A stretch of DNA of 64,000 bases from Glutamicibacter protophormiae. Lineage in GTDB: Bacteria; Actinomycetota; Actinomycetes; Actinomycetales; Micrococcaceae. Of this stretch, positions 1 to 64,000 are shown one piece after another. Under the pieces are notes generated by a model. The model made no database searches and had not been told where the DNA came from. It saw only the letters and a program-made list of their open reading frames with translations. The stretch's first letter is position 1. Each line of letters starts with the position of its first letter. Position numbers and translations under genes: made by a program. Location: the NCBI RefSeq assembly GCF_014647495.1, contig NZ_BMPH01000006.1:62001-126000 (forward strand), read 5' to 3'.

Positions 1-1462
<1,462 letters not shown>

Positions 1463-1467
1463 AGCGA

Positions 1468-2397
1468 TTACTCTCCTTCCCCTTCGTGCTTCACGATCAC
1501 GCTGTTCACGGTATCCGGACTGCGGTCGTATTCTTCACCAATGTGTCCATCTTCCAGCTTGGCCATCTGAGCCTTGAACTCTGCCTCGCTGACAACCTTC
1601 AAGTTGAAGAGCATTTCCGAGTGGTACTCGCCGCAAAGCTCGGCGCACTTACCATCGAAGGTACCTTCGACCTGTGGGGTCAGGTAGATGTGATTGGTCT
1701 TACCTGGGATCATGTCCAGCTTCTGAAGGAAGGCCGGAACCCAGAACGAGTGGATGACATCGCGGCTGTTGAGCTGGAACTCTACCGACTTGCCTACTGG
1801 CAGGTACAGGGTTGGCAGAGTTTCCTGAATGCCCTCGGAGCCATCGTCGTTCAGGTGAGCCTGAATGCCGGCGTAGTGCTTCTCCTGATCACCATCGAAG
1901 GTGTAGTTGAAGTCCCAAGCCCACTGCTTGGCGCGAACGTCGACGACGATCTCCGAGTCAACAGGCTTGTTGATGCTGTTAACCAGGTTGTTGTTGAAGC
2001 TAAAGAAGACCAGAACAAGGACCAATGGAATGGCCGTGTAGAAGATCTCCAATGGCAGGTTGTAGCTCAGCTGACGTGGGTAGCCAGTATCGTTCTTGCG
2101 GCGACGGTAGGCGATGATGCACCACAGCATCAAGCCCCAGGTCAAAACACCGATGACAACCACGGCAATCCACGAGTTAACCCAGAAGTCCTGGATAGCT
2201 GCGGTGTGGTTGGTGGTGTCGCGGTCCACGTTCGGAAGCCAACCGCGTTGAACTTCCGCTGAACATCCCGTCAACAGCAATGCGCTGGTGCCGACCAAGG
2301 CTAATACTTTGGCCTTGGCTTTACCGCGACTGCCGGTTCGGTCTTGCGAACTCACAGACGGCCCTTCCTCTTTGTTGGTGCAGAATGTGGTCTTCAT
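1468..2397 (-). CDS. ctaC: Cytochrome c oxidase subunit II (lipoprotein type)
   Basis: Subunit II carries the Cu_A centre that receives electrons for the oxidase. The 309-residue protein has a lipoprotein signal with lipobox LTGC near residue 45, two transmembrane helices (about 70-95 and 115-140) and a periplasm-side cupredoxin domain ending in the Cu_A ligand motif [12 protein letters not shown] near residue 255. The ATG at 2397 is chosen because GAGGTGA lies 4 nt upstream. That Shine-Dalgarno sequence and the ATG both lie in an inverted repeat (see the hairpin at 2392-2444). First gene of ctaC-ctaD; separated from the upstream ErpA-like gene by a strong terminator, so it has its own promoter. 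Confidence 0.97.
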
Positions 2398-2444
2398 AAG
2401 TCACCTCGCGAATTACTGCTTGCACGGTGAGGTGGCTTATGAAG
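2392..2444 (-). promoter_or_regulatory. Hairpin that masks the ctaC ribosome binding site and start codon
   Basis: On the transcribed strand the arm at 2444-2429 pairs with the arm at 2407-2392. Fifteen of 16 positions match, the exception being one C/A mismatch, around a 21-nt loop. The 3' arm contains GAGGTGA and the ATG of ctaC; the 5' arm contains CCACCTC, an anti-Shine-Dalgarno-like string. A possible -10 (TATGTT, 2448-2453) would start transcription at about the first base of the hairpin. What is seen is the repeat and its overlap with the start codon; a role in translational control is inferred. Confidence 0.6.
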
Positions 2445-2504
2445 CGAAACATAGTTTTACTACTTAACGTAGAGCTTACCCTCTCGGCACCCAGAATACC
2501 GAAA

Positions 2505-2554
2505 AACGCCGCTGTTCAAACGAGAAATTTCTTCAACGTTTGAACAGCGGCGTT
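2505..2554 (-). terminator. Rho-independent terminator after the ErpA-like gene
   Basis: A perfect 18-bp inverted repeat (2505-2522 with 2537-2554) with a 14-nt loop follows the ErpA-like stop codon. It is followed on the transcribed strand by GTTTTTC, giving a U-run. It isolates the ErpA-like gene from ctaC. Confidence 0.9.
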
Positions 2555-2567
2555 AGTTCCCTAGGGC

Positions 2568-2942
2568 CTAGTGGAAGGAATCTCCACAGGCGCAGGAACC
2601 GGAGGCTGCTGGGTTGTCGATGGTGAAGCCCTGCTTGGAAATGGTGTCCTCGAAATCGATGGAGGCGCCGGCAAGGTAGGGAACACTCATCTTGTCGACG
2701 ATAACTTCCACGCCGTCGAAGTCGCGCACTGCGTCTCCGTCGAGCATGCGCTCATCGAAGTAGAGCTGGTAGATGAGGCCGGAGCAACCGCCCGGCTGCA
2801 CTGCAATGCGCAGGCGCAGGTCATCGCGGCCTTCCTGCTCCAGAAGCGAGCGAACCTTGGCTGCTGCGACATCTGAAATATTGACGTCGTGAGTTGGGAC
2901 CTCGGTTGGATCACCCTTGGTCTGGTCTACGGCTGCAGTCAT
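2568..2942 (-). CDS. erpA: Iron-sulfur cluster insertion protein, HesB/IscA/ErpA family
   Basis: A-type Fe-S carrier that delivers clusters to apoproteins in the cytoplasm. The 124-residue protein has the three conserved cysteines of the family: Cys53 in GGCSG and Cys117/Cys119 in SCACGDSF near the C-terminus. The start at 2942 is preferred because GGAGG lies 5 nt upstream; an ATG directly before it (2945) is too close to that site. The position next to ctaC is typical of actinobacteria and fits maturation of respiratory enzymes. The symbol is by family resemblance; the exact client proteins are unknown. Confidence 0.92.
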   Translation of the reverse strand: MTAAVDQTKGDPTEVPTHDVNISDVAAAKVRSLLEQEGRDDLRLRIAVQPGGCSGLIYQLYFDERMLDGDAVRDFDGVEVIVDKMSVPYLAGASIDFEDTISKQGFTIDNPAASGSCACGDSFH

Positions 2943-3076
2943 CATTTCCTCCCGAACTGCTTGGTTAGGCACCAAGTTTCATCGTTGTGACGAGCACTTG
3001 GGGCCTTTGTTCTTAGTTCTATCGTACGACGGGGACCCGAATAATGCTTCCCCTTGAACTGCGTCTATGACGCGGC

Positions 3077-4486
3077 TCATAGGCCTTCGGCGTTGATCCG
3101 GGCCAGAAGCAGCGCTTCCGCTTCAATCGCATGCTGGAAATCTCCCAAGTGCAGGGACTCGTTCGCCGAATGGGCTCGCGAGTCAGGATCCTCCACGCCG
3201 GTCACCAAGATCTGCGCTTCCGGGAAAATTTCCGAAAGGTCGGCGATGAACGGAATGGAGCCGCCTAGCCCCATGTGGACCGGTACAACTCCCCAGGCTT
3301 GTTCCAGCGCCCAGGATGCGGTGTCGTTGGCTGAGGCGGCCAGGTCTGCCAGGTAGGCATTGCCGGCTTCCACTGCCTTGAACTGTACTTCCGCTCCCCT
3401 GAGGTCGACGTTCTTGACGTGTTCCTCGAAGGCTTCCAGGGCCTTGGCTGGATCTTGCCCCGGCGCCAACCTCATCGAAACCTTGAATCGAGCCTGCGGA
3501 ATCAGGGTGTTCGAGGAATGGTCGACGCTCGGCATATCCATTCCAATGACACTGAGGGCTGGTTTATTCCACAGCCGATCGGTGATCTTGCCGGTGCCGG
3601 CAAGCGAGTAGGCATCAAGCGCGCCGGAATCGCGGCGGAATTCAGCTTCATCGAAGTCGACATCCGCGGAGTCATTGGACACAAGACCGGCGATTGCCAC
3701 CGAGCCGTCCTCGTCGTGGAAGGTGGAGATGAGTTTTGCGGCGAGAATCGGCGCGTCGAGGATCGGCCCTCCGAACATTCCGGAGTGCACGGCGTGCCGA
3801 AGCGAACGCACGGTGATCTCTGCGGCGCACATACCACGAAGGGAGCTTGTCAGCGCCGGGGTGCCTACCGCCCAGTTGCTGGAGTCGGCGACGATGATGA
3901 CGTCTGCCGCAAGTTTGTCCTGGTGTGCTTCGAGGAAGTTGCGGAAGGACGGCGAACCGGCTTCCTCTTCGCCTTCGAAGAAGTAGGTGACGCCGACGCC
4001 GAAGTCCGCCACCGAGTCCAGCACCGCACGCAATGCGGCGATGTGCACCATGATGCCGGCCTTGTCGTCTGCGGCTCCTCGCCCGTAAAGCCTGTCCCCT
4101 ACGCGGGTTGCCTCGAAGACCGGGGTGTTCCAGTCCGCTTCATCGCCTGGGGGCTGAACGTCATGGTGGGCGTAGAGCAGCACGGTTGGCTTGCCGGGGG
4201 CCGCAGGGCGGCGGGCGACAACTGCTGGAGCACCCATGATTCCCGCGTCAGTGGGTTCGCGCAGGATCTCCACGCTGGGCATGCCGGCGCCTCTGGCCAA
4301 GGCCGCCACGGCTTCTGCGGATTTCTCCAGGTTTGCCGGGTCGAAAGATTCCCACGCGATGCTGGGGATGGCGACCAGCGAGCTCAGCTCTTCGAGGATC
4401 TGCTCGAAGTTCAACTGGATGTGGTTCTTGAGGCTAGCTACATCCACACCGTGTGCGGAGGCCTCAGGCATTGAATTTGATGACAT
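3077..4486 (-). CDS. M20 family dipeptidase/peptidase
   Basis: Zinc metallopeptidase of the M20 (carboxypeptidase/dipeptidase) clan, predicted cytoplasmic, 469 residues. Visible motifs: YAHHDVQPPG at about 105-114 (metal His and catalytic Asp), GRGAADDKAG at 136-144 (bridging Asp) and FEGEEEAGSP at 170-179 (general-base Glu and metal Glu). A lid/dimerisation domain follows and a GLGGSIPF segment near residue 405 precedes the last ligand region. Full length. Divergent from the DUF3043 gene with 69 nt between starts. The ATG is 6 nt from a TAGGCT hexamer, so the mRNA is probably leaderless. The substrate cannot be read from the sequence. Confidence 0.92.
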   Translation of the reverse strand: MSSNSMPEASAHGVDVASLKNHIQLNFEQILEELSSLVAIPSIAWESFDPANLEKSAEAVAALARGAGMPSVEILREPTDAGIMGAPAVVARRPAAPGKPTVLLYAHHDVQPPGDEADWNTPVFEATRVGDRLYGRGAADDKAGIMVHIAALRAVLDSVADFGVGVTYFFEGEEEAGSPSFRNFLEAHQDKLAADVIIVADSSNWAVGTPALTSSLRGMCAAEITVRSLRHAVHSGMFGGPILDAPILAAKLISTFHDEDGSVAIAGLVSNDSADVDFDEAEFRRDSGALDAYSLAGTGKITDRLWNKPALSVIGMDMPSVDHSSNTLIPQARFKVSMRLAPGQDPAKALEAFEEHVKNVDLRGAEVQFKAVEAGNAYLADLAASANDTASWALEQAWGVVPVHMGLGGSIPFIADLSEIFPEAQILVTGVEDPDSRAHSANESLHLGDFQHAIEAEALLLARINAEGL

Positions 4487-4492
4487 GGTTTC

Positions 4493-4498
4493 AGCCTA
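4493..4498 (-). promoter_or_regulatory. -10 hexamer of a leaderless promoter (M20 peptidase)
   Basis: TAGGCT on the minus strand, exactly 6 nt before the ATG at 4486. No convincing -35 or ribosome binding site is seen. Confidence 0.6.
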
Positions 4499-4543
4499 GC
4501 AATTCTTGTGGTTGTGAATGTCACCTGATGATTCAATCCCCGC

Positions 4544-4549
4544 TAGGAT
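4544..4549 (+). promoter_or_regulatory. -10 hexamer of a leaderless promoter (DUF3043 gene)
   Basis: TAGGAT lies exactly 6 nt before the GTG at 4556, back to back with the leaderless promoter of the M20 peptidase. Confidence 0.6.
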
Positions 4550-4555
4550 AGAGGG

Positions 4556-5149
4556 GTGTTTGGACGTAAGAAGGATGAATCTCAATCCCAAGTAAATGTG
4601 GAGCCTGTTGACCAGGCTTCTGAATCGACCGACGGTCGTAAGGCTGGACCGACGCCCAAGCGCAGCGCGCAGCAGGCCAATCGCCAGCGTCCGTTGGTCC
4701 CGACCGATCGCAAGGCCGCAAAGGAGGCCGAACGCCAGCAGCGTATCGAGTCCCAGAACCGCCTGCGTATCGCCAACGAAACCGGTGATGAACGCTACTT
4801 GATGGCTCGCGATAAGGGGCCGCAGAAGCGCTATGCGCGAAACTTCATTGACTCCCGCTGGATGGTGGGCGAATTCATGATGTTCTTCATCCTCGCTTTC
4901 CTTGTTGTTTCGCTGACTTTCAGCGGCAACCTGGCCGTGCAGATGTACGTCCAGGTTGCGCTGTGGGTCCTGATTGCCGTGATCATTATCGAGGCAATTG
5001 TCACGACCTCGATCTTGAAGCGTCGCCTTGTCTCCAAGTTCGGCTCGCTGGATCGCGGCGTTCGCATGTACGCGACCATGCGAGGCATGCAGTTCCGCAA
5101 GCTGCGCCTGCCCAAGCCGCAGGTCAAGCGTGGAGCATCGATCGACTAG
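4556..5149 (+). CDS. DUF3043 family membrane protein
   Basis: Conserved actinobacterial protein of unknown function, 197 residues with a GTG start. The first 100 residues are hydrophilic and rich in Lys, Arg and Gln. Two hydrophobic helices follow (about 105-122 and 127-147), then a basic tail (SILKRRLVSKFG and LPKPQVKRG). The charge pattern suggests both ends are cytoplasmic. Its place beside the ctaC/erpA block is shared with other actinobacteria. A perfect terminator hairpin follows. Identification as DUF3043 rests on recognising the sequence; no role is claimed. Confidence 0.85.
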   Translation: MFGRKKDESQSQVNVEPVDQASESTDGRKAGPTPKRSAQQANRQRPLVPTDRKAAKEAERQQRIESQNRLRIANETGDERYLMARDKGPQKRYARNFIDSRWMVGEFMMFFILAFLVVSLTFSGNLAVQMYVQVALWVLIAVIIIEAIVTTSILKRRLVSKFGSLDRGVRMYATMRGMQFRKLRLPKPQVKRGASID

Positions 5150-5166
5150 TCGATCTGGACAACTTC

Positions 5167-5201
5167 AAAGGGCGGATTCCGATTGGAATCCGCCCTTTCT
5201 C
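5167..5201 (+). terminator. Terminator after the DUF3043 gene
   Basis: Perfect 14-bp inverted repeat (AAAGGGCGGATTCC, 5167-5180, with 5185-5198) and a 4-nt loop, ending in CCCTTTCTCTT. Confidence 0.9.
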
Positions 5202-5638
5202 TTATCCGAAAGCAAGCGCCGACGAAGGATTCGGACTACGCCGGCGGCTCTCGACGAAGGGACCGAAACTCCCCTTCCACCACCTTTAAAGTTTGTTCCC
5301 CATTGCATAGAACGACGGACGGCAAGCCCTCGCACAAAGGCAGGGGCTTGAAGAGGGCGGAGAGATCGTGGTTAAAACCACGCGCAGGCGTGGGCTGAAA
5401 CCTCTGTTGGAGCCGCGGGACGGTTCGCGCGAGTATTCCTGCACGGGCGGCGCACCCTTGTAATCGCCGATACAAGGTTCTTTGCCCCCGTCTCGCACAT
5501 GAATCCCGGACAAGTTGTGCATCTTGTGAGTGGCGGAACAAGGAATTTCCTGAAGCGGCTACTCCCCCAAACCCGGGTCTCTTCGCGGTCAGGTGGCCGT
5601 GGGAGATGCCGTGGATCTTAGCCTGCACCGATTAAGAC
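5202..5638. other. Non-coding stretch of about 440 nt between convergent genes
   Basis: No reading frame here has the codon bias of the neighbouring genes and I recognise no rRNA, tRNA, tmRNA or RNase P motif. It holds a perfect 16-nt palindrome (CGTGGTTAAAACCACG, 5367-5382) and several smaller inverted segments. It lies between the terminators of the DUF3043 gene and pyrD, so nothing upstream obviously reads into it. A long non-specific open frame on the minus strand has a low-complexity, unconvincing product. Confidence 0.5.
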
Positions 5639-5676
5639 AATGGAGCTCCGAACCGTTGCCGGTCCGAAGCTCCATT
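5639..5676 (-). terminator. Terminator after pyrD
   Basis: Inverted repeat 5639-5654 with 5661-5676. Two of its 16 positions differ, but both can form G-U pairs in RNA. The tract after it is only mildly T-rich. Confidence 0.65.
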
Positions 5677-5698
5677 ATTCTGGCTGACGGGGTCTTGG

Positions 5699-6763
5699 CT
5701 AGAGCATGCGCTCCAACTCGCGATTGATCGAGCGCGCCCAGAACGGTCCCTCGTAAAGGAATGCCGTATAACCCTGCACTAGGTCTGCACCTGCGTCCAA
5801 GCGGGCCTTCACGTCTTTCGCATCGGTCACACCGCCAACGGCGATGATTGCCATCTCGGCAGGAACCAGGGCTCGCAGCTGGCGGAGGACTTGCATCGAA
5901 CGCTCTTTCAGCGGGGCTCCGGACAGGCCACCTGCACCGATCTGCTCGACCTTCGCCGCAGGACTCTTCAGCCCCTCGCGCCCGATGGTGGTATTGGTGG
6001 CGATGATGCCGTCGAGTTCCAGTTCGGTGGCGAGCTTCGCGACGTCGTCGATGTCCTCGTCGCTCAGATCCGGAGCGATCTTGACGAGCAACGGGACGTG
6101 GCGTCCGGCAACGTGGTCCGCTAGTTCTCCGACTTCGGTCAACAGGGGCCGCAGCGTTTCGACGCTCTGCAGCAGCCGCAGTCCCGGAGTGTTCGGGCTG
6201 GACACGTTGACGACCAGGTAGTCGGCATGAATGGCTAGCTGGCGGGTTGAAACGAGGTAATCGCCCACCGCGTCACCAAGCTCGACGACCTTGGTCTTGC
6301 CAATGTTGACGCCGACCACGGGTCGGTTTTCCGCGTAGTCCGCCTTCAACTGCTGGCGTGCCTGCGCCACGCGCGCGGCAACGACTTCGGCGCCTTCGTT
6401 GTTGAATCCCATGCGGTTGATGACCGCACGGTCCTCAACCAGTCGGAACAAACGCGGCTGCGGGTTGCCGGGCTGGGCCTGTCCTGTCACGGTACCGATT
6501 TCGACGTGGCCGAAACCGATGTCGCTCAAGGCCATGATGCCGGTGGCACCCTTGTCGAAACCTGCGGCCAGGCCGAATGGGGAGGGGAAATCGATGCCCA
6601 TGACGGTGCGCTTCAGCTTGGGGGCCGGGGCGAAGAACTTGCGGGCTGCCTTGGTCAAGCCAACGCGCTGGGCGATCTTGATCGCGTCAAAAGCGAAGTG
6701 ATGGGCCTTTTCAGGATCCATCTTGGTGAAAACATGCTTGAAGACCAAAGGATAAATGCGCAT
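5699..6763 (-). CDS. pyrD: Dihydroorotate dehydrogenase (quinone), class 2
   Basis: Membrane-associated flavoenzyme that oxidises dihydroorotate to orotate with quinone as acceptor, the fourth step of UMP synthesis. 354 residues from the ATG at 6763. The N-terminal amphipathic segment (FKHVFTKMDPEKAHHFAF) is the quinone and membrane-binding extension of class 2. FMN-site motifs GLAAGFDKGA, NRMGFNN and VNVSSPNTPGLR are present; the second Ser of VNVSSPN is the class 2 catalytic base. The open frame continues upstream but overlaps the divergent hydrolase promoter, so the internal ATG is preferred. It stands alone, 45 kb from the other pyr genes. Confidence 0.95.
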   Translation of the reverse strand: MRIYPLVFKHVFTKMDPEKAHHFAFDAIKIAQRVGLTKAARKFFAPAPKLKRTVMGIDFPSPFGLAAGFDKGATGIMALSDIGFGHVEIGTVTGQAQPGNPQPRLFRLVEDRAVINRMGFNNEGAEVVAARVAQARQQLKADYAENRPVVGVNIGKTKVVELGDAVGDYLVSTRQLAIHADYLVVNVSSPNTPGLRLLQSVETLRPLLTEVGELADHVAGRHVPLLVKIAPDLSDEDIDDVAKLATELELDGIIATNTTIGREGLKSPAAKVEQIGAGGLSGAPLKERSMQVLRQLRALVPAEMAIIAVGGVTDAKDVKARLDAGADLVQGYTAFLYEGPFWARSINRELERML

Positions 6764-6811
6764 GGTTCCAATCTTCCCGTGAAATGGGGTCTGTAGACAA
6801 CTTGAGGTCGG

Positions 6812-6817
6812 TAAGCT
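6812..6817 (+). promoter_or_regulatory. -10 hexamer of a leaderless promoter (alpha/beta hydrolase)
   Basis: TAAGCT is exactly 6 nt before the ATG at 6824. No ribosome binding site lies between. Confidence 0.6.
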
Positions 6818-6823
6818 GATTTC

Positions 6824-7855
6824 ATGACGGTCGCAGAACTTCTTCCCACGGTGAGATGGCCCGAATTCATGCCCTCCACACCGCGGGGTGTCTGGGCGCC
6901 CGATCCGCTGGGTCCGGGCTACGAGTACCAGACCCTTGACTTCGGAGCCGATGCCGAGGGGCCGCTGCTGGCGACGCTCGTGCGCTACTCGCCCCCGGGC
7001 TGGTTCAGAAAACTCGGCCGCCGGGCCAAGGGGGTGGTGCTGTCGGTCCATGGCTGGAGCGACTACTTCTACAACCGCGAGCTGGCCGAGTTCTGGTACC
7101 ACCGGGGCTACCACTTCTACGCCTTGGACCTGCGCCACCATGGGCGCAGCCTTCGCAGGGAGCACGAGCTTCCCGGGTACATATCGAACCTGGAAGACCT
7201 CGACCTGGAGCTGAACGCGAGCCTTGGCCTTCTTCGCCGCGAGCACCCGCAGCTGCCGATCGTGGCACAGGGGCACTCCATGGGCGGGCTGGTGCTGAGC
7301 CTGTGGATTTCACGCACGTCGCCGAATGTCAAGGGACTGGTGCTCAATGCCCCGTGGCTGGAGTTCCAGGGCACGGCATTCCTGCGCGTGCCGATCAACG
7401 GGCTGATGGAAGCAATGTCGCGCAGCAACCCGCGGCGCAAGGTGCTGGCCAACCAGTTCGACCACTACTGGCAGTCGCTCAGCGACCAGGCCAGCGGCCA
7501 GTGGGATATCCATCCCGTGTGGCGCCCGACGCTGGCCTTCCCCACCACCGCGGGCTGGCTGCACACCATCCTGGAAGGCCACGCCCGGGTGGCCCGGGGA
7601 TTGGAGCTGAGCCTGCCGGTCTTGGTGATGACATCGAAGTCCTCGCACTTCAGCACCGCATATTCCGAGCAGATGCAGTACACCGATTCGGTCATCGACG
7701 TCACCCAGACGCGCCTGCGCGCGCTGAAGCTCGGCAGCTTCGTGACCCTTTCGGAGGTCGAGGGGGCCATGCACGATGTCTTCACCTCGGCGGAACCCGC
7801 CCGCGCCACCGCGTTCAGGGATCTGAACCTGTGGCTGAAGATGCTGGACGGTTAA
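6824..7855 (+). CDS. Alpha/beta hydrolase, monoacylglycerol lipase/lysophospholipase-like
   Basis: Serine hydrolase of the S33/lysophospholipase type, 343 residues, no signal peptide seen. Visible: oxyanion segment [11 protein letters not shown] at about 72-82, DLRHHGRS at 102-109, and the nucleophile elbow GHSMGG with Ser152. A late Glu/His pair ([11 protein letters not shown]) supplies the catalytic His. The substrate is unknown. Divergent from pyrD with 60 nt between starts. Its stop codon overlaps the stop of uppS on the other strand within the palindrome TTAA at 7852-7855. Confidence 0.88.
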
Positions 7856-8658
7856 GCGCCGGGCTTGTCGATCGCCCCGCCGTAGCGCCGGTCGCGCTGG
7901 GCGTATTCCTCCACCGCGGTGAACAGGGTGCGGCGGTCGACGTCGGGCCACAGCTGGTCAAGGAACACCATTTCGGCGTAGGCCGACTGCCACAGCAGGA
8001 AGTTGCTGGTGCGCTGCTCGCCGCTGGTGCGCAGGAACAGGTCGACATCCGGCAATTCCGGGGCGTGCAGGTACTTGCCGATGGTCTTCTCCCCGACCGA
8101 GGAGGCCCGCAGCTTGCCCGCGGCGACATCCCGGGCAATTGCCGCCATGGCATCGCCCAGCTCGGCCCGTCCCCCGTAGTTCACGCACATGGTCAGCTGG
8201 CAGCCGGTGTTCTCGCGGGTCAGCTCCTCGGCCTCACGCAGCTCGTTGATGACCGACTTCCACAGCTTCGGCTCGCGGCCGGACCAGCGGATGCGCACGC
8301 CCCAGGAGTTCAGGGTGTCGCGCTGGCGACGCAGCACGTCGCGGGAGAAACCCATGAGGAAGCGGACCTCCTCGGGGCTGCGCTTCCAGTTCTCGGTGGA
8401 GAACGCGTAGACGGAGACGTACTTGATGCCCATTTCCACGGCGCCGGCCATGACATCCAGCAGCGCCGCCTCGCCGGCCCGGTGCCCCTCGGTGCGCGGC
8501 AGGCCGCGCTGGTTGGCCCAGCGGCCGTTGCCGTCCATCACGATGGCGACGTGCTCCGGGATGAGCTCCTTCGGGATCTGCGGCATGACCGGGTTCTGCG
8601 GGTGCGCGAACGGTGCGACAGGACCGCGGCGGCCGTTGATCTTGGGCAGCTTCTTCAT
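7852..8658 (-). CDS. uppS: Isoprenyl (polyprenyl) diphosphate synthase, UppS family
   Basis: Cis-prenyltransferase that builds the C50/C55 lipid carrier used for peptidoglycan and other cell-wall polymers. 268 residues. The MDGNGRWA motif (Asp42) binds the diphosphate and Mg. YAFSTENW, the [17 protein letters not shown] segment and the late AYAEMVF motif are all present. The ATG at 8658 overlaps the recO stop (ATGA), so the two genes are translationally coupled. The enzyme's chain length, decaprenyl or undecaprenyl, cannot be read from the sequence. Confidence 0.95.
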
Positions 8659-9404
8659 GATCTCTCCACATGGCGTAGGGACTTGACGGCACGCTCCAGG
8701 TGCCATTGCAGGTAATTGGCGACGATCTCCGCCGCCTGCTTGCGGGCGCGCGGCCCGGCCAGGGCGACGGCATCCCAGTCCCCCTCCAGCAGCGCCTGCA
8801 GGTACTGGATGGTGACCGGGTGCGGGGAGAGCGAACCGGAGGGCCGGCAGTCGGCGCACACCACGCCGCCCAGCTGCACGTGCAGCGCTTCATGGGGGCC
8901 GGGCTTGCCGCAGCGCACGCAGCTGGTGAAGGACGGGGCCCAGCCTGCGATGGACAGGGCGCGCAGGATGTAGGAGTCCAGCACGGCCCCGGGCTCGACC
9001 GCGAGCTTGGAGAGCAGCGCGAGGGCTCCGTGCAGCAAACGGTACTGTCGCAGGGTCGAGTCGCTGTCGGCTTCCAGCAGCTTCTCCGCGATTTCCACCA
9101 TGGCGTTGGCCACGGTGTAGCTCGGGTAGTCGGCCACCAGCAGCTGGCCGTAGGCATGGCGCAGCTGGGCCTGGGAGACGATGTCCAGGTTGCGTCCCAT
9201 CACCAGCTGGGCCTCGACCTCCATGAATGGTTCGAGGGTCGCCCCGAGCCGCGAGGTGGTGCGGCGCACGCCCTTGGCCACGGCGCGCACGATCCCGTTG
9301 GGGGTGAGCAGCGTGATGATGCGGTCGGCCTCCCCCAGCTTGTGGGTACGCAGAACGATGCCGCGGGTGCGGTAGCTCTTGGAGGCGAAACCTGATCTGG
9401 ACAC
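8655..9404 (-). CDS. recO: DNA repair protein RecO
   Basis: Mediator that helps RecA replace single-strand binding protein at gaps and anneals DNA. 249 residues: an N-terminal OB fold ([20 protein letters not shown]), a helical domain, and a four-Cys zinc site (CVRCGKPGP near 165, then CADC). GTG start at 9404. First gene of recO-uppS; separated from leuA by a hairpin terminator. In other actinobacteria it follows era; here leuA, the FAD monooxygenase and the era operon end lie between. Confidence 0.93.
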
Positions 9405-9442
9405 GTGCTCAATTCTCCCACCTGGGCACCGACAGAATGCAC

Positions 9443-9480
9443 AACGCCACGGCCAGCGAGGAGATGCTGGCCGTGGCGTT
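9443..9480 (-). terminator. Terminator after leuA
   Basis: Perfect 15-bp inverted repeat (9443-9457 with 9466-9480) just after the leuA stop and before recO, with an 8-nt loop. The U-run is weak. Confidence 0.75.
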
Positions 9481-9507
9481 GGCGACGTGCGTTGGCGCTG
9501 GCGGCGG

Positions 9508-11304
<1,797 letters not shown>

Positions 11305-11341
11305 GAGCTTACTCCGCAACGAGGGGTCGGCCGAGGGACCA

Positions 11342-11398
11342 CTAGCGGTCCGTTGGATCCTCGCAGCGGCTAAGTAGTAGTAGAAGCTCGAAATGCAC
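11342..11398 (-). CDS. leuL: leuA leader peptide with five consecutive leucine codons
   Basis: An 18-codon frame from GTG 11398 to TAG 11342 encoding (M)HFELLLLLSRCEDPTDR. The five Leu codons are CTT CTA CTA CTA CTT. CTA is rarely used in genes this rich in GC. The frame starts 6 nt after a TATGCT hexamer and 92 nt separate its stop from leuA. Leader peptides of this type are known upstream of leuA in actinobacteria, where ribosome stalling on Leu codons controls expression. Two inverted segments follow (GGACC with GGTCC at 11352-11337, and CGAGG with CCTCG around it). Confidence 0.8.
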   Translation of the reverse strand: MHFELLLLLSRCEDPTDR

Positions 11399-11404
11399 GT
11401 GTTG

Positions 11405-11410
11405 AGCATA
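11405..11410 (-). promoter_or_regulatory. -10 hexamer of the leuA leader transcript
   Basis: TATGCT, exactly 6 nt before the leader peptide GTG, which predicts a leaderless leader peptide. Confidence 0.65.
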
Positions 11411-11541
11411 ACACCGGCCCTCGGCGGGTGCTGAAACTGTTGCGCCTTTGTGTCACATTGTGGACAGGGCGGATGCTGGACACGGACGCAGCGGCGGGCG
11501 AAGAATGGGAATATCGTCGCGTCGGGGAAATCAGGTGCAGC

Positions 11542-12720
11542 ATGCGGGCGCTCATCGTGGGAGCCGGAATCGCCGGGCTGGTCGCGGCCCGGCAGCTGGG
11601 CGTGGCCGGCTGGTCCGTGGACGTGTTGGAGCGCGCGCCCGGGCCGCGGCCGGAAGGGTACATGATGGACTTCTTCGGTCCCGGGGTGCGGGCCGCGGAG
11701 CGCATCGGGCTCTACCCGTACCTGGCGCAGGCAGCACACCGCGTCCGGGCCGCGGCCTATGTCGATGTCGACGGCCGGGAGACCGCCCGGCTGGACTACG
11801 AACAGTTCTCCGCGCTGGCGGGAGGCAACGTGCTCAGCCTGCTGCGACCGGATCTGGAAACCGCGGCGCTGCGCGCGCTCGGTGATGCGCCAGCGGGCGG
11901 CATCCACCTGCACTACGGGTGCCGGGCGGCGCGCGTAGTGCAGCGGCCGGGGGCGGTCGCGCTCGTGGCCGAGGACCAGCATGGACAAAGCCGCTGGTTC
12001 GAGGCCGACCTGCTGATCGGCGCCGACGGGCTGCATTCGCGGGTGCGCGAGGGGGTATTCGGTCCCGAGTCCGGGTGGCTGCGGGATTTGGGCATGCGCG
12101 CCGCGGCGTACATCGTGGCCGAGCCGGAGATCAACGCGGGCGCCCGGCACCGCTTTGTGCTCACCGACAGCATCGGGCGCACCGCCGCGTACTACGGGCT
12201 GCGCGACGGGCGCGTGGCCACGCTGCTGGTCTACCGGGCGCTGCCCGGGGACCCGCACAACGCCCGCGACAGGCTGCGCCGGCACTTCACCGGGCTGGGG
12301 GCAACCGTGGACCGGCTGCTGCAGCTGTGCCCGCAGGAGCCCTACGACGACGTGGTGGCGCAGGTGGTGATGCCGCGGCTGTCGCACGGGAACACGGTGC
12401 TGTTGGGTGATGCCGGAGGTGCGGTGTCGCTACTGGCCGGCCAGGGCGGATCGCTCGCGGTGGCGGGCGCCGCGCAACTCGCCGCTTCGCTGGAGAACCT
12501 GGAGGATCCGGGGTGGATCCCCGCAGCCCTGGCCGGCTTCTCCGCCCGCTGGCAGCTGACGGTGCGGTCCGCGCAGGCCTCGGGCCGGCGGGCCGCGGCG
12601 AGCTTCCTGCCCGCGACCCGCGCCGGGCTGCTGCTGCGCCGGTGGGTGATCCGCAGTTCGAGCGTGCCGCCACTGGACCGGCTCATCGCCCGGCGCATCG
12701 TGGCGTCGCTGGCCAAGTAG
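11542..12720 (+). CDS. FAD-dependent monooxygenase (PHBH/UbiH-like)
   Basis: Flavin hydroxylase of the group A aromatic monooxygenase type, 392 residues. The Rossmann motif GAGIAG is at residues 7-12, followed by the first GR-type region. The DG motif (LIGADGLHSRVR) is near residue 160 and the second FAD motif (LLGDAGG) near residue 295. ATG 11542 is chosen because it starts exactly at the Rossmann strand with AGGTG 4 nt upstream; an upstream extension in the same frame has no motif. Divergent from leuA, with both promoters in about 140 nt. The substrate is unknown; resistance to an aromatic compound or a small-molecule modification are both possible. Confidence 0.85.
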   Translation: MRALIVGAGIAGLVAARQLGVAGWSVDVLERAPGPRPEGYMMDFFGPGVRAAERIGLYPYLAQAAHRVRAAAYVDVDGRETARLDYEQFSALAGGNVLSLLRPDLETAALRALGDAPAGGIHLHYGCRAARVVQRPGAVALVAEDQHGQSRWFEADLLIGADGLHSRVREGVFGPESGWLRDLGMRAAAYIVAEPEINAGARHRFVLTDSIGRTAAYYGLRDGRVATLLVYRALPGDPHNARDRLRRHFTGLGATVDRLLQLCPQEPYDDVVAQVVMPRLSHGNTVLLGDAGGAVSLLAGQGGSLAVAGAAQLAASLENLEDPGWIPAALAGFSARWQLTVRSAQASGRRAAASFLPATRAGLLLRRWVIRSSSVPPLDRLIARRIVASLAK

Positions 12721-12743
12721 TGCCGCCGCAGCTGCGCGGCGGG

Positions 12744-13706
12744 CTAGAAGCCCAGGCGGCCGAGCTGCTTGGGGTCGCGCTGCCAGTCCTTGGCGACCTT
12801 TACGTGCAGGTCGAGGTACACCTTGGTGCCCAGCAGCTTCTCGATGCCCTTGCGGGCGTTGGTGCCGACCTCGCGCAGCCGCGCGCCGCCGCGGCCGATC
12901 ACGATGGCCTTCTGGCTGGAGCGCTCGACGTACAAGGAGACGTGGATGTCCACCAGCGGGTTGTTCTCGCTGCGCCCCTCGCGCGGGACCATCTCCTCCA
13001 CGACCACGGCCAGCGAGTGCGGCAGCTCGTCGCGCACGCCCTCCAGCGCGGCCTCGCGCACCAGCTCGGCGACCATCTTCGCCTCGGGCTCGTCGGTCAG
13101 CTCGCCGTCCGGGTACAGCGGCGGGCCGGCCGGCATCTGCTGCACGAGCACGTCGGCGACCTCCTGCACCTGGAACTCCTTGACCGCGGAGACCGGCACG
13201 ATCGCGGCGAAGCCGTTCGGGCCGAAGTTCTGGTTGCCCAGCTCGGTCACGGCGATCAGCTGCGCGGCCAGCGCCTCGCGGTCCACCAGGTCCGCCTTGG
13301 TCACGATCGCGACGATGGGCTTGCGCTGCAGCTGCGCCAGCTGGGTGGCGATGAAGCGGTCGCCGGGGCCGATCTTCTCGTTGGCCGGCAGGCAGAAGCC
13401 GATCGCGTCCACCTCGGAGAGCGTCTGCGCGACCAGGTCGTTCAGCCGCTGGCCCAGCAGCGTGCGCGGGCGGTGCAGCCCGGGGGTGTCCACGAGCACC
13501 AGCTGGGCGTCCTCGCGGTGCACGATGCCGCGGATGGTGTGGCGGGTGGTCTGCGGCTTCGCGGAGGTGATCGCCACCTTCTGGCCCACCAGGGCGTTGG
13601 TCAGCGTGGACTTGCCGGCGTTCGGCCGGCCCACGAAGGAGGTGAAGCCGGAGCGGAAGCCCTCGGGCCATTCGCCCAGGGTGCGCGGGGTGTGGTTTTC
13701 ACTCAT
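12744..13706 (-). CDS. era: GTPase Era
   Basis: Ribosome-associated GTPase needed for 30S assembly through 16S rRNA 3' end binding. 320 residues. G1 GRPNAGKS at 26-33, G3 DTPGLHRP, G4 TKAD, then the KH domain with IGRGGARL and the C-terminal VKVAKDWQRDP. Overlaps the upstream CNNM/CorC gene by 8 nt. Last gene of phoH-ybeY-CNNM-era, whose products all meet in ribosome or rRNA maturation except the transporter. Confidence 0.96.
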   Translation of the reverse strand: MSENHTPRTLGEWPEGFRSGFTSFVGRPNAGKSTLTNALVGQKVAITSAKPQTTRHTIRGIVHREDAQLVLVDTPGLHRPRTLLGQRLNDLVAQTLSEVDAIGFCLPANEKIGPGDRFIATQLAQLQRKPIVAIVTKADLVDREALAAQLIAVTELGNQNFGPNGFAAIVPVSAVKEFQVQEVADVLVQQMPAGPPLYPDGELTDEPEAKMVAELVREAALEGVRDELPHSLAVVVEEMVPREGRSENNPLVDIHVSLYVERSSQKAIVIGRGGARLREVGTNARKGIEKLLGTKVYLDLHVKVAKDWQRDPKQLGRLGF

Positions 13707-14985
13707 CAGAGGAATCCTCGTCGTTCTCGATATGATCTAAAGCGTCCTTGGCCAGACGCTCTACATGGATTTTGCCGATGCGGTTGCGGCGCCCCGCCAG
13801 GGCGACCACGGTCAGGCGCAGACCGTTCACATCCGCGGTGGAGCCGAGCACGGGCACGGACTCCAGCGCCTTGGACAGCAGCCCGCCCACGGTGTCCACA
13901 TCCTCCTCGTCGATGAGCAGATCGAAGTGGTCTGCAATATCGTCGATGGAGGCGCTGGCCACCGCGAACAGCGAGCCGTCCGGGTTTTCCACCAGTTCGG
14001 TGCGGCTGCGGTCGTATTCGTCGTCGATCTCCCCGACGATCTCCTCGATCAGGTCTTCGAAGGTGACCAGCCCGGCGGTGCCGCCGTACTCGTCGACCAC
14101 GATCGCGAAGTGGATCGATTCCTGCTGCAGCTCCTGCAGCAGTTCGGCGGCGGACTTGGACTCCGGCACGAAGCGCACCGGCCGGGACAGCTCGGCCAGG
14201 TCCTTGGCCTGCTGCAGGCCGTGGATCTCCCCGATCAGGTCCTTGAGGTAGATGATGCCGCGGATGTCGTCGGTATCCTCGCCGATCAGCGGGATGCGCG
14301 AGTAGCCCGAGGCCATGAACAAATCCAGCGCGCTGTGGAAGGTGTGGTCAGGGTCCAGCACCACCATGTCGGTGCGCGGCACCATGACCGCACGCACGTT
14401 GGTCTCCTCCAGGTCGATGACCCCGGAGATCAGCTCGGCGGATTCCTCGTCAAGGTCCTCGCCCTCGCTGGCCCGGTCCACCAGGTCGCGCAGGCGCTCC
14501 TTGCCCAGGTAGCCGTCCTCGTCGCTGCCGCCGGGGCTCAGTGCCTTGGCGATGTTCGCCAGCCAGTTGGCCACCGGCCCCAGGGCCCGGCGCAGCAGCC
14601 GGACCAGCGGCGCGGTCGCCTGCACCACGCGCTGGGCGTTGGAGCGGCCGTAGCGCCGCGGCGAGACGCTGACCAGCACGAAGCCCAGGGCCGCCATGGC
14701 GATGGTGGCGACCAGCCCGGCGAGCCAGATGTTCTCCACCCGGATGGACACCAGCAGGGCCACGGAGACCGCGGAGGCGGTTTCGAACCAGACGCGCCAG
14801 AACTTGATGGCCTGGGCGTGGGACTCGGTGTCGTCCAGGATCGCGCTCAGCGCCTTGGAATCGGAGTCGGCGCGCAGCCGTTCTGCGGCGTGCCGGGAGA
14901 GCGCATAGAAGGCCGAGTCCGCGGCCGTGAGCACCGCCGAGCAGGCGATGAAGAGGATGGCCAGGACCAGCAGGAGTATACCCAC
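13699..14985 (-). CDS. CNNM/CorC-type hemolysin family protein (CBS domains)
   Basis: Membrane protein of the CNNM/CorC group, often tied to Mg or Co efflux. About 428 residues: four hydrophobic segments in the first 190 residues, then two CBS domains (VRAVMVPRTDMVVLD near 200 and the following segment to about 320) and a CorC_HlyC domain at the C-terminus. The GTG at 14985 is chosen because it precedes the first helix (GILLLVLAILFIACS); the open frame continues upstream through ybeY without homology. It starts 6 nt after the ybeY stop. Role in this operon is unknown. Confidence 0.85.
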   Translation of the reverse strand: MGILLLVLAILFIACSAVLTAADSAFYALSRHAAERLRADSDSKALSAILDDTESHAQAIKFWRVWFETASAVSVALLVSIRVENIWLAGLVATIAMAALGFVLVSVSPRRYGRSNAQRVVQATAPLVRLLRRALGPVANWLANIAKALSPGGSDEDGYLGKERLRDLVDRASEGEDLDEESAELISGVIDLEETNVRAVMVPRTDMVVLDPDHTFHSALDLFMASGYSRIPLIGEDTDDIRGIIYLKDLIGEIHGLQQAKDLAELSRPVRFVPESKSAAELLQELQQESIHFAIVVDEYGGTAGLVTFEDLIEEIVGEIDDEYDRSRTELVENPDGSLFAVASASIDDIADHFDLLIDEEDVDTVGGLLSKALESVPVLGSTADVNGLRLTVVALAGRRNRIGKIHVERLAKDALDHIENDEDSSDE

Positions 14986-14990
14986 GGCGG

Positions 14991-15464
14991 CTATTCCACC
15001 GTTTCCTTCGGAGCCGGGCGCCCGGTGTAGGACTCCAGCAGGCGGCGCTGCAGGGAGAACATCTCTTCCTTCTCCTCGGGCTCCATGTGGTCGAAGCCCA
15101 TCAGGTGCAGCAGCCCGTGGGTGGCCAGCAGCAGGATTTCGTCGTGCGTGCTGTGCCCGCCGGCCTCGGCCTGCGCCTGGGCGACGGTCGGGCAAATCAC
15201 GATGTCACCCAGGATGCCGGCCTCCGAGGGAGCGTGCTCGCGGCCGGGGCGCAGCTCGTCCATCGGGAAGCTCATCACGTCGGTGGGGCCTTCGAGGTCC
15301 ATCCACTGAACGTGCAGCGCGCTCATGGCCTCCTCGTCCAGGAAGACGATGGACACCTCGGTTTCCGGATGCAGGTACATGGCGCTCATCACCGACTGCG
15401 CCAGTGCGTTGACGTCGTTCAGGTCGACGTCGAACTCGGTTTCGTTGTTGACTTCAATGCTCAT
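14991..15464 (-). CDS. ybeY: Endoribonuclease YbeY (rRNA maturation factor)
   Basis: Metal-dependent RNase used in 16S rRNA 3' end processing and ribosome quality control. 157 residues from ATG 15464. The zinc-binding signature HGLLHLMGFDH (His116, His120, His126) is intact. A GTG at 15479 that overlaps the phoH stop (GTGA) would add five residues and is an alternative start; MSIEVNN is the usual N-terminus in related actinobacteria, so the shorter form is preferred. Sits between phoH and the CNNM protein as in other genomes. Confidence 0.93.
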   Translation of the reverse strand: MSIEVNNETEFDVDLNDVNALAQSVMSAMYLHPETEVSIVFLDEEAMSALHVQWMDLEGPTDVMSFPMDELRPGREHAPSEAGILGDIVICPTVAQAQAEAGGHSTHDEILLLATHGLLHLMGFDHMEPEEKEEMFSLQRRLLESYTGRPAPKETVE

Positions 15465-15475
15465 TGCTTCGCTGC

Positions 15476-16504
15476 TCACTTCGTATGTCGCGGCCGTTGG
15501 CGGCCCGTGCGGCGGTTGTCGTCCCAGCGGTCGTAGGCGGAGACGATGTCCGCGATCAGCCGGTGGCGCACCACGTCGCTGGCGTCCAGCCGGCAGATCG
15601 AGATGTCCTCGATGCCTTCCAGCACCTCGCTGGCCATGCGCAGCCCGGAGACCGCGTTGCCCGGCAGGTCGACCTGGGTGACGTCCCCGGTGACCACCAT
15701 CTTGGAGCCGAAGCCGAGGCGCGTCAGGAACATCTTCATCTGCTCGCTGGTGGTGTTCTGCGCCTCGTCGAGGATGACGAAGGCGTCGTTCAGCGTGCGC
15801 CCGCGCATGTAGGCCAGCGGGGCGACCTCGATGGTGCCCGCCTCCAGCAGCCGCGGGATCGAATCGGGGTCCACCATGTCGTGCAGCGCGTCGTAGAGCG
15901 GGCGCAGGTAGGGGTCGATCTTCTCGCTCAGGGTGCCGGGCAGGAAACCCAGCTTCTCCCCCGCCTCGACCGCCGGACGGGTCAAGATGATGCGGTTGAC
16001 CTGCTTGTCCTGCAGCGCCGCGACGGCCATGGCCATGGCCAGGAAGGTCTTGCCGGTGCCGGCCGGGCCGATGCCGAAGGTCACCGTGGAATCCTCGATG
16101 GCGTCCACGTAGGACTTCTGGTTCACCGTCTTGGGACGGATGGAGCGCCCGCGGCCGGAGAGGATCTTCAGCCCCAGCACGTCGGTGGGCGCATCAGGGT
16201 TCCCGGCGCTGAGCATCTTGATGATCTGCTCGATGGTTTCCGCGCTCATCCGCGAGCCGCGCTGCGCCAGCGACCGGGCTTCCTCGGTCACCCGCTGCGC
16301 CTTGCGCACCTGGATCGGGTCGCCGACCAGGCTCAGGGTGGCCCCGTTGGGGCGGAACTGCACCTTCGGGTAGGCACCGGTGAGGATGCGCAGCAACTCG
16401 TCGTTCGGGCCCAGGGTTGCGATCATCAGCTCGGGAGTCTCGAACGTGATGGCCAGCGTCGCCGGCCCGGTCTCGGATTGCCTCTGGTTCTGTTCAACCT
16501 GCAT
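15476..16504 (-). CDS. phoH: PhoH-like ATPase
   Basis: P-loop protein of the PhoH family, predicted cytoplasmic, 342 residues. The N-terminal third is a KH-like RNA-binding region. Walker A GPAGTGKT is at 146-153 and Walker B with VILDEAQN at 243-250. It is linked with YbeY and Era in many bacteria, which points to RNA or ribosome-related work. The ATG at 16504 lacks a good ribosome binding site. First gene of the phoH-ybeY-CNNM-era operon. Confidence 0.94.
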
Positions 16505-16807
16505 GCAGTGCTTCGTGCCCCTTTTGAGCTCGGAAAATAAAAAAACTTGCGCATCTCCAGTCTAGCTAGTCCCGGGCGCCCGACGCGATACGTACCGCTC
16601 CGCCGAGCGCTGAAAATTCTGAAACTAGTATGAAATGAATCTAATCCGGGCAGGTCGCAAAGGTATAGATTTGGTTACGGATTGGTAGGTTTAGCGATTT
16701 TCGGCCGCATGGCGCACGCTGATGTGTCACGCTATATGAGCGCACGGAACCACGTTCTCGTTCCGGGCGCCGGAAAATCCCCGCAGAACAGATGGACTGG
16801 TCGAAAC
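16505..16807. other. Divergent intergenic region phoH / lipoprotein
   Basis: About 300 nt, lower in GC near 16610-16690 than its surroundings. A TATAGAT hexamer at 16664-16670 on the plus strand could serve the lipoprotein gene. The exact start of that gene is unsettled, so part of this stretch may be coding. Confidence 0.45.
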
Positions 16808-17734
16808 GTGCAGCAGTGGTACAAGCGCCGAATCCCGCGACGACTCGCGGCGACCGGCGCCATTGCGGCCCTGGCCCTGGCGGCCGGCTGCGGATTCGCC
16901 GCACGCAACGACAGCTTCGAGATGCCTGCCCATTCCGCGGCCGCGGCCCATGGCGTACCGCTGGCCACCGATTCGATGGAGCAGGCCTTCCCCGGGCAGA
17001 AGATGCCGGTCTACTGGCTGGAGAACACCGACTCCGGGGTCTACCTCTACCGCGAATACGCTACCGACACCCGCCACCAGGAACCGATGAGCGACGCGAT
17101 CGCCTACCTGCTGGCCGGGAAACCCGCCGACCCGGCCTGGTACACCCACCTGAAGTCCACCGACGAGGTTGGGGTGTCCATCGACAACCAGAACCTGATC
17201 ACCCTGGACCTGCCGGCCAAGGTCTTCAGCGCCACGCTGGACGAGGGCCTGGCCGAGCGCGCCATCCAGCAGCTGGTCTTCACCGCCACCGCCGCCGCCT
17301 CCAACGCCGGCATCCTGGTCGGCGACACCCCGGCCAGCGTCCGCATCCTGGTCGACGGCAGGCAGAACGCCACCGTCTTCGGCGGCCACCGCCTGCAGGA
17401 CGTGTACCAGCGCGATGCGAAGTTCATGGCGCCGATCTGGATCATCGACCCGCAGTTCGGCACCACCACCGCGGTGGGCGCCGTGAAGTTCCACGGGCGC
17501 ACCTCCAGTTTCGACGGCGGCACCTTCTACTCCCTGCAGTCCAAGGCCTCCGACGGCGAGCCACAGGTGATCACCGCCGCCAACCGGATCAACGACGAGA
17601 GCGTGGAGCCCGACGGGTCCTTCACGCTGACCACCCGGCTTCCGGCCGGCAGCTACACGCTGACCGTCTGGGGCAAGGAAGCCGGCAGCGACGCCAAGGT
17701 CGGCGAGGTCAGCTCCGACTTCACCGTGCGCTGA
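16808..17734 (+). CDS. GerMN domain lipoprotein
   Basis: Predicted cell-surface lipoprotein. The signal has a basic n-region (WYKRRIPRR), a hydrophobic stretch and the lipobox LAAGC with Cys28. A GerMN-type domain follows (about 80-220; PVYWLENTDSGVYLYRE and RILVDGRQNATVFGGH). The last 90 residues look like an immunoglobulin-like Gmad2 domain (SFTLTTRLPAGSYTLTVW). GTG 16808 gives a normal signal peptide; ATG 16736 or 16709 in the same frame would add a long N-terminus with no clear site. Such proteins in actinobacteria (LpqB-like) are cell-envelope proteins of unsettled function. It interrupts the otherwise conserved rsmE-phoH neighbourhood. Confidence 0.8.
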   Translation: MQQWYKRRIPRRLAATGAIAALALAAGCGFAARNDSFEMPAHSAAAAHGVPLATDSMEQAFPGQKMPVYWLENTDSGVYLYREYATDTRHQEPMSDAIAYLLAGKPADPAWYTHLKSTDEVGVSIDNQNLITLDLPAKVFSATLDEGLAERAIQQLVFTATAAASNAGILVGDTPASVRILVDGRQNATVFGGHRLQDVYQRDAKFMAPIWIIDPQFGTTTAVGAVKFHGRTSSFDGGTFYSLQSKASDGEPQVITAANRINDESVEPDGSFTLTTRLPAGSYTLTVWGKEAGSDAKVGEVSSDFTVR

Positions 17735-17741
17735 GCGCCGG

Positions 17742-17774
17742 CCCCGCCCCAACACCGAATCGAGTTGGCGGGGG
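17742..17774 (+). terminator. Candidate terminator after the GerMN lipoprotein
   Basis: CCCCGCCCCAAC (17742-17753) pairs with GTTGGCGGGG starting at 17764, with one bulge. No strong T-run follows. Confidence 0.5.
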
Positions 17775-18345
17775 TGTCTCACGCTCTCCTCTCGCATCAC
17801 TGTGCGCTTCGAGGTGTCGGCCCTTTCGTGGCCCCAGCAGAATTCGAACCGGTCGTGCAGCGTGTGCTGAACATCCGCGTGCGATGATCCGGGGCGGGCT
17901 GCTGCATCGCCCGTCCAGGGATGTCGAAACGATGCTCTTTCTTCCATTCTTGTCCAGCCCAGCCCCGCTGGGCAGCAATCCTGCCTGTCGTCGAATCACG
18001 ATTGCTGATCGGGAAAAATGCCCTCCTGCTAAAGGATGATTTACCACTTTCGACTCTCATGATGGACTGGAACCGTCCTTGCAGTTGAACGAATCCAATC
18101 TATCTCCAGGACCTTGTGGCGAATTCCTGCATTCGCTTGGCACGGCGGAACGTGCGCCGAACCGTACAAGGAAGCATGGTCCGGATCATCCGAGGGTGAT
18201 ATCCGTGGCGCCACCACTTCACACCTCCGCCGTCGCAGCATCCGACTGCTGCAGCACAGCCTTGACGAGGCCGGCCGCAGCGGCGTCGACGACGTCGGGC
18301 AGTGCCTGAGCGGTGCCGGCTAGCCACGGGAAAGGAAACACAGGC
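17775..18345. other. Gene-poor scar, 570 nt
   Basis: No intact gene is seen. The stretch at 17826-17850, read on the minus strand, contains GGTTCGAA and GGGGCCAC, resembling the T-arm and acceptor end of a tRNA, but no matching 5' half or cloverleaf is present. The region has mixed codon statistics and lacks the strong GC3 pattern of its neighbours except at 18219-18310 (separate entry). Confidence 0.4.
18219..18310 (-). pseudogene. Possible C-terminal remnant of a lost gene
   Basis: On the minus strand, codons from about 18310 to the TGA at 18219 have strong GC3 bias and read as a plausible helical C-terminus (LPDVVDAAAAGLVKAVLQQSD). Upstream the frame loses this bias. I do not recognise the family; a regulator C-terminus is a guess. 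Weakly supported. Confidence 0.25.
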
Positions 18346-18564
18346 ATGACAGCGATATCGAACGGACCATCCGCAGCACGGAAGGGCACCGTCGCAGCAC
18401 TGCTCTTCCTCGCGGTTGCAGCGATCAACTTGCCGCGTGTTCCGCGGCTCGCCGACTACTCGACAGTGGGATGGGCTGTCGGCGGCGTGTTCCTCATGGC
18501 AGCACTGGTGCTCGCCATCGCAAACTTTCGGATCCAGTCGAAGGCCAGGTCGTCGCAGGAGTAG
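18346..18564 (+). CDS. Small two-helix membrane protein, unknown function
   Basis: 72 residues from ATG 18346, with GGGAAAGGAAA upstream. Two hydrophobic helices (VAALLFLAVAAINL at about 15-28 and VGWAVGGVFLMAALVLAIA near 41-59) and a short basic tail. I do not recognise the family. It sits alone in a gene-poor stretch between the GerMN lipoprotein and rsmE. Confidence 0.6.
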   Translation: MTAISNGPSAARKGTVAALLFLAVAAINLPRVPRLADYSTVGWAVGGVFLMAALVLAIANFRIQSKARSSQE

Positions 18565-18872
18565 GCGACGATATCCGAGACACGAGCAGAAACCCTCTGG
18601 AGCTGCCAAAACCATCATGGTCGTGCGGGAACCAGGGAGTTGCCCGCCAAAAAAGTCATCACCTTGCAGCGTGGCGCAAAGCTACTTGCTACCAGGCAGA
18701 GAGGATGCATGAGGATGAAAAGTGGCCATCCCGCCCCGGCCACTCCACGCGTCAAAGACCATTGCACTCGTTGGGGTTTTTGCCACGCGATCTCAGCGGT
18801 ATTCATGATTTGCAGGCTCAGCTGCTCGAGAAGGGACTTCCGCACTCTGGCACATGCCCATGCCGGGCCTGC
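18565..18872. other. Non-coding stretch before the rsmE terminator
   Basis: About 300 nt of lower GC than its neighbours. No frame with coding bias, tRNA or repeat structure is seen. Confidence 0.45.
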
Positions 18873-18923
18873 TTAAACAGCGATTGCCGTGAACCCGAGA
18901 GGTTCACGGCAATCGCTGTTTAA
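18873..18923 (-). terminator. Long perfect hairpin after rsmE
   Basis: A 23-bp perfect inverted repeat (18873-18895 with 18901-18923) with a 5-nt loop lies 5 nt past the rsmE stop. It can act in both directions. The trailing T-run is short (TTTAAG). Confidence 0.8.
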
Positions 18924-18928
18924 ACTTG

Positions 18929-19702
18929 CTAGAGCTCGCCGAGCAGGTGGCGCACCAGCACCAGCGCGGCAGGACCCGCGGTAGAGGCGCGCAGCACGTG
19001 GCGTCCGAGCAGCGCCGGACGCGCTCCGGCGGCCACGAACGCCTCGAGCTCGGCATCGCTGATGCCGCCCTCCGGGCCGACGACCAGCACCACGCCGGTG
19101 CCCGGCGCGGCGGCGGGCAGCCAGCCGGACACGGCCTGGGTTACCGAATCCTGCGCCTGCTCGTGCAGCACCAGGACCAGGTCGCCGGCGGCCGCATGGG
19201 CGGAAATCGCCGCGGCCAGCGACTTGCTGGTGACCAGCTCCTTCACCCCGGGTTCGAAGGTGCGCCGGGACTGCTTCTGCGCCGAACGTACCTGGGCTCG
19301 CCACTTGGCCAGCGCCTTGTCGGCTTTCGCCGCGTTCCAGCGCACGATCGAGCGGTCGGCCTGCCATGGGCGCACGGTGAAGACGCCCAGTTCCACGGCG
19401 GATTCCACGGCCTGCAGGTCGCGGTCCCCCTTGGACAGCGCCTGGATGAGGGTCGCCGGATGCTCCGGGGGCTGTTCCTGGTTCCGTTCCAGGACGGTGA
19501 CCGTGAGCAGCTCCTTGGCAGCGGAGGATACCTCGACGACCAGGCGCAGCCCGGTGCCGTCGAGCAGGTCCAGCCGCTCACCGGGCTGGACGCGCTTGAC
19601 GACCACCGCGTGGTGCGCCTCCGGCCCGGTCAGCTGCAGGGTGTCCCCCACGCGGGCCGCCGCGCCCTGCTCCGGATCGAGCACGAAACTGTGGTTGCTC
19701 AT
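18929..19702 (-). CDS. rsmE: 16S rRNA (uracil1498-N3)-methyltransferase
   Basis: SPOUT-fold methyltransferase that methylates U1498 of 16S rRNA. 257 residues: an N-terminal PUA-like domain (about 1-80) and a C-terminal trefoil-knot SAM domain with the GPEGGISDAELEAF motif near residue 212 and LLGRHVLRASTA near 235. It starts 3 nt after the dnaJ stop, so hrcA, dnaJ and rsmE form one unit as in other actinobacteria. Confidence 0.93.
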   Translation of the reverse strand: MSNHSFVLDPEQGAAARVGDTLQLTGPEAHHAVVVKRVQPGERLDLLDGTGLRLVVEVSSAAKELLTVTVLERNQEQPPEHPATLIQALSKGDRDLQAVESAVELGVFTVRPWQADRSIVRWNAAKADKALAKWRAQVRSAQKQSRRTFEPGVKELVTSKSLAAAISAHAAAGDLVLVLHEQAQDSVTQAVSGWLPAAAPGTGVVLVVGPEGGISDAELEAFVAAGARPALLGRHVLRASTAGPAALVLVRHLLGEL

Positions 19703-19705
19703 GGC

Positions 19706-20827
19706 CTAGCGCTGGTTCAGCTTGTCCCGCAGGCGCGAGAACATGCCGCCGGAATGCTCCACGCGTCCGGCGCTGAGCTCCTCGCCGCGCAGCTTGGCCA
19801 GCTGCTCGAGCAGCTCGCGCTGGGCCGCGTCCAGCTTGGTCGGGGTCTCCACCTGCAGGTGCACGATGATGTCCCCGCGCTTGCCACCGCGCAGCCGCGG
19901 CACGCCGAGGCCCGCAAGCGTGAGGGTGTCCCCGTCCTGGGCGCCCGGTTCCACGTTCAGGGTCTGCTCCTCGTCGAAGGTTTCAAGCTTCAGCTCGCAC
20001 CCCAGGGCCGCGGCGGTCATCGGGATCGTCATCTTGGCATGCAGGTCGTTGCCGGAGCGTTCGAACACCTTGTGGCGGCGTATGTCGATCTCGACGAACA
20101 GGTTGCCGTTCGGGCCGCCGCCCGGGCCGGCCTCCCCCTGGCCGCGCAGCTGGATGCGGGTGCCCGCGTCCACGCCGGCTGGCACATTCAGCGACTTGGA
20201 GACATGCTCGCGCACGCGGCCCTCGCCGTTGCACTCCAGGCAGGGATCCGGGATCGTGGTGCCGTAGCCGCGGCAGGCGGCGCAGGTCTCCACGGTCATC
20301 ATCTGGCCCAGGAACGAGCGCACCGGGCGCTGCACCTGGCCGGCGCCGTGGCAGATGGTGCAGGTGACCGGGCTGGTGCCTTCGCGGGTGCCGTCGCCGT
20401 GGCAGGTCTTGCAGACTACGGCGGTTTCCATCTCCAGCGGGTAGACGGTGCCCTTGACGGCGTCTTCCAGATCGATGGTGATGGTGATCAGCGCGTCGCG
20501 GCCCGGCTGGGTGCGGGACATCGGTCCCTGGCCCTGCCCGCCGCCGAAGAACTGCTCGAAGATGTCTCCGAAGCCGCCGAATCCAGCGCCGCCGCCGAAG
20601 CCTGGCTGCCCATTGCCGTTCTCATCGCCCGTGGCGTCGTAGTTCGCCCGCTTCTTCTCGTCGGAAAGAACCTCGTAGGCGCGGGTCACCAGCTTGAACT
20701 GCTCGGCCGCGTCCTCGCTGGGGTTCACGTCCGGGTGGAGTTTGCGCGCCAGCTTGCGGTAGGCGCTCTTGATTTCCTGCGGGGTCGCGTCCTTGGCGAC
20801 ACCCAGGGTCTCGTAATGCGAGCTCAC
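19706..20827 (-). CDS. dnaJ: Chaperone protein DnaJ (second, HrcA-linked copy)
   Basis: Hsp40 co-chaperone that stimulates DnaK ATPase. 373 residues from GTG 20827: J-domain with HPD at about 31-33, a Gly/Phe-rich linker (about 75-110), and a zinc-finger domain with four CxxCxGxG-type repeats ([32 protein letters not shown]), then the substrate-binding C-terminal domain. Sits after hrcA. The position identifies it as the DnaJ2 type rather than the dnaK-grpE-linked copy. Confidence 0.95.
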
Positions 20828-20893
20828 GATCTTCGCCGTGTCCTTTCCTTTAAAATTTCACTTCTCAAGTTGTTCCACGAACCGGCTTCGGGG

Positions 20894-21907
20894 CTAGTTC
20901 GCCAAAATCTTCGACAGGTAGCGGGCCACCGCGCGCACCGAGGCCATGGACGAGGAGTAGTTCATCCTGGTCGGGCCCAGCACACCGAGCTTGCTGCGCT
21001 GGTCGGTGCTGTAGGTGGTGGCGATGACCGCCGCGTCGGACAGCTGCCCGTAATGGTTTTCGGTGCCGATGGCCACGGCCAGGCCGCGCGAATCCGCCTC
21101 CAGCTCGGAGAACAGCTTCAGCAGCACCACCTGCTCCTCCAGCGCCTCGAGCACGGGGGTGATGCTCAACGGGAAGTCGCCCTCGACGCGGGCCAGGTTC
21201 GCGGTGCCGGCCATGACGATGCGCTGCACGTTCGCCGCCTGCGCCATCTCCTCCAACGCCCGCAGCACGCTGTCCACCAGCGGTGCCTCGTGCCGGGCCG
21301 GGATGGCTCCCTCGTTGCCCAGCGGGCCGACGAGGTCCGCCAGCCGGTGGCCGCCGAAGGAGTTCAGCAGCCACTGCTTGAGGTCGTTCAGCTCCTCGTC
21401 CGAATAGGACCGGGACACCGTGAGCATCCGCTGGTCCACGGTGCCGTTGGAGGCGATCATGACCATCAGCACCTGGCGTGCGCCCAGGCCCACCAGGTCG
21501 AGGTTGCGCAGTTCGGCGGTGTCGTAGTGCGGCACCTGGATCATCGCCACCTGGTTGGTCAGCCGGGCCAGCAGTCGCACGGTGCTGTGCAGCATCTCGT
21601 CGAGGTCCTGCGAGCTGTCCAGGATCTTGTTGATCGCCTCGCGCTCGGCGCGCGAGAGCGGCTTGAGTTCGCCGATCTCGTCCACGAAGCGGCGATACCC
21701 CTTCTCCGTGGGGATGCGCCCCGACGAGGTGTGCGGGGCGGCGATCAGGCCTTCCTCCTCCAGCAACGCCATGTCGTTCCGGATGGTGGCGGCGCTGACC
21801 CCGAGGTTGTGGCGTTCGCGCAGCGCCTTGGAACCCACCGGTTCGCGGGACTGTACATAGTCCTCGACGATGGCGCGTAAAACGTCAAGACGTCGTAGTT
21901 CGCTCAC
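20894..21907 (-). CDS. hrcA: Heat-inducible transcription repressor HrcA
   Basis: Repressor of class I heat-shock genes that binds CIRCE. 337 residues: winged helix at the N-terminus (SAATIRNDMALLEEEGLI near 38-55), a GAF-like domain, and an inserted dimerisation region. GTG 21907 is chosen because GGAGGTG lies 7 nt upstream; the longer open frame would run into the operator. Heads hrcA-dnaJ-rsmE. Confidence 0.94.
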   Translation of the reverse strand: MSELRRLDVLRAIVEDYVQSREPVGSKALRERHNLGVSAATIRNDMALLEEEGLIAAPHTSSGRIPTEKGYRRFVDEIGELKPLSRAEREAINKILDSSQDLDEMLHSTVRLLARLTNQVAMIQVPHYDTAELRNLDLVGLGARQVLMVMIASNGTVDQRMLTVSRSYSDEELNDLKQWLLNSFGGHRLADLVGPLGNEGAIPARHEAPLVDSVLRALEEMAQAANVQRIVMAGTANLARVEGDFPLSITPVLEALEEQVVLLKLFSELEADSRGLAVAIGTENHYGQLSDAAVIATTYSTDQRSKLGVLGPTRMNYSSSMASVRAVARYLSKILAN

Positions 21908-21940
21908 GAAAACACCTCCCGGGATCCCCTGCCGGCACAA

Positions 21941-21967
21941 TTGGCACTCTAACCTGTCAAGTGCCAA
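21941..21967 (-). promoter_or_regulatory. CIRCE operator upstream of hrcA
   Basis: TTGGCACTC-N9-AAGTGCCAA, 8 of 9 positions symmetric and close to the consensus TTAGCACTC-N9-GAGTGCTAA. It sits 34 nt upstream of the hrcA start, so HrcA is expected to repress its own operon. Confidence 0.9.
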
Positions 21968-22034
21968 GTCTAATACCTTCGGCAGTTGCTAGCATTGGAT
22001 TTCGAGCGTATTCGATCACAGCGAAAGGCAGCCC

Positions 22035-22904
22035 GTGTCCAATTTCTCCTGGGGACCGCAAGACCTGAGTGCTCCGGCACCCAAAAAACTCCGCCAGGTG
22101 CCCGTTGAACGCGGCATGATCCTTGAAGACGCGGTCTCCGGCTGGGTCGGCGAAGTCATCCGGACCGAGAAGTCCGGCGGCATGCGTGTGATCGTGTTGG
22201 AGGACCGCCACCGCAAGACGCGCTCCTTCCAGGCCGGCTTCGGCTTCCTGCTGGAAGGCGAACCGGTGGAGATCGTCGAACCCGTCGCGAAAGCCGCGGC
22301 CCCGGCGACAATGATCTCCGCGTCCGGTTCGCGGGCCGTGGCCGACTTGAAGGCCCGCACCGCCCGCGCCAGCCGCATCTGGGTCGAAGGCAAGCACGAC
22401 GCGGAGCTGGTCGAGAAGGTCTGGGGCCACGACCTTCGTGTTGAAGGCATCGTCGTCGAGCCGCTGCACGGCGTCGACGACCTGGCCGGGGCCATCCGCC
22501 AGTTCGCTCCCTCCCCGACCCGGCGCCTGGGCATCCTGGTCGACCACCTGATCTCCGGCACCAAGGAGGAGCGGATCGTCGCCGAAGCCATGAAGGTCCC
22601 CGGTGCGGCGGGCAACGTGCTGATCCTCGGCCATCCCTACGTGGACGTCTGGCAGGCGATCAAGCCCGAAACCCTGGGCATCAAGGCCTGGCCGGTCATC
22701 CCCCGCGGCACCGACTGGAAAACGGGTGTGCTGCGCGCCTTCGGCTGGCCGCATGACTCCGCCGCCGACATCGGCATCGGATGGCAGCGGATCCTGTCGA
22801 CGGTGAAGCACTACGGGCAGCTGGAGCCGGCGCTATTGGGTAAAGTTGAGGAACTAATCGATTTCCTCACCACGGAAGATTACGGTTTCCTAACGATTGA
22901 CTAA
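22035..22904 (+). CDS. DUF3097 family protein
   Basis: Conserved actinobacterial protein of unknown function, 289 residues, GTG start with GAAAGG upstream. The central part resembles a Toprim-like fold: IWVEGKHDAELVEKVWG near 114-130 and a LGILVDHL segment with Asp near 170. This is a hint of nucleic-acid or nucleotide chemistry, not proof. Divergent from hrcA and placed beside lepA-hemW as in relatives. Confidence 0.85.
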   Translation: MSNFSWGPQDLSAPAPKKLRQVPVERGMILEDAVSGWVGEVIRTEKSGGMRVIVLEDRHRKTRSFQAGFGFLLEGEPVEIVEPVAKAAAPATMISASGSRAVADLKARTARASRIWVEGKHDAELVEKVWGHDLRVEGIVVEPLHGVDDLAGAIRQFAPSPTRRLGILVDHLISGTKEERIVAEAMKVPGAAGNVLILGHPYVDVWQAIKPETLGIKAWPVIPRGTDWKTGVLRAFGWPHDSAADIGIGWQRILSTVKHYGQLEPALLGKVEELIDFLTTEDYGFLTID

Positions 22905-22995
22905 GATTTGGACATTCAGGGTGCCGTTGTGCCGGGCGTCCGTGGAAGCTCGATAACATGGTGGAGAAGCCGCACCGTAAGACAAGGACATTTCC

Positions 22996-23397
22996 GTGAC
23001 ATCTCGCCAGGTACCATCATCTGAGAATTCGCGTTTCGAGGGATCAAACGTGTCCGCGCTGCCGCTCTCCCCGTCGGAGGATCGCCAGTGGGCGACGATG
23101 GCGCACTTCGGCGCGATCCTCGGATGCATTCCCTCGGCCATCATCTTCGCCGTGTACCGCGACCGCGGTCCCTTCACCGCCCAGGAGTCCAAGGAAGCGT
23201 TCAACTTCACCTTCCCGCTGACCATCCTGGCGATCGTGCTGAACATCCTGAACCTGCTGCCGGGCATCGGCTGGCTCTTTGCGGTCATCGCCGTCTGCCT
23301 GTGGGTCTTCATGACCCTGATGGGCGCGTACGCCGCGATCCAGGCAAACAAGGGACGCCCCTACCGCTACCCGATCAACCTGCGGTTGATGAAGTAG
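22996..23397 (+). CDS. DUF4870 membrane protein
   Basis: 133 residues, GTG start. A short polar N-terminus is followed by three hydrophobic segments (about 34-52, 73-88 and 90-113) with the DUF4870 features (HFGAILGCIPSAIIF, SKEAFNFTFPL). The C-terminus is basic. Function unknown. It follows the DUF3097 gene by about 90 nt. Confidence 0.85.
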   Translation: MTSRQVPSSENSRFEGSNVSALPLSPSEDRQWATMAHFGAILGCIPSAIIFAVYRDRGPFTAQESKEAFNFTFPLTILAIVLNILNLLPGIGWLFAVIAVCLWVFMTLMGAYAAIQANKGRPYRYPINLRLMK

Positions 23398-23426
23398 CAG
23401 CAGGGGCGCATGCGCTTGCGAACGTC

Positions 23427-24656
23427 CTAGAAATCCAGCAGTTCACGCACCACGAGGTCGGCCAGCAGCCGGCCTCTTTGCGTTAACACGATGCGTCCTG
23501 CGAACGCCGCCTTGGGATCGACCAGCTCGTCGGCGATCAGTCCGGCGACCTTGGCGCGGCCCGCGGATTCCAGTTCGCCGATCTGCATGCCGGAACTGAG
23601 CCGGGTGAGCAGCATGGTGCGTTCTAGCTGCACGGCCTGGTCGTCGGGGAATTCGCGGCCGTGCCCCGGCGAGATGCCGCCGTCGATGCGCTGCTGGTAG
23701 GCGGCCGGGTGCTTGACGTTCCACCAGCGCAGCCCGCCGACATGCGAGTGCGCGCCGGGACCGGCACCCCACCAGTCCCCGCCCTGCCAGTAGGCGATAT
23801 TGTGGCGGCAGGCGTGCTCTTCGCCGCGCGCCCAGTTGCTCACCTCGTACCAGTTCAGGCCGGCGGCGGAAAACAGCTCGTCGGCCAGCTGGTATTTCTC
23901 CGCGTGGTCGTCGTCGTCGATGTCCGGAACTTCGCCGCGGCGGATCTGCGCGGCCAGCTTGGTGCCGTCCTCGATGATCAGCGCGTAGGCGGAAATATGG
24001 TCCGGCTGATAGCTCAGCGCGGCCTCGATGCTGGTGCGCCAATCGGCCAGCGACTCCCCCGGAGTGCCGTAGATCAAATCGACGCTGACATCCAGCCCCG
24101 CTTCGCGGGCCCAGGCCACCGCCTGCGGCACCCTTGCAGGATCGTGCGTGCGCTCCAGCACCTTCAGCACGTGAGGCACGGCCGACTGCATGCCGAAGGA
24201 CACGCGGGTGAACCCGCCGTCGGCCAGCTCCTGCAAGCTTTCGCGGGTCACCGAATCCGGGTTGGCTTCCGTGGTGACCTCGGCGCCGGGCTTCAGGCCG
24301 AAGTCGGAAACGATGCGGCCCAGCACCGAAACGAGGTCGGAGGCGGGCAGCAGGGTCGGGGTGCCGCCGCCGAAGAAGACCGTCTCGATTTCCCGCTGCG
24401 GCACGCCGGAGCGTTCAAGAACCTGCTTGGCGAAGCCGATCTCCTTTCCGACCGTCGCCGCATAGGTCGCCTGGCTGGAGCCGTTGCCCAGCTCGGTGGC
24501 GGTATACGTGTTGAAATCGCAGTAGCCGCAGCGCACAGTGCAGAACGGAATGTGGACGTAAAAGGACATGGTCCGCTCCGACGCACCGTGCGCGCACGCT
24601 GCGGGGAGCAGACCATCGGCCGGAGCCGGATCGCCGTCAGGCAGGACTGAGGGCAT
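23427..24656 (-). CDS. hemW: Radical SAM protein HemW (coproporphyrinogen III oxidase-like)
   Basis: Radical SAM protein of the HemN/HemW family; HemW is generally a haem chaperone rather than an oxidase. 409 residues. The CTVRCGYCDF cluster motif near 38-47 binds the 4Fe-4S cluster, followed by VFFGGGTPTLLP. The HemN C-terminal domain is present. The N-terminus MPSVLPDGDPAPADG matches the actinobacterial form. It starts 4 nt after lepA and is cotranscribed with it. Confidence 0.92.
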   Translation of the reverse strand: MPSVLPDGDPAPADGLLPAACAHGASERTMSFYVHIPFCTVRCGYCDFNTYTATELGNGSSQATYAATVGKEIGFAKQVLERSGVPQREIETVFFGGGTPTLLPASDLVSVLGRIVSDFGLKPGAEVTTEANPDSVTRESLQELADGGFTRVSFGMQSAVPHVLKVLERTHDPARVPQAVAWAREAGLDVSVDLIYGTPGESLADWRTSIEAALSYQPDHISAYALIIEDGTKLAAQIRRGEVPDIDDDDHAEKYQLADELFSAAGLNWYEVSNWARGEEHACRHNIAYWQGGDWWGAGPGAHSHVGGLRWWNVKHPAAYQQRIDGGISPGHGREFPDDQAVQLERTMLLTRLSSGMQIGELESAGRAKVAGLIADELVDPKAAFAGRIVLTQRGRLLADLVVRELLDF

Positions 24657-24660
24657 CTAG

Positions 24661-26505
24661 CTACTTCTTTTTCGTTTCGTCGGTGGACAGCGCGGCGATG
24701 AACGCCTCCTGCGGGACCTCCACGCGGCCGACCATCTTCATGCGCTTCTTGCCTTCCTTCTGCTTTTCCAGCAGCTTGCGCTTGCGGCTGATGTCGCCGC
24801 CGTAGCACTTGGCAAGCACGTCCTTGCGGATGGCGCGGATGGTTTCGCGGGCGATGATGCGCGAACCGATCGCGGCCTGGATCGGCACCTCGAACTGCTG
24901 GCGGTTGATCAGCTCGCGCAGCTTCACCGTCATCATGGTGCCGTAGGCGTAGGCCTTGTCGCGGTGGGTGATGGCGGAGAATGCGTCCACCTGCTCGCCC
25001 TGCAGCAGGATGTCGACCTTGACCAGGTCTGCGACCTGTTCGCCGTCGGCCTTCCAGTCCAGCGAGGCATAGCCGCGGGTCCGGGACTTGAGCTGGTCGA
25101 AGAAGTCGAACACGATTTCTGCCAGGGGCAGGTGGTAGCGCATTTCCACGCGGTCCTCGGAGAGGTAGTCCATCCCGCGCATGGTGCCGCGGCGCGACTG
25201 GCACAGCTCCATGACGGCGCCGATGAACTCGCTCGGGGCGAGGATGGTCGCCGCGACCATGGGCTCGTGCACTTCCAGGATCTTCCCGTCGGGGAATTCC
25301 GAGGGGTTGGTCACCGTGATCAACTGCTTGTCCTCGCCCATGACCTCGTACACCACGTTCGGGGCGGTGGAGATCAGGTCCAGGTTGAATTCGCTCTCCA
25401 GGCGCTGGCGGGTGATTTCCAGGTGCAGCAGGCCCAGGAAGCCCACGCGGAAGCCGAAGCCCAGGGCAACGGAGGTTTCCGGCTCGTAGATGAGCGCCGC
25501 GTCGTTGAGCTGCAGCTTGTCCAGGGCATCGCGCAGCGCCGGGTAGTCGGTGCCGTCCAGCGGGTAAAGGCCCGAGAACACCATCGGCTTCGGTTCCTCG
25601 TAGCCGCCGAGGGACTTCTCCGCGGGATTCAGCGAGTTGGTGACGGTATCGCCGACCTTGGACTGGCGCACGTCCTTCACGCCGGTAATCAGGTAGCCCA
25701 CCTCGCCCACGCCCAGGCCCTTGGTCGGGACCGGGTTCGGCGAGGAGACACCGATCTCCAGCAGTTCATGGGTGCTTCCGGTGGACATCATCTGGATGCG
25801 CTCGCGCGGCTCCAGCTTGCCGTCGACCACGCGCACGTAGGTCACCACGCCGCGGTAGGTGTCGTAGACCGAGTCGAAGATCATCGCGCGGGCCGGAGCA
25901 TTTGCATCGCCCACCGGGGCGGGGAGCTGCTTGATGACCTCGTCGAGCAGGGCTTCGACGCCTTCGCCGGTCTTGCCGGAGACCTTCAGCACCTCGCTCG
26001 GATCGCAGCCGATGAGGTTGGCCAGCTCGGCCGCGTACTTCTCGGGCTGGGCGTTGGGCAGGTCGATCTTGTTGAGCACCGGAATGATGTTCAGGTCGCT
26101 CTCGATCGCCAGGTACAGGTTGGCCAGCGTCTGGGCTTCGATGCCCTGCGCCGCGTCAACCAGCAGGACCGCGCCTTCGCAGGCAGCCAGGGAGCGGGAC
26201 ACCTCGTAGGTGAAGTCCACGTGGCCGGGGGTGTCGATCATGTTCAGCGCGTAGGAGGTGCCGTCGACCTCCCATGGCATGCGCACGGCCTGGGACTTGA
26301 TGGTGATGCCGCGCTCGCGCTCGATATCCATGCGGTCCAGGTACTGGGCCTTCATGTCACGGGCAGAGACCACGCCGGTGAGCTGCAGCATCCGGTCGGC
26401 CAGGGTGGACTTGCCGTGGTCGATATGCGCGATGATGCAGAAGTTACGGATGAGCGACGGATCCGTCGCGGCAGGCACCGGAGCGGTGCGGGCCAATGGA
26501 GACAC
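24661..26505 (-). CDS. lepA: Elongation factor 4 (LepA)
   Basis: Ribosome-associated translational GTPase, 614 residues, GTG start. G1 AHIDHGKST at 26-34, G2 and G3 (DTPGHVDF), G4 NKIDLP, the EF-G-like domains and the LepA-specific C-terminal domain. Very well conserved, and complete. Followed immediately by hemW. Confidence 0.97.
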
Positions 26506-26602
26506 CTAAACAGACCTCACTAGCGATGAGCAGACATGATTGAATTACGCCTATTCTGTCATGCTTTGCCGGTGAGAACATATTTCCGGCGCCGCTCACT
26601 GA

Positions 26603-26608
26603 TAGTTT
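26603..26608 (+). promoter_or_regulatory. -10 hexamer of a leaderless promoter (PemK/MazF-like gene)
   Basis: TAGTTT lies 7 nt before the ATG at 26616. Confidence 0.55.
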
Positions 26609-26615
26609 GTGGTGC

Positions 26616-27206
26616 ATGGCTTTGAATGCACAGAAGATCTTCGACTTCATCCTCCGCGCGGTCAAGGAACTGGGTTCCTCCAGCACCAAGAGCACGAACG
26701 CCGGCGGCGCAAAGCCGCAGCCAGGCGGCGTGGCGGACTCCCGGCGTCCTGCCTCGGGAGGCAACCGATCCGCCGGCGCCAGCCCCCGACCCGCGCCGGC
26801 GGCGGGATCCAGGTCGGGCTACCCGGGCGACTTCACCGGAACCATCCGCTACGAGTACAACCCGAGCATGGACGGCGACGCGGACCCGGGCGAGGTCGTC
26901 TGGGGGTGGGTCCCCTTCGAAAAGGACTACTCGCAGGGCAAGGACCGTCCGGTGCTGGTCATCGGCCGCGACGACGGCTGGCTGCTGGGGCTGATGCTCA
27001 CCAGCAAGGACAAGAACAATTCGCAGCACCACAATCCGAACTACCTGGATATCGGCACCGGAGCCTGGGACCGTGAACGGCGCCCCAGCGAGGTCAAGCT
27101 GGACCGCATCATCCGGCTCTCCCAGGACTCGGTGCGGCGCGAAGGGGCGATCCTGGATGAGGACCGTTTCCGCAATGTGGTGAAGGTCCTAAACAACCGC
27201 CGCTAA
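26616..27206 (+). CDS. Stand-alone PemK/MazF-like protein
   Basis: 196 residues. The first 70 are a low-complexity Ser/Gly/Pro/Ala-rich region after a short helix (IFDFILRAVKELG). The last 120 residues have the SH3-like barrel of the PemK/MazF family (VVWGWVPFEKDYSQGKDRPVLVIGRD near 90-115). No antitoxin gene is adjacent: lepA diverges and rpsT follows. Related genes in actinobacteria occupy this same conserved slot, so it may be a core gene rather than an active toxin. Whether the catalytic residues remain is unresolved. Confidence 0.75.
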   Translation: MALNAQKIFDFILRAVKELGSSSTKSTNAGGAKPQPGGVADSRRPASGGNRSAGASPRPAPAAGSRSGYPGDFTGTIRYEYNPSMDGDADPGEVVWGWVPFEKDYSQGKDRPVLVIGRDDGWLLGLMLTSKDKNNSQHHNPNYLDIGTGAWDRERRPSEVKLDRIIRLSQDSVRREGAILDEDRFRNVVKVLNNRR

Positions 27207-27249
27207 GCGGTCGCTGCGGGGAGCCTGTTCTGCTAGAGTTAGTTCTTGT

Positions 27250-27272
27250 GTGTCGCGCAGGTTGGGCGACAC
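27250..27272 (+). promoter_or_regulatory. Hairpin in the rpsT leader
   Basis: GTGTCG (27250-27255) pairs with CGACAC (27267-27272) in the 5' region of rpsT. In enterobacteria S20 regulates its own translation through its leader; an equivalent here is inferred only. Confidence 0.4.
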
Positions 27273-27375
27273 GCCCCCTTCGGGTCGCCATAGGTGCCCC
27301 ACACCGCTCAGTCGATGGCCTGAAGGATGAACCCTCTACCGACCGTATTAGACGATAAACGAGAGAGTTTATTAA

Positions 27376-27636
27376 GTGGCAAACATCAAGTCCCAGAAGA
27401 AGCGCATCCTCACCAACGAGAAGGCACGCCTGCGTAACGTAGCTGTCCGCTCCGAGGTCAAGACCGTTATCCGCAGCGTCAACGATGCTGTGGTTGCCGG
27501 CGACAAGGACAAGGCAACCGACGCACTGCGTCTGGCCGGCAAGAAGCTGGACAAGGCTGTTAGCAAGGGTGTTCTGCATAAGAACAACGCTGCTAACCGC
27601 AAGTCGGCCCTGGCCAAGAAGGTTAACGCCCTCTAA
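27376..27636 (+). CDS. rpsT: 30S ribosomal protein S20
   Basis: Primary-binding protein of the 30S subunit body, 86 residues, basic and helical ([18 protein letters not shown]). It starts with GTG after AGAGAG. Single-gene unit between the PemK/MazF-like gene and convergent holA; a strong terminator follows. Confidence 0.97.
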
Positions 27637-27657
27637 GCTCAGCTAGACTCTACAACT

Positions 27658-27690
27658 CCCCCGGAACTTCGGTTCCGGGGGTTTTGTTTT
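27658..27690 (+). terminator. Terminator after rpsT
   Basis: Perfect 10-bp stem (CCCCCGGAAC with GTTCCGGGGG) and a TTCG tetraloop followed by TTTTGTTTT. One of the clearest intrinsic terminators here. Confidence 0.95.
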
Positions 27691-27739
27691 GCCCCGGTGC
27701 AGCCCGCGGCAGTACTGCGGCTGCGCACCGGGGACAACG

Positions 27740-27770
27740 AAGGCGCCGCCAGAATTCCTGGCGGCGCCTT
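27740..27770 (-). terminator. Terminator after holA
   Basis: Perfect 13-bp stem (27740-27752 with 27758-27770) and a 5-nt loop just after the holA stop. Confidence 0.8.
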
Positions 27771-27782
27771 GTCGTAGGCCTG

Positions 27783-28775
27783 CTAGTGGCGCGGGGCCTT
27801 GCCGGCGATGAAAAGGATCGCGCGTTCCAGCGCATAACCCGGCGATCGCCCCCCGCCCTTGACCATGCGGTCGGTCTGCGCGATGGTTTCCACGCAGGCG
27901 GCCAAGTCCGCGCGCTTCCAGCCGCGGGCCTGCTGCTGCGCCTGCTGGACCTGCCACGGGGCCATGCCCAGCTGGGAGGCCAGCACCGCGGCCGGCTCGT
28001 TCACGCCCAGCACCTTGGCCAGCTGGCGCACCTTCATGGCCAGCGTGGCGACGATCGGGATCGGATCGGTGCCGGTGCCCAGCGCGTGGCGCAGCGTGCG
28101 CAGGGCCACCTGGGCGTTGCCGGCGATCGCCGCGTCGGCGACCTTGAAGGCGGTGGCTTCCACGCGGCCGCCGTAGTACTTGTCGACCACGTCCTGGTCG
28201 ACGGTGCCGGTCGTGTCCTGGATCAGCTGGGAGCAGCTGGAGCCGAGCTCGGCTAGCGAATTGCCGACGGCGGCGACCAAGGCCTTGACCGCGTCGTTGG
28301 TGATGCGCCGCTTGGCGGCCTTGAATTCGGCGGTGACGAACTCGATCTTCTCCGCGTCCTTCTTCACCGGCTGGCAGTTCACGAGCACCGCGCCGGCTGC
28401 CTTGACGGCATCGAGCAGCTTCTTGCCCCGGGCGCCGCCCGAGTGGTGCATGATCAGCACGTTCTCCGGCGCGGGGCTCTTGAGGTAGGCCAGCGCGTCC
28501 TTCAGGAAGTACTCGTTCATGGTCGCCAGGTCGTGGATCTCGACCAGGTTCGCGGTGGAGAACAGCGAGGCGCTGGTGGCCAGCAGCAGTTCCCCCGGTT
28601 CGTAGCTCTGCGCGTTCAGCCGTGTGTGGGCGATGTCCTCGCGGGAGGCCGCCTGGGCGCGCAGCAGTTCGAAGGCGCGGGAAGCCAGGTACTGCTCGGA
28701 GCCGGAGAGCAGGATCAGCGGCTGCGGGGTGAGGTCTCGCCAAGAGATCCCGGGATTGGCCTGGGCGCGTGCCAT
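27783..28775 (-). CDS. holA: DNA polymerase III subunit delta
   Basis: Clamp-loader delta subunit that opens the sliding clamp. 330 residues from ATG 28775 with AAGGAG upstream. N-terminal AAA-like domain (LILLSGSEQYLASRAFELLR, LVEIHDL) without a functional P-loop, as expected for delta, then a helical lid and collar. Near comEC/comEA as in mycobacteria. Confidence 0.93.
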   Translation of the reverse strand: MARAQANPGISWRDLTPQPLILLSGSEQYLASRAFELLRAQAASREDIAHTRLNAQSYEPGELLLATSASLFSTANLVEIHDLATMNEYFLKDALAYLKSPAPENVLIMHHSGGARGKKLLDAVKAAGAVLVNCQPVKKDAEKIEFVTAEFKAAKRRITNDAVKALVAAVGNSLAELGSSCSQLIQDTTGTVDQDVVDKYYGGRVEATAFKVADAAIAGNAQVALRTLRHALGTGTDPIPIVATLAMKVRQLAKVLGVNEPAAVLASQLGMAPWQVQQAQQQARGWKRADLAACVETIAQTDRMVKGGGRSPGYALERAILFIAGKAPRH

Positions 28776-28808
28776 CGAACTCCTTAGTGCAGGTGCAATA
28801 TATCGATC

Positions 28809-31079
28809 CTACCGAACCGGCGCCCCCAGCGAGGCCGCGTGCACGCCGTCGGCATCCAATGTGAGCAGAACGGTGCCCAGCCTATCGGTGCGCAGCACCT
28901 GCGCGCCCTGCGCCTGGGCCGTGTCGAGGATGCCCTGGTTGGGGTGTCCGTAGGTGTTCTTGGCGCCCACCGACACCAGGAACACCCGGGGCCGGGCCGC
29001 TGCGACCAGCTCCTGCCCGCCGTTGCGGGCCCCGTGGTGCGAGGCCTTGAGGATCGCGGCGGGACCCTGCGGGTGGGCCGCGAGCAGCCGGTGCATGGCC
29101 TGCTCCTCCATGTCCCCGGCGGTGAGGAAGTCGATCTGCCGGTCCCCGCGGGTGAAGGTGAAGCGCAGCACCAGCGAAATGTCGTTCGGCTCCGCGCCAG
29201 CCACGGCCGCGGGATCCGGGCCGATGACCCGGTAGGACACGCCCTGCCCCTGCCCGGTGTCCCCCGGGAGCAGCGCCCGGTGCGGCTGCCACAGCGGCTC
29301 CGGAAATCCCGCGGAGACCAGCCGCTCCCCCAGGTCGATGCCCGAGGACTCGAGCTCCGGCACGCCGCCGAAATGGTCGGCATCCTGGTGCGTGATGAAT
29401 ACCTTGGTCAGCGACTCGATGCCCAGCTGGCGCAGGCAGCCGGCCACCCCGCCATCGGGCGGCCCGGCGTCGATCAGCCAGCCCGCGGACTCGCCGTCGC
29501 GGATGACCAGCGCGTCGCCCTGGCCCACGTCGCACATCGCGATGGACCAGGGCTGGTCCACGGCAGGTTTCCAGAACAGCGTGGCCGGCAGCACCAGCGC
29601 GGCCAGGAACACCGCCAGCACCCCGAGCAGGGCCAGACAGATCCGGCGCACGCGCAGCCGCTCGGTCTGGCTCCCGGCGACCAGCAGCACGCAGAAGACC
29701 GCCGCGATGCCGGCCGCGACCACGATGCCCGGCATCCCCTCGGGCCACGGGCGGCTGGCCCCGGGCAGCCGCACGGCCAGCCGGGCGAGCTGCCCGACCG
29801 CTTCGGCCGGCCATCCGATCAGCCAGGCCAAGGCGTGCGCGGCGCCGGGCAGCACGGTGCACAGCAGCAGCGCGGCCACCCCGAGCCCCGTGATCACCGG
29901 CAGCAGCGGAGCAACCAGCAGGTTCGCCGGCAGCGAGTAGAGGCTGAAGTCCGCATTCAGCGAGATCACCACCGGCAGGCAGGTGAACTGGGCGGCGCAG
30001 CAGATCGCGGTCGGTTCCGCCAGCGGCGCGGGCAGGAACCGGGCGGCCAGCTCGGACAGCGGCACGGTGAGCATGATGATGCCGGCGGTGGCCAGCACCG
30101 ACAGCGCGAACGCCGGCTCGGCGGCCAGCGACGGGTCCAGGACCAGCAGCACCGAGGCGCTCAGTCCGAGGATGCCCAGCGAGCCCTGCCCGCGCCCGGA
30201 AAGCAGCGAGAAGACCGCGATCGCGCCCATCAGTCCCGCCCGCAGCACGCTGGGATCCGGGCCGACGAAGGCGACGAACAGACCCAGCCCGCCGGCCATC
30301 AGGACCCCGGCCAGCACCCGGGGCACGGCGAACAGCCGCAGCAGCACCATCAGCATCGAGCCGACCAGGGCGATGTTCGACCCGCTGACCGCGGTCAGGT
30401 GGCTCAGCCCGCTGCCCCGCATCGCCTCGCCCAGTTCCTCGTCCTGTCCTGAGCGGTCCCCGTAGAGCATGCCCGGCAGCAGCGCCCTGGCGTCGGGCGG
30501 CAGCCCGTCCAGCTGCGCGGCGAAGTGCTCCTTGAGGTTCGAGGCGGGGGTGGGCAGCTGCCAGCTGGTGACCCGCGGCTCGCTGTCGGCGCGGGCCCAC
30601 CAGCGGAAGCTGCCAGAGTCCCCCGCCGGCTGCAGCGAAGCGATCACGGTGAGGTCGCGCGCCCTGCCCGGCAGCGGGCCGCCCAGGGACAGGTGGATCG
30701 GGAGCTCGCAGCGCCGCCACTGGCCCTGGTGCTGGTAGCCATCCAGCTGCGCCGCGCCGGCGACCCCGCCGCCGTCGACGGGCCGCGGCGGGTCCGTGAA
30801 ATGCGCGGTGATCCGGCGCTGCTGCGCTCCGGGGTCGGGCAGCGTGCAGTCGGCCGCGCCCGGGTGCGTGCCGAGCACCGCCAGCGCCGCGAGCAGCAGC
30901 ACCAGCGGGCCGGTGAACCACGGGGCCGCATGGGGCGCGTCGTGCCGGACGCGCAGCAGCAGCGCGAACAACCCGGCGAAGAGCGCGAGCAGCATCAGCA
31001 CCGCCCACCCCGGCGGCGGCAGCAACGCGGCGAGCCAGGCCCCGGCCAGCAGCCACAGCCCGCGGAAGTCGGTGCGCAC
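28809..31079 (-). CDS. comEC: ComEC/Rec2 family DNA uptake channel
   Basis: Predicted inner-membrane DNA import channel, 756 residues from GTG 31079. The N-terminal DUF4131 region is short; a long hydrophobic ComEC domain follows (about 170-430; SGLSHLTAVSGSN is the core motif). The C-terminal metallo-beta-lactamase domain starts near 510 (DVGQGDALVI, HQDADHFGG, KASHHGARNG), with a complete set of metal ligands. It starts 10 nt after comEA. Whether the organism is naturally competent is not shown by these two genes alone. Confidence 0.92.
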   Translation of the reverse strand: MRTDFRGLWLLAGAWLAALLPPPGWAVLMLLALFAGLFALLLRVRHDAPHAAPWFTGPLVLLLAALAVLGTHPGAADCTLPDPGAQQRRITAHFTDPPRPVDGGGVAGAAQLDGYQHQGQWRRCELPIHLSLGGPLPGRARDLTVIASLQPAGDSGSFRWWARADSEPRVTSWQLPTPASNLKEHFAAQLDGLPPDARALLPGMLYGDRSGQDEELGEAMRGSGLSHLTAVSGSNIALVGSMLMVLLRLFAVPRVLAGVLMAGGLGLFVAFVGPDPSVLRAGLMGAIAVFSLLSGRGQGSLGILGLSASVLLVLDPSLAAEPAFALSVLATAGIIMLTVPLSELAARFLPAPLAEPTAICCAAQFTCLPVVISLNADFSLYSLPANLLVAPLLPVITGLGVAALLLCTVLPGAAHALAWLIGWPAEAVGQLARLAVRLPGASRPWPEGMPGIVVAAGIAAVFCVLLVAGSQTERLRVRRICLALLGVLAVFLAALVLPATLFWKPAVDQPWSIAMCDVGQGDALVIRDGESAGWLIDAGPPDGGVAGCLRQLGIESLTKVFITHQDADHFGGVPELESSGIDLGERLVSAGFPEPLWQPHRALLPGDTGQGQGVSYRVIGPDPAAVAGAEPNDISLVLRFTFTRGDRQIDFLTAGDMEEQAMHRLLAAHPQGPAAILKASHHGARNGGQELVAAARPRVFLVSVGAKNTYGHPNQGILDTAQAQGAQVLRTDRLGTVLLTLDADGVHAASLGAPVR

Positions 31080-31089
31080 TACGAGCCCC

Positions 31090-31800
31090 TCACGGCTGCA
31101 CCAGCTCGCGCAGGTTGCCCAGCACCGCGGGGCCGATCCCGGAGACCGCGTCCAGCTCCTCCACGGAGGCGAACGGGCCGTTGGCTTCGCGGAAGTCGAT
31201 GATGCGCTGGGCCAGCGCGGGACCGATGCCCGGCAGTTCCTGCAGCTGCTGGGCGTCGGCGCTGTTCAGCGAGATCTTCCCGCCGCGCTGCGCCCCGCCC
31301 GGCGTGCCGGAGGATGCGCCGCTTGAAGGGCCGGCGGCGGAGGGGGCGGCGGGGGCCGGGGCGTCCGAGGCGCCGGGCAGCACGATCTGCTGCCCGTCGG
31401 CCAGCCGCGCGGCCAGGTTCAGCAGTTCGGGGCGGGCGGAGCGCCGCAGGCCGCCGGCCGCCTCCAGCGCGTCGGCGATGCGCGATCCGGCGGGCAGGGT
31501 GTAGACCCCGGGCCGCTTCACCGCGCCGACCACGTGCACGGTCACCGCGCCCGCGGAGCTGCCGGGGTCGGCGGAGGACGCGGCGGAGGGGCCGGGCGCA
31601 GCGGTGCCCGGCGGCGAGGGATCGGAAACCAGCGGCACGGTCTGCAGCTGCGTGGTGGTCGGCGGCGGGGCCAGCAGGATCGACAGCCCGATCCAGGCCA
31701 GCACCACCAGCACCAGCACGAGCACCGCCACGCGGCTCACGGCGAATCGCAGCCGCGAGGCACGCGGCGCATACCTGCTGAAGAAGTCATGGCGCCCCAT
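31090..31800 (-). CDS. comEA: ComEA-like DNA-binding protein
   Basis: DNA receptor of the transformation apparatus, 236 residues. One N-terminal transmembrane segment (LVLVLVVLAWIGLSILL), a Pro/Ala/Ser-rich spacer, a SLBB-like part (VTVHVVGAVKRPGVYTL) and a C-terminal pair of helix-hairpin-helix motifs (LQELPGIGPALAQRI and LDAVSGIGPAVLGNL). Part of degV-comEA-comEC; degV ends 15 nt upstream. Confidence 0.92.
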   Translation of the reverse strand: MGRHDFFSRYAPRASRLRFAVSRVAVLVLVLVVLAWIGLSILLAPPPTTTQLQTVPLVSDPSPPGTAAPGPSAASSADPGSSAGAVTVHVVGAVKRPGVYTLPAGSRIADALEAAGGLRRSARPELLNLAARLADGQQIVLPGASDAPAPAAPSAAGPSSGASSGTPGGAQRGGKISLNSADAQQLQELPGIGPALAQRIIDFREANGPFASVEELDAVSGIGPAVLGNLRELVQP

Positions 31801-31815
31801 GGGAGCCAGTGTGCG

Positions 31816-32754
31816 TTAGCGGGCGGGCGGCTGCTGGGGTTGCGGCGCGGGCTGTGGATACAGCGGGGCCACGGCCACGCCGAGCACCCCCATGCCGGTG
31901 TGCGCGGCCAGCACCGCCGGCAGCGACTCGATGAGCACCTCGCCGGCGCAGTACGGGTTCAGCTCGGTGGCGATCTCGGTGGCCAGCTCCGCGGCGCCGA
32001 AGTGCATGACCCCCAGCCGCACCGGGCCCTGCGCCGCGGCGGCGTCGCGCTGGGCGAGGGCGACCAGCCGCGCCTGGGCGCGGGCGAAGGAGCGCGGCTT
32101 CTCCAGCGGGGCGATGACCCCGTCGGCCAGGCCCAGGATCGGCTTGACGTTCAGCAGGCTGCCGAACACCGAGGAGACCGCGCTGATCCGCCCGCCGCGG
32201 CGCAGCTGCTCCAGGGAGGGCACCGCGAAGTAGATGGTATTGCCGGCGGCGCCGGAGGCGATCTGCTCCAGCATGCCCAGCTGCGCGCCGGCGTCGCGCG
32301 CGGCGAGCACGTCGGCGACCGCGAAGCCCTGGGCCATCGCCACGGTGCGCGAATCGATGACGCTCACCGGCACCGGGGCCTGGGAGGCGGCCAGCCGGGC
32401 GGCGTCCACCGTCCCGGAGAGCCCCGCGGAGAGGTGGATGGAGACGACCTCCCGGCAGCCGGCCGCGGCCAGCTGCGCATAGGCGCGCGCGAACTCGCCG
32501 GGGGCCGGCCTCGAGGTTTTCACGCTCTGGCCCATGGCCAGGCCCATCATCAGCGCGTTCACGTCCTCCCCGTGCACATGGTTGTCCACGATGATCGGGA
32601 TGCCCAGCTGGATGAAGTCAGCGCTGGCCAGCAGCGCCGGCGGCAGGCAGGAGGCCGAATCGGTCACCACCCCGATCCGGGCGCCGGAAAGCCCACGCGG
32701 GGCCAGCAGCTTGTGCAGCCAGCCCGTGCGTGGGCTCTTGGATCGCTCAGTCAT
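31816..32754 (-). CDS. DegV family fatty-acid-binding protein
   Basis: Cytoplasmic protein of the DegV fold that binds fatty acids; members in Gram-positives (FakB) present fatty acids to a kinase. 312 residues. Visible: GVVTDSASCLP near residue 29, the conserved SRPAPGEF segment, and HLSAGLSGTVDAARLAA near 138. The C-terminus ends in a Pro/Gln-rich tail. The ATG lies 6 nt from TAAGCT, so the transcript is probably leaderless. It leads degV-comEA-comEC. No FakA-like kinase is in the window. Confidence 0.9.
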   Translation of the reverse strand: MTERSKSPRTGWLHKLLAPRGLSGARIGVVTDSASCLPPALLASADFIQLGIPIIVDNHVHGEDVNALMMGLAMGQSVKTSRPAPGEFARAYAQLAAAGCREVVSIHLSAGLSGTVDAARLAASQAPVPVSVIDSRTVAMAQGFAVADVLAARDAGAQLGMLEQIASGAAGNTIYFAVPSLEQLRRGGRISAVSSVFGSLLNVKPILGLADGVIAPLEKPRSFARAQARLVALAQRDAAAAQGPVRLGVMHFGAAELATEIATELNPYCAGEVLIESLPAVLAAHTGMGVLGVAVAPLYPQPAPQPQQPPAR

Positions 32755-32760
32755 GTCTTG

Positions 32761-32766
32761 AGCTTA
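32761..32766 (-). promoter_or_regulatory. -10 hexamer of a leaderless promoter (degV-comEA-comEC)
   Basis: TAAGCT, exactly 6 nt before the ATG at 32754. Confidence 0.6.
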
Positions 32767-32785
32767 CGGTACGCGTCGGCCGGAA

Positions 32786-35275
32786 CTACGGCGCCGGAAC
32801 CACGTTCACGAGCTTCGGGGCGCGCACGATGACCTTCAGCGGCGCCTTCCCGTCCAGCATGCGCACGACGGCCTCGTGGGCCAGCGCCTGCTCGCGCAGC
32901 TCGTCCTCGGAGATGTCCACCGGAACTTCGAGGCGCGCGCGCACCTTGCCCTTGATCTGCACCACGGCGGTGACGGTGTCATCCACCAGCAGCGACTCGT
33001 CCACGTCCGGCCAGGCGCTGGTCGCGACGCTCGGGGCGTAGCCCAGCGCCTCCCACATGTCCTCGGCGGTGTACGGGGCGAACAGGCTCAGCAGCTGGGC
33101 GACCACGGTCGCGGCCTCGCGCACCGACGGATCGGCCGCGCCGGCGCCCGAGTCGATGGTCTTGCGGGCGGCGTTGACCAGCTCCATGGTCTTGGCGATC
33201 ACCACGTTGAACTTGCCCGAATCCAGCAGCGCGGCGGACTCGTGCACGGTGCGGTGGGTGACCTGGCGCAGCGCCTTGTCGCCTTCCCGATAGTCCACGC
33301 CCGGGGCGCTGGCCACGTCCTGGGCCACTCGCCAGGCGCGGGCCAGGAACTTCTGCGAACCGTACGGCGAGACGTCGGCCCAGTCCACGTCGTCCTCCGG
33401 CGGGGAGGCGAACACCATGGTCAGGCGCACCGCGTCCACGCCGAACTTGTCCAGCTGCTGGCCCAGGTCCACGCCGTTGCCCAGCGACTTGCTCATGGCC
33501 TTGCCGCCGTTGAGCACCTGGCCCTGGTTCAGCAGCGCGCTGAACGGCTCCTGCACGTCGATCAGGCCCAGGTCGTAGATGACCTTGGTGAAGAAGCGGG
33601 AGTACAGCAGGTGCAGGATCGCGTGCTCGACGCCGCCGACGTACTGCCCCACCGGCATCCAGTCGCGCACGGCCTTCGGGTCGAACGGGCCTTCGGTGTA
33701 GTTCGGGGACACGAAGCGCAGGAAGTACCAGGAAGAGTCCACGAAGGTGTCCATGGTGTCGGTGTCGCGCTTCGCGGTGCCGCCGCAGCTCGGGCACGCC
33801 ACGTTGACCCAGTCCTCGGCAGCCGCCAGCGGGCTGGTGCCCTTCGGGGAGAGCTGCTCGCCGCGCAGGTCATCGGGCAGGCGCACCGGCAGCTGGTCCC
33901 CGGGAACCGGGACCTCGCCGCAGGCTTCGCAGTGGATGATCGGGATCGGGGTGCCCCAGAAGCGCTGGCGGGACAGCAGCCAGTCGCGCAGGCGGAAGTT
34001 CACGGTGTGCTCGCCGGTGCCGGCGGCTTCCACGAGCTCGATGGCCTTGGCGATCGCGTCCACCTTGGTCAGCCCGTTCAGTTCGCCGGAGTTGACCAGC
34101 TGGCCCTCCCCGGCGGTGGCGACGCCGGTGTCGTTCGGGTCCTCCAGGCCGGTGTCGACGACCACGCGCACCGGCAGGTCGAAGGTGCGCGCGAAGTCCA
34201 GGTCGCGCTGGTCGTGCGCGGGCACGGCCATGATCGCCCCGGTGCCGTAGTCGGCCAGCACGTAGTCGGCAGCCCAGATCGGCAGCTTCTCCCCCGACAG
34301 CGGGTTGATGCCGAAGCGCCCGGTGAACACACCGGTCTTTTCGCGTTCGGTGGACTGGCGCTCGATCTCGGACAGCGCCTTGACCTGCTCCTGGTAGGCT
34401 TCCAGGGCTTCGCGGTGCTCGTCGGTGACCAGCTCGCCGGCCAGCTCCGCATCCGCGGCGACCACCATGAAGGTCGCCCCGTACAGGGTGTCCGGGCGGG
34501 TGGTGAAGACCGGGATCTTCACCGCCGGCTGCTCCTGGTGCGCCTCGATCTCGAAGGTCACTTCGGCGCCCTCGGAACGGCCGATCCAGTTCTTCTGCAT
34601 CAGCAGCACGCGCTCGGGCCAGTGGCCCTTGAGCTGCTCCATGTCTTCCAGCAGGCGGTCGGCGTACTCGGTGATCTTGAAGTACCACTGGTTCAGCGAC
34701 TTCTTGGTCACCGCGGTGCCGCAGCGTTCGCAGGCGCCGTTGACGACCTGCTCGTTGGCCAGCACAGTCTGGTCCTTCGGGCACCAGTTCACCGGGTGGT
34801 CCTTGCGGTAGGCCAGGCCCTTCTCGAAGAACTTGGTGAACAGCCACTGGGTCCAGCGGTAGTACTCGGGATCCGAGGTGTGCAGGCGGCGGTCCCAGTC
34901 GGCGGAAATCGCGTAGCGCTTGAAGCTGGCGGCCTGGGTGTCGATGTTCGTGTAGGTCCAGTCCGCGGGGTGCGCGTTGTTCTTGATCGCGGCGTTCTCC
35001 GCGGGCAGCCCGAAGGAGTCCCATCCGATGGGGTGCATGACATCGTAGCCGCGCAAGCGCCAGTACCGAGCCACGACGTCGCCCATGGCGAAGGCCTCGG
35101 CGTGGCCCATGTGCAGGTCGCCCGAGGGGTACGGGAACATGTCCAGCACGTAGCGGCGTTCACGCGTGCCGTCGTCGGCCGGCTTGAACACCTCTAGCTC
35201 GTCCCAAACCGGTAGCCACTTGGACTCAATGTCCTTGAAGTCGTAGGTTCTGGTCTCGTTCGTCGATGATGTCAC
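32786..35275 (-). CDS. leuS: Leucyl-tRNA synthetase
   Basis: Class Ia aminoacyl-tRNA synthetase, 829 residues from GTG 35275. HIGH signature as HMGH at 55-58, a CP1 editing domain (about 230-420), a zinc-like four-Cys module (CPSCG) in the insertion, and AMSKS in place of KMSKS near residue 600. C-terminal anticodon-binding and LeuRS C-terminal domains are present. An upstream leader of about 140 nt contains a short peptide and hairpins (see below). Confidence 0.96.
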
Positions 35276-35347
35276 TGAGCTCTTCTCACAGATTCGCGGA
35301 AAAATTTCCTGACGGAAAACTGGTTTCTGCTTCCAGACACAACAAAA

Positions 35348-35387
35348 GCCCCCAAATTTCCACTCGGGGGTACGGCCGCATGGCCGT
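35348..35387 (-). promoter_or_regulatory. Hairpin pair in the leuS leader, second one terminator-like
   Basis: On the leuS transcript a perfect 6-bp stem (35387-35372, ACGGCC/GGCCGT, 4-nt loop) is followed directly by a CCCCC/GGGGG stem (35370-35366 with 35353-35349) and then CTTTTGTTG. The second resembles an intrinsic terminator about 70 nt before the leuS start. It is seen in sequence; an attenuator role is inferred. Confidence 0.5.
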
Positions 35388-35389
35388 TC

Positions 35390-35416
35390 TTAGGCTAGGT
35401 CGCGCTGGGAATACAT
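35390..35416 (-). CDS. Putative leuS leader peptide MYSQRDLA
   Basis: An 8-codon frame from ATG 35416 to TAA 35390, with one Leu codon (CTA) as the seventh codon. The ATG is 6 nt from a TAGAAT hexamer, so it would be the very first codon of the transcript. It precedes the leuS hairpin pair. The length and single Leu codon make this less certain than the leuA leader. Confidence 0.5.
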   Translation of the reverse strand: MYSQRDLA

Positions 35417-35422
35417 AGGGAG

Positions 35423-35428
35423 ATTCTA
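35423..35428 (-). promoter_or_regulatory. -10 hexamer of the leuS transcript
   Basis: TAGAAT exactly 6 nt before the leader ATG. No clear -35. Confidence 0.65.
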
Positions 35429-35537
35429 CCGCACCGGCGGCGGTGCTCGCCGCATCCGTGAAGCGCAAGCTTGGCCACAGTCCAGGCCGCGCCGCCTGCA
35501 TGTGCGCCACGTCCAGGCGTACGATCGCGGCGCCTGC

Positions 35538-35543
35538 CACAAT
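35538..35543 (+). promoter_or_regulatory. Weak -10 of a possibly leaderless promoter (lipoprotein)
   Basis: CACAAT lies 6 nt before ATG 35550. It has A2 and T6 of the hexamer but lacks T1, so it is a weak match. Confidence 0.35.
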
Positions 35544-35549
35544 TGGCTC

Positions 35550-36053
35550 ATGACCTTACGCTCCCCGCGCCTCGCGCGCCGCTTCGCCGCCCCGCTGCTG
35601 CTGCTGCCCGCCAGCGCCCTCCTGCTGGCCGGTTGCGCCCTGCTCGGCACCTACGAGGGGCACACCTGCGACGGCAGGAAACCCGTCGCTTCCCTGGAGC
35701 AGGCAGGCCGCCAGCTGGTCCAGGCCGCGTACGACCAGGACCTGGACGCCGCCTGCCGGGTCGCCACCCCGTACGTTGGCATCGAACTGGAGCCGGGCAT
35801 GATCGATGCGACCCGGGAGCTGCTGGCCAAGGCAGGAGTCACCCCGCAGAACGTGCAGGTGCGCGTCGGCGAGCAGATGGGCAGCGCGTATTCCGTGCAG
35901 CTGGGCAGCGCCGAGGGCGAGGGCCAGGTCGCGGTCACCGGCCACGCGGTCTGGGATGCCGGCTACACCATCGGGCTGCCCGACCAGGTCTACCCGGACC
36001 TGCCGCCGGCGCCCGAGGATCCAGCCTCGCATTCCGCCTCCGCGGCGCCGTAG
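35550..36053 (+). CDS. Hypothetical lipoprotein
   Basis: 167 residues with a lipoprotein signal: basic n-region (RSPRLARR), hydrophobic core and lipobox LLAGC. The rest is polar, with a Cys in TCDGR and another in ACRVATPYVG, and no motif I recognise. The start is placed at the ATG that gives a normal signal peptide. Divergent from leuS and upstream of the DUF222-HNH gene. Confidence 0.7.
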   Translation: MTLRSPRLARRFAAPLLLLPASALLLAGCALLGTYEGHTCDGRKPVASLEQAGRQLVQAAYDQDLDAACRVATPYVGIELEPGMIDATRELLAKAGVTPQNVQVRVGEQMGSAYSVQLGSAEGEGQVAVTGHAVWDAGYTIGLPDQVYPDLPPAPEDPASHSASAAP

Positions 36054-36142
36054 CCCGCAGCGGGCGCTTCCGCCCACCGGGGTTATCCACACTGCGCACG
36101 CAACCGCCCCCGTGCGGCCGGCGCCGGGTGGAGGCTGGAGCC

Positions 36143-37978
36143 ATGACCACCGAAGCCCTGCTCACCGCGCTGCACACCCTGTGCACCTCCCCGAAGCACC
36201 TGGGGACCCAGCTCACCGCTGGGATGCTGGTGCGTCTGGGCGCGCTGTGCCTGGCCTTGTTCACCGCGCTGGGCCGGCTGGTCCGCGACTCCAGGGATCC
36301 GCGCCTGGTCCTGGCCCACGCGCAGCTGGTGGAAGACTTCGGCCAGCAGGTGCACCATCAGCAGCTGGCCTGCGCACTGGATGCCGAGGTCGCCGGCGCG
36401 GCCGGGCTCAGTCTGGCCACCTACGACGCGCTGCGCGCAGGAACCTGCGACCTTGAGTCCGAACCCGACGTCGCCTCCGGGCGCGCCTGCTACAAGAGCG
36501 CCGGCGATCTGCTCGCCGCGTGGCTGGGCATCACCTATTTCGAGGCGCAGCGCCGGATCGACGACGCGCACCTGCTCATCGGCCGCCGCACCGCCCAGGG
36601 CACCATCTGCGCGCCGCGCTTCGAGCACCTGGCCGGGCTCTACGCCGACGGGCTGGCGGATCGCCGCGCCATCGCCGGCGTGGCCCGCAGCCTGGAGAAG
36701 CTGGAGAAGCCGGACACCACCTTTGACGGGGTGCCGAGCACGCTCACCGCCCGCGCCCCCGACGGCCGGCCGCTGGAGGAGCACGCCGCGATGGAGCTGC
36801 GCGGGCTCGGCCCGATCGAGGCGCGCAAGCAGATCGGCACCCTGGTCAAGGCCTACAAGGACCTGCACGAGGACAAGCTTCCGCCGGATTTGGGCCTGTT
36901 CATCGGGCCCGTCGTGCGCGGCGTGCACACCTTCACCCTGCGCACGCTGGCCACCCACGCGGAATACCTGCGCTCGGTGGCGGCCCAGGCCGGCAGCAAA
37001 CGCACCAAGGCCGGCCGGCATGCGCGCAAGCCCGAGGCGGATTCCGGCGGTTCATCCGGCGCGGAAGGCTCCGGAACCCCGGACTCCCGAGCACAGCAGA
37101 ACTCCCCCGAGGCGGACAACGCTGACACCGCGGACACCGCGGACACCACCCCCGGCAACGAGCGGCCGACCCCGGACTGGCTCCGGCCCGAGTCCCCGAT
37201 GCCCGACTGGGCTGCGGAGGAAGCCTGCCCGAACGGCGGCGCGGACCGCACCCCGGAGCAGGATGGACCGGAACCCGATGACGCGCAGGACGCGGACGAA
37301 ACGGCCGAAACGGACGAAACGGCAACCGGAACTCCGGCTCCGGAAGAGCCCAGCGCCCCGCTGCGCCGGCTGAACGCGCTGATGGCCATCCTCGCCGCGC
37401 CGCCCGCAGGCGCAGCCGCCAAGCCGATCGTCCCGAAGATGCTGGTCTACCTCTGGCTCAAGGACCTGCAGAACCTGGCCGAGGCCCACGGCATCACTGC
37501 CCACGGGGTGGACATCCCGCCGGGTGAACTGCGGCGCCTGCTGGCCACCGCGCGGGTGATCCCGCTGGTGCTGGGCGGCAACAGCCAGCCGATCGACGTC
37601 GGCCGCTCCAGGCGCTTCCACCAGGGATACCTCAAGATGGCGGTGATGGCCCGCGACCGCGGCTGCATTGTGCCCGAGTGCACGACGCCGCCGGACCTGG
37701 TGGAGATCGACCACTACAAGAAGCCGTGGTCCGAGGGCGGAACCACCAGCGTCGACTCCGGGGCGGCGATGTGCTCCAACGAGCACCACGGCCGCCATTC
37801 CGGCCAGTTCAAGGTCGTCGACGTGGACGGGCTGCCGCATGTGCTGCTGCCCCCGCACCTGGACCCGGAGCAGAAGCCCCGGCGCAACACCTACTGGGGA
37901 GCCCTGCAGCTCGGCGAGGACCCGCCCGGCGCAGGGCCGCCCCCGGAAGCGGGACCTCCCGCGGACCGGCGCGGGTGA
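36143..37978 (+). CDS. DUF222 domain HNH endonuclease signature protein
   Basis: 611 residues. The N-terminal DUF222 domain (about 60-330) is followed by a low-complexity acidic linker with near-repeats (ADTADTADTT, DETAETDETAT), and a C-terminal HNH module: CIVPECTTPPDLVEIDHYKKPW near 510-535 and CSNEHHGRHSG, which carries the His, Asn and His of the motif. This family is multi-copy in actinobacterial genomes and its job is not established. GGAG lies 5 nt upstream of ATG 36143; the open frame continues upstream without homology. Confidence 0.88.
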   Translation: MTTEALLTALHTLCTSPKHLGTQLTAGMLVRLGALCLALFTALGRLVRDSRDPRLVLAHAQLVEDFGQQVHHQQLACALDAEVAGAAGLSLATYDALRAGTCDLESEPDVASGRACYKSAGDLLAAWLGITYFEAQRRIDDAHLLIGRRTAQGTICAPRFEHLAGLYADGLADRRAIAGVARSLEKLEKPDTTFDGVPSTLTARAPDGRPLEEHAAMELRGLGPIEARKQIGTLVKAYKDLHEDKLPPDLGLFIGPVVRGVHTFTLRTLATHAEYLRSVAAQAGSKRTKAGRHARKPEADSGGSSGAEGSGTPDSRAQQNSPEADNADTADTADTTPGNERPTPDWLRPESPMPDWAAEEACPNGGADRTPEQDGPEPDDAQDADETAETDETATGTPAPEEPSAPLRRLNALMAILAAPPAGAAAKPIVPKMLVYLWLKDLQNLAEAHGITAHGVDIPPGELRRLLATARVIPLVLGGNSQPIDVGRSRRFHQGYLKMAVMARDRGCIVPECTTPPDLVEIDHYKKPWSEGGTTSVDSGAAMCSNEHHGRHSGQFKVVDVDGLPHVLLPPHLDPEQKPRRNTYWGALQLGEDPPGAGPPPEAGPPADRRG

Positions 37979-37986
37979 ACGAAAAA

Positions 37987-38020
37987 GGATCCCGGCCAAC
38001 CTGGTGTTTGACCGGGACCC
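37987..38020 (+). terminator. Hairpin after the DUF222-HNH gene
   Basis: GGATCCCGG (37987-37995) pairs with CCGGGACCC (38012-38020) with one mismatch. Converges on the glpK hairpin. Confidence 0.55.
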
Positions 38021-38028
38021 TTGGTCCG

Positions 38029-38047
38029 CCGGCGGCTTGGCCGCCGG
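38029..38047 (-). terminator. Hairpin after glpK
   Basis: Perfect 8-bp GC stem (38029-38036 with 38040-38047) and a 3-nt loop between the convergent DUF222-HNH gene and glpK. Confidence 0.55.
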
Positions 38048-38062
38048 GAAACCCCTCAGCTT

Positions 38063-39589
<1,527 letters not shown>

Positions 39590-39615
39590 TCAACTTTCTG
39601 TAGAGGGTGCGGGCA

Positions 39616-40344
39616 TTACAGCAGGACGGCGACGGCCAGGCCGCCCAGGGCTCCGCCGGCCAGCGGACCGACGACGGGAACCCATGAGTAGGACCAGTCC
39701 GAGGATCCCTTGCCGGGGATCGGCAGCACCGCATGCGCAAGACGTGGGGCGAGGTCGCGTGCCGGATTGATAGCGTATCCGGTTGCGCCGCCCAGGGATA
39801 GGCCGATCGCGACAACCAGCAGGCCCACGGCCAGCGGGCCGAGACCATGCGGGGTCCCGCCGAAGCCGCCGATCACGAAGACCAGCACGAAGGTGCCGAT
39901 GATCTCCGAGACCGTGTTCCACCCGTAGGAGCGGATGGCCGGGCCGGTGGCGAAAATCCCGAGCACCTTGCCCTGGTTTGCCGGTTCGTCGAAGTGCTTC
40001 TTGTAGGCGAGCCAGGCGACGACCGCGCCCAGGAAGGCGCCGATGAATTGCGCCGCCACGTAGACCAGCGCGGTGGCCATCGCCTTGGGCACACCAGGGG
40101 CGAGTTCCGTCGCTTCGGGGTTGACCATCAGGCCCAGGGTGACGGCGGGGTTCAGGTGCGCACCGGAGGGCGCCGAGACCCAGACCCCGGAAAAGACGGC
40201 CAGGCCCCAGCCGAAGCTGATGGCGACCCACCCGGCGGCGCTGCCGAGGGTTCCCTTCAGGGACACGTTGGCGCAGACGCCGGCGCCCATGAGAACGAGG
40301 ATAAATGTACCGATGAATTCGGAGAAAAACACTTGCATGGGCAA
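39616..40344 (-). CDS. glpF: Glycerol uptake facilitator (MIP family)
   Basis: Aquaglyceroporin, 242 residues, six helices plus two half-helices. Both NPA boxes are intact: NPAVTL at 65-70 and NPARDLAPR at 193-201. The Asp after the second NPA (Asp197) is the signature of glycerol-conducting members. Between glpD and glpK. Confidence 0.96.
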   Translation of the reverse strand: MPMQVFFSEFIGTFILVLMGAGVCANVSLKGTLGSAAGWVAISFGWGLAVFSGVWVSAPSGAHLNPAVTLGLMVNPEATELAPGVPKAMATALVYVAAQFIGAFLGAVVAWLAYKKHFDEPANQGKVLGIFATGPAIRSYGWNTVSEIIGTFVLVFVIGGFGGTPHGLGPLAVGLLVVAIGLSLGGATGYAINPARDLAPRLAHAVLPIPGKGSSDWSYSWVPVVGPLAGGALGGLAVAVLL

Positions 40345-40371
40345 CTTTGACCTTTAGGGTGATTTCACATC

Positions 40372-40398
40372 CTGCCGGCGGCGCTCTGCCGCCGGCAG
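40372..40398 (-). promoter_or_regulatory. Intercistronic hairpin between glpD and glpF
   Basis: Perfect 11-bp GC-rich stem (CTGCCGGCGGC with GCCGCCGGCAG) and a 5-nt loop, 11 nt after the glpD stop and 28 nt before glpF. No T-run follows on the transcribed strand, so it may set transcript levels or stability of the parts of the operon rather than terminate. Confidence 0.6.
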
Positions 40399-40409
40399 CA
40401 ACGGCAGGC

Positions 40410-42086
40410 TCAGTCCAGGACAACCCCGTGACTGCCTGCCAGGACCGAGATCGTATGGGCGATCTCGGCCTGGGTCCGGGTTTCATCCCAGCCCATTGGT
40501 TCAGCCAGGCAATGTCCCGCCTCGCTGACCAGATCCTTGGTGACCAGGCCGCGGAAGGCCAAGTTCGTGCGGCGGATGAAGACGTCGACGAGGCGTCCGA
40601 CCTGCTCGTGGGCGGCCATGTAGGCCAGCTCCTGGCGCGAGAGCTCCCCGGAGTGCTGCAGCAGCGTGTCCTCGCCAAGCTGTTCCAGCACCGCGTCCGC
40701 GCCGGTGCCGTAGCGTTCGAGCAATACGCGCAGGCGGTCGCGTCCGGCAATGCTCTCGCGCGCCGCGTACCAGGCCGCCAGCTCGCCCTCGTTCATCGGG
40801 AAGTCCTTGCCGCCGCCGATCGCGACGCCGACGGTGGAACGGATCTCGCGCTCGCCCAGGAACTCCAGCGCCTTGCCGCCCAGGTTCTCGCTCAGCGCGC
40901 GGAAGGTCGTCCACTTGCCGCCGATCAGCGAGAGCATCGTGGTTGCATCGGTCAGCCGGGTCTCGCGCACCTGGTAGTCGCGGGAGACGAAGCCGGGGGC
41001 GGTGTCGTCGTGGTTCGGCAGCGGCCGCACGCCGGAGAACTTGTAGACGATCTGCTCGCGGCGCACCGTGATGCGCGGGAAGACGTGGTGGACCAGCTCG
41101 AAGAAGTAGTCGACCTCTTCCTCGGTGCACACCGCCGGCTCGGCCATGTCGTGTTCCAGGTCGGTGGTGCCCACCAGCACGCGCCCGAGCATCGGGTAGA
41201 TCAGCACGATGCGCCCGTCCTCGTGCTCGAAGAAGATCTCGCGTCCGCCGGTGGCGGCGAGCAGCTCCGGGTGGTCCAGCACGATGTGCGAGCCCTTGGT
41301 GCCGCCGGTCCACCGGGTGTCCCGGCCCAGCTGCTTGTTGGTCTCATCGACCCATGCGCCGGTGGCGTTGATGATGACTTCGGCGTCGAAGTCGAAGCCT
41401 TCTCCGGTGAGCACGTCGCGCAGCTGCGCGGTGCCGCCGTCGATCCCTGCCAGCTCCACGTAGTTGCTGGCGCGGGCCTCCGGGTTGGCGCGCAGGCCTT
41501 CGCGCAACACGTCCAGGGTCAGGCGCTCGGGGTTGTGCACGGAGGCGTCGAAGTAGGTGGCGGTGTACTTCACGTCCTCGCGCAGCTGCGGCAGGTCGCG
41601 GCGCGCGGCCTTGCCGGCCTTGAAGTTGTGCCACGGGGTGTTGCGCCCGCCGATGCCGGCGAAGACGTCGTACATCACCAGCCCGGCCTTGATCAGCGCC
41701 GCGCCGCGTTCGGTGGGCTTGCCGGACTTGTGGGTCAGGAAGCGCAGCGGGGCGGAGAGGATCCCGGAGAAGGTGGAGAAGATCGGGATGGTGGTCTGCA
41801 GCGGCTTGACGTAGTGCGGGGCGATCTGCAGCAGCGAGTTGCGCTCCTGCACGGACTCGTGCACCAGGCGGAATTCGCCGTTCTCCAGGTAGCGGATGCC
41901 ACCGTGGATCATGTGCGAGCTGGCCCCCGACGCACCCTGGCAGTAGTCCCCGCGTTCGACCAGCGCGACATCGATGCCCTGCATGGAAAGGTAGCGGAAG
42001 GTGGCGACACCGTTGATGCCGCCGCCGACGATCAGAACCCGCGCGTTCGGCCGTTCGCGCAGTTTGGCCAGCTGTTCCCGATTCAC
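40410..42086 (-). CDS. glpD: Glycerol-3-phosphate dehydrogenase (aerobic, FAD)
   Basis: Membrane-associated flavoenzyme that oxidises glycerol 3-phosphate to DHAP and feeds electrons to quinone. 558 residues. FAD-binding GGGINGVATFR near 21-31, the ASGASSHMIHGG segment, and the C-terminal DAO_C domain. First gene of the glp operon. AAGGGGC lies upstream of ATG 42086, divergent from a SorC-type regulator. Confidence 0.95.
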   Translation of the reverse strand: MNREQLAKLRERPNARVLIVGGGINGVATFRYLSMQGIDVALVERGDYCQGASGASSHMIHGGIRYLENGEFRLVHESVQERNSLLQIAPHYVKPLQTTIPIFSTFSGILSAPLRFLTHKSGKPTERGAALIKAGLVMYDVFAGIGGRNTPWHNFKAGKAARRDLPQLREDVKYTATYFDASVHNPERLTLDVLREGLRANPEARASNYVELAGIDGGTAQLRDVLTGEGFDFDAEVIINATGAWVDETNKQLGRDTRWTGGTKGSHIVLDHPELLAATGGREIFFEHEDGRIVLIYPMLGRVLVGTTDLEHDMAEPAVCTEEEVDYFFELVHHVFPRITVRREQIVYKFSGVRPLPNHDDTAPGFVSRDYQVRETRLTDATTMLSLIGGKWTTFRALSENLGGKALEFLGEREIRSTVGVAIGGGKDFPMNEGELAAWYAARESIAGRDRLRVLLERYGTGADAVLEQLGEDTLLQHSGELSRQELAYMAAHEQVGRLVDVFIRRTNLAFRGLVTKDLVSEAGHCLAEPMGWDETRTQAEIAHTISVLAGSHGVVLD

Positions 42087-42119
42087 GACGTGTTGCCCCT
42101 TTGTAACGATTGAGTAGTG

Positions 42120-42142
42120 CTACCGGTTAGTGTTGTCGGTAG
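42120..42142. promoter_or_regulatory. Candidate operator palindrome 1 upstream of glpD
   Basis: CTACCG (42120-42125) and CGGTAG (42137-42142), perfect 6-bp dyad with an 11-nt spacer, between glpD and the divergent SorC-type regulator. Confidence 0.5.
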
Positions 42143-42164
42143 TTCGCAAACCGGTCAAATGAAT

Positions 42165-42178
42165 TGCACAAACGTGCA
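42165..42178. promoter_or_regulatory. Candidate operator palindrome 2 (TGCAC-N4-GTGCA)
   Basis: TGCAC-aaac-GTGCA, perfect dyad, 3 nt before the probable ATG of the regulator. SorC/DeoR-type regulators often bind TGCACA-like inverted repeats, so this is a good candidate for autoregulation. Confidence 0.55.
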
Positions 42179-42181
42179 GAA

Positions 42182-43201
42182 ATGGTCAGATTGATGCAGA
42201 AACCATCCTCCCCGGAGCCCATCCGGCGCCCGGCGCATGACACATCCGTGCAGTACGGCTCACGCGAGCGGGACGCGCTGCGCGCCGCGCAGCTGTACTA
42301 CCTGCAGGACCTGAAGATGGAGGTCATCGCCCGCGAACTGGGCACCTCGCGCTCCACGGTCTCGCGCCTGCTCACCCAGGCCAGGCGCACCGGCATGGTC
42401 TCGATCAGCATCTCCCCCAGCGCCGACATGTCCGCCCAGCTCTCCAGCCGGCTGGCCGAGCGCTTCGGCATCAACGTGCAGGTGGTCCCCACGGACGGCT
42501 CCATGGACGACGCCCAGCTGCTCGGGCGCGTCGCCGCGCACGCGGCCCACCAGCTCGGCGCGATGGTCTCCTCCTCGATGACGGTCGGCGTCGCCTGGGG
42601 CTCGACCATGCAGGCGGTCTCCACCGCGCTGGGCTCCCATCCGACCCACGACACCGTGATCGTGCAGTTGAACGGCGCGGCGAACCCGGTGACCAGCGGG
42701 GTGCGCTACGCCAGCGAAATCCTCACCCGCTTCGGCGAGGCGTTCACCGCGCGCACCGAGCAGTTCCCGGTGCCGGCGTTCTTCGACCGCGCCACCACGC
42801 GCCGGGCGATGTGGCAGGAAACCTCGGTCAAGCGCGTGCTGAAGGTGCAGTCGGAGATGAACCTGGCGGTGTTCTCGCTGGGCGCGGCCGGCTCGGAGGT
42901 CGCCTCGCAGGTCTACCGCGGCGGCTACCTGAGCAAGCAGGAGACCGCGCAGCTGGCGAAGATCGGGGTGGTGGGCGATGTGGCCACGGTGTTCTTCGAC
43001 GCCAACGGGCACAGCTCCGGGATCGGGATCAACGCACGCTCCACCGGACCGGCGCTCGACGACCTGCGCCGGGTGCCCCAGCGCTTCTGCGTGGTGGCCG
43101 GCCGGGGCAAGATCGAGGCCGTGCGCGGGGCGCTGAAGGGCGGGCTGATCACCGATTTGGTGATCGACGAGGGCGCCGCGCTGGCGCTGCTGGACGGGTA
43201 G
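42182..43201 (+). CDS. SorC/DeoR-type sugar-binding transcriptional regulator
   Basis: About 339 residues. An N-terminal helix-turn-helix of the SorC type (LKMEVIARELGTSRSTVSRLLTQAR near 45-65 from the start) and a C-terminal sugar-phosphate binding domain (SMTVGVAWGSTM and GDVATVFFDANG). Divergent from glpD-glpF-glpK, so the natural effector may be glycerol 3-phosphate or DHAP. The start is uncertain between ATG 42182 and ATG 42194; neither has a good ribosome binding site. Confidence 0.85.
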   Translation: MVRLMQKPSSPEPIRRPAHDTSVQYGSRERDALRAAQLYYLQDLKMEVIARELGTSRSTVSRLLTQARRTGMVSISISPSADMSAQLSSRLAERFGINVQVVPTDGSMDDAQLLGRVAAHAAHQLGAMVSSSMTVGVAWGSTMQAVSTALGSHPTHDTVIVQLNGAANPVTSGVRYASEILTRFGEAFTARTEQFPVPAFFDRATTRRAMWQETSVKRVLKVQSEMNLAVFSLGAAGSEVASQVYRGGYLSKQETAQLAKIGVVGDVATVFFDANGHSSGIGINARSTGPALDDLRRVPQRFCVVAGRGKIEAVRGALKGGLITDLVIDEGAALALLDG

Positions 43202-43210
43202 GATTTGAGC

Positions 43211-44080
43211 ATGGGCCCACGCACGCAACTTGTCACCACACACCGCCTCTTCGGCTCCGCCGCCAGGGTCTTCACCTACCGGGCCTCCGCCCCGGCCAGC
43301 GCCGGGGTGATCTACGCGGTCCACGGATTCCGCGGCGACCACCATGGGCTGGATCGGATCATCTCCCAGCTGCCCGGGTACACCGTGGTGGTGCCCGACC
43401 TGCCCGGCTTCGGCGCGTCCAGCTCCATGACGCAGGCGCCGCACGACGTCGAGGGCTACGCCCGCATGCTCGACGTGCTGGCCGACGAGCTGGGACTGGG
43501 GCCGGGCACCCACCTGCTCGGGCACTCCTTCGGGTCCATCGTCGCCGCCCGGCTGGCCGCCGGCCGCGACTTCGCCTCGCTCACGCTGCTCAACCCGATC
43601 TCCGAACCGGCGCTGGAATCCTCGCAGGCGCTGCTGGCGCGGCTGACCAGCGGCTACTATGCGCTGTGCGCCGCGCTGCCGGCGCGCATCGGCGAACCGC
43701 TGCTGCGCTCGAAGCTGTTCACCGACGGCATGTCCCTGGTGATGACCAAGAGCGCCGACCCGGCGATGCGCCGCTACGTGCGCGAACAGCACCTTGCCTA
43801 CTTCGGCGGGTTCCATTCGCGCGACACCCTGGCCGAGGCCTACCTTGCCTCCATCAGCCACACCGTGGGCGAGTACTCCCGGGGCATCGGCGTCCCCACG
43901 CTGCTGGTCGGCGGGCTGCAGGACGAGCTGGGCACCCCGGCCACCCAGGAGGCGCTGCGCTCCACGTTCGCGCAGGCGCGGCTGGTGATGCTGGAGGACG
44001 TCGGCCACCTGATCCACTATGAAAAGGCCCCGGAAACGGCCGCGGCGATCCGCCGTTTCCTGTCCCCGCTTTCGGCCTAG
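43211..44080 (+). CDS. Alpha/beta hydrolase
   Basis: 289 residues. VHGFRGDHHGLDRI near 37-50, DLPGFGASS near 63-71, nucleophile elbow GHSFGS with Ser106, then a lid and GGLQDELG (Asp) and DVGHLIHYE (His) near the C-terminus. GGTAGGA precedes ATG 43211 and it overlaps the regulator stop region closely, so it is likely cotranscribed with the SorC regulator. Substrate unknown; a lipase or esterase acting on a glycerol ester would fit the context but is not shown. Confidence 0.87.
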   Translation: MGPRTQLVTTHRLFGSAARVFTYRASAPASAGVIYAVHGFRGDHHGLDRIISQLPGYTVVVPDLPGFGASSSMTQAPHDVEGYARMLDVLADELGLGPGTHLLGHSFGSIVAARLAAGRDFASLTLLNPISEPALESSQALLARLTSGYYALCAALPARIGEPLLRSKLFTDGMSLVMTKSADPAMRRYVREQHLAYFGGFHSRDTLAEAYLASISHTVGEYSRGIGVPTLLVGGLQDELGTPATQEALRSTFAQARLVMLEDVGHLIHYEKAPETAAAIRRFLSPLSA

Positions 44081-44103
44081 CCGGCGGCCCGCCCCGCGCC
44101 GTC

Positions 44104-44785
44104 ATGAACGAGTGGCGCAGCTCATGGTGCGTTGGAGTTCCAGGCAGCGCCCGCATCGGCGTCATCGTGCCCGTTGTCAACGCCATGCCCTGTCTGCAGC
44201 AGCTGCTCGACAGCCTGGCCAGGCCAGCCGCGCAAGCGGGGCTGGATGCCACGCGCGCCGACGACGTGTTCTTCGCCGACGCCGACGACGTGCTCGCGCC
44301 GCATGCTGGACTACGCCTCGAAGCACGACTCGGACATGGTGATCCCGCGCATCGCCGGGATCAACGGCCGCGCGGTAAACCGGTCGCTGTTCGCGCGCAG
44401 CGAGCCGGATGCGGGGTTGCGCAAGATTTTCGGCACCCTGGCCCCGCAGAAGCTGATCCGGCGCGGTCGAACGGCTCGGCCTGCGCTTCTCCGAGGGGCG
44501 GGTGCGGCTGGAGGACGCCAACAACATCAGCGCCCGCAAGACCCGGCCCGAAGGCTACACCCGATCGGTGCGGCGGATCGCGCAGCAGGTGCTGGAGACA
44601 GGACTGGAGCCGGAGCCGGCCCGGCTGATGGTCCTGGACCTCTACCAGTGCAAGATCCTGCGCACCCCGGGACCGGAGCTGGTGTGCGGGCTGCGTCGCA
44701 CGGGTGGGAGCAGTCGTTCCCAGGGCGCCGGTTCTACGCGACCGTCAATGGGTACCTGAGCCTGGACGCCCGGAGCGCGGACTAG
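44104..44785 (+). pseudogene. Decayed glycosyltransferase (family 2)
   Basis: Pieces of one GT2-like protein are spread over three frames. GVIVPVVNAMPCLQQLLDSLA and DDVFFADADDVLAP read from about 44158-44304 in frame 1. MLDYASKHDSDMVIPRIAGI through FGTLAPQKLIRR reads from about 44302-44465 in frame 2. LGLRFSEGRVRLEDANNISARK through CKILRTPGPEL reads in frame 3 to about 44680. A frame-2 tail (WEQSFPGRRFYATVNGYLSL) ends at the TAG at 44785. At least three frameshifts and internal deletions are needed, so it cannot encode an active enzyme. Confidence 0.8.
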
Positions 44786-46746
44786 AGCACCTCATCGGGG
44801 TCGACCGCGATGGTGGCGACCGGCTCCTTGGCCGCGGACATCCGCGCGCGCACCGCGCGCAGCGCCTCGGTGACCGCCGGGCCGTGCGCGTAGCTGAAGA
44901 AGAGCACGTAGCGGTGCTCGACGGGCGGGCCGTCGATGATGCTCGGCCCGTGGATCGCGACCAGCGCGCGGGTGTCGTCGTCCAGCGCCGCGATCATCCG
45001 TTCGGCGCCCGGTCCCGAGACCAGGGCGCTGCGCACGGACGGCGGCAGCCCGACCTCGCGGCGTTCGGCCAGCTCGCGCTCGGCGAACCCGGCCGCATCC
45101 CAGCGCACCAGCGCGGCGCCGGCCGGGCCCGGGGTGCCGGTGAGCACCACGACCCCGCTGGCGCGCGCCAACGACGCGGCGGTGAACCAGCGTGCGAGCA
45201 CCTCCTCGGTGTTGCGCAGCGAGTCGTAGGCGAGCATCTTGTCCGCGTCCAGCAGCAGTACCGCGGCGTAGCCGCCCTCCGCGACCGGTTCCACCCCCGG
45301 GGTGGCGACCACCAGCGCCGGCTTCTCGCCGATGCGCGCCAGCGGTTTGGCCCCGGTGGAGGACAGCACGGAGACCTGCGGGAAGGCCAGGCCCAGCTCC
45401 TCGGCGGTGCGGTCGGCGCCGATGCTGGCCGCGCGGATGCGCGGCGAGCCGCACTGGGCGCAGCGGTAGTCGTGGAACTGCTCCCCGCACCAGCGGCAGC
45501 CCACGTGGGACTGCTTTCCGGCCAGCTGCAGCGGCCCCTGGCACAGCCGGCAGCGCGCCGGGGTGCGGCAGTCCTGGCAGGCCAGCGCCGGCATGAATCC
45601 GGTGCGCGCGACCTGTACCAGCACCGGGCCGCCCTGCAGCGCCTTGGTGGCCTCGCGCCAGGCCAGCGAGGGGATGCGCACGCGCGCCAGCAGCGGGTCG
45701 CGCTCCAGCTCGAAGTCGTTGGTGGTGGCCACCACGCGCGGGGTGTGGGCGCGCAGCGTTTCGCGCGGCAGCTTCAGCTCGCTCGCCCAGCCGGTCGCGA
45801 CAAGGCGCTGGGCTTCCACCGAGCGCGACGGGGAGGCCAGCAGCAGCGAGATGCCCGCCTGCGCGCTACGCAGCAGCGCCACCTCGCGGCTGTGCTGGTA
45901 GGGGGCGCGCTGTTCGCGGTGCGAGCGGTCGGCGTCCTGCCAGATGATCATCAGTTCCAGGTCCGGCACGTGGCACAGGGCGGCGGAGCGGGTGCCCACC
46001 ACCAGCTGCACGTGCCCGCCGATGGCGCGCAGGAAATTGCGGTAGCGGCCGGTCGGGCCGTCGTCGGCCTGCAGCCGCGCATAGGACTGCTCGCCGAGCT
46101 GCTCGTCCAGGTGCGCGCACAGCAGGTCCAGGTCGCGCGCGTCGGGCACCACGATCAGCACCCGGGCCCCGCGCTCGAGTACCGGCCGGGCGGCGTCGAG
46201 CAGGAATCCGGGCCAGGAGCCGTAGAAGTTCGGCACCCAGGTCGCCACCGCGCGGCGGGTGGCGCCGTCGGCCCAGTCCTGCAGCACCGCGGCGCCCTGT
46301 TCGTAGTGCTCCAGCTGGTTCGGGGCGTCGCTTGCCGGCAGGGCCGGGGCGCAGGCCAGTTCCTCGGCCTCGACCTTGGCCGCGCGGGCGGGCACGGCCA
46401 GGCGCACCACGTCCCACAGCGTCCCGGCATAGCGCGCGGCGACCAGTGCGGCGGCCTCGACGACGTCGGGGTGCAGCACCACCTGGCCGGAGACCAGCTT
46501 GGACAGCGGGCGCAGCTTCATCGCCGGCTGGTGGTCTTCCAGCAGCTCGACGATGAAGCCGGACAGCTGCTGCGGTCCGAACGGAACCTTCACGCGCACC
46601 CCGGCGCGGGCGTCCGCGTGCATGGACTCGGGCACCTCGTAGTCGAAGAGCCGGTCCAGATGCGGGACCGAGGAGTCAATCAGCACCCGGGCGACCCGCT
46701 TGACGCGGGCCTGTCCGGGTGCCGAGATGAGGGCATCCTGCTGCAC
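44782..46746 (-). CDS. priA: Primosomal protein PriA, probably without helicase activity
   Basis: Replication restart protein, 654 residues. It has the N-terminal DNA-binding domain, a helicase-like region and the zinc-binding cysteines (CQDCRTPARCRLC, then CRWCG and CAQCG). The nucleotide-binding motifs are not canonical: the Walker A position reads VPNFYGSWPGF without the GKT/S core, and the DEAH-like box position reads IIWQDADRSHRE. This is the usual actinobacterial form, thought to act without ATP-driven unwinding. It starts 6 nt after metK; its stop codon overlaps the pseudogene end in CTAG (44782-44785). Confidence 0.9.
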   Translation of the reverse strand: MQQDALISAPGQARVKRVARVLIDSSVPHLDRLFDYEVPESMHADARAGVRVKVPFGPQQLSGFIVELLEDHQPAMKLRPLSKLVSGQVVLHPDVVEAAALVAARYAGTLWDVVRLAVPARAAKVEAEELACAPALPASDAPNQLEHYEQGAAVLQDWADGATRRAVATWVPNFYGSWPGFLLDAARPVLERGARVLIVVPDARDLDLLCAHLDEQLGEQSYARLQADDGPTGRYRNFLRAIGGHVQLVVGTRSAALCHVPDLELMIIWQDADRSHREQRAPYQHSREVALLRSAQAGISLLLASPSRSVEAQRLVATGWASELKLPRETLRAHTPRVVATTNDFELERDPLLARVRIPSLAWREATKALQGGPVLVQVARTGFMPALACQDCRTPARCRLCQGPLQLAGKQSHVGCRWCGEQFHDYRCAQCGSPRIRAASIGADRTAEELGLAFPQVSVLSSTGAKPLARIGEKPALVVATPGVEPVAEGGYAAVLLLDADKMLAYDSLRNTEEVLARWFTAASLARASGVVVLTGTPGPAGAALVRWDAAGFAERELAERREVGLPPSVRSALVSGPGAERMIAALDDDTRALVAIHGPSIIDGPPVEHRYVLFFSYAHGPAVTEALRAVRARMSAAKEPVATIAVDPDEVL

Positions 46747-46751
46747 GGCTG

Positions 46752-47957
46752 CTAGGCGTTGAACCAGCTGCGCAGGGCGTCGACGCGGTCCAGCTTCTCC
46801 CAGGTGAAATCGTTGTCGTCGCGGCCGAAGTGGCCGTGCGCGGCGGTCTTGCGGTAGATCGGGCGCTTGAGGTCCAGGTCCTCGATGATGCCCAGCGGAC
46901 GCAGGTCGAACACCTCGTTGATCGCGGCGGTGATCTTCGCCGGGTCCACGGTTTCGGTGCCGAAGGTCTCCACGTACAGGCCCACCGGGCGCGCCACGCC
47001 GATCGCGTAGGCCACCTGGACCTCGGCGCGGCTGGCCAGCCCCGCGGCGACGACGTTCTTCGCCACCCAGCGCATCGCGTAGGCCGCCGAGCGGTCGACC
47101 TTCGAGGGGTCCTTGCCGGAGAAGGCGCCGCCGCCGTGGCGGGCGAAGCCGCCGTAGGTGTCCACGATGATCTTGCGGCCGGTCAGCCCGGCGTCGCCCA
47201 CCGGGCCGCCGATGATGAAGGGGCCCGAGGGGTTCAGGATGACCTTGGTGTTGGAGATGTCCAGCTCCGAGCGCTGAAGGATCGGGGTGACGACCTCCTC
47301 GAGCAGGTCGGCCTTCAGGGTGTTCAGCTCGTATTCGGCGGCGTGCTGGCTGGAAACCACCACGGTGTCCACCGAGACCGGCTTGTCGCCGTCGTAGCCG
47401 ATGGTGACCTGGGTCTTGCCGTCCGGGCGCAGCAGCGGCATGCGGCCGTTCTTGCGCATCTGGGTCAGCCGCTCGGAGAGGCGGTGCGCCAGGAAGATCG
47501 GGGTCGGCATCAGCGAGGCGGTTTCGTTCGACGCGTAGCCGAACATCAGGCCCTGGTCGCCGGCGCCCTGCATGTCGCGCGGGTCCTTGGCGATGCCTTC
47601 GCGGGACTCCAACGAGTTGAACACGCCGTCGTGGATCTCCTGGGACTGCTGCCCGATCGAGACCGACACGCCGCAGCGCGCGCCGTCGAAGCCGTTGGCC
47701 GAGGAGTCGTAGCCGATGTCCAGAATGGTGCGGCGCACGATCTCCGGGATTTCGACGTAGCCGTTGGTGGTTACCTCGCCCGCCACGTGCACCAGGCCCG
47801 TGGTGGTCAGGGTTTCGACGGCGACCTTGGAATCCGGGTCCTGCGCCAGCATGGCGTCGAGGATCGCGTCGGAGATCTGGTCGCAGATCTTGTCCGGGTG
47901 GCCCTCGGTAACGGATTCCGAGGTGAAAAGACGTAGTTCAGGGGTTGTTGAAGTCAC
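46752..47957 (-). CDS. metK: S-adenosylmethionine synthase
   Basis: Makes SAM from methionine and ATP. 401 residues. N-terminal [20 protein letters not shown] near 7-26 (ATP and K site), [12 protein letters not shown] near 120 and [16 protein letters not shown] near 280 are all intact. The GTG is 6 nt from TAGAGT, a leaderless promoter, so it is expressed apart from coaBC although close to it (77 nt). Runs into priA. Confidence 0.97.
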
Positions 47958-47963
47958 CTTTGT

Positions 47964-47969
47964 ACTCTA
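47964..47969 (-). promoter_or_regulatory. -10 hexamer of a leaderless promoter (metK-priA)
   Basis: TAGAGT exactly 6 nt before the GTG at 47957. Confidence 0.6.
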
Positions 47970-48033
47970 TCTGGTCGAATCGACCGGTTGGCAGAAGTTG
48001 CCGCGTTCGTGACCAAGCGCTATATGGCGCGGC

Positions 48034-49260
48034 TCACTTTGCGTCGGCAGTGTGTCCGTTTATTTCGGCGGCGAGCTGCTCGATGACGACGCGGGCCACC
48101 TCGATTTTGCTTCCGGCGGCGCTGACTGCGGGTTTCCCGTCGGCGAACAGCACCTGGATGGTGTTCGAGTCGGTGCCGAACGTCAGGTTCGCGCCGACCT
48201 CGTTGACCACCAGCAGCTCGCAGCCCTTGCGTGCGAGCTTGGCCTTGCCGTAGTCCAGCACGGTGCCCTGCTCGTCACCGGTCTCCGCGGCGAAGCCGAC
48301 GACGACCGGGGGCAGCCGGTCGTTCGCGCCGCGCGCGGAGACGACCTCGGCCAGGATGTCGGGGTTGCGCACCAGTTCGATCACCGGGGCGGAATGCTCG
48401 TCGCGCTTCTTGATCTTCGAGCCCTCGATGCTCGCCGGGCGGAAATCCGCGACGGCGGCGTTCATGATCAGCGCATCCTGCCCCTCGGCGTGGGCGAAGA
48501 CCGCCTCGCGCAGCTCCAGCGCGCTGGAGGCATGCACCAGCGCCACCCCGTGGGGGGCGGGCACTTCGAGGTGGGTGGCGATGAGCGTGACCTGCGCCCC
48601 GGCGTCGCGGGCGGCCTGCGCCAGCGCCACGCCCTGGCGGCCGGAGGACCGGTTGCCAAGGAAACGCACCGGGTCCAGCGGCTCGCGGGTACCGCCGGCG
48701 GTGATCAGCACCCTGCGACCTGCCAGGGTCGGCTCGGAGAGCAGATCCTGGATGGATTCGAAGATCTCCCCGGGCTCGGGCAGCCGGCCGGGTCCGGTGT
48801 CCTTGCCGGTCAGGCGTCCCGAGGCCGGTTCGATCACCCGCACCCCGCGCTCGCGCAGCACGGCGGCGTTCGCCACGGTGGCCGGATGCTGCCACATCTC
48901 GGTGTGCATCGCCGGGGCCATGACCACCGGGGCACGGGTCGCCAGCAGCGTGCCGGTGAGCAGGTCGTCGGCCAGCCCGGAGGCGGCGCGGGCCATGATG
49001 TCCGCGGTAGCGGGCACGACGAGCACCAGATCGGCCTGCTGGCCCAGGCGCACGTGGTTCACGGTGTCGACGGCGTCGAAGACGTTGGAGGTGACCGGAT
49101 TGCCCGAGAGCGCCTCCCAGGTGGCGTTGCCGACGAAGTTGGCCACGTTCCCGGTGGGGATGACGTCGACGTGGTGGCCGGCCTCGCGCAGCAGACGCAG
49201 CAGGAGGACGGATTTGTAGGCGGCAATCCCAGCCGAGACGCCTAAGACGATTCGCTTCAC
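48034..49260 (-). CDS. coaBC: Bifunctional phosphopantothenoylcysteine decarboxylase/synthetase
   Basis: Two steps of CoA synthesis. 408 residues: CoaC flavoprotein domain (about 1-185) and CoaB CTP-dependent ligase domain (about 186-400). The CoaC substrate clamp reads PAMHTEMW, with His where the classical PXMNXXMW motif has Asn; the CoaB KIKK motif (GSKIKKRDEH) is present. Follows rpoZ across a terminator. AAGGAAGAG lies upstream of its GTG. Confidence 0.94.
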   Translation of the reverse strand: MKRIVLGVSAGIAAYKSVLLLRLLREAGHHVDVIPTGNVANFVGNATWEALSGNPVTSNVFDAVDTVNHVRLGQQADLVLVVPATADIMARAASGLADDLLTGTLLATRAPVVMAPAMHTEMWQHPATVANAAVLRERGVRVIEPASGRLTGKDTGPGRLPEPGEIFESIQDLLSEPTLAGRRVLITAGGTREPLDPVRFLGNRSSGRQGVALAQAARDAGAQVTLIATHLEVPAPHGVALVHASSALELREAVFAHAEGQDALIMNAAVADFRPASIEGSKIKKRDEHSAPVIELVRNPDILAEVVSARGANDRLPPVVVGFAAETGDEQGTVLDYGKAKLARKGCELLVVNEVGANLTFGTDSNTIQVLFADGKPAVSAAGSKIEVARVVIEQLAAEINGHTADAK

Positions 49261-49353
49261 GCAGCTCTTCCTTGGATGGTTGGGCGGTAGCAGTGATTTT
49301 CACCGCACCGCGGAACATCAACCCGTTGCGGGCGTGTTTTCAGGTCCTTAACG

Positions 49354-49382
49354 AAAAAGAAGGCGCCCACAAATGGGGCGCC
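49354..49382 (-). terminator. Terminator after rpoZ
   Basis: GGCGCCC (49362-49368) pairs with GGGCGCC (49376-49382), followed on the transcribed strand by TTCTTTTT. Separates rpoZ from coaBC. Confidence 0.85.
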
Positions 49383-49392
49383 ACCTTTTCGA

Positions 49393-49653
49393 CTAGTCCT
49401 CGGTGACCTCGGACGGAGTTACCTTCAAGAGGTTCCCGTCCAGCTCGCGCAGGGCGATGGTCAGAGGCTTCTCGTTCAGCTTGGTTTCCACCAGCGGACC
49501 GACGTACTCGAACAGGCCCTCGTTCAGCTGTGCGTAGTAGGCGTTGATCTGGCGGGCACGCTTGGCTGCATTCAGCACGATCGCGTACTTCGAGTCGTTC
49601 GTCTCAAGCAACGAGTCGATCGACGGGTTGATGATTCCCTCTAGGTTGGACAC
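49393..49653 (-). CDS. rpoZ: RNA polymerase omega subunit
   Basis: Small subunit that aids assembly of RNA polymerase. 86 residues. [20 protein letters not shown] near the N-terminus and the [12 protein letters not shown] helix are conserved. GTG 49653 is chosen because AAAGGGAG lies 5 nt upstream; an in-frame ATG six codons earlier overlaps the gmk stop and has no site. Part of mihF-gmk-rpoZ. Confidence 0.94.
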
Positions 49654-49663
49654 AGGACTCCCT

Positions 49664-50227
49664 TTAGTCATTCTTCAGCCCCATGAGGGCCACAAGCTCT
49701 TCGGCGGCACGTGCGACATCGTCGTTGACGATGGTCACGTCGAATTCTGATTCCGCCGCAAGTTCTAGTTTAGCGGTTTCCAGACGGCGCTGCTGTTCTT
49801 CGGGCGTTTCGGTGCCGCGGCCGATCAGCCGACGCACCAATTCGTCCCACGACGGCGGGGCCAGGAAGACGAATTTTGCCTCGGGCATCGACTCCTTGAC
49901 CTGCCGGGCGCCCTGCAGATCGATCTCCAGCAGCACCTTCTTGCCTTCGGCTACCGCGGCCTCCACCGTCGAGCGGATCGTGCCATAGCTATTCTGGCCG
50001 TGAACCACAGCCCACTCCAGCATCTGGCCCTGGTCGACGAGCTCGTGGAACTTCTTCGGGCCCACAAAAAAATAGTGGACTCCGTCGTTTTCACCCGGTC
50101 GCGGGTCGCGGGTCGTTGCCGACACCGAGAGCCAGACATCTGGATAGTTATCTCGGATGTAGGTGGAGACGGTGCCCTTACCTACAGCCGTGGGGCCGGC
50201 TAGAACAGTTACCGACGCAGCGGTCAT
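49664..50227 (-). CDS. gmk: Guanylate kinase
   Basis: Phosphorylates GMP to GDP. 187 residues. P-loop GPTAVGKG at 11-18, then [18 protein letters not shown] for GMP binding. Starts 3 nt after the mihF stop. mihF, gmk and rpoZ form one unit as in mycobacteria. Confidence 0.96.
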
Positions 50228-50230
50228 TGA

Positions 50231-50566
50231 CTACACTTTCGTTTTTGGCGGGCTTTGCTTGAAGTGTTCGGTAATCGCGGTGCGCTGCTTGCGTCCCAGT
50301 CCGCGCAAACGGCGGGACGGTGAAATGCCAAGTCGCTCCAGCAAATTCGCCGCGCGTACTTCACCAACGCCCGGTACCGATTCCAGAAGGTCCATGACGC
50401 GCATGCGCCCCACGGCCTCATCTTCGTATACCAAGTCTAGTACCTCGGTGATGGAAATCTTGCCGGCACTGAACTGGGCCTTGATTTCAGCACGACGGGT
50501 GCGGGCAGCAAGTGCTTTGGCGCGTGCCCGGATGCGGTCTTCGTCAGAGAGTTCTCGCAGAACCAT
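50231..50566 (-). CDS. mihF: Integration host factor, actinobacterial type
   Basis: Small nucleoid-associated DNA-binding protein, 111 residues, unrelated in sequence to IhfA/IhfB. It has a long N-terminal helix and a helix-hairpin-helix (LLESVPGVGEVRAANLLERLGI near 62-83) with a basic end (SRRLRGLGRKQR). ATG 50566 follows AAGGATGG. Located between pyrF and gmk as in other actinobacteria. Confidence 0.95.
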   Translation of the reverse strand: MVLRELSDEDRIRARAKALAARTRRAEIKAQFSAGKISITEVLDLVYEDEAVGRMRVMDLLESVPGVGEVRAANLLERLGISPSRRLRGLGRKQRTAITEHFKQSPPKTKV

Positions 50567-50643
50567 CGTTCAGCCATCCTTAATGTGTAGTGGACTAAGG
50601 CTATGAACCGAACATAGCTTTCCAACACGCGTTTGGCAAGACT

Positions 50644-50688
50644 AATCGCGTTGTGGCCAGTAGAAACTCTCTTGGCCACAACGCGATT
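50644..50688 (-). terminator. Terminator after pyrF
   Basis: Perfect 16-bp stem (50644-50659 with 50673-50688) and a 13-nt loop. It ends the pyr operon before mihF. The T-run is weak. Confidence 0.8.
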
Positions 50689-50709
50689 GGGTTACTTTTC
50701 CAGTTGTTG

Positions 50710-51544
50710 CTACTTCGCGGCGATCAGTTGATCGCGAACCCTGCGGGCCTTGTCGCGCAGACCCAGCGCATCCGGACCGGCCTTGAGGATGTCGCGGCTG
50801 CTGGTGCCCAGCACCTGGCGGTAGCTGGAGGCGAAAGCCGTCGCGATATCCTGCGCCGTTGCACCCTGGGCGCCGAGGCCCGGGGTGAGCAGCGGGGCCT
50901 TGGAAGCGCTCAGGTCGATCCCCAGTTTCGCCGGGGCGTCGCCGATCGTCGCACCGACCACCAGGCCGACGTGGCCCATATCTTCGGCAGCAGCATTTTC
51001 CTTGCTGACCTGCTCGATGATTGATTTAGCAACCGACTTATCGCCGCCGACGTGCTGCACCGAAGCGCCCTCAGGGTTGGAGGTCAAGCCCAGCACGAAC
51101 ACTCCCCTGCCGGTGGCCGCGGCCAGGTCGATGGCCGGGCGCAGCGACTCGTAGCCGAGGTACGGGCTCAGGGTCACTGCGTCGGAGGCCAGCGGCGAGG
51201 CATCGTCCAGCCAGGCGGTCGCGTAGGCCGCCATGGTCGAGCCGATGTCGCCGCGCTTGGCATCGGACAAGGTCAGCAGGTCGGCCGCCTTCGCGGCCTG
51301 GAGGGTCTCCTCCAAGGCCGCGAAACCGGCTGAGCCGAAGCGCTCATACAAGGCGACCTGCGGTTTCACGATGGCCGCTACTCCGGCCATCGCCTCAACG
51401 ACGCGCAGCGAGAACTCGCGCACGCCCTCGGCGCTGTTCGCAAGGCCCCAGGCCTCCAGCAGCGCCGGGTGCGGGTCGATGCCCACGCACAGCGGTCCGC
51501 GGGCGTCCATGGCCTGCCGCAGCCGGGTTCCGAAGGACACCGGA

Positions 51545-51552
<8 letters not shown>
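50710..51552 (-). CDS. pyrF: Orotidine 5'-phosphate decarboxylase
   Basis: Decarboxylates OMP to UMP, the last step of the pathway. 280 residues, the longer actinobacterial type. The [13 protein letters not shown] motif near 95-107 holds the catalytic Asp-Lys pair. It overlaps the carB stop by 8 nt. Last gene of the pyr operon. Confidence 0.95.
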
Positions 51553-54822
<3,270 letters not shown>

Positions 54823-54823
<1 letters not shown>

Positions 54824-55992
54824 TACTTGCTGTCCTTTTCTGCGGCGGAATCCATCGAGGATACAAAACGGTCAAAGAGGTAGGCGGCGTCGTGCGGGCC
54901 GGAAGCTGCCTCTGGGTGGTACTGCACGGAGAACGCCGGGATGTCCAGGCACGAAAGGCCCTCGACGACCTGGTCGTTCAGGGAGAAGTGGGAAACCTCG
55001 ACCTTGCCGTAGCGTTCGATCGGCGCGGTGAAGCTGCCTTCGATCGGGGCGTCGACGGCGAAGCCGTGGTTCTGGCTGGTGATTTCCACGCGGCCGGTGG
55101 CCTTGTCCATCACCGGCTGGTTGATGCCGCGGTGGCCGAAGCGCAGCTTGTAGGTTTCCAGGCCCAGCGCGCGGCCGAGCATCTGGTTGCCGAAGCAGAT
55201 GCCGAAGTACGGGATGCCCGCGTCCAGCACCGAGCGCACCAGCTCGACCTGCGCGGCGGCCGCCGCCGGGTCGCCGGGGCCGTTGGAGAAGAACACGCCG
55301 GTGGCGCCGGTGGCCTTGATGTCCTTCAGGGTGGCGTTGTACGGCAGCACGTGCACGCGCAGGCCGCGCTCGGCCAGGCGGTGCGGGGTCATCGACTTCA
55401 TGCCCAGGTCGATGGCGGCCACGGTGTGCTTGGCCTCGCCCTCGTAGCCGTGGTCGGCGGGCTCGACGACGTAGGCGGTGTCCACCGACACCTCGGCGGA
55501 GATGTTGCGCCCGGCCATCGACGGCTGCGCGTTGACCTGCGCGATGAGGTCGGCGTCGGATGCGGCGGCGGCGTCGCCGGAGAAGATGCCGGACTTCATG
55601 GCGCCGGCCTCGCGCAGGTGGCGGGTCAGCGCACGGGTGTCGACCCCGCGGATGCCGACGATCCCGTTGCTGAGCAGGTCGTCTTCGAGGCTGCGCGTCG
55701 AGCGCCAGTTGCTCGGTCGTCGGCTGGCCTCGCGGACCACGTAGCCCGCGGCCCACATGCGCTTGGACTCGTTGTCCTCGTCGTTCACGCCGGTGTTGCC
55801 CACGTGCGGGAAGGTCTGGGTGATGATCTGGTGCGCGTAGGACGGATCGGTCAGCGTCTCCTGGTAGCCGGTCATGCCGGTGGTGAACACCGCCTCGCCC
55901 AGCGCGGTGCCGATCTTGCCGTAGCTGCGGCCGCGGAAGATGCGGCCATCTTCGAGGACCAGCACTGCGGGTAGGTTGCTCAGGGAATTCAC
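54823..55992 (-). CDS. carA: Carbamoyl phosphate synthase small subunit
   Basis: Glutaminase subunit, 389 residues. The N-terminal domain is followed by a class I amidotransferase: nucleophile segment [14 protein letters not shown], and HPEA with the catalytic His and Glu near 355. GTG 55992 is preferred (GGAGAC upstream, and [17 protein letters not shown] is a normal start). The open frame runs further upstream without homology. It overlaps the upstream membrane protein gene. Confidence 0.96.
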
Positions 55993-56501
55993 TTGTTTGT
56001 CTCCTGCTCGGCTGCGCCGCGGTGGTGCGACGCCAGCAACTGATAAATCTTGGGGGTGTCCTCGGCGAACCGGGGGCGGAAGCCGGTGTCGAAGGCGAAG
56101 CCGTCCTTCTCCCAGCTGATCACGATCAGGCCGTTCTTCTCGACGAACTTCCCGATCATGCCCGAGGACCGGCTGGCCTTCTGGAAGGAGCCCCACGGGA
56201 TGTGGATGTCGCGGGTGCCGGGGCGGATCAGGTGCAGCCCCGCGGCGCCGAGCTGCAGCTCCGCATTGCTGCGAACCCCCAGGTCATGGACCGCGATGCG
56301 CTCCAGCCAGTCGTCGTGCTGGGTGGTGGCCACGTACATTCCGGTGAACTCGTGGGCCACCTCGTCGGCGAAGGGCTCGAAGGGCTCGGGGACGTCCGAT
56401 TGCCGGGCCTTCAGGTTGCGCCAGCCGATCAGGATCAGCGCGCAGGCGCCGACGATGACCAGGACCGTGACGACCACCGGCACGATGGCTTCCTCAGGCA
56501 T
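55989..56501 (-). CDS. Conserved membrane protein of the actinobacterial pyr operon
   Basis: 170 residues. One N-terminal transmembrane helix ([19 protein letters not shown]), then a PH-like or similar beta domain (about 50-150; [18 protein letters not shown]). It overlaps carA by 4 nt and pyrC by 8 nt, so it is translated with them. A protein of this kind occupies the same slot in mycobacteria. I know of no assigned function. Confidence 0.85.
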
Positions 56502-57798
56502 CGGCAGGCCTCGGGGTGGCCAGCTGGCCGTCGAGCACCGTGGGGTGGCCGTGGAAGAAGGTGGCGCGGACCGATCCGGGCAGCTCCATGCCGGCGAACG
56601 GCGAGTTGCGGCCCTTGGTGGCCATCGCGTACGGGTCCACGATCCAGCGCGCGTCCGGATCCACGAGCACCAGGTTGGCCGGCTCGCCGACGGCGATCGG
56701 GCGGCCCTGGTCGGCGACGCGGCCGATCCGGGCCGGCGTGGCCGAGGTGATGCGGGCGACGTCTTCCCAGGTCAGCAACCCGGTGTCGACCAGGGTGTGC
56801 TGCACGATGGACAGCGCAGTCTCCAGTCCGGTCATGCCCATGGCGGCGGCGCCCCACTCGCATTCCTTCGATTCTGCCGGGTGCGGCGCGTGGTCGGTGC
56901 CGATCACGTCGATGGTGCCGTCGGCCACCGCGGCGCGCAGCGCCATCACGTCTTCCTGGCGGCGCAGCGGCGGGTTGACCTTGAAGACCGGATCGAAGGT
57001 GCGCACCTTCTCGTCGGTCAGCAGCAGGTGGTGCGGGGTGACCTCCGCGGTGACCTGGATGCCGCGGGCCTTGGCCCAGCGGATGATCTCCACCGAGCCG
57101 GCGGTGGACACGTGGCACACGTGCAGGCGCGCGCCCACATGCTCGGCCAGCAGCACGTCGCGGGCGATGATGGATTCCTCCGCCACGGCCGGCCAGCCCG
57201 GCAGGCCCAGCACCGAGGAGACTTCGCCCTCGTTCATCTGGGCGCCCTCGGTCAGCCGCGGCTCCTGGGCGTGCTGGGCGATGACGCCGTCGAAGGCCTT
57301 CACGTATTCCAGCGCGCGGCGCATCAGCAGCGGGTCCGCGACGCAGATGCCGTCGTCGGAGAACATCTTCACCTGGGCGCGGGAATCGGCCATGGCGCCG
57401 ATCTCGCTCAGCTGCTTGCCTTCGAGCCCGACGGTGACCGCGCCCACCGGGCGCACGTCGACCCAGCCGGCCTTGCGGCCCAGTTCGTAGACCTGCTCGA
57501 CGACGCCGGCGGTGTCCGCCACAGGGGTCGAGTTGGCCATCGCGTGCACCGCGGTGTAGCCGCCGCGCGCCGCGGCGCGGGTGCCGGTTTCCACCGTCTC
57601 GGCGTCTTCGCGGCCCGGTTCGCGCAGGTGGGTGTGCGGGTCGACCATGCCCGGCAGCAGCACCAGGCCGCGGCCGTCGACGACCTGCGTGTCCGCGCCC
57701 GGCTCGATGGAACCGAGCTGGGCGATGCGCCCGTCGGCGATGAGCACGTCCTGCGGCTCTGAGCCCAGGATGCGGGCCTGTTGAATGAGGTAGTTCAT
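56494..57798 (-). CDS. pyrC: Dihydroorotase
   Basis: Cyclises carbamoyl aspartate to dihydroorotate. 434 residues, class I. Metal site PHTHLREPG near 54-62 (His55, His57), KMFSDD region, a late GTDHAPH motif with the catalytic Asp, and the amidohydrolase C-terminus. Starts 10 nt after pyrB. Confidence 0.96.
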   Translation of the reverse strand: MNYLIQQARILGSEPQDVLIADGRIAQLGSIEPGADTQVVDGRGLVLLPGMVDPHTHLREPGREDAETVETGTRAAARGGYTAVHAMANSTPVADTAGVVEQVYELGRKAGWVDVRPVGAVTVGLEGKQLSEIGAMADSRAQVKMFSDDGICVADPLLMRRALEYVKAFDGVIAQHAQEPRLTEGAQMNEGEVSSVLGLPGWPAVAEESIIARDVLLAEHVGARLHVCHVSTAGSVEIIRWAKARGIQVTAEVTPHHLLLTDEKVRTFDPVFKVNPPLRRQEDVMALRAAVADGTIDVIGTDHAPHPAESKECEWGAAAMGMTGLETALSIVQHTLVDTGLLTWEDVARITSATPARIGRVADQGRPIAVGEPANLVLVDPDARWIVDPYAMATKGRNSPFAGMELPGSVRATFFHGHPTVLDGQLATPRPADA

Positions 57799-57808
57799 GG
57801 GTTCTTCC

Positions 57809-58771
57809 TTAGATCAGGTCGCCGGACAGGAGCATGTAGAGGCTGGCCATGCGCACGGCCACCCCGTTGGTGACCTGGTCGAGCACGGTGGAGCGGGGGG
57901 AATCGGCGGCGGCGGAGGAGATCTCCAGGCCGCGGTTCATCGGGCCGGGGTGCATGATCAGCGTTTCGGCGCCGGCCGCGTCCAGGGCCGCCAGGCGGGC
58001 GTCGTCCAAGCCCCAGTAGCGCGAGTATTCGCGCGGGTTCGGGAAGTAGGCGGCATTCATCCGCTCGCCCTGCACCCGCAGCATCATCAGCGCGTCGACG
58101 CCGTCGGCGATGACCTCGTCCAGGTCGTAGCTGATGGCGCAGGGCCAGGCTTCCGCCCCGACCGGCAGCAGGGTCGGCGGGGCGACCATGGTCACCGAGG
58201 CGCCCAGCGTGTTCAGCAGCCAGAGGTTCGAGCGGGCGACCCGGCTGTGCAGGATGTCGCCCACGATCGCGACCTTCAGCCCGTCCAGGCCCAGCCCGGT
58301 GGCGGAGACCCCGTCGCGCAGCGCCAGCTGGCGGCGCAGGGTGAACGCATCCAGCAGCGCCTGGGTCGGGTGCTCGTGGGTGCCGTCGCCGGCGTTGATG
58401 ATCGGCAGGTTGATCCAGTCGGTGGCCGCCAGGCGGGCCGGCGCCCCGGAGTCGGGGTGGCGGATGACCACCGCGTCGGCGCCGATGGCCAGCAGCGTCT
58501 GCGCGGTGTCCTTCAGCGACTCCCCCTTGGACACCGAGGAGCCCTTGGCGGAGAAGTTGATGACGTCCGCGCTCAGCCGCTTGGCGGCGGCTTCGAAGGA
58601 GATTCGGGTGCGGGTTGAATCCTCGAAGAACAGGTTCACCACGGTGCGCCCGCGCAGGGCCGGGAGCTTCTTGACGACCCGGGTGCCCGCTTCGCGCATC
58701 TCGCCGGCGATATCGAGGATCTGGACCGCTTCGGCGCGCGTCAGGTCAGCGGTTGACAAAAGGTGTTTCAT
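57809..58771 (-). CDS. pyrB: Aspartate carbamoyltransferase catalytic subunit
   Basis: Joins carbamoyl phosphate with aspartate. 320 residues. STRTR motif at 52-56 binds carbamoyl phosphate; the HPTQALLD motif near 193 and the HPGPMNRG motif near 280 are present. Overlaps pyrR by 4 nt. No regulatory PyrI subunit is nearby, as usual for this group. Confidence 0.96.
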
Positions 58772-59337
58772 TCGGCTGCCTCGATCATCACTTCATTGGT
58801 TCCGTCGATTTCCGCCAGGTGCACACGCACCTTCTCGCTCTTCGCGGTGGGCAGGTTCTTTCCCACGTGGTCGGCGCGGATGGGCAGTTCGCGGTGCCCG
58901 CGGTCCACCAGCACGGCCAGGCGCACGATGCGCGGGCGGCCCCAGTCGGACAGGGCGTCCAGGGCGGCGCGGATGGTCCGACCGGAGTAGAGCACGTCGT
59001 CCACCAGCACGACGACCTTGCCGTCGATGCCGCCTGCGGGCAGCTTCGTGGGCTCGGGAGTGCGGGTCGTGGAATGACGCAGGTCGTCGCGGTACAGGGT
59101 GATGTCGAGCTGGCCGACCAGGGATGCCGGATCGATGGGGGTGTCGGCGGAAGCCGCTATGCGGGCCGCCAGGCGCTGGGCCAGCGGGAATCCGCGGCGC
59201 GGGATGCCGAGGAGAACGAGGTCCTCGATGCCTTTGTTGGCCTCGATGATCTCGAAGGCCACGCGGGTCAGTACACGTTCGATGTCGTCCCCGGTGAGAA
59301 CCGTTCGGGCACCGGACGACGCTGAATTTTCATTCAT
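58768..59337 (-). CDS. pyrR: PyrR, RNA-binding regulator and uracil phosphoribosyltransferase
   Basis: Bifunctional protein that binds the pyr mRNA leader when UMP is plentiful. 189 residues. PRPP-binding signature [18 protein letters not shown] near 111-128. ATG 59337 is chosen because GAGAGG lies 8 nt upstream; the GTG at 59346 is an alternative. First gene of the pyrR-pyrB-pyrC-(membrane protein)-carA-carB-pyrF operon. Confidence 0.95.
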
Positions 59338-59348
59338 GCTGTGCACCT

Positions 59349-59380
59349 CTCCCTTCTCCGCCTCACGGGACGGTCTTAAA
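59349..59380 (-). promoter_or_regulatory. Candidate PyrR-binding loop with embedded ribosome binding site
   Basis: Immediately upstream of pyrR the transcript reads TTTAAGACCGTCCCGTGAGG (59380-59361) and continues into CGG and AAGGGAG. It resembles the PyrR-binding loop of actinobacteria, with GTGAGG in the loop, and AAGGGAG doubles as a Shine-Dalgarno sequence. Translational repression by PyrR is inferred from its position. Confidence 0.65.
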
Positions 59381-59628
59381 GGAATATTGCTACTTCAAAT
59401 TATCACGGGTGAAGACCGATTCTCGAGCGCAAGGGTATGCACGGGGGTGAATGCACAGTGAATTGCGCCACGACGGCCGATTTCGGCGGCCCCCGGCCTC
59501 GCGCAATCCCGGGCTCCAAGCCGCATTCCGCGCGCTGGCAAGGGCAAGTGTCGCCTTCGCCACACGACCGCCGGCCCCAGCGGGCGGCGCCGCGCGGCGC
59601 GGCCCGAGGTGGAAGGCGGCGCAAAAAA
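59381..59628. other. Upstream region of the pyr operon
   Basis: About 250 nt between the efp-nusB terminator and the PyrR loop. A TAATTT hexamer (59397-59402, minus strand) could be the -10, giving a short leader. The rest (59410-59628) is GC-rich with no coding bias I trust. I see no further gene. Confidence 0.5.
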
Positions 59629-59669
59629 GCCGCAGCCCGAACCCCCGGGAAAGGGGTTCGGGCTGCGGC
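59629..59669 (-). terminator. Terminator after nusB
   Basis: Perfect 17-bp GC-rich stem (59629-59645 with 59653-59669) and a 7-nt loop, followed on the transcribed strand by TTTTTT. Very strong. Confidence 0.95.
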
Positions 59670-59686
59670 GTGAAAAACAGCGGGGC

Positions 59687-60097
59687 CTAGTCGACCAGGG
59701 TGTCCTTGACGCTCTGGATGCGGCCCAGGACGCCGTTGACGAATTCGGGAGACTCGTCGGTGGACAGCTCGCGCACGTTGATGACGGCCTCGGACACGGC
59801 GACCGCGTCGGGCACGTCGTCGTTGTACAGCAGCTCCCAGACGCCGATGCGCAGGGCCGCGCGGTCAACCGCCGGCATGCGCTCGATGGTCCAGTCCTTG
59901 ACGTAGCTCTCCAGGACCTCGTCGATCCGGTCCAGGTGGGCCATGACGCCCTCGATCAGGGTCATCGAGTACTCGTTCAGGCTGATGTCGGAGTTCTCGC
60001 GACGTGCGATCGCCACGCCTACCGGGTCGACGTCGCGGGCTTCCGCCTCGAAGAGGAATTCCAGGGCCCGTCGACGGGCTTTGGCACGGGCTCGCAC
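59687..60097 (-). CDS. nusB: Transcription antitermination protein NusB
   Basis: Binds boxA RNA with NusE/S10 for antitermination of rRNA operons. 136 residues, all helical, with ARAKARRRALEFLFEAEAR at the N-terminus. Its GTG 60097 overlaps the efp stop (TAGTG), so the two genes are coupled. Confidence 0.96.
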   Translation of the reverse strand: MRARAKARRRALEFLFEAEARDVDPVGVAIARRENSDISLNEYSMTLIEGVMAHLDRIDEVLESYVKDWTIERMPAVDRAALRIGVWELLYNDDVPDAVAVSEAVINVRELSTDESPEFVNGVLGRIQSVKDTLVD

Positions 60098-60657
60098 TAG
60101 TTGACACGACCCAGGTAGTCGCCGGTGCGGGTGTCGACCTTGACCTTGGTGTTCTGCTCGACGAACAGCGGCACCTGGATCTCCTTGCCGGTTTCCAGGG
60201 TGGCTGGCTTGGTGCCGGCCGAGGAGCGGTCGCCCTGCAGGCCCGGCTCGGTGTAGGTGATTTCCAGGACCACGGAGGCCGGCAGTTCCAGGTACAGCGG
60301 GTTGCCGTCGTACATCGCGATGGTCAGTTCCTGGTTTTCCAGCATGAAGCCTGCGGCGTCGCCCACGGTGGCGCCGGCCACGGTGATCTGGTCGTAGTCC
60401 TCCAGGTTCATGAACACGAAGTCTTCGCCGTCCTGGTAGAGGTACTGGTAGTCGCGGCGGTCGACGGTGGCCAGCTCGATCTTGGTGCCGGCGTTGTAGG
60501 TCTTGTCCAGCACCTTGCCCGAGACGACGTTGCGCATCTTGGTGCGCACGAACGCGCCGCCCTTGCCCGGCTTGACGTGCTGGAAGTCGATGATGGTCCA
60601 GAGCTGGCCGTCGATCTTAATGACCTGGCCGTTTTTGATGTCGGTTGTATCCGCCAC
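60097..60657 (-). CDS. efp: Elongation factor P
   Basis: Rescues ribosomes stalled at polyproline. 186 residues, three barrels. The tip loop [10 protein letters not shown] has Lys32 where many groups carry a modification; the sequence alone does not show whether it is modified. C-terminal signature [14 protein letters not shown] is intact. GTG start with GAGGA upstream. First gene of efp-nusB. Confidence 0.97.
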
Positions 60658-60776
60658 GGTTCCTCAATCCTCTATTTTCGCCTGCGCAGGGCCGGCATTA
60701 TCAAAAATCCATCTACCAGTTTACCCCATGCGCGGCGTGCTGGCTTGTGCTTGGGCAGTGGTGCGCGTTACGCGCG

Positions 60777-60806
60777 AGCGGCCGGGCCAGTGGGGGCCCG
60801 GCCGCT
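60777..60806 (-). terminator. Terminator at the end of the aro cluster
   Basis: Perfect 12-bp stem (60777-60788 with 60795-60806) with a 6-nt loop, overlapping the stop codon of the TPR-like gene. T-run weak. Confidence 0.7.
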
Positions 60807-61341
60807 ACGCGGCGTCGCGCTCCTCGGCGATCTGCAGGCAGATGCTCGAGGCGTTGATCAGGTAGGCGTCGTCGCCCATCGCCATGCGCTGTTCCATGGC
60901 CTTGCGGAAACGGGTCGCCGCGGCCTTGTAGTCGCCCTTCGCGAAGAAGCTGAAACCCAGGTGCTGGTGCATCAGCGGCTCGTAGTGCGTGCCGGCGAAC
61001 TCCTCGGCGAGCTTGCGCAGGCGGTTGATCGCGCGGTCGAAGTTGCCCTGCATGCGGGTCAGCTCGGTATCCAGCACGCGCAGGTGGGCGTTCATCGGGT
61101 CCAGCAGGCGCGATTCGGCGATCAGCTCGCCGGCCGCGGCGAGCTCGCCGCGGGCCAGCAGGATGACGACCCGGTCGGTCGGCGAACCGACCTCCATCTG
61201 CCGCTGCGCGGCCTCTTCGTCTGCGATGTACGGCTTGAGGGTCTCGGGGTCGATCAGCACGCCGTCGATCGAGGTGCCGACGCCCGCGCGGTTCACCGAT
61301 GCGACGTCGATGGCGTAAGCGGTGTAGTCGACCATGGTCAT
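60805..61341 (-). CDS. TPR-like conserved protein, unknown function
   Basis: 178 residues from ATG 61341, which overlaps the aroB stop (ATGA). The C-terminal half has tetratricopeptide-like helices ([42 protein letters not shown]). The N-terminus has a short unrecognised segment ([16 protein letters not shown]). Last gene of aroC-aroK-aroB; no shikimate role is implied. Confidence 0.8.
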
Positions 61342-62429
61342 TCCCCGATTTCCTGGTAGGCCGCGAAGAGCAGCGAGTTGTCCGGCACCTCGTAGATGCG
61401 AGGGCGGCCGATGTCCTCGAGCACCACGAAACGCAGCTGGCTGCCGCGAGCCTTCTTGTCGCGCTTCATGCCGTCCAGCAGCGCCGCCCAGCGGTCGTTG
61501 CGGTAGCTGGTCGGAAGCCCCAGGGAACGCAGGATGTCCTGGTGGCGGTCGGCGACGGCGTCGGAGGTGTAGCCGACCGAACGGCCCAGCTCGGCGGCGA
61601 AGCACAGGCCGATGGAGACCGCCGCGCCGTGGCGCATCTGGTAGCGCTCGGCCAGCTCGATGGCGTGGGCCAGGGTGTGGCCGTAGTTCAGGAACTCGCG
61701 GTCCCCCGATTCCTTCAGGTCGCGGGAGACGACGTCGGCCTTCACGGCAATGGTGCGCTCGATCAGCTCGCGCAGGCGGGGGCTGGAGGGGTCGATCGCG
61801 TCCTCGGGGTCCTCTTCGATGAGTTCCAGGATGCGCTCGTCGGCGATGAAGCCGGTTTTCACGACCTCGGCCATGCCGGTGACCAGTTCGTTCTTCGGCA
61901 GGGTCGCCAGCGCGTCCAGGTCGGCCAGCACGGCGGCCGGCGGGTGGAAGGCGCCGACCAGGTTCTTGCCCTCGGCGGTGTTGATGCCGGTCTTGCCGCC
62001 CACGGCGGCGTCGACCATGGCCAGCAGCGAGGTCGGGATGTGGATGACCTTCACGCCGCGCAGCCAGGTGGCGGCCACGAAGCCCGCCACGTCGGTGACG
62101 GCGCCGCCGCCCACCGAGATAATGGCGTCCGAGCGGGTGAAGTCGTTCTTGCCCAGGACCTCCCAGCAGAAGGAGGCGACCTGGATGTGCTTGCCCTCTT
62201 CGGCGTCCGGGATCTCCGCGGTCAGCGCTTCGAGGCCCGCGGTCGCCAGGTCGTCACGCACCACGTCGCCGGTGGCCCGGAGCGCGCGGGGGTGGATGAC
62301 CAAGACCTTCTTGACTGCGGGCCCGAGCAGCTCGGGCAGCTGGCCCAGCAAGCCGGTGCCGACCAGGACCGGGTAGGATTCCGCCGGGGTGGCGCCGGTG
62401 ACCTGCAGTGTGGTTGGTGCTAATGGCAT
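61338..62429 (-). CDS. aroB: 3-dehydroquinate synthase
   Basis: Second step of the shikimate pathway; converts DAHP to dehydroquinate using NAD and a metal. 363 residues. [19 protein letters not shown] near 90-108 and the GHTLAHAIE motif (His metal ligands) near 255 are intact. ATG 62429 is chosen because AGGAGG lies 10 nt upstream; longer upstream frames lack homology. Confidence 0.96.
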
Positions 62430-62508
62430 CAGTTTAAAACCTCCTGATGGTGCTGATTTTTCAAGCGTAGCCCTGCACGGGGGCAGATATGCCATCTCGT
62501 GGCACTAA

Positions 62509-62997
62509 TCACAGATGCCCAAGTCGGGCCGTGATCTCTTCGACGATTTGTAGAACTGGTTTGTCGTCGACCAATACACGCACGTCAGCAATTGATTCGT
62601 AAATGCCCTTGCGGGCGGCCAGCAGCGTCGTCCAGGCGCTGAGGGCCTCGTCACCCGCCAAAAGCGGGCGGGTGGAGTCGCCCTTGATGCGCGCGGCGGC
62701 GCCGGCGGCGGTCATCTCCAGGTAGACCACGGTGCCGCGGGCCAGGACCTGGCGGTTCGCCTCGCGCAGCACCGCGCCTCCTCCGGTGGCGATGACGCCC
62801 TCGGACACGCCGGCCAGGGTTTCCTCCTCCAGGTCGCGGAAGCGCTGTTCTCCGTGGGCGGCGAAAATGGAGGCGATGGAGCCGTGCGCAGCGACGATGA
62901 GCTCGTCGGTGTCGATGAAGGGCAGTGACAGCGCGGCGGCCAGCGACTTGCCCACGGTGGACTTGCCGCTGGCCATCGGGCCAATGAGGTAGATCAT
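62509..62997 (-). CDS. aroK: Shikimate kinase
   Basis: Phosphorylates shikimate. 162 residues. P-loop GPMASGKST at 6-14, DTDELI near 29-34, and the GGGAVLR segment near 80 for shikimate. Between aroC and aroB. The upstream frame extends through aroC without homology. Confidence 0.95.
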   Translation of the reverse strand: MIYLIGPMASGKSTVGKSLAAALSLPFIDTDELIVAAHGSIASIFAAHGEQRFRDLEEETLAGVSEGVIATGGGAVLREANRQVLARGTVVYLEMTAAGAAARIKGDSTRPLLAGDEALSAWTTLLAARKGIYESIADVRVLVDDKPVLQIVEEITARLGHL

Positions 62998-63020
62998 TCG
63001 GATGCTGTTTCCCCGGGTGC

Positions 63021-64000
63021 CTAGACGCCGGTGGATTCCAGGCTGTCCGGGATGCTGGCCAGGTAGGAGTCGATGTTGCGCTTGGTTTCGGCGACCGAAT
63101 CGCCGCCGAACTTCTCCAGCAGCGACTGGGCCAGCACCAGGGCGACCATGGCCTCGGCGACGACGCCGGCGGCCGGCACGGCGCAGACGTCCGAACGCTG
63201 GTGGTGCGCGGTGGTGTCCTCGCCGGTGGCGGTGTCCACGGTGCGCAGGGCGCGCGGGACGGTGGCGATCGGCTTCATGGCCGCGCGCACGCGCAGCACC
63301 TCGCCGATGCTCATGCCGCCCTCGATGCCGCCGGCGCGGTTCGAGGCGCGGGCGATGGTGCCGTCCTCGGCGCGCACGATCTCGTCGTGGGCCGCGGAGC
63401 CGCGCCGGGCGGCGGTGGCGAAGCCGTCGCCGATCTCGACGCCCTTGATGGCCTGGATGCCCATCAGGGCTCCGGCCAGGCGCGCGTCCAGGCGGCGGTC
63501 CCAGTGCACGTAGGAGCCGAGGCCCGGTGGCAGGTTGTAGGCCAGCACCTCGACGACGCCGCCGAGGGTCTCCCCGGCCTTGTGCGCGTCGTCCACCTCG
63601 GCCACCATGGCGGCGGAAGTCGCCGCATCGAAGCAGCGCAGCGGATCGGCATCCAGGGCCGCGACGTCCGCGGCGGTAGGCACGGCGGCGTCCTGTGGGC
63701 AGGCCACGGCGCCGACGGCGGTGGTGTGCGAGACCAGCTCGATGCCCAGATCGGACAGGAAGCGGGAGGCGACCGCGCCCAGCGCGACGCGGGCGGCGGT
63801 CTCGCGGGCGCTGGCGCGCTCGAGCACCGGGCGGGCGTCGTCGAACCCGTACTTCTGCATGCCGGTGAAGTCGGCGTGGCCCGGGCGCGGGCGGGTCAGT
63901 GGCGCGTTGCGGGCCATCGAGGCCAGCTCGTCCAGGTCCACCTCGTCGGCGCTCATGACCTTTTCCCACTTGGGCCATTCGGTGTTGCCGATCTCGATCG
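63021..64000 (-). CDS. aroC: Chorismate synthase, 5' end cut by window edge
   Basis: Last common step of aromatic synthesis; converts EPSP to chorismate with reduced FMN. The visible 326 residues are the C-terminal four fifths: RPGHADFTG with the FMN-binding region, GVEIGDGF and [15 protein letters not shown]. The frame is open to position 64000, so the N-terminal part is missing only because the window ends. Confidence 0.95.

Follow-up and report, generated by a model that had tools for sequence, protein, structure and literature searches.

The hairpin in the leader of ctaC, the gene for subunit II of the cytochrome aa3 oxidase, is best read as a leader element of an ordinary kind, one that retains its shape among relatives while its letters turn over, and the ctaC start codon of Glutamicibacter is corrected here to a GTG that lies outside it. 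The more surprising lead is a probable oxidase-wide BlaI-family operator, through which ctaC would join a probable BlaI/M56 regulon that takes in the aa3, bc1 and bd branches of respiration. Positions below are those of the window, the whole stretch of 64,000 nucleotides of Glutamicibacter protophormiae DNA that was analysed. On the minus strand the order is erpA, a terminator-like repeat, TAAGCT, the dyad, the hairpin, GAGGAAGG and GTG:

2568–2975: erpA, ErpA/IscA family (family match)
2553–2504, minus strand: inverted repeat leading into a T run, probably the terminator of erpA, separating erpA from ctaC (read from the sequence; self-match)
2478–2473, minus strand: TAAGCT, the proposed −10 box for ctaC (conserved in leaders; TANNNT form), from which a start of transcription near 2466 is predicted
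2473–2458, minus strand: TCTAC-N5-GTAGTA, an inverted repeat that is probably the binding site of a BlaI-family repressor and that overlaps the predicted start of transcription (exact match in its own genome; relatives)
2444–2429, minus strand: 5' arm of the leader hairpin, CTTCATAAGCCACCTC (read from the sequence; fold; Glutamicibacter alignment)
2428–2408, minus strand: hairpin loop, 21 nt (read from the sequence; fold)
2407–2392, minus strand: 3' arm of the hairpin, GAGGTGACTTATGAAG, containing a decoy GAGGTGA and ATG (sequence; fold)
2370–2363, minus strand: probable true Shine-Dalgarno sequence of ctaC, GAGGAAGG (kept across relatives)
2355–2353, minus strand: GTG, with high probability the true start codon of ctaC (kept across relatives; lipoprotein signal close after)
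1468–2355, minus strand: ctaC, cytochrome aa3 oxidase subunit II (open reading frame; NCBIfam match)

The hairpin itself was borne out on re-reading the minus strand: its arms are complementary at 15 of 16 positions, with C2435/A2401 the sole mismatch, around a loop of 21 nt, and GAGGTGA (2407–2401), ATG (2397–2395) and TATGTT (2453–2448) all lie where the preliminary description had placed them. Folding of 2460–2370 gave −24.4 kcal/mol, compared with −13.65 (sd 2.75) for 200 dinucleotide shuffles (z −3.91), none of which matched the native energy.

The preliminary description had further taken the ATG and GAGGTGA in the 3' arm for the ctaC start codon and Shine-Dalgarno sequence, locked in the stem, and that identification is not supported, since relatives keep GTG with GAGGAAGG, outside the hairpin. 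The ATG at 2397 is the longest mechanical start of the frame, not the conserved one; it lies 42 nt upstream of GTG, in frame and with no stop between. From GTG, ctaC encodes a lipoprotein precursor of 295 aa (NCBIfam aa3_CtaC_Actin, 2.1e-95; nearest named ctaC that of Glutamicibacter soli, 99% protein identity), in which the translation reads as a short basic stretch followed by a lipoprotein signal. We collected 119 ctaC leaders (18 genus genomes, 80 named relatives and 21 family loci) by the block GGAAGG.C.G.CTGTGAG, whose presence among them is consequently no proof of conservation. The GTG and its Shine-Dalgarno block are kept, however, in 27 of 30 independently drawn Micrococcaceae genomes, which were drawn by protein match, and AGGAAGGNCCGTCTGTGAGNTCGCA occurs within 2 mismatches in 21 of 24 family genomes as against 0 of 273 others of the order. 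The arm ATG is found at the same place in 14 of the 15 distinct Glutamicibacter leaders, being lost in G. creatinolyticus (L016/L028), and outside the genus an ATG in frame with GTG and upstream of it is confined to 6 of 68 distinct leaders, its distance differing among them. Because the GTG block is kept family-wide, the ATG is confined and the lipoprotein signal follows GTG, the ctaC start is with high probability the GTG at 2355–2353, and the arm ATG and GAGGTGA belong to Glutamicibacter and are very probably not the ctaC start.

A small hairpin, CUGUG-AGNU-CGCAG, is predicted at this GTG (2358–2343, minus strand). Its stem is nearly invariant, which leaves covariation nothing to work on, and one base of the loop is variable; in two leaders (L261/L262; also L263) a G opposite U is changed to A and the pair is retained.

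The promoter proposed earlier, with TATGTT as the −10 box, was likewise set aside: within 45 nt of the dyad, TATGTT is present in 15 of 83 distinct leaders, all from the single Glutamicibacter cluster (1 of 24), as opposed to 74 of 83 leaders and 17 of 24 clusters for TAAGCT at the dyad, which is missing in the Nesterenkonia-type leaders, L076 and L124. Actinobacterial −10 boxes take the form TANNNT, which TAAGCT fits, and a promoter scan returned no TTGACA/TATAAT pair. GGTAAGCT occurs in 17 of 30 independently drawn family genomes, including some without the palindrome (L265, L267 and L269–L271). Because TAAGCT is widespread, TATGTT restricted to Glutamicibacter and GGTAAGCT present in genomes that lack the dyad, we infer from these patterns a transcription start near 2466. 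The stem, which would be transcribed from either candidate promoter, would then begin, at 2444, about 22 nt from the 5' end, with both arms in the message.

Within Glutamicibacter the pairing is kept, which speaks for the preliminary description: in an alignment of 15 distinct leaders (A1), the 15 stem pairs give 225 cells, and 224 of these hold a standard pair. One pair has changed on both sides (from A-U to G-C in G. creatinolyticus), while five others show changes on one side. Leader cores do not align across the family, so that covariation is confined to this subset and to a MAFFT alignment of 25 Arthrobacter-type leaders (A2), which yielded only 7 consensus pairs, one with a both-sides change. 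For shape, 83 distinct dyad-bearing leaders were grouped into 24 clusters (60% score limit). The median fold z of the 83 is −2.24, with 60 below −1.5; the cluster means average −1.81, with 18 of 24 at z −1 or lower, whereas random same-strand windows of the same loci (n=144) have a mean z of −0.40, 26% being at or below −1 (Mann-Whitney p 2.9e-7). Strong stems occur in clusters of independent sequence (for example L003, −3.71; L082, −3.54; L043, −3.30; L080, −3.16), and 18 of 24 clusters have a helix of no fewer than 6 pairs across the leader, where core shuffling predicts 11.65 (p 0.0016). The arms share no sequence between genera or clusters. The stem-loop shape is thus kept widely in Micrococcaceae ctaC leaders while the letters change between genera.

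We favour, with moderate confidence, the explanation that the stem is a constitutive stem-loop of the 5' UTR which serves to insulate the true ribosome site, to protect the message, or both, and that it is no switch on ctaC translation. Lying in the untranslated leader between the promoter and operator on one side and the true ribosome-binding site on the other, the stem would fold once transcribed and stay folded, so that the leader would be unable to pair with the ribosome site; it would probably also shield the ctaC message from ribonucleases and, in Glutamicibacter, silence the chance resemblance to a ribosome site that GAGGTGA and ATG create in the arm. In the folding model the true Shine-Dalgarno sequence is unpaired at 0.61 in native leaders versus 0.52 with the leader core shuffled, and 18 of the 24 clusters have it more open in the native form (Wilcoxon p 0.003), a predicted gain that is small, though of the sign expected for insulation.

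A second plausible role, suggested by analogy, is to protect the 5' region. E. coli ompA has an mRNA-stabilising 5'-UTR stem-loop, and the ctaC leader stem resembles it in standing clear of the ribosome site, on its upstream side. The same likeness extends to recA and vacA, given in PMC7509114 as 5'-UTR stem-loops that stabilise mRNA; there too the ribosome site is outside the stable stem. Unlike these three, the ctaC stem stands about 22 nt from its predicted 5' end, which makes the idea of protection weaker, and its letters change between genera; an effect on ctaC would be by likeness to them. An open-access literature search found no paper on a ctaC leader hairpin.

Alternatively, the stem may be recognised by its shape, with an RNA-binding protein or a ribonuclease (RNase III or RNase E, for example) acting on it to tune the level of ctaC message. 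This would suit a shape kept with little common sequence, and a stem that is not seen at ctaE, where leaders of the same family have a mean z of −0.59 (n=20, including L201, which is worthless because a second match truncated it to 11 nt); however, no conserved loop or bulge was seen, no Rfam family was found and no partner is known, and we regard it as doubtful.

Ordinary folding of leaders in a G+C-rich genome, under weak selection or none, with the conservation in Glutamicibacter due to shared descent, is also unlikely, but several results speak for it. Mean z is above −1 in 6 of the 24 clusters, in one of them reaching +1.06, and fixed 59-nt windows of 30 further family leaders average −1.08, several being above 0. 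Windows just upstream of the promoter have the same mean z as the leaders, −1.81 (n=24), so that a score of this size is not peculiar to the leader; presumably the strong upstream folding comes from the erpA terminator located there. A terminator scan with a loop limit of 8 did not list 2553–2504. Against this reading stand the several independent clusters with strong stems and the random windows without them. Among the same 30 leaders, mean z is −1.23 for the 13 that lack the dyad and −0.96 for those that carry it, and therefore the stem does not depend on the operator.

It is much less probable that the ATG at 2397 is a ctaC start, or an alternative one, to which the stem governs access in response to temperature, metal, haem or a protein, as the preliminary description had envisaged. 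GAGGTGA and ATG are indeed both paired in the model, and the in-frame ATG persists in nearly all distinct Glutamicibacter leaders, yet outside the genus such ATGs are few and scattered while the GTG and its ribosome site are conserved. Control by temperature is unlikely: over a modelled series from 10 to 65 C the ATG is unpaired at only 0.00–0.03 and most of GAGGTGA stays paired, while the true Shine-Dalgarno sequence is about half unpaired throughout. RNA thermometers such as ROSE and FourU also pair a ribosome-site-like sequence and an ATG, but in ctaC the paired elements are probably not the gene's own ribosome site and start; with no melting predicted up to 65 C and the GTG and its Shine-Dalgarno sequence outside the stem, a thermometer was rejected. 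The want of any arm sequence common to genera also argues against a sequence-specific binder.

Two further candidates were dropped. A riboswitch was rejected because the clusters have no arm sequence in common and no Rfam family was found: the search gave two matches and no more, both below threshold and to human-type RNAs, and they lay elsewhere or on the opposite strand. A transcription attenuator was rejected because 2391–2371 contains no T run and the terminator scan gave no terminator-like site there. That the inverted repeat acts as DNA, as a second operator, is highly improbable: it is a long dyad just 3' of a promoter, but its arms have no sequence common to genera, unlike the conserved operator upstream.

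The dyad overlapping the predicted transcription start is probably a BlaI-family operator, to which binding is predicted from the following patterns. CTAC-N5/6-GTAG is present in 116 of the 119 ctaC leaders. The genome itself has two BlaI-family genes (PF03965), one of which (71.7 bits) adjoins an M56 peptidase gene and is divergent from cydA, with TTCTAC-N5-GTAGAA between them. Exact TCTAC-N5-GTAGWA occurs at seven places in this genome (window 2473–2458, minus strand; G000:C1:213306, C6:55531, C15:31394 and others):

between blaI and cydA
at ctaC
at ctaE, before qcrC
before hmp, divergent from an Rrf2 regulator
before trkH
between APP1-type and pyridoxamine-oxidase-type genes
about 700 nt before copC

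Among 30 loci of relatives, 3 could not be oriented, and the dyad lies upstream of blaI in all 27 that were readable, 25 of them with a divergent cydA; the strict dyad is at ctaE in 20 of 30. At ctaC the dyad is found in 17 of 30 family genomes. All 17 are among the 21 that have a clear BlaI; it occurs in 0 of 3 with a weak one and 0 of 5 with none, and is absent in one genome untyped for BlaI. Fisher's test on this co-occurrence gives p 1.2e-4 if weak BlaI counts as absent and 0.0067 if it counts as present, values that overstate the case since the genomes are related. A genome-wide enrichment was not borne out, the one-mismatch dyad pattern having 36 and 41 matches versus 100 and 97 for the reversed control, and a search with the long pattern CTCTACNNNNNGTAGTAAAAC at 3 mismatches found only the ctaC site exact, the remainder being chance. 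What argues for an operator is only the seven exact places and their conservation in relatives. In other families of the order (69 genomes searched, 53 matched), the motif parser could read 6 of 30 loci, 0 with the dyad.

As it is common to the ctaC, ctaE-qcr, cydA/blaI and hmp promoters and stands beside a BlaI-M56 pair, TTCTAC-N5-GTAGAA probably marks a respiratory BlaI regulon. According to PMC8457756, Clostridium thermocellum BlaI_0696 recognises GTCTAT repeats five nucleotides apart, and the ctaC-type dyad is alike in its five-nucleotide spacer and in forming an inverted repeat beside the regulator's own gene. Unlike known BlaI/CopY-family operators, it has the half-site TTCTAC, and its targets would be terminal oxidases (ctaC, ctaE, cydA) and hmp, not beta-lactam resistance. 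PMC5874750 and PMC12565901 describe regulation of the ATP synthase operon by BlaI in M. tuberculosis, and our open-access literature search found no paper on a BlaI regulon of oxidases in Micrococcaceae.

Tentatively, respiration in Micrococcaceae might be controlled in two layers, with the BlaI-type repressor, its M56 partner encoded with it beside cytochrome bd, acting on transcription start of both oxidase branches and hmp, and the shape-conserved stem, which of the two kinds of leader tested marks that of ctaC alone, setting the yield of subunit II per transcript. The leader stem, if the reading of it is true, offers a directly testable answer to how these soil actinobacteria balance their two oxidase branches.

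Two minor observations concern these loci. The second BlaI gene, L109 (G000:C2:64818-65144), adjoins an M56-like frame and is near DsbA-like and CcdA-like frames, names that come from reading the translations. Among the ctaE leaders L182–L211, many relatives keep a block that ends in AGACATAATGG or a like sequence and immediately precedes the start of ctaE.
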